The translations under genes and the position numbers were made by a program. A DNA stretch of 21,280 nt from positions 1 to 21,280 of the IMG/VR virus record IMGVR_UViG_3300023198_000445; one strand, given 5' to 3'. Shown here one piece after another: positions 1 through 21,280 of this stretch (positions within the stretch are counted from its first letter, which is position 1; each line of letters opens with the position of its first letter). This DNA is from a virus. The notes beneath the pieces are model-generated. The model had not been told where the DNA came from. It worked only from the letters and a program-made list of their open reading frames with translations, and searched no databases.

Positions 1-3000
1 GAGCCTAAAAACCCATTAGATGATTGGGGTAAGAATCAGCACAAGATACCAATGGAGGTTCCTATTGGTGAAGAAAAGCCAGTTAAGAAGATCGATCTAG
101 AGAAAGAACTTGCTTGGCTTGCCACTAAAGTGAACATGGAAGAACATCGCAATATAGAAGTCGTGAAACATCTTCTCACAATAGCAGGTACTGGTAGACG
201 TGCATATGCTCTGTATGGACATGATGCTACTCTATTATATGAAGGTGCTGCTGAGGGTGCATTATATCATGAAGCTTGGCACCGAGTTAGTCTAGGTTAC
301 TTAACTAAAGCAGAACGCCTGTCATTATATCGACTTGCTAGTCAAGTTTACAAAATGCCTATTGATGATACAACTGAGGCAACTAAGCAAGATAGCTATA
401 AGAAAATAGAAGAACGTCTTGCAGAAGAGTTCAGAGAATTTGTATTGTTAAAAGAGAAAGCAGATAAACCCATTCAACATAGTGGTATCCGCAAGATATT
501 CCAAAAGATATATGATTGGATTAAAGGAGTGTTTGCCGGACCAACCCGATTGCGGGAGAACGATATTGATCGTATGTTCCAGCAAATATATGCTGGTAAG
601 TATTCTAATGCTACAGTACTAGAAGAGAATATAAATAATATAAAAGCTGGTGAATATGCTATGGCTGTGGGTCGACACAGATTCGAAACTATCACAAGTA
701 GTAGACATCGTCAAGATGTAGTAAAATCAATGGCAGATCAAGCGTTGAGTCTACAGGGGATAAAGGATCTAGATTCATTGAGGGAGGTAGAACGAATTAA
801 CTTTGCACCTTGGTCTCTATGGTTAGATCAAACAGTGGTTGCGATGCGTGACTTCAAACAACCAACTCCTGAGAAGCAGGCTCTAAATGATCAACTATAT
901 CTAGTCTTCAAAGAGATAAGCCAGAATAAGCCGATTTTCTGGGACATGGTACTTGACTATTTTAGTTCAGTTGGTATCAAACACAGGAATGCTAGTTTAA
1001 CTGAAGCAGACATTGCTGAGTTGGAAGAATTGGGAGGTGATGTAGTAGGGAATATTGATGTTGATAAACGTAGTTCATATGAGGTTTCCGCTAAGGATAA
1101 TGCTATGGCTACCGTTAAGTTCTTAGTAAGTAGGTTACATGAATCAAATGAGATAAGTCCAGTAACTGGCTTACGACCATTTGTTGATTTTAATAATGTA
1201 TGGTCAGCATTGTTATTAAACTTGAATTCAATTGACTCAGTTGAAAATATGATCGAGGAGCTCAGAGCTCTGGGTGAACAATCAATAAATAAACCGTGGT
1301 ATACTGAATTAGCAGACGCATTGGAGATTGGTGAGGATGGTTCGGAGAATACAAGGAATCAATTCCTTGCTACATTCAGACTGTGGAAACATGACTTCTT
1401 AACATTTGAATTTACTAATGATTCTAATGGGGGAGCTAAATTCCGATTTAAAGCGACTAGTCAAAATGAACTCGCAAAGAACATGGTTCTTAGGTGGAAT
1501 GAACAGATGTATTTAGATACTGAAATTGCAAGTACTGTTAAAGGTCCAGATGGGAGAGGGACTAAAGTATTGAATGCCGACTTCTTTAAAGGTTTAGAGG
1601 AAAGATATCAAGCTCTGCTATTAGCGGTAGAGACAGACATAGAGGCAGGTAATTTAGATAGTGAGACTGTAAACAAACATGTGAAGACCTTAGTGAAGTT
1701 ATTTAATGATCTTCATATAGATATTGATGAAGCTACTATTAATATTGCAATGACTGAATTATATACAGAGACTCCATTTAACTTAGACTCATTATTTGTA
1801 ATGTTAGATGATGATCTAAAACAAGTCTTTGGTAGAGAGAGTGAGATGTATAGAGAGGCAGTATTGGGGAGAGAAGAACTTGATGAAGAGGAAGAACTCT
1901 ATGCAGAGGAACAGGAGGTATTAAAACTTCAATCTGCTTTCATTAGTAACCCAGTGTTATATATGAGTGATAAGTCTATAGGTAAAGCATATGCAATGGC
2001 CCACCCTGAGCTACAGGAAAGTGTAATAATGGGGGCGGAAGGACACAAGTATCATACGTACGCGGCTAATGACTTAGCTACAGATACTATGCGTAACCTT
2101 AAGCATGATGATGAATACTTAGCTACTCGTCTCAATATGATAAACAATAAGCACTCCCGGGTGTTACAGTTGTTGCGAAAAGATCCAAAGATAAGGGAGG
2201 CGATTTATTTACGTACTTTTAGTTCATTGAAAGAACTTGCTAGAGGAGATAAGGGGAGGGGTTTTAAATCTATTACTCCTTTGGAGGATTACTTAATACG
2301 ATTCCATGCACTAGCAGAAGGTTATATGCCACTACCAGTTATGGCTAATAGAAAGCAATTTTACTTCATATCAGGTATACCTGTCTTAGAAGACGTTATT
2401 AAAAACATTAAAATAAAGAACGGTAAATTTGAACTTGCCTTTAATGATAATGCATTAGATTTACTATATGGATACTTCTTAGATGAGAAGGAGAGAGTTC
2501 TTGCAGCACATGATCTACGTGATGAGTATAATGATCCAAAGACTAGTAGAGGACGAAAGAAGATAATAAAGGAAACCTTTGTCAAGAACTATCATTATGG
2601 TGGTAAAATGGATCTCACTAAAGGGAACGCATATAAGTTCATACACTTTAAAGACTTTAACAAACATGCAGATCCAAGAATAATAGATAGTTTCAAGGAA
2701 GAAGAGATTAAGGTTAGTATAACAGGTATGCTAAACAACCTCTTCGATAAAGAATATAAGTATGCTTCTAAGCTTGGTGTTATAGAGCGGGATAGCAAAA
2801 CATTAATGTTGAGGCCCGATGCCTTATGGAGTCAGAAAACTAGGGATTTATCATTGAACCCAGATTTAGAAGAAGATATGGCCATGACACATGCTTTAGT
2901 ACAAACATTGTCCGACTTTATGGTTAATGGGATAATGTCTACTTTAGAATCAGAGAAGGTGTTCTTTGCTGATCCAGCATTCTTTAAGACGAATGAGAAG

Positions 3001-6000
3001 AGTGACGTAGATGTATCAGAAGATATATACAAGAGGTGGTTTGGCGTAGGTTCCTCTGGAACTAAATTTGCCAATACATCAGAATCTACTCCTGATACAT
3101 ATTTCAATGTATCTACTATAGAAACACAAGAGTTTCCTAGTTTACATTACAAGGCTATACATGAGCATCAAGTTGCTTTATATAAGAAGGCGGGTCTTAC
3201 AGAAAAGAAGGCCAATGACCGAGCAACAAAAGCATTGAAGGCACTGCTTGAAGTAGATCCAACAGATGGTACGATGTTAATATCACCAGAAATGTATCGA
3301 TCTATGGCTATTAGGTTAGGTAAGTGGCCAGATTCAAAATCAAAGGCTTATGATCTATTGGTATCAGATAAAGATTTGACACCAGAAGAGGAGCTTGTCG
3401 CAATGGGCGTGGTACTACAACCAATGAAGACCGTATATATAGGCAAACATGAACATGCAGGCTTAGACTTACTCATCTATGATAAAATGGCGATGGCCAC
3501 TGTATTCCGCAGACAAGTTAAAGGGGGTCCTTTAGAGGAAGTGTTAGACAGAATGGAAGCTGTTGGTAAATATGAAGGGTTAGAGAAGATACATGCTTTT
3601 AAGTATGATTCTGCCACTAAGGTTGGTGGTTTTGCTGGCACAAAGTTATTTACCAATGCTAAGGTACGTAATGAAGTAAATGACTTAAGTGCAGTTGTTA
3701 TTCAAAGACAATTGTTTGAGAACCTTAGACACCAAGTAGTGACAGATGTACATGACGTAGACCGACAACCAGTTGGTTCACAGATGTATAAGGTTGGTAG
3801 TTCTAATATAGACAAGAAAGCGTTATATAAAGGATTTGAAGATGGGACGCTAACTGGCGAAGATTTATTAGAAGCACTTACTAGTAGTCGAGAGGCACTT
3901 AGTAATTTAGGTAAAGAACGTATTCGTGCGAAGTTTGGTATGAAGGGCAACAAGATTGATAATAAGAAGTTTATTGCAATGCTGTCTAAGGATGCCAAGG
4001 AAGCTAAGAAGTCATATGATTTCATACAAGCTTTACGTAAAGAAGCGAATGGGGAGATGTACTTAGAATTAGATGCCTTTACTGATAAGAAGTGGGTGTA
4101 TGATAGAGTCATGTCAATTATTGGTAAGGAGACTGTAGATCTACAGATGCCAGGTAATCAATTGATACAAGTATCGGACTATGGGCATTCTTATGGCCTT
4201 GATTTAGAGTATAGCCACCCGAAGAAGGATGGTACCGTAGGGGAGATGGAAGTGAGAGTCTCCACTGCGATGTTTAAAAATGTTATACCTAACTATGATA
4301 AACTGATACATGATGAACGTGTGGCGTTTCTAAAGAAGGAGTTCAAGTTAATTGGATATAGGGTTCCGGTTCAGGGTCAAAATTCTACTGTACGTTTAAA
4401 AGTAGTAGACTTCCTTAGAGAAAACTCTGGAGATGTAATTCAATTACCCTTGGAATTCACAGCACTTACTGGTTCTGACTTTGACATTGATAAACTGTTT
4501 GTGATAAGTTATAACTATGATAAGCGAGCTAAGCGGAAAGGTAAGATCGAGAAGGTGCAATATAGCGATGGCACTGGACAAGTATCTATACATAATAGAT
4601 ATGAGGATAAGGCAAGGGAATTATACAGGATGCACAAGCACAATGTTGAAGTGCTTGGGAAAGTACTGTATGATAAAATTGCAGGAAACACCGCGGTTGC
4701 AAAACCGTTTAAGTCAAATAGGTCAGATTTATATAATGAAAAACATGCTGCTCAACTACAGCTTCGTGAAATACAAGAACAGATAGCAGGAAAAGGTGGT
4801 CATCAACAACTTGTAGACGAGCAAAATAAACTCTTGATGAGGCTGTCTGATATTGAGGAGCAAATCGGGGATGACCAGGGGTGGATAGATGCCCTATTTG
4901 AGAATGAGACTCAATATATAATAGATGCTTTAGTTCAAGCGGGCGTGTTGCCAACACAAGAAGCTTTTGGTAAGCTGAAGATCGAAGAACAGAATACAAG
5001 AGAGGCAAATGAGAATAGAATATTAGATATCTTCTTTGCAGTTCTAGGTGATGAGAAACATTTTCTACAAACCTCTACTCCTCTTGTTGGAAGTACGAAA
5101 TCACTTCAAGATAAGGCTAAAAAGTTTGATGAATGGTATGGAGAGAATCAAGAGTTAGATGCACTAGAGACTGCAACTCCTCGTTTTCAATCCTTAACCA
5201 GAGCAGTATTTATTGGAGCAGATCAGGGCATTGGCGCATTTTCTTTATCTAATGCACACCATTCTCTTACACAGCATGCTGACTTTGGTATGAATTCTGA
5301 GTTACGATTTGGGTTTGAAGAAGAAGAGGCGGATGAGGATATAGTGTGGTTCAATAAAATTCTTGGGAAAGACGGGCGCCCTATTATGGATTGGTTATCT
5401 GCACTTATTGATGCACACGTGGATGCTGCAAAAGATCCATATATAATTAGGCTTAATGTAAATAATGCTACATTTGATACAGTCAATTTAATGATCAGAG
5501 CTGGTGTAGGGGAAGTGACATTTGATTTTATGTCGCAACCTATACTTAAGCACTATGCTCAAGAGCATATGAATGCAACAGGTAAGATCTTAAGGAATGA
5601 GGTATCTAAAGCAGCTGCTCTTAACCCAGCAAAGTTCGCAGGCGATAAGGTAGCAGACTTGTGGGCAGATATGATTGACATAGAGGCTGTAGATTTTAAA
5701 TCAGATGTAGAAGTATCTGAATTGCTCAATGAAAGCACGCTTCAAAACAATATCAAAGAGTATAACAATCTCCAAAAGATGACGAAGGAGGAGAAGTATG
5801 AATATATTAGTAACCAACTTGCTATTCTTAAAGCTTTCACAGAAATGACATTCGCTGCAAAGCAACTCACACGAGTTGTTATGGCCTCTCGAGTTGATAC
5901 TAAGAAATATGGTAGTACTCCAGTACAAATGAGGCAGTTCCTTAATAACATAATGATCTTAGAGGAATCTGATCTATTTGTAAACTTAGATAGGTTGATT

Positions 6001-9000
6001 AACTCAGATGGAGTACGAGTTGAACACGGTACTATGTTATCTCCACTACTTAATAACAGTGTGTTATTTGGTTTAGAACTCATGAGTGATAAGAGTGTAT
6101 ATGGTACAAATGGTTTTAGTAAGATGTTTGGTAAGCTGTTAGAGAGTACTCCTTCAGGGATGTATGCTAGTCACAATACACTTAATGCTATCTCCGAGGA
6201 GTTATTTTCAATGTTGATATCTGATTTCTTTATAGATGCAGAAGAGGGTCTTGGTGTAACCAAAGAGTCATTGACTGCGTTACTATATAACCCAGATACA
6301 CATATCTATAATCAAATACAGGCAGTAAAAACTGGTTCACATAAGTACTATGAGGACCTCAAGGAAAATAAATTCTTAGCCATGATGGTTATTGATTTCA
6401 ATGAGTTACTTCCTGAAACAGCTGAGTGGTACATACGTACTCCATATCATACCCTTAACGAGCGTTGGGAAACTGATGATTATGTGGATGATTATATTGC
6501 CTTGACACAACACGAGTCTCCTGAAGTAAGGGAATTAGCAAAAATGCTTTATATCACTTCTTACTACACTAGTGGTTGGAGACAACGTAGGCATTCATTT
6601 CATGGATATACTCCTACTTCAATGCACAAAGAATTAGATGTAGGTGATGGTAAGTATGTTAGTTATAATGAGTTCATTAAAAAACTAAGGCGTAGGTTAT
6701 CAGATGAGAACGAATTCCTTACTAGCTTCTCTAGTAGGAAACGACATTTCTTTAGGAACAATTGGGGCGATAGTAGATTTGTACCAGTTGTTGAAGGTAG
6801 TCTAATGGAAACCCTAAAGATAACAAGTGGTAAAGTAAAGAATAAAACTATTGGGATGCAAGTGAAGTTCACCCCCAAAGACTTAACTAAGTATAAAGGG
6901 AAGAATAAGAATGGGGATATAATTTTTACTCCCTATATAGTATTGGCAGAAACAGACACAACAGATGCATCGTTGTATGAATATGCTGGTTACAATAAGC
7001 AATACATGTTACCAATATATAGATTGATTCCAAGGAAGGGTTTCTCTACATCAGGAATTGGCTCAAGAGAGTTTGGGTTTAAGGGAGAGCAATCGATACT
7101 CCCTGATAATAATCCTGAATTTTATCTCGATGAACCCACATTTAAGAAGTGGATGGAAAGTAAGAAGAACATGGTATATATATCTTTTGAAGAACAAGAA
7201 GTAACTGATAAGACAAAACATACTGACGCATTCTTTATGGACTTTGGTATGGAAGATGCAACAAGGACAACGGGAGGGGCCTTATCTACATATGAAGGTT
7301 TCGTTACAGAACTTGAAGAAAATGAGGTCTTTGTGTTTGGTAGTAATCCGGTAGGTGTAAATGGTAATCCAGTGAAAAGAACAGGAGGAGCTGCACTATG
7401 GGCACATGAGAATGCTGGTGTAGAACAAGGTGAGAACATGGGCAATACCATGTCTCAGTCTGGTAAGGCGTATGGTATACAAACCGTAACTGCTCCTGGT
7501 GCTCAGCGGTCTTTAACTCCACAAGAGATAACTGATAACATTGCAAAACTATACAAAGAAGCAGAGGAAACTCCAGAGAAGAGATATCTCATAGCATATA
7601 CAGCGAAGGGTAAAAATCTAAATGGATATACTGCTAATGAGATGGCTAAGATGTTCGTAGCAGCTGGGTCAATCCCAGGTAACGTTGTCTTCAATGATAC
7701 CTTTGCCAAACTTATATCAACACACAGTCCTACTATTATTGTTCCTCCAGTGGCCACCATACCTCTAAAGAAGGTTAGTTCTGGTATACAAGGAGGAATA
7801 GACTCTCTTGGTCTTCCAGCTGCCAGAGTGGCGGGACTTGAAACAGGTGGTGTAGCTGCCCCTGGGTATATGACAGAAGCGGGTGAGACACGGGAGATGG
7901 CAGAGTTTGGCGTTCGCATGATAACAGAAGAGGAGCAAGCTGCCTATGGTAATGAAAACTTTTGGACAGCTCGTACTGAACTCAACGTAAAAGAGACTGA
8001 TGGTACTCTATATATAGATAAATTTGAACGTTGGAAAAAGGGTCCTCGCAAGGGAAAGAAGAAACCTGGTGGATTTGGTGCAACTAGATATTATGCAGAA
8101 GAGATACATGGTAAGCCTTTCTTGGGTGTTAGTCTTAATGCAAATGTAAATGCTATTAGACACTGGATTGTCGATAACAATATAGAACATTTAAATATAG
8201 CAGGAAATAGAGGTAGTGATCTATCTGCTAGTGAGATGCGTAGAGCAAAAGAACTGCTGGTAGAAATATTTACTGGTGAGAAGTATGATATAGTAACTGG
8301 GCGACCACTTAGTTCACCTAGTGCCCCTATCAAGATATTCACAGATGGTTCAAGTAAGAATAAGACTAACGAACTTGGTTTTGGTGCATTCTTCAAATGG
8401 GCAGATAAGAAGTATGTGTTGAGTGGAAACAACAAAGATGTATATCGCATGGTAGATAAAAAATACCATCCTGAAATACATGCTCAAAACAACGCAAGTC
8501 CAACAATGGAACTACTTGGGATATTAGAGGCACTACGTAAGTTCTCTGACACAACAGAACATTTATATATTCTTACAGATTTGGAGAACGCTGTAAACTA
8601 TGATGGTATTTGGGAGCGTGCTCGAGTGAATCAGCATGTGGCTGAGGCAACAGGACTTAATGGTAAACGAATTAAATCAACCCCACCTAATAATGAAGGT
8701 AAAGCTCCTTGGTTAGAGGATATCGTGCCACAGATTGTTAAAGTGATTGAACAGATAGAGGATAACGGCGGATCAGTTAGATTTCAATGGATACCTGGTC
8801 ACATTACAGATAGTAAAGTGGAACAGTATCCACATGCATTTGGAGCAGAAGATGGTACTGTTGACAATACTTTGAAGGATCAGTATAAAGAAGGTAATGA
8901 GGCTGCTGACAAACTAGCAGGGTCTATTACACATAAGAGTAGTTTTAGAACATTAGAAGCACCAAAGGTAGAGTCAATAGAGGTACTTAGAGAGAAGGCA

Positions 9001-9051
9001 GAAGAGACATATCGAAAAAGAAGTGCGAATGATAATATACTATGTAAATAA
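1..9051 (+). CDS. Giant multidomain protein: zincin + single-chain RNA polymerase + macro-like + cpYpsA SLOG + RNase H (5' partial)
   Basis: Giant crAss-like-phage-type RNA polymerase chain. The frame is open from base 1, so the Met at position 52 is internal and the true start lies upstream; at least 3016 codons. Residues are counted from that Met. Domains in order: zincin HEAWH (H73-H77) with downstream EERLAEEF (E120-E126); a long region of unknown fold (about 180-1150); RNA polymerase core with YDSATKVGG (1185-1193), GYRVPVQGQNS (from 1435) and the metal-binding DFDID (D1476, D1478, D1480); a further helical region; macro-like domain (about 2415-2550); circularly permuted YpsA/SLOG domain (about 2574-2740); RNase H (about 2760-2960). 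The family is known as a virion-packaged, single-polypeptide polymerase that transcribes early genes after injection; that role here is inferred. Ends with tandem stops TAA TAG. The next giant gene follows 6 bases later in the same frame. Confidence 0.9.
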   Translation, partial: EPKNPLDDWGKNQHKIPMEVPIGEEKPVKKIDLEKELAWLATKVNMEEHRNIEVVKHLLTIAGTGRRAYALYGHDATLLYEGAAEGALYHEAWHRVSLGYLTKAERLSLYRLASQVYKMPIDDTTEATKQDSYKKIEERLAEEFREFVLLKEKADKPIQHSGIRKIFQKIYDWIKGVFAGPTRLRENDIDRMFQQIYAGKYSNATVLEENINNIKAGEYAMAVGRHRFETITSSRHRQDVVKSMADQALSLQGIKDLDSLREVERINFAPWSLWLDQTVVAMRDFKQPTPEKQALNDQLYLVFKEISQNKPIFWDMVLDYFSSVGIKHRNASLTEADIAELEELGGDVVGNIDVDKRSSYEVSAKDNAMATVKFLVSRLHESNEISPVTGLRPFVDFNNVWSALLLNLNSIDSVENMIEELRALGEQSINKPWYTELADALEIGEDGSENTRNQFLATFRLWKHDFLTFEFTNDSNGGAKFRFKATSQNELAKNMVLRWNEQMYLDTEIASTVKGPDGRGTKVLNADFFKGLEERYQALLLAVETDIEAGNLDSETVNKHVKTLVKLFNDLHIDIDEATINIAMTELYTETPFNLDSLFVMLDDDLKQVFGRESEMYREAVLGREELDEEEELYAEEQEVLKLQSAFISNPVLYMSDKSIGKAYAMAHPELQESVIMGAEGHKYHTYAANDLATDTMRNLKHDDEYLATRLNMINNKHSRVLQLLRKDPKIREAIYLRTFSSLKELARGDKGRGFKSITPLEDYLIRFHALAEGYMPLPVMANRKQFYFISGIPVLEDVIKNIKIKNGKFELAFNDNALDLLYGYFLDEKERVLAAHDLRDEYNDPKTSRGRKKIIKETFVKNYHYGGKMDLTKGNAYKFIHFKDFNKHADPRIIDSFKEEEIKVSITGMLNNLFDKEYKYASKLGVIERDSKTLMLRPDALWSQKTRDLSLNPDLEEDMAMTHALVQTLSDFMVNGIMSTLESEKVFFADPAFFKTNEKSDVDVSEDIYKRWFGVGSSGTKFANTSESTPDTYFNVSTIETQEFPSLHYKAIHEHQVALYKKAGLTEKKANDRATKALKALLEVDPTDGTMLISPEMYRSMAIRLGKWPDSKSKAYDLLVSDKDLTPEEELVAMGVVLQPMKTVYIGKHEHAGLDLLIYDKMAMATVFRRQVKGGPLEEVLDRMEAVGKYEGLEKIHAFKYDSATKVGGFAGTKLFTNAKVRNEVNDLSAVVIQRQLFENLRHQVVTDVHDVDRQPVGSQMYKVGSSNIDKKALYKGFEDGTLTGEDLLEALTSSREALSNLGKERIRAKFGMKGNKIDNKKFIAMLSKDAKEAKKSYDFIQALRKEANGEMYLELDAFTDKKWVYDRVMSIIGKETVDLQMPGNQLIQVSDYGHSYGLDLEYSHPKKDGTVGEMEVRVSTAMFKNVIPNYDKLIHDERVAFLKKEFKLIGYRVPVQGQNSTVRLKVVDFLRENSGDVIQLPLEFTALTGSDFDIDKLFVISYNYDKRAKRKGKIEKVQYSDGTGQVSIHNRYEDKARELYRMHKHNVEVLGKVLYDKIAGNTAVAKPFKSNRSDLYNEKHAAQLQLREIQEQIAGKGGHQQLVDEQNKLLMRLSDIEEQIGDDQGWIDALFENETQYIIDALVQAGVLPTQEAFGKLKIEEQNTREANENRILDIFFAVLGDEKHFLQTSTPLVGSTKSLQDKAKKFDEWYGENQELDALETATPRFQSLTRAVFIGADQGIGAFSLSNAHHSLTQHADFGMNSELRFGFEEEEADEDIVWFNKILGKDGRPIMDWLSALIDAHVDAAKDPYIIRLNVNNATFDTVNLMIRAGVGEVTFDFMSQPILKHYAQEHMNATGKILRNEVSKAAALNPAKFAGDKVADLWADMIDIEAVDFKSDVEVSELLNESTLQNNIKEYNNLQKMTKEEKYEYISNQLAILKAFTEMTFAAKQLTRVVMASRVDTKKYGSTPVQMRQFLNNIMILEESDLFVNLDRLINSDGVRVEHGTMLSPLLNNSVLFGLELMSDKSVYGTNGFSKMFGKLLESTPSGMYASHNTLNAISEELFSMLISDFFIDAEEGLGVTKESLTALLYNPDTHIYNQIQAVKTGSHKYYEDLKENKFLAMMVIDFNELLPETAEWYIRTPYHTLNERWETDDYVDDYIALTQHESPEVRELAKMLYITSYYTSGWRQRRHSFHGYTPTSMHKELDVGDGKYVSYNEFIKKLRRRLSDENEFLTSFSSRKRHFFRNNWGDSRFVPVVEGSLMETLKITSGKVKNKTIGMQVKFTPKDLTKYKGKNKNGDIIFTPYIVLAETDTTDASLYEYAGYNKQYMLPIYRLIPRKGFSTSGIGSREFGFKGEQSILPDNNPEFYLDEPTFKKWMESKKNMVYISFEEQEVTDKTKHTDAFFMDFGMEDATRTTGGALSTYEGFVTELEENEVFVFGSNPVGVNGNPVKRTGGAALWAHENAGVEQGENMGNTMSQSGKAYGIQTVTAPGAQRSLTPQEITDNIAKLYKEAEETPEKRYLIAYTAKGKNLNGYTANEMAKMFVAAGSIPGNVVFNDTFAKLISTHSPTIIVPPVATIPLKKVSSGIQGGIDSLGLPAARVAGLETGGVAAPGYMTEAGETREMAEFGVRMITEEEQAAYGNENFWTARTELNVKETDGTLYIDKFERWKKGPRKGKKKPGGFGATRYYAEEIHGKPFLGVSLNANVNAIRHWIVDNNIEHLNIAGNRGSDLSASEMRRAKELLVEIFTGEKYDIVTGRPLSSPSAPIKIFTDGSSKNKTNELGFGAFFKWADKKYVLSGNNKDVYRMVDKKYHPEIHAQNNASPTMELLGILEALRKFSDTTEHLYILTDLENAVNYDGIWERARVNQHVAEATGLNGKRIKSTPPNNEGKAPWLEDIVPQIVKVIEQIEDNGGSVRFQWIPGHITDSKVEQYPHAFGAEDGTVDNTLKDQYKEGNEAADKLAGSITHKSSFRTLEAPKVESIEVLREKAEETYRKRSANDNILCK
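130..460 (+). other. Zincin metallopeptidase domain inside the giant polymerase chain
   Basis: The segment around H73-E74-A75-W76-H77 has the HExxH zinc-binding and catalytic signature, preceded by a helix-like stretch (EGAAEGALY). A second Glu-rich helix (E120, E121, E125, E126) lies about 45 residues later and could supply the third zinc ligand of a gluzincin. Zincin domains joined to RNA polymerase chains have been described in crAss-like phages. A role in cutting the giant chain into separate virion proteins is inference. The motif is seen directly; the identity of the third ligand is not certain. Confidence 0.7.
3589..5332 (+). other. RNA polymerase catalytic core (double-psi beta-barrel DxDxD) inside the giant chain
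   Basis: The DFDID motif (D1476, D1478, D1480) follows a beta-prime-like stretch GYRVPVQGQNS (1435-1445), matching the order of the magnesium-binding barrel in YonO-like and crAss-like single-chain RNA polymerases. The earlier segment YDSATKVGG (1185-1193), with K1190, is a candidate for the beta-like barrel, whose family hallmark is conserved lysines; this part is inference. Downstream, GADQGIGAFSLSNAHHSL resembles the conserved helical segment that follows the active site in crAss-like polymerases. All three catalytic aspartates are present, so the polymerase should be active. Confidence 0.85.
7294..7710 (+). other. Phage macro-like domain (A1S_2505-like) in the C-terminal tail of the giant chain
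   Basis: Residues about 2415-2553 show the order of motifs typical of a small phage protein family related to macro domains: VFVFGSN (2426-2432), GGAALWA (2445-2451), a short YGIQT (2474-2478), and a later stretch LIAYTAKGKNLNGYTANEMAKMF. In stand-alone relatives the same pattern reads FxFGSN, GGAA..A, YGIPT and an AGY-containing segment. Macro domains bind or hydrolyse ADP-ribose derivatives; the substrate of this phage branch is unknown to me. The homology is recognised by eye only. Confidence 0.65.
7771..8270 (+). other. Circularly permuted YpsA (cpYpsA) SLOG-family domain in the giant chain
   Basis: Residues about 2574-2740 match the cpYpsA/'putative molybdenum carrier' pattern. SSGIQGGIDSLGL (2576-2588) corresponds to the SGGQTGVDRAAL nucleotide-binding turn, ETGGVAAPGYMTEAG follows, RTELNVKETDGTLYI (from R2641) matches the RTxxNVxxSDGTL stretch, and LNIAGNRGSDLS (A2717, G2718, R2720) matches LNVAGPRxS near the end. 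SLOG proteins bind nucleotide-derived ligands, and some sense or process them in phage-host conflict. The usual second Gly and the Thr of GGQTG are replaced (GIQGG), so ligand handling may differ. Confidence 0.75.
8326..8943 (+). other. Type I RNase H domain at the C terminus of the giant chain
   Basis: IKIFTDGSSKN carries the first catalytic Asp (D2765), MELLGILEAL the Glu (E2820), ILTDLENAV the second Asp (D2843), and PGH (H2917) followed by GNEAADKLAGS supplies the last Asp (D2953). All four acidic positions and the loop His of E. coli-type RNase HI are therefore present. The loop between H2917 and D2953 is 36 residues, against about ten in E. coli, and is acidic and aromatic. Expected activity is cutting the RNA strand of RNA-DNA hybrids, which would suit an enzyme tethered to an RNA polymerase. 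Confidence 0.85.
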
Positions 9052-9057
9052 TAGAAT

Positions 9058-12000
9058 ATGGCGTCTTGTGATATAACACCGGAAATTATAAATAGAGCTG
9101 GACAACCAGTGGATTCCCAACTTTGGAAAGATCTTTCAAAGATATATAATAACAGGGATTGGGTTAAGAAGATATATGAGGGGATCCATACTGATCATTT
9201 TATATCATGGTTTGGTGACTGGATTAATAATGCTGATGATTCTTCTTTAGTAGTAGATGAGAACGGAGAACCAAAGATTGCTAACTATGTTGAATATCTT
9301 GATGGAGAAGTGGTTCCTGTATTTTTAAATGTTAGAGATGAAACAACATATGCCGAGCTTAATGAAACAAATGGTGTAATAGAGGTTGGTGAGGATTTTA
9401 GTTCTGATTCAATGATGGTCATATATGATGACGATGGGGGCCAAGTTGATATAACCAAACAGGTATTAGTTCATTCCGATCCCAGAATACAAGCAGCGTA
9501 TGATGAATGGGGGTTGTTAATTACAAGTACGAATAATCCACTTGTGTGGGATGTACAAGATAAACTAGGACTCATTAATAAAGACAATCCGTGGGCCACT
9601 GATAGGAACGGTATTAAATTTAGGAGAAAGCAAGGTTTTAGTTTTGCTAAAGCAAAGAAGCTTGCCAAGGAAGCAACTGATATGGGGTATCCCTCTACAA
9701 CTAAGGAGGTACAAGCCACTTATGGTAGGCGATCAAAACACATTGTAATCGTAAGTAAGGATATCTCTCAACGAACTACGGGTAGAAATAATCTAGTTGA
9801 ACGATTTAGTCTCATGAAGAAGGATCGGGCAGAACTAGAAGAGAGATTCGATCTTCTATGGAAGGCACAGTCTAAGATGTCTGATTTAGAAAAATTACAC
9901 GCTAAAGTTACTGAGGCGTTTGAAGCACGTATTTCCATTATGGAGAAGCAATACAACTTTATAAAACGTCAGGACTTTGAAGAATTTCTAGATGATTACT
10001 TAGAGCAAAACAACATAAGCGATGCTCTGGTAAAAGCGGTGGAGTACTCTGGTAAGATAACACAACAGTTGTTCAACAAGTATGCTGATATGAAGAAGAA
10101 CAACGAACCTCTGACAGCAAAAGTGTTAGCGACATGGTCTGATTTTCTTGTAGCATATGATGTATTGGATGAATTACAAGATTTGATATTATCAGATCAA
10201 TCAATAATACAAAATGAAGAGGTAAGGGTAACATTAGATGACTCAATAAAGAAAAAGAACTTTCTTAAAAAACTATATTTTACAGAGGGTATTCCATTGA
10301 TGGCAAAGTGGTTAGCACCACACTACAATGGGATATATAAGAAGTTCGAGGATAAGATACGTGCAGAATATCGTAAGGAGTTTCATAGAAAGAAGAATAA
10401 AAGAAAATATGATGAAGACGTTGTCAGGAAAGATGAGACTCGTCAGGAGTATGTAGATCGACTTATGAAAAAGAATGAAGGTAAATTACGACAACAGACG
10501 GAAGACCTTCTAGAAGCAGAATTAGTTAAGGCTAGTAGAGATATAAGTGAACTATCACGTTGGATTGACAACATGTTAGATACCTCTGATCCAGTTGCGG
10601 CAGCTGTGGTTAACGCATTTGTCAAAGCGGACGAACAATCTCGAGCTGCAACTATTCGTAAACGTACAGAAGCTGTATCAAAAGTGGCAGCATATGAAAG
10701 GTTTAGGAAGAAAGGTAACTTTGAATCTTCTATCACATTTTATAAAAAGTTTTTAGAGTTTGATGAAAATGGAGCTGCTACACAGCACTTATTACGACCT
10801 TGGGTAAGTGATCTTATAGAAGAAGAACGGAGGCAATATAAAAGAATATACAAACAAGGTGAAGTAGACGATGTAGCTGTTATAGAACATGAGAAAGAAT
10901 TATTAGCTAGTGGTAGAAAAACTAAGGAGAAATCTAGGGCAGATAAGCAAAAACGTATGAGTGATAGTATTGCCAACTGGCGTAAACATCATATACGTAT
11001 ATATGAAGAGGAACGCGATGCTGCATTATCTGATTACATGAAATCTCTTGTTGATAAGATAGATCCACTCACTGGAGAAGTAATATTAACCCATGCAGAA
11101 TGGGCTGAGATTGAGAATAGTGTATTCATCTCAGGTCTTTCACCTAGGACACTAGCAAAAGAGGGTAAGATTTCAGATGAAGCAGTTGAGTTATTTCTAA
11201 CTTGGCGAGCAAAGAATACCTGGAAGTATTCAAATGTAAGAGACCAGTGGAAAAATCCTCAATGGGATGTTTTTATGAAAGAAGTGAATATCCCCACAGA
11301 CATACCCTATTATCAACAGGAAGAGATGTTGAGAGCATCGAAAGATCCAAATGCTGAATTCTACATGTATATCCTTGATATGGCAGATGAAGCAGATAAC
11401 ATGGTACCCCTCGCCTACAGGCTTGGTGGTAGACTTCCTGGAGTAGCAAAGAATCAGTCAGAGAGAATTAAAGAATCTCAAGATGCTTCTATCATAATGA
11501 AGCAAACGATGAATGCTAACATTAAACTTAGACCTGAGGATATAGAGCGTGGTGAAATGACACTCACGGATGAACAAGGTAATCCAATAATGTTCCTCCC
11601 CATTCACTATAGTAATAAGATAGAACTAGTCAATCAGTCATTTGACTTACCTGGTATATACTTTAGATATTGGGAATCTGCTAATGATTATAATATCAAA
11701 CGTCAGATACTACCAGAGATAGAAATGGCTAAGACATTTATAGAAAATAGGAAAGCCACTAAACGGAATTCCTTAGATCAAATAGTAATGTCTAAGTTAA
11801 CTATTAGAGGTAAGGGGAATATCGATGAAGAAGATAACACACGTACTGTACCTGCAGAAAAGGATAAGACCGCATTAGCAAAGCAATTTGCAGACTGGTT
11901 TGAAATGGCAGTGTATGGTAAGAAGTCGTTGCCTGGTACACTATGGCACGTGAAAGAGGATGTGGTATTAGATGTATCAAAAATGGTAGACTCTTTAAAT

Positions 12001-13203
12001 AGATATACTTCTATTAGTCTATTGGCCTTCAATGTCGTTCAGGCAGGGGCCAATGCAATACTTGCTGAAACTATACAGGCAATTGATGCATTTGCACATG
12101 AGCATGTTTCTATTAAGTCTTTAACAAAAGCCACAGGTAAATATTCTAAATGGTTACCAGCGATGGTAGGTGATTGGGGGGCCAGAGCCCCACATCATGT
12201 TGGTTCTCTACTTATAGAATGGGCCAATGTATTACATACTGATGTCACTGATGTAAACTTCTCTAAGAAAACTAAAGTAGGACAGTTGTTAGAGTTGAGT
12301 ACAACCTTTGCTTTGCAGAAGGCAGGGGAACACTGGGCACAGGGGCGGTTCTTATACGCCATGCTGGAAGAAAAGAGGGCATACAATGAGGCTGGTGAAG
12401 ACATTGGTTCTATGCTAGATAACTATTATGCCGAAGATGGTGTGCTTAAGATAAAGGACAACGTTAGTTTAGTTAAGTCCAAATGGACACAGAAGGATCA
12501 AGAGGTCTTTATGATTAAAGCTAGAGGTCTATTATCCAGAATGCACGGGGAATATTCTGATCTTGGTAGAGTGGCTATCCAAAGGATGGCAGTTGGGAAA
12601 CTAGCATATATGTTTCGTAAGTTTGTAGTACCTGGCTGGCGTCGTAGATATGGTCGTATGACATATATACAACGAATAGATCAGAATGTAGAAGGTAATT
12701 ACATCACTATGTTTAAGTTCCTTAATGAACTAAGGAAGGACTTAAAGATATTCCAAATGGCTCTAATGTCAGAGGAATGGGCAGCCTTAAGCGATCACGA
12801 GAAAGCGAACGTCAGACGTGCATTAGGGGAAGTTGTTTCTGTAATATCTGTTACTATCTTAGCAGGGGCTTTATATAAGGGGTTAGAAGGTGATGATGAA
12901 GATGATAGGCTACTAGCCTATTGGGCTTATCAGGCATATAGGTTGCAGACAGAACTCTTATTCTTCTCACCAAAGATTGATGAGGCCATGACTATTTTAC
13001 GATCACCTGCGGCGGCCATGTCAGTAGCTGAGAATGCTATTAGACTAATAGGTCAGATGGGAAATCCTGGTAAACGATATGAACGAGGCCCTTGGAAGGG
13101 GGAGCTTAAGATAAAAAAGACTGCTATTAATTTCGTACCTTTATACAAACAGTATTATAAGATGCGTGACGTTGAGGGCACGATAGCCTTCTTTAAAAAC
13201 TAG
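9058..13203 (+). CDS. Giant virion-associated protein, probable capsid cargo/ejected protein (1381 aa)
   Basis: I do not recognise a firm function. Its position directly behind the polymerase chain, its size and its C-terminal style (GPWKGELKIKKTAINFVPLYKQYY) match the large cargo proteins in crAss-like phage capsids, so delivery with the genome is inferred. Near the N terminus (about 48-145), FISWFGDW and SSLVVDENGEP, then VPVFLNV and GVIEVG, resemble the ends of the ART-PolyVal ADP-ribosyltransferase-like domain, but the usual central YHGT part is missing. Residues about 250-650 are Lys/Glu-rich and helical, probably coiled coil. Hydrophobic segments lie near 983-1010 (SISLLAFNVVQAGANAILAE) and 1252-1272 (VVSVISVTILAGALY) and may contact membrane. 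The ATG lies 6 bases after the preceding stop, in the same frame, without a Shine-Dalgarno. It ends with TAG, with an in-frame TGA five codons further on, before a strong terminator. Confidence 0.85.
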   Translation: MASCDITPEIINRAGQPVDSQLWKDLSKIYNNRDWVKKIYEGIHTDHFISWFGDWINNADDSSLVVDENGEPKIANYVEYLDGEVVPVFLNVRDETTYAELNETNGVIEVGEDFSSDSMMVIYDDDGGQVDITKQVLVHSDPRIQAAYDEWGLLITSTNNPLVWDVQDKLGLINKDNPWATDRNGIKFRRKQGFSFAKAKKLAKEATDMGYPSTTKEVQATYGRRSKHIVIVSKDISQRTTGRNNLVERFSLMKKDRAELEERFDLLWKAQSKMSDLEKLHAKVTEAFEARISIMEKQYNFIKRQDFEEFLDDYLEQNNISDALVKAVEYSGKITQQLFNKYADMKKNNEPLTAKVLATWSDFLVAYDVLDELQDLILSDQSIIQNEEVRVTLDDSIKKKNFLKKLYFTEGIPLMAKWLAPHYNGIYKKFEDKIRAEYRKEFHRKKNKRKYDEDVVRKDETRQEYVDRLMKKNEGKLRQQTEDLLEAELVKASRDISELSRWIDNMLDTSDPVAAAVVNAFVKADEQSRAATIRKRTEAVSKVAAYERFRKKGNFESSITFYKKFLEFDENGAATQHLLRPWVSDLIEEERRQYKRIYKQGEVDDVAVIEHEKELLASGRKTKEKSRADKQKRMSDSIANWRKHHIRIYEEERDAALSDYMKSLVDKIDPLTGEVILTHAEWAEIENSVFISGLSPRTLAKEGKISDEAVELFLTWRAKNTWKYSNVRDQWKNPQWDVFMKEVNIPTDIPYYQQEEMLRASKDPNAEFYMYILDMADEADNMVPLAYRLGGRLPGVAKNQSERIKESQDASIIMKQTMNANIKLRPEDIERGEMTLTDEQGNPIMFLPIHYSNKIELVNQSFDLPGIYFRYWESANDYNIKRQILPEIEMAKTFIENRKATKRNSLDQIVMSKLTIRGKGNIDEEDNTRTVPAEKDKTALAKQFADWFEMAVYGKKSLPGTLWHVKEDVVLDVSKMVDSLNRYTSISLLAFNVVQAGANAILAETIQAIDAFAHEHVSIKSLTKATGKYSKWLPAMVGDWGARAPHHVGSLLIEWANVLHTDVTDVNFSKKTKVGQLLELSTTFALQKAGEHWAQGRFLYAMLEEKRAYNEAGEDIGSMLDNYYAEDGVLKIKDNVSLVKSKWTQKDQEVFMIKARGLLSRMHGEYSDLGRVAIQRMAVGKLAYMFRKFVVPGWRRRYGRMTYIQRIDQNVEGNYITMFKFLNELRKDLKIFQMALMSEEWAALSDHEKANVRRALGEVVSVISVTILAGALYKGLEGDDEDDRLLAYWAYQAYRLQTELLFFSPKIDEAMTILRSPAAAMSVAENAIRLIGQMGNPGKRYERGPWKGELKIKKTAINFVPLYKQYYKMRDVEGTIAFFKN

Positions 13204-13239
13204 CTCGAAGCCAGGGGTTGAAAAAAGTGAATTAAAGGG

Positions 13240-13266
13240 AATGAGGTCTAACAGACCTCATTTTTT
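13240..13266 (+). terminator. Intrinsic terminator of the giant rightward genes
   Basis: A perfect 10-bp stem, AATGAGGTCT / AGACCTCATT, with a 3-base loop is followed at once by a run of T on the + strand. It lies 36 bases after the stop of the 1381-aa gene and should end the late giant-gene transcript. Confidence 0.9.
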
Positions 13267-13280
13267 ATTCCCCCTAAATG

Positions 13281-13308
13281 TAAAAACCTATGGTGAACAG
13301 CCATAAGT
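13281..13308 (-). terminator. Intrinsic terminator of the leftward module, directly after the tRNA
   Basis: On the minus strand an 8-bp stem, ACTTATGG / CCATAGGT (one wobble), with the 7-base loop CTGTTCA is followed by TTTTT. It begins two bases after the 3' end of the tRNA, so it probably ends the whole leftward transcript. It faces the rightward terminator across a short gap, insulating the two convergent blocks. Confidence 0.75.
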
Positions 13309-13310
13309 AG

Positions 13311-13382
13311 TAGTCCTGCCCAGGTTCGAACTGGGGACCTTCTCCATATCAGGGAGATGCTCTACCACTGAGCTACAGGACT
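13311..13382 (-). tRNA. tRNA-Ile (anticodon GAT)
   Basis: A full 72-nt cloverleaf on the minus strand. The 7-bp acceptor is AGTCCTG/CAGGACT, the D stem GCTC/GAGC, the anticodon stem TCTCC/GGAGA with loop CTGATAT (anticodon GAT), the variable loop 5 nt, the T stem CCCAG/CTGGG with loop TTCGAAC, and the discriminator base A. The 3' CCA is not encoded and would have to be added by the host enzyme. No intron is seen. It is the last element of the leftward module, after the zinc-ribbon/coiled-coil gene, and is followed by a terminator, so it is probably cut out of the 3' end of the long leftward transcript. Confidence 0.95.
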
Positions 13383-13433
13383 GTGAGGATGCCCGTAGAG
13401 GCCCTTTTAAGGCCCATACAGGCACTATCTCAC
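13383..13433 (-). other. Long imperfect hairpin abutting the 5' end of the tRNA
   Basis: On the minus strand the ends GTGAG and CTCAC pair. Inside them TGCC-t-GTA pairs with TAC-g-GGCA, and further in GGCC pairs with GGCC around a short A/T-rich loop. The hairpin fills nearly the whole gap between the stop of the zinc-ribbon/coiled-coil gene and the first tRNA base, ending exactly at the tRNA 5' end. It may act in transcript processing or 3'-end protection; that is inference. Confidence 0.5.
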
Positions 13434-13448
13434 ATTAGTGGTATCTTA

Positions 13449-14450
13449 CTACCATCCCATCCAATGTACGGCAGATGGACGCCTAAGGGCTTCATTCGCT
13501 TCATCTACCTTTTCAACGGTATTTTTAGCGTACTTACCTTTTCTCCACCAAGGCTTAGCTTTGATGGTGCTCTTTGGGTAAGAATTAGAGATTTCATCTA
13601 CGCGTTTCTGCTTAGCTTCCTTCTCTTCTTCCAGTTTAAGTTGTTCTGACCGAGCAGCTACTTTGTTCCAGAACTTCTTCATACGAGGAGTACTGGCTTC
13701 TTTAGCTTCTTCAATAACATTATTGAGTTCTTCTACTTGAGACTTCAAGTCAACGATCTCCTGCTTCCTTGCTTCCTCAACTTCAGCGTCGGTTTTATTT
13801 TCTTCGAGTTTTTGAATTTCTTCTACTAACTCATCAATCTTATTTTCGTTGTCTTCAATAACTTTAGCGTACTCTTTACGTGTTTCAGTCAATTCCTTCT
13901 GATAGCGTTCACGTACATCACGTTTGGCATCAGTTATATCTTGAACATGAGTACTGTTAACAATTTTTAAAGTGTTTGTAATTTTGTCAAGTTTAAACTT
14001 AGTGTTGTCGAGTTCTTTTTCTAACTCAACATTATCTACCTTAAGAGTTTTAGCTTCTTCCTTGCGGATATTAGCAATTATAGTATCCAAGTTACGATAT
14101 TCAACTTTTGGCCCTGCAGTAACTCCTTCGAGACAATGATCACATTCATAGCAAAATCTGTTGGAGCCATTGCTTGTATACCCACAACTTGGACATGTAC
14201 GATCTACTTCATTAGAATGAAGTACCATGACTTTTTGGTCATCAGGAATAACGGGGACTTTTGACTTTTCAGTGTTAAGTTGACTAGTCAAATCTGAATT
14301 CTGCTTTTGCAGATGTTGGATAGTTTGTTTATGTGCACCGATAGTCTGGTCTTTGTCACTGATACTACGCTCAAGAACAACGCTCATGAGTTTATCAGCA
14401 GGCACTTCAATACCCTTAGGGGTAGACTTTACTTCTTTATTGTTAGACAT
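13449..14450 (-). CDS. Zinc-ribbon and coiled-coil protein (333 aa), unknown function
   Basis: Not recognised as a named family. A C4-type zinc ribbon is visible: CPSCG (C86, C89), then FCYECDHC (C100, C103, C106), flanked by coiled-coil stretches at about 36-62 and 125-275 that are very rich in Lys, Glu and Asp. The C-terminal 50 residues are basic (KPWWRKGKYAK) and end in HWMGW. An RNA- or DNA-binding scaffold is possible, but this is inference. The ATG at 14450 is chosen; an upstream TTG at 14459 in the same frame is weaker and would almost touch the preceding stop. It follows the 175-aa gene by 10 bases and is the last protein gene before the tRNA. It ends with tandem stops TAG TAA. Confidence 0.8.
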   Translation of the reverse strand: MSNNKEVKSTPKGIEVPADKLMSVVLERSISDKDQTIGAHKQTIQHLQKQNSDLTSQLNTEKSKVPVIPDDQKVMVLHSNEVDRTCPSCGYTSNGSNRFCYECDHCLEGVTAGPKVEYRNLDTIIANIRKEEAKTLKVDNVELEKELDNTKFKLDKITNTLKIVNSTHVQDITDAKRDVRERYQKELTETRKEYAKVIEDNENKIDELVEEIQKLEENKTDAEVEEARKQEIVDLKSQVEELNNVIEEAKEASTPRMKKFWNKVAARSEQLKLEEEKEAKQKRVDEISNSYPKSTIKAKPWWRKGKYAKNTVEKVDEANEALRRPSAVHWMGW

Positions 14451-14460
14451 TTTTATCAAA

Positions 14461-14988
14461 TTATAAAGTTACGAAATAATCTTTAATAGTAATCTGAGTA
14501 TTCAGATTGGCGACTACAGTGTCGTAGTCAGATACAGCCATTACAGCGACACGAGCTGTAAGGTCCTCAGTTAGGCATCTTTTACGCCATGAAATATCAT
14601 TAAGACCAAGTGCTCTGTTAGCAGCTCGCCTTGCATACATTCCACATTGTAGTTCTGTGTTTTCATTGAATGCCTTAGTAGCTTTTTCTTCATCTTCTGT
14701 AAAACTTTGAACACTAGTATTACAATAACCTTTCACAATAGAATAAATGTCATCGATTTCTTGTAACTGATTATATAAAGGTACCAACTTTTTCATATTT
14801 GCTAAATCGGTAGACCTTTCGGTTCTATATTCTATAGTTTTTTCATCTGTTTCTAATTGCCTTTCGATTTCAGCATCCAGTAAAGCTTCAAGCTCTCCTT
14901 GAGCTTTTTCAAACTGGTTTACAAACTGACGTTTGATAGAATCAACTAACTTTGTTACTTGCTTGTCATTAAATAAATTTACTCTCAT
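14461..14988 (-). CDS. Helical hypothetical protein (175 aa)
   Basis: Not recognised. The sequence is largely alpha-helical: residues 1-70 form an amphipathic, charged helix region (SIKRQFVNQFEKAQGELEALL), and the C-terminal half has GMYARRAANRALGL and a short beta-like tail ITIKDYFVTL. No signal peptide, membrane segment or catalytic motif is visible. The start is the ATG at 14988, first in the frame, preceded by AT-rich DNA without a Shine-Dalgarno. It is the first gene after the terminator at 15056-15082, so it probably starts a short transcript together with the zinc-ribbon/coiled-coil gene and the tRNA. Confidence 0.75.
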   Translation of the reverse strand: MRVNLFNDKQVTKLVDSIKRQFVNQFEKAQGELEALLDAEIERQLETDEKTIEYRTERSTDLANMKKLVPLYNQLQEIDDIYSIVKGYCNTSVQSFTEDEEKATKAFNENTELQCGMYARRAANRALGLNDISWRKRCLTEDLTARVAVMAVSDYDTVVANLNTQITIKDYFVTL

Positions 14989-15055
14989 TATTTGTTAGAT
15001 TTAAATGTTATATAAGGTATATATATTTATCGACATATTTGGTAATATTTGGAAT
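14989..15055 (-). promoter_or_regulatory. Possible promoter region for the 175-aa gene, zinc-ribbon gene and tRNA
   Basis: This 67-base gap lies between a strong leftward terminator and the next leftward gene. It is extremely AT-rich and contains TATATATACC and TTATATAAC on the minus strand. TACCTTAT partly fits the Bacteroides -7 box (TAnnTTTG), but no clear -33 box is seen. The case rests mainly on position: genes downstream of a terminator need their own promoter or read-through. Confidence 0.3.
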
Positions 15056-15082
15056 AAAAAAAGGGGATGCTATTGCACCCCC
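15056..15082 (-). terminator. Intrinsic terminator overlapping the 3' end of the 119-aa gene
   Basis: On the minus strand GGGGGTGC / GCATCCCC forms an 8-bp stem (one wobble) around the loop AATA, followed by seven T. The stem includes the last codons and the TAG stop of the 119-aa gene. It should end transcription from the upstream nuclease genes at least in part. Confidence 0.88.
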
Positions 15083-15429
15083 ATATTGTAGATCTCTTCG
15101 AATATATCGAAGTCGTCTTCAGGTCCTAGTGGAGGTTTAAAACTACCATTCCAGAAGCTCTTAGCTATTTCCCAATAGTCATCAGATACTTCGTGGTATT
15201 GACTAGTTATTATTCTCCAGTAATCATTTGCAAAATCTATAGGTACTTCGTATACTTCTTCAGTATTCTCGAAGATCAATAGGATCTTGTCATCAAGTTC
15301 AGGTCTATATAGGTCTCCTATGAAGGCCCCTTTAAACCCCAATGTTGTTAAAATATCGTTAGATTTGATACCCTTTCCATAAAATGCCATAGGCATTATT
15401 AACCATGTTGTTTTATTTAAAAGGCTCAT
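15070..15429 (-). CDS. Small hypothetical protein (119 aa)
   Basis: Not recognised. The protein begins MSLLNKTTWLIMPMAFYGKG and has an acidic, aromatic C-terminal half (DDYWEIAKSFWNGSF, then PEDDFDIFEEIYNMG). No membrane segment or catalytic motif is clear. The ATG at 15429 is chosen because it lies one base after the stop of the upstream nuclease gene (TAA-T-ATG), typical of translational coupling; a TTG five codons upstream would overlap that gene. Its last codons and TAG stop form one arm of a transcription terminator. Position suggests a role linked to the nuclease/recombination genes, but nothing in the sequence proves this. Confidence 0.75.
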   Translation of the reverse strand: MSLLNKTTWLIMPMAFYGKGIKSNDILTTLGFKGAFIGDLYRPELDDKILLIFENTEEVYEVPIDFANDYWRIITSQYHEVSDDYWEIAKSFWNGSFKPPLGPEDDFDIFEEIYNMGVQ

Positions 15430-15430
15430 A

Positions 15431-16411
15431 TTATATTTTCTCAACTAATATGTTGTCTATATAGTATAGTATATCATGATCCCATGCATCATTGTCGAAG
15501 TGCCATTTCAATGTGTCCATTAGACCCATTATTTCAGTAGCGCCTTCATTCAGCTTTTTATCAGTAACATCAAATACTTTTACTTCATATGGGTATGCAG
15601 TACCTACCACTACAATGTAGGTTTCTTTTACCCAATCATCTAATGAAATTTTAAGTGTATTTTTGAAGTACCAATGTACAGCCATCCAATAGAATGCAAG
15701 CTGTCTATGATATGAATACTCGTTTACTTTCTCTCTGAAAGAGTAAATGTGTGAAGAAGTTTTAAGGTCCACTAGTTGGACCTTTTTGTTTTCGTAATCT
15801 ATGACAATTCTATCCAACATAGATTTACATTTTAAGCCATTTGGGTATGTCCAATATATAGAGAATTCATTTTGTACAAATAATTTGTCTGAATTCCCAA
15901 ACACCGTATGCTCATCGTTGAATAAAAGTTCTCGTGCTTTAATATGTTCACGCAAATTTACTTTCATTTCATTTAATGTTGTGAGCATTGATGATGGTAA
16001 TACCTTTTGTATTGGAGATATTTTAATAAATTTTATATATTCGGTATATTGTTTCTCAAGTGTTTTGGCTTTATCTAAAACTTTGTCATCAGATTCTTTA
16101 GTAGTATATGCCTTTCTATAGGCACTTACTAACTTCTCATCTTTTTTACCTTTCTTTAACCTGGCGAATGAGTCACAGAACTCCTTCTGTTGTGCACTCT
16201 TAGGTTTTGAATAACTTAGGAAAGTATATTCTTTATCAAATTCCTCTGGTTCGAGGATGTACATATGTATTTGCTGACCCTTCTCAAAGTAGGTTTTAGT
16301 GGATTCTTCTATTAACCCATCGAATTTCATCTTGAAATACTTTGGAGATCCCTTACTCAACCATGATAAGGAAGAGTTACTTACAGCTTTTACATCGTAA
16401 TAATCTTTCAT
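15431..16411 (-). CDS. PD-(D/E)XK exonuclease, exonuclease VIII/RecE-like (DUF3799-type, 326 aa)
   Basis: Likely a 5'-3' double-strand exonuclease that makes single-stranded tails for annealing recombination. The N terminus has the family pattern: a serine-rich start (VSNSSLSWLS), then GQQIHMYILEPEEF (G45, H49, E54), as in RecE-type nucleases. The core is CKSMLDRIVID (D200) and QLVDLKTSS (D215, K217), followed by YHRQLAFYWMAV (Q237, Y241), the QxxxY motif of RecB/AddB-like nucleases. All catalytic residues are present, so it should be active. The length suits the C-terminal domain of RecE. The ATG overlaps the stop of the upstream DUF1064-like gene by one base (TAATG). With the Sak4-like ATPase and SSB-like protein of the same module it would complete a recombination set. 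Confidence 0.85.
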   Translation of the reverse strand: MKDYYDVKAVSNSSLSWLSKGSPKYFKMKFDGLIEESTKTYFEKGQQIHMYILEPEEFDKEYTFLSYSKPKSAQQKEFCDSFARLKKGKKDEKLVSAYRKAYTTKESDDKVLDKAKTLEKQYTEYIKFIKISPIQKVLPSSMLTTLNEMKVNLREHIKARELLFNDEHTVFGNSDKLFVQNEFSIYWTYPNGLKCKSMLDRIVIDYENKKVQLVDLKTSSHIYSFREKVNEYSYHRQLAFYWMAVHWYFKNTLKISLDDWVKETYIVVVGTAYPYEVKVFDVTDKKLNEGATEIMGLMDTLKWHFDNDAWDHDILYYIDNILVEKI

Positions 16412-16875
16412 TACTTCCCAATATTTTTAATAAGTTCAACTACCTCTTCTGTTTGCTTCTGGTTACGTGGCATATATAGCACGGACGTATTCTTAGTATC
16501 GTATAAGTGTTTCTTAAACAGCTTCCAACGTAATGGGAATGCATCATTAGGATTCCCTTTAGTCTCGATAATAAACTTGTGTCCTCTATGTTTGCCAACG
16601 AAGTCAGGTGTGTATGTTATAGCTCTAACTAGTGGTCTTTGTGGACCAAAGTATCGCTCACCCTTCTTTTTATAAAGCTCCCAGCTTTCGTTCTCGAATT
16701 TAAATGAGGGCATTAACTCATATTTAACTTTCTCGTATTGGAATTTAATGTTAGCTTCTTTTAATTTCTTATAGCAATGTAATTCAAGTTTGCTTTTAAA
16801 AGTTATACCATGATATTCAAGAATAGTAGCATTACGAACCTTCTTGTTCGGTGTTGCTTTCTTCTTTCTTCTCAT
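16411..16875 (-). CDS. PD-(D/E)XK endonuclease, DUF1064-like (154 aa)
   Basis: A small phage nuclease. The pattern GITFKSKLELHCYKKL (E31), then a hydrophobic stretch, YTPDF (D91) and IIETKG (E104, K106) gives the order E...D...ExK of the PD-(D/E)XK fold. It matches DUF1064, whose sequences read F.SK.E...Y..L and Y..DF......VE.KG. In this family a Holliday-junction or branched-DNA role has been proposed; for this protein it is inference. The N terminus is strongly basic (RRKKKATPNKK) and could bind DNA. The ATG at 16875 lies 11 bases after the preceding stop, without a Shine-Dalgarno; the TAA stop overlaps the next ATG. Confidence 0.78.
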   Translation of the reverse strand: MRRKKKATPNKKVRNATILEYHGITFKSKLELHCYKKLKEANIKFQYEKVKYELMPSFKFENESWELYKKKGERYFGPQRPLVRAITYTPDFVGKHRGHKFIIETKGNPNDAFPLRWKLFKKHLYDTKNTSVLYMPRNQKQTEEVVELIKNIGK

Positions 16876-16886
16876 TTATAATTCTT

Positions 16887-17327
16887 TTAGACTGCATCTT
16901 TTAATCCTTCTTTGAAGATCTCACTAACTTCTCCTATGTTACTATTCTCTTCAAGTTCATCAATGAACATTCTTTGCAAACCATCTACCTCAGCTTCAAT
17001 GAGCTCAGATAATTCTGCAAATACAGGTATGCCAAGTGATTCAGCAGTGGCAATTTCTGCGGCGGTACCTTTAGATGTCTCTCCATTTGGGACTAAAAGT
17101 ACTGCATCGGATGCCATTAACCAAGGTTGTCCGTTCTCAAAGTATTCTTCGTAGCTGGAGTAACCATGTTTAATACCACACAGTAAATCAATAGCAGGAA
17201 TAAATACGGAGAATCCTGCAAGACGGGCTGCTTCAGCAGTTTCCATCATCTTATGTACATTATACAAGTAACCTACTGCATCAGCATTTAATTTACCTGC
17301 AACGTATACTCTAGTTTTTCTCTCCAT
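16887..17327 (-). CDS. DUF4406-like protein, nucleoside 2-deoxyribosyltransferase fold (146 aa)
   Basis: A Rossmann-like nucleotide-handling protein. The N terminus RVYVAGK (Y8, G11) with a helix and GFSVFIPAIDLL, then PWLMASDAVLLVPN (S73, D74) and TSKGTAAEIATAESLGIPVF (S85, G87, E91), follows the order YxAGPxx, SD, SxGxxxE of nucleoside 2-deoxyribosyltransferase-fold proteins, closest to DUF4406. E91 is in the place of the catalytic Glu that attacks the N-glycosidic bond. Candidate substrates are deoxynucleotides or related N-glycosides; which one is unknown. ATG at 17327 is preferred over the TTG one codon upstream; it overlaps the end of the primase gene by 17 bases, so translation is probably coupled. 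Confidence 0.75.
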   Translation of the reverse strand: MERKTRVYVAGKLNADAVGYLYNVHKMMETAEAARLAGFSVFIPAIDLLCGIKHGYSSYEEYFENGQPWLMASDAVLLVPNGETSKGTAAEIATAESLGIPVFAELSELIEAEVDGLQRMFIDELEENSNIGEVSEIFKEGLKDAV

Positions 17328-18309
17328 CAAATAGTTCTTTTAATAATTCAATTGTTTTCTGTTTACTCATGTCTTTAGCAAAGTCACTTATATCCTTTAT
17401 ACCATACATATCAAGGTAATGTTTGTCTATAAATATCTTCTCTAAGTCATGCTTACTACACAGCGCTTCTGCTCCTTTAATACCACCTTCATCATAGTCA
17501 AAGAAGACTATTATCTTCTTGAACCTCGTCTTCAAATGCTCCATTAATACCATAGGTATGATAGAGTTCTCACTTTGTGGTGCTACGGAAGCATAACCAT
17601 GTTCATACAGAACCATTACGTCTTTGAGAGATTTTGTTATTATTAGTAAATCACCAGATTCTGGTAATTGTGTTAAACCTTGTAAATCATATGATCCACA
17701 ATTGTTTCTCCATTTGTCTTTCTTGTACTTAGCGTACGGTCGGTATATTTTAAACTTATCAAACACCTTATATGCATACATGGGACATTCCTTACTATAT
17801 GTAAGGATCCCTTGTATTTCATTATGCCAATACATCAGTATAGGAGTTACCTCATAGAATTTCAAGGTCTCTCTACATATACCAAATTGGCCCCAGTAAT
17901 CATCATCTGTCTGGGTAAAGTATTTACGCTTCACTGTCAACTCGGTTTCAATCTTATTGACTCTCTCTACTTTAGGTCTGGTGTGACCATTCTTCTGTTT
18001 ATCACCTGTCATCAAATCAGCCCATATCTTTTCAAGGGCCTTATGGTATGTCAGGTCAAACATACTTTTGACTAAATGGACGACGTTACCACTGTCTCCA
18101 GTAGCAAAGTCTTTATACATTAGGTCACCACTTCGTGCTTTGAATAGAGTCCAGGAAGGATTCTTATCCTCACGTAATGGTGAGTTAATAGGTTTGTTAA
18201 GTTTTACTTCTTTTCCAACATAGAATGTATAAATATCAAGTGGATCTAATTTTGTTAAGATCTTATCTAATGTGACATCATCTGTCACTTTAGCTGTGTT
18301 ATATACCAT
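17311..18309 (-). CDS. DnaG-type primase (TOPRIM, 332 aa), zinc ligands and TOPRIM Glu replaced
   Basis: Makes RNA primers at the phage replication fork, working with the DnaB-type helicase of the module. The N-terminal part has INSPLREDKNPSWTLF (41-56) and YKDFATGDSGNVVHLV (65-80), which follow the CHC2 zinc-domain pattern (CPFH..KTPSF, then GD...FV) but without its Cys/His ligands. The TOPRIM part has LLIITKSLKDVMVL (221-234) and KIIVFFDYDEGG (D271, D273). The DxD metal pair is kept, while the usual Glu of the (V)EG turn is Lys (K226). The length is short compared with bacterial DnaG; no separate helicase-binding domain is evident. The ATG at 18309 lies 14 bases after the structured segment. 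The TAG stop overlaps the next gene and is backed by an in-frame TAA six codons later. Confidence 0.85.
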   Translation of the reverse strand: MVYNTAKVTDDVTLDKILTKLDPLDIYTFYVGKEVKLNKPINSPLREDKNPSWTLFKARSGDLMYKDFATGDSGNVVHLVKSMFDLTYHKALEKIWADLMTGDKQKNGHTRPKVERVNKIETELTVKRKYFTQTDDDYWGQFGICRETLKFYEVTPILMYWHNEIQGILTYSKECPMYAYKVFDKFKIYRPYAKYKKDKWRNNCGSYDLQGLTQLPESGDLLIITKSLKDVMVLYEHGYASVAPQSENSIIPMVLMEHLKTRFKKIIVFFDYDEGGIKGAEALCSKHDLEKIFIDKHYLDMYGIKDISDFAKDMSKQKTIELLKELFDGEKN

Positions 18310-18323
18310 ATGAAAAGAAATAT

Positions 18324-18521
18324 AAAAGGATCACGCGGGGTTTCTCACTGCTAATGTACCGTTCCCAGATTACCAATTGGTTCTACTATAAACCCTTTTT
18401 CGATTATCACCATTGGCCTTGGGATTCACTACGATACAAAACGTTAGAGCTGGACTTGGGCATCGCTTTATGCAGAAGCACGCTAAGATGTTATTCCCTT
18501 ACCGGGTCTTGTGATCCTTTT
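18324..18521 (-). ncRNA. Structured non-coding segment between SSB-like and primase genes (candidate ncRNA or leader)
   Basis: The 221-base gap lacks a credible gene on either strand and is visibly richer in G+C than other gaps here. Read on the minus strand, AAAAGGATCAC (18521-18511) and GTGATCCTTTT (18334-18324) form a perfect 11-bp closing helix. Inside, GGG...CATC pairs with GATG-CCC (18498-18487 with 18464-18458) around a further small hairpin, and GGGTTT (18395-18390) can pair with AAACCC (18343-18338) or locally as GGTT with AACC. CCAATGGTGATAATC and CCAATTGGTAATC are near-repeats inside it. It ends 14 bases before the primase ATG. It could be a regulatory leader of the primase, a stand-alone RNA or a replication-related DNA structure. 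I do not recognise it as a known riboswitch, group I intron, tmRNA or RNase P RNA. Confidence 0.55.
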
Positions 18522-18530
18522 GATTATATA

Positions 18531-19124
18531 TTAGGAAGTAGGTGGCCAAGGCAGATCATCATCTGCTCTTGGTAATGTAGCATTAACTGGTTCAAATGGA
18601 TTAGATTGTGGCTTCTCCACATCTGCCTGTGTCTTGGTCATCTTATCAATTGATAGAATCTCAAGTTTGGATTTCTCCGCAGGTACCTCCATTGTCTCAA
18701 TAAATGGTACATAATTAGGCAGTGAGGTATAGTTATTAAAGGAATAAACTACCTTCAATCTAACCTTCTTACCTACATAACTCGTTCCTAAAAGACTGAT
18801 CGTAGAGTCGCAGAAACCTTTAAAGTCAGCTGCTTCAAATACGAATACATCTTCTGAAATGAATTTGGTTACAATATGTTTAATACGTTTAATCTGATTG
18901 GCTTGCTTGTTCTCAAGCTTCTCAGGATCTACATCCCTAGGTTTCCATTCGGTGTGGGACAGCTTCTTCCCATCCTTTTCAAAGTGAAATACTATGAATT
19001 CGTTATTCCCTTCGGGACTAACTTTATATTCTACTCCAACAAGTTCTACACTTTCATGGATTCCTACATCTAGGAAATTAGTTGCTCTAGCTTCAGATTT
19101 AACGCTCTTATCTACTTTATACAT
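18531..19124 (-). CDS. Single-stranded DNA-binding-like protein (197 aa)
   Basis: Probably coats single-stranded phage DNA in replication and recombination. The first 150 residues alternate beta-like strands (VELVGVEYKVSP, EFIVFHFEKDG, KVRLKVVYSFN) compatible with an OB fold. The C-terminal part is a low-complexity, proline-rich linker ending in the acidic DDDLPW (188-193), which resembles the DDDIPF tip by which bacterial SSB recruits partners, though here four more residues follow. Position between the Sak4-like ATPase and primase supports the assignment, because Sak4-type annealases commonly act with a phage SSB. OB-fold identity is inferred from pattern and context, not from a clear signature. 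The ATG at 19124 is 10 bases after the preceding stop; its stop precedes the structured segment. Confidence 0.65.
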   Translation of the reverse strand: MYKVDKSVKSEARATNFLDVGIHESVELVGVEYKVSPEGNNEFIVFHFEKDGKKLSHTEWKPRDVDPEKLENKQANQIKRIKHIVTKFISEDVFVFEAADFKGFCDSTISLLGTSYVGKKVRLKVVYSFNNYTSLPNYVPFIETMEVPAEKSKLEILSIDKMTKTQADVEKPQSNPFEPVNATLPRADDDLPWPPTS

Positions 19125-19134
19125 GTTTGCATTA

Positions 19135-19785
19135 TTAGTTATTTAACTTATCATTCATCTTCTCTAAGAAGAGACTGTAGTCATTTTCAATCTCATCTAC
19201 TCCTTCATCCGTAAATATGGGTGGGGTCTTAGCAGAATTGACACCATCACAATTCAAAGCGAGTGTGTAACTACGCTTCTTATTGTCTAGTTTCATGTCT
19301 GCATAGTGGACAATGGTGAAGTCTTTCTCGACTAAACCCTTCCACTCTTTACCTTTAACCATAATGCGCTTCTCTACAGCGCCAGCATCAGTCTCGACCC
19401 ACTCATAGTGAGCAGATACGATAATGTGCTTCGGATACTTTTTAATTGCAAATAAGAGTTTTCCGATCTCTTCATTATAATAATTCCAAATATCGAAACC
19501 ACGTTTGGTTTCTCTTGCAGTCTTTAAAAGACTGTCAACATATGCCGAAAAACTATCAAGCACAACCACCTTAACGGCGTCGTCCTTTGCATATTCGATA
19601 AGTTTTTGATAACACTCTTGCCAATTGTTAGGCGCACTATAATGCTTGAATTCGTTAATGAACGGCAACGGTTTACTTTCGATATTAATAAAACCGGTAG
19701 TCTCAGGGTTAAGATTCCTGAATGACATTGTTTTACCTCTACCTGGTGATCCTACTAATGCAATTTGGTAGGGAGTTGTGTTCAT
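19135..19785 (-). CDS. Sak4-like RecA-fold ATPase (AAA_24 type, 216 aa)
   Basis: A RecA-core ATPase likely to act in single-strand annealing or strand exchange. Walker A is GSPGRGKT (G12-T19), Walker B VKVVVLDSFSAYVD with D77, and a later strand HIIVSAHYEWV has the place of the sensor/motif C. The length is that of short phage Sak4 or 'phage nucleotide-binding protein' members, with no added DNA-binding domain. Partners are probably the SSB-like protein encoded 10 bases downstream and the RecE-like exonuclease of the same module. A helicase-loader role is the main alternative. The ATG at 19785 lies about 20 bases after the T-run of a strong terminator, so expression depends on read-through or a promoter in that short stretch. 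Confidence 0.8.
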   Translation of the reverse strand: MNTTPYQIALVGSPGRGKTMSFRNLNPETTGFINIESKPLPFINEFKHYSAPNNWQECYQKLIEYAKDDAVKVVVLDSFSAYVDSLLKTARETKRGFDIWNYYNEEIGKLLFAIKKYPKHIIVSAHYEWVETDAGAVEKRIMVKGKEWKGLVEKDFTIVHYADMKLDNKKRSYTLALNCDGVNSAKTPPIFTDEGVDEIENDYSLFLEKMNDKLNN

Positions 19786-19804
19786 TATATTAAGTTTTAT
19801 AGTT

Positions 19805-19839
19805 AAAAAAAGGGCTCCCCGGTATTACCCGGAGAGTCC
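19805..19839 (-). terminator. Intrinsic terminator between the 240-aa gene and the Sak4-like gene
   Basis: On the minus strand an 11-position stem begins GGACTCTCCGG and ends CCGGGGAGCCC (one mismatch, one wobble) with the loop GTAATA, followed by seven T. It lies inside the leftward module, so it should lower expression of the recombination genes relative to the helicase. Confidence 0.9.
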
Positions 19840-19856
19840 TGTATCACTGATAATTA

Positions 19857-20579
19857 CTATCGAGTGACCAAGAACCGGCGACCAGTGCGGTCTTCGGAAA
19901 TGTAATATTTATTCCTGGCGGCATCACTAATGTACTGGTTGCCCAGAACATCATATTCAATGTCGAATTGATGCATACCAACTTTTACCCAATCGCTAAA
20001 GAAGGTAGCCTTCTCAGTAGTGCGAACGGGATCTACGCGATGAAATGCACAAACTTGTTTTGCTGCAAAAACTGGCTGAGGTTCTTCCTGATACTTTACT
20101 GTCAGGTTGACCTGAGTTGGTTGATGACAAAACGGTACTCGTTGTACTTTTGGACGTCGTCCAAAGCAGCATCGCGACTGCTTCTTGTAATACTTATATT
20201 CCCCAATATTATTTGCCTTAGCATAAGATTTAATCTTAGCCAGAATCTTTTCATAATCCTCAACTACGTCATAAATCTTGAAACTACGACCATCAAGCTC
20301 GTCTAAGGAGTCATGATGTTTTTCCTTAACTACACGGAAGTCATAGTCAAATGCTGAAGTGCAATCTCCTACAACAATTGCATCAAGAAGTTTAATCTTC
20401 TTATATGGCTTACCACCGAAACGGAGGTCTTGCTGCTGCAGTCCTGTGTTAACTAAAGTGTTAAGGACATTGTGAATATAAAGGCCCCTATCATTGTCAG
20501 TATTTACAATAATAAAAGATTCCTTCTTTTTGGTATTCTTCTTCTTTTGTGAAGAAGTAATCTCTTGTAGTATTAGCAT
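19857..20579 (-). CDS. Hypothetical protein of the replication module (240 aa)
   Basis: Not recognised. The N terminus is basic (SSQKKKNTKKK), followed by a beta-rich part (FIIVNTDNDRGLYIHNVLNTLVN) and a helix (YEKILAKIKSYAKANN). Cys and His residues in the second half (SRCCFGRR, PFCHQPTQ, VCAFHRV) could bind a metal, but spacing fits no zinc-finger type that I know. The C terminus is rich in Tyr and Arg. The gene lies 5 bases after the helicase stop, implying cotranscription, and is followed by a strong terminator. It ends with tandem stops TAG TAA. The region near its 3' end looks richer in G+C than neighbouring genes. Confidence 0.72.
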   Translation of the reverse strand: MLILQEITSSQKKKNTKKKESFIIVNTDNDRGLYIHNVLNTLVNTGLQQQDLRFGGKPYKKIKLLDAIVVGDCTSAFDYDFRVVKEKHHDSLDELDGRSFKIYDVVEDYEKILAKIKSYAKANNIGEYKYYKKQSRCCFGRRPKVQRVPFCHQPTQVNLTVKYQEEPQPVFAAKQVCAFHRVDPVRTTEKATFFSDWVKVGMHQFDIEYDVLGNQYISDAARNKYYISEDRTGRRFLVTR

Positions 20580-20584
20580 ATTCG

Positions 20585-21280
20585 TTATGATTTTAAATTG
20601 AACTGATCAGGTTTATCCTTAACATCGTCTATACTGTTATGTTTAAGGTTGTTTTCAAACCTGAGTATTTTTAACTCACCTTCTCGAACTTTCAAAAAGT
20701 GCATGTATATTCTATTGAGTACAGGTTTATTGCTTGGGCCATACTTTTCCAAATTTAAAAGTTCTGGGCGATGTAATGCTATAACATAGTCAGAGGAATG
20801 AAATAAAGAGTCACTACCAAATAAATCACTACGCATTGGATAATGCATATTGGGATTGTTGATGCGTTCTACGGCTTCAATGTTCCTATTCATTTGACTG
20901 ACTTGAATAATGGTAGTCTTACCAATCTTCTTCTTCTCAATGAAAAGTTTTTGTAGTTCATACAAAGTTTCTCTCTCCCGAAGGCCTTCACCTCCTTTAG
21001 TGAGAAGAGTATGATCTAAAATGATAACAAGTGACTTGTTACCATCCTTAATCTTCTCTTGAAAAATGTCTATTGTGTTCCCTATTTCTTCAACTGTACC
21101 AGGACTATCTACATAGAAGATAGGGTACTTGTTGATTCTCTCTGCATACGCTTTTGCTCGTGCATAATCACTATCTGATAAACCCTTATAGTAGTCTAGT
21201 CCACCACCATACAATTCAGAGGTCGTCTTCTTCATTTTATATGATAGTTTCCTACCTACCTGTCGTGCTGAAAGCATTTC
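20585..21280 (-). CDS. Replicative DNA helicase, DnaB-type SF4 (5' partial)
   Basis: C-terminal part of a hexameric fork helicase. The frame is open through the right edge. The Glu codon at 21280-21278 followed by Met matches the SLEM segment of DnaB, so the Walker A and N-terminal domain lie outside the window. Counting from the Met at 21277, Walker B is SLVIILDHTLL (D88, with His where DnaB usually has Tyr), motif H3 is TTIIQVSQMNRNIE (Q128, N130, R131), and motif H4 with the arginine-finger region is DLFGSDSLFHSSDYVIALHRPE (R170). The C-terminal FLKVREGELKILRFENN fits the KNRxGxxG...F ending of DnaB. It heads the visible leftward module and probably works with the DnaG-type primase encoded downstream. 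Confidence 0.88.
   Translation of the reverse strand, partial: EMLSARQVGRKLSYKMKKTTSELYGGGLDYYKGLSDSDYARAKAYAERINKYPIFYVDSPGTVEEIGNTIDIFQEKIKDGNKSLVIILDHTLLTKGGEGLRERETLYELQKLFIEKKKIGKTTIIQVSQMNRNIEAVERINNPNMHYPMRSDLFGSDSLFHSSDYVIALHRPELLNLEKYGPSNKPVLNRIYMHFLKVREGELKILRFENNLKHNSIDDVKDKPDQFNLKS

Follow-up and report, generated by a model that had tools for sequence, protein, structure and literature searches.

The window that was analysed is a virus record of 21,280 bases from IMG/VR, which is a crAss-like phage as judged from its gene content. The plus strand of the window contains open reading frames of 2999 aa and 1381 aa in the ORF list. The minus strand contains a replication operon that consists of a DnaB-like helicase, a Sak4-like annealing protein, an ssb-like protein, a primase, and an exonuclease. 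Among annotated phages, the primase and the ssb-like protein have their closest relatives in Crassvirales, chiefly Suoliviridae. The ssb-like gene (18531-19124, minus strand, 197 aa) was identified from the ORF list, from Crassvirales homologues found by tblastn, and from alignment, and its protein has no PHROG or Pfam match. The ssb-like proteins of the relatives terminate in the SSB-type tip DDLPF. The C-terminus of the window protein is DDDLPWPPTS (18531-18560) where nearly all relatives have DDLPF or a close variant, and about 12 nt inserted in the final codons of the window gene have altered this tip. The primase gene (17311-18309, minus strand) matches PHROG 12622, DNA primase, with an E-value of 8.9e-48. 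Ordinary terminators are located in other minus-strand gaps of the window (19836-19815 and 15082-15063). The gap between convergent genes at 13204-13448 contains a tRNA-Ile (gat) and several terminator-like hairpins.

A segment of 198 nt is located in the 221-nt gap between the ssb-like gene and the primase gene. The minus strand is the sense strand of this hairpin because both flanking genes are on the minus strand. The hairpin begins 9 nt past the ssb-like stop codon at 18531 and ends 14 nt before the ATG of the primase, a location that fits the control of primase synthesis that had been proposed as a possibility in the earlier note. The segment is closed by a perfect inverted repeat of 11 bp, AAAAGGATCAC and GTGATCCTTTT, with the 5' arm at 18511-18521 and the 3' arm at 18324-18334 on the minus strand, and the two arms are 176 nt apart. 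The repeat described in the earlier note is real, as its arms are complementary and a perfect 11-bp repeat arose in just 4 of the 1000 dinucleotide-shuffled versions of the gap. The closing helix has only four G-C pairs, and its predicted pair probability is approximately 1 within a context of 421 nt. The minus strand at the end of the hairpin reads GTGATCC and then TTTTATATTTCTTTT, which is a T-rich tract (18313-18327, minus strand, 12 of 15 T) that overlaps and then follows the 3' arm. The CCTTTT and the T-rich tail are kept in close relatives.

The G+C content is 43.9% in the segment, 37.6% in the whole window, and 13% in the remainder of the gap, in agreement with the earlier description of a G+C-richer segment. 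The segment is also non-coding as had been claimed. The possibility that it encodes a plus-strand protein was rejected, since 66 codons are open in one frame by chance and the 73-aa plus-strand ORF across the segment has no Pfam match.

The loop interior of 176 nt (18335-18510, minus strand) is lineage-specific and its structure is not beyond chance. The folding z of the interior with the arms removed was +0.05 for the minus strand and +0.24 for the plus strand relative to shuffles. The folding z of the whole 198-nt segment was -2.1 to -2.35, and the closing helix accounts for this value of about -2.2. The inner helices that had been listed in the earlier note are present as letter matches, but they are short and expected by chance, where about four 6-bp complementary pairs are estimated for 176 nt, and they provide no evidence of structure given the interior z of +0.05. 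The Rfam covariance models gave no match to the segment at the gathering score or at E-values up to 5, which is consistent with the earlier statement that it could not be assigned to a known class. No tRNA or degenerate tRNA was found in the window interior even at E-values up to 5, and a T-arm with an acceptor stem was likewise not found there. The similarity search with the segment among phage and plasmid records also gave no match. Two exact 18-mers of the interior were not found among 2.9 million viral contigs of IMG/VR in an exact search, which is insensitive to divergent relatives. The loop interiors of all relatives were compared by BLAST with all fetched loci, and no common source was found.

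The same gap was compared in the relatives. Two relatives, L002 and L003, have primases that are 91% identical and ssb-like proteins that are 90% identical to those of the window. The flanks of their gaps (TTCTAATATATAATCAAA..., ...CCTTTTTATT(T)CTTTTCATATGG) agree almost completely with those of the window as far as the GG/CC at the stem base. The arms of both relatives differ from those of the window yet are complementary (GGAGCT/AGCTCC and GGGGACT/AGTCCCC), and the loop sequences that they enclose, 55 and 40 nt long, are unrelated to the window interior. Fourteen arms were placed in register, and their own partners paired at 62 of 70 inner positions compared to a shuffled mean of 34.5 (sd 4.1), with none of 20,000 shuffles of the arm partners reaching 62, where the register was set by hand and predicted folds were used at bulges, so that the count leans towards structure. 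The complementarity of the arms in the relatives is plain from the sequences themselves. The closing helix, as judged from these arms, is under selection for pairing. The earlier note had named the absence of compensatory changes in relatives as evidence against its structured RNA; such changes are present in the closing helix, but for the interior no homologous interior was found.

In the more distant relatives that have the hairpin, it is mostly either ordinary and compact with T directly after it, or moderately increased in size. One example of the short terminator-type hairpin after the ssb-like gene is AAGGGGCTGA-7nt-TCGGCCCCTTTTATT. The T-tract side has 5.1 T in 8 positions versus 4.0 A in 8 on the opposite side among 55 hairpin-bearing gap entries, which include some near-duplicates. 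Approximately one quarter of the gap entries, near-duplicates included, have no hairpin. It is absent from the ssb-primase gap of L008, L024, and L027, for instance, and the hairpin is therefore dispensable. The hairpin loop of L054 (4777-4864) holds a T-arm-like piece, GTCCGTTCGAATCGGAC, for which neither Rfam nor ARAGORN gave a tRNA match, and its closing helix is predicted to be weak. The gap upstream of sak4 exhibits a similar turnover of terminator stems among the window, L002, L003, and L006. Judging from these gaps, such turnover may be a common property of the intergenic hairpins of this phage group.

The replacement of the loop was identified between two contigs, L017 and L018. Both contigs are identical over about 500 nt to the left and about 400 nt to the right of the hairpin, and over longer distances a single mismatch is present across 4772 nt and 12 mismatches across 1008 nt. 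The contigs differ at L017:4768-4915 and L018:4768-4802, where the inside of the hairpin, between a common AAAGG and a common CCCTTTTT, is 137 nt in L017 versus 24 nt in L018. The longer insert has its own inner helix of 12 bp. An assembly error is formally possible as the source of this difference, but an assembly chimera is not expected to supply a matching inner helix. A crossover with a divergent flank is unsupported, as the first mismatch is encountered 398 nt from the hairpin on its right side and 498 nt from it on its left side. It is doubtful, though conceivable, that the base of the hairpin is a dedicated site of loop exchange where cassettes (a plain loop, a tRNA-like piece, or a long insert) are swapped between otherwise identical crAss-like phages by hairpin-directed or short-homology recombination, perhaps through the neighbouring Sak4 and SSB proteins, which would change the amount of primase.

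The ssb-primase gap of gut Suoliviridae contains tRNAs or tRNA-like RNAs, some of them with inserts. The gaps before the primase of L069 and L071 have an ordinary tRNA-Cys and an ordinary tRNA-Leu, respectively. The same gaps of L060, L062, L063, L064, L065, L067, L068, L070, L074, and L132 have tRNA-like ends (T-arm and acceptor stem) whose D or anticodon region is apparently interrupted by inserts, and these are mostly not called by ARAGORN; the gap of L062 scores 33 bits as a tRNA. The RNAs in the gap of gut Suoliviridae adjoin a pseudoknot-like motif and another T-tailed hairpin. The near-invariant motif, GCCTACGCTAGGC-(5-6 nt)-TAGCGATACG, is located in the ssb-primase gap of L065, L074, L159, and L162 (gut Suoliviridae and kin) and in the gap downstream of ssb in L075 (3612-3729). 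It can form a hairpin whose loop CGCTA pairs to TAGCG, and it directly precedes the T-tailed hairpin CGTGAGTA..TACTCACGTTTT, whose loop is short or long. L063 has a longer insert between the two halves of the pseudoknot-like motif.

A conserved and strongly covarying RNA of about 95 nt was identified in many environmental relatives, and all of its occurrences are immediately upstream of the sak4-like gene. Its core is ...CCAAAAG...CCACCGAGG-hairpin-ACCCGAACGCAATATCGGTTA... It is located at L013:3371-3463, L009:2191-2288, L022:3362-3454, L025:3371-3463, L026:3357-3450, L028:3350-3448, L031:3346-3434, L034:1299-1406, L035:3379-3472, L037:3379-3472, L045:3366-3458, L079:23-108, L085:22-115, and L098:18-111, with weak members in L043 and L046. 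Double compensatory changes are present in 13 of 19 predicted pairs of one alignment (A5). Every cell of the ten core pairs is paired in another alignment (A7), whose covariation score of 0.597 drops to 0.130 on shuffling and does not exceed 0.088 on sliding; these figures benefit from the fitting of A7 to the model structure. The RNA has no Rfam match in the loci scanned, and it was not found in the window or in the gut loci searched. The window element was rejected as its homologue, as the best score of its model (R1) in the window is 13.5 bits at another position. The RNA upstream of sak4 is a candidate new structured RNA family and a better candidate than the window element.

We consider the segment, with a probability of roughly 0.7, to be an intercistronic hairpin of the intrinsic-terminator type after the ssb-like gene that tunes the transcription of the primase and whose loop is replaceable. 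This reading is built on the observed position and strand polarity of the hairpin, its conserved pairing with compensatory changes, and the replacement of its loop. We infer that the hairpin terminates or attenuates transcription and that a long loop weakens termination. The stem would form when RNA polymerase reaches the U-tract, and part of the transcripts would be stopped or slowed there. The stem would also shield the 3' end of the ssb message, and the primase would be produced from read-through at a lower level. A promoter between the hairpin and the primase start is ruled out because just 14 nt are located there, and a promoter inside the loop is possible. The loop would act as a permissive site that holds a 176-nt sequence without clear structure in the window and a short or unrelated filling in the relatives. 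A long loop should slow the closure of the stem, and the interior is predicted to occupy part of the 5' arm by pairing until the 3' arm has been made; the window version may therefore terminate weakly.

The earlier note had proposed a discrete structured RNA, possibly a switching one. A small RNA or a switching primase leader with a lineage-specific interior would agree with a non-coding segment that is G+C-richer than its gap and closed by a selected helix, and the tRNAs and tRNA-like RNAs of gut Suoliviridae indicate that RNA genes do settle in this gap. However, the interior folds no better than shuffles, it has neither an Rfam match nor any relative that was found, and the interiors are unrelated in relatives whose primase is 91% identical. 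The segment is moreover replaced outright between L017 and L018, which are otherwise near-identical. The conserved, covarying interior expected of a riboswitch or structured non-coding RNA is absent here. A functional RNA of this kind is unlikely, and the description of the window element as a new riboswitch or structured RNA is mostly not supported. There is an outside chance that the hairpin serves RNA processing or stability, for example as an RNase III site or as 3'-end protection, and separates the ssb and primase messages without termination. The consistent T-tract directly past the stem is needed for termination and not for processing, and the stems of most hairpin-bearing relatives are short and terminator-typical, although a perfect 11-bp helix between same-strand genes, with conserved pairing and a loop of unimportant size, would also suit processing.

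The gene neighbourhood is what points to a DNA hairpin for replication, such as a priming site or an origin, between the SSB and primase genes. This is very unlikely, as the sequence of the arms changes freely while their pairing is kept, the polarity of the T-tract follows transcription, similar hairpins end other genes, and several relatives have no hairpin in the gap. If a small mobile element bounded by terminal inverted repeats of 11 bp had entered the gap, this would explain the repeats at both ends, the sharp boundaries, and the replacement of the loop between near-identical phages. Such an insertion is highly improbable, since the window interior was not found elsewhere in the searches made, and the same stem base, with other letters in the arms, is present in relatives that do not have the insert. 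The arms are therefore part of the host hairpin and were not brought in by the insert.

The window element is thus probably a hairpin that controls transcription and whose loop can be replaced. The stem of the terminator type is kept, while the loop can be exchanged freely and differs even in phages that are identical elsewhere. Tools for terminator prediction ignore loops of such size, and hairpins of this kind are therefore overlooked or taken for new RNAs. Compensatory changes in the closing helix alone do not make the interior a functional RNA. The ssb-primase junction provides a natural series of loop sizes that can be used to study how termination and the balance of SSB and primase respond to the size of the loop.

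The RNA upstream of sak4 resembles the window element in being a large domain and in having an outer helix that abuts a T-run in several of its members, and its gap is located two genes upstream. The RNA upstream of sak4 differs in its conserved sequence and covarying interior. The tRNAs of Suoliviridae (tRNA-Leu of cr131 and tRNA-Cys of Bohxovirus) occupy the same genomic gap in the same phage order, but the window interior has no tRNA match. The window hairpin is similar to intrinsic terminators in that a U-rich tract comes directly after its stem in the transcript, as in the relatives, and in that it is located just after the ssb-like stop codon on the coding strand. Many relatives also have an ordinary short terminator-type hairpin at the same place. 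It differs from intrinsic terminators in its loop of 176 nt, its overall length of 198 nt, and the modest G+C content of its stem. The annotation rule of a Term-seq study (PMC12207403) requires a loop of 3-13 nt, for which the median is 4, and a stem-loop no longer than 59 nt. The loop of the window hairpin is far beyond this canonical range, and the hairpin is therefore a variant and not a textbook terminator.
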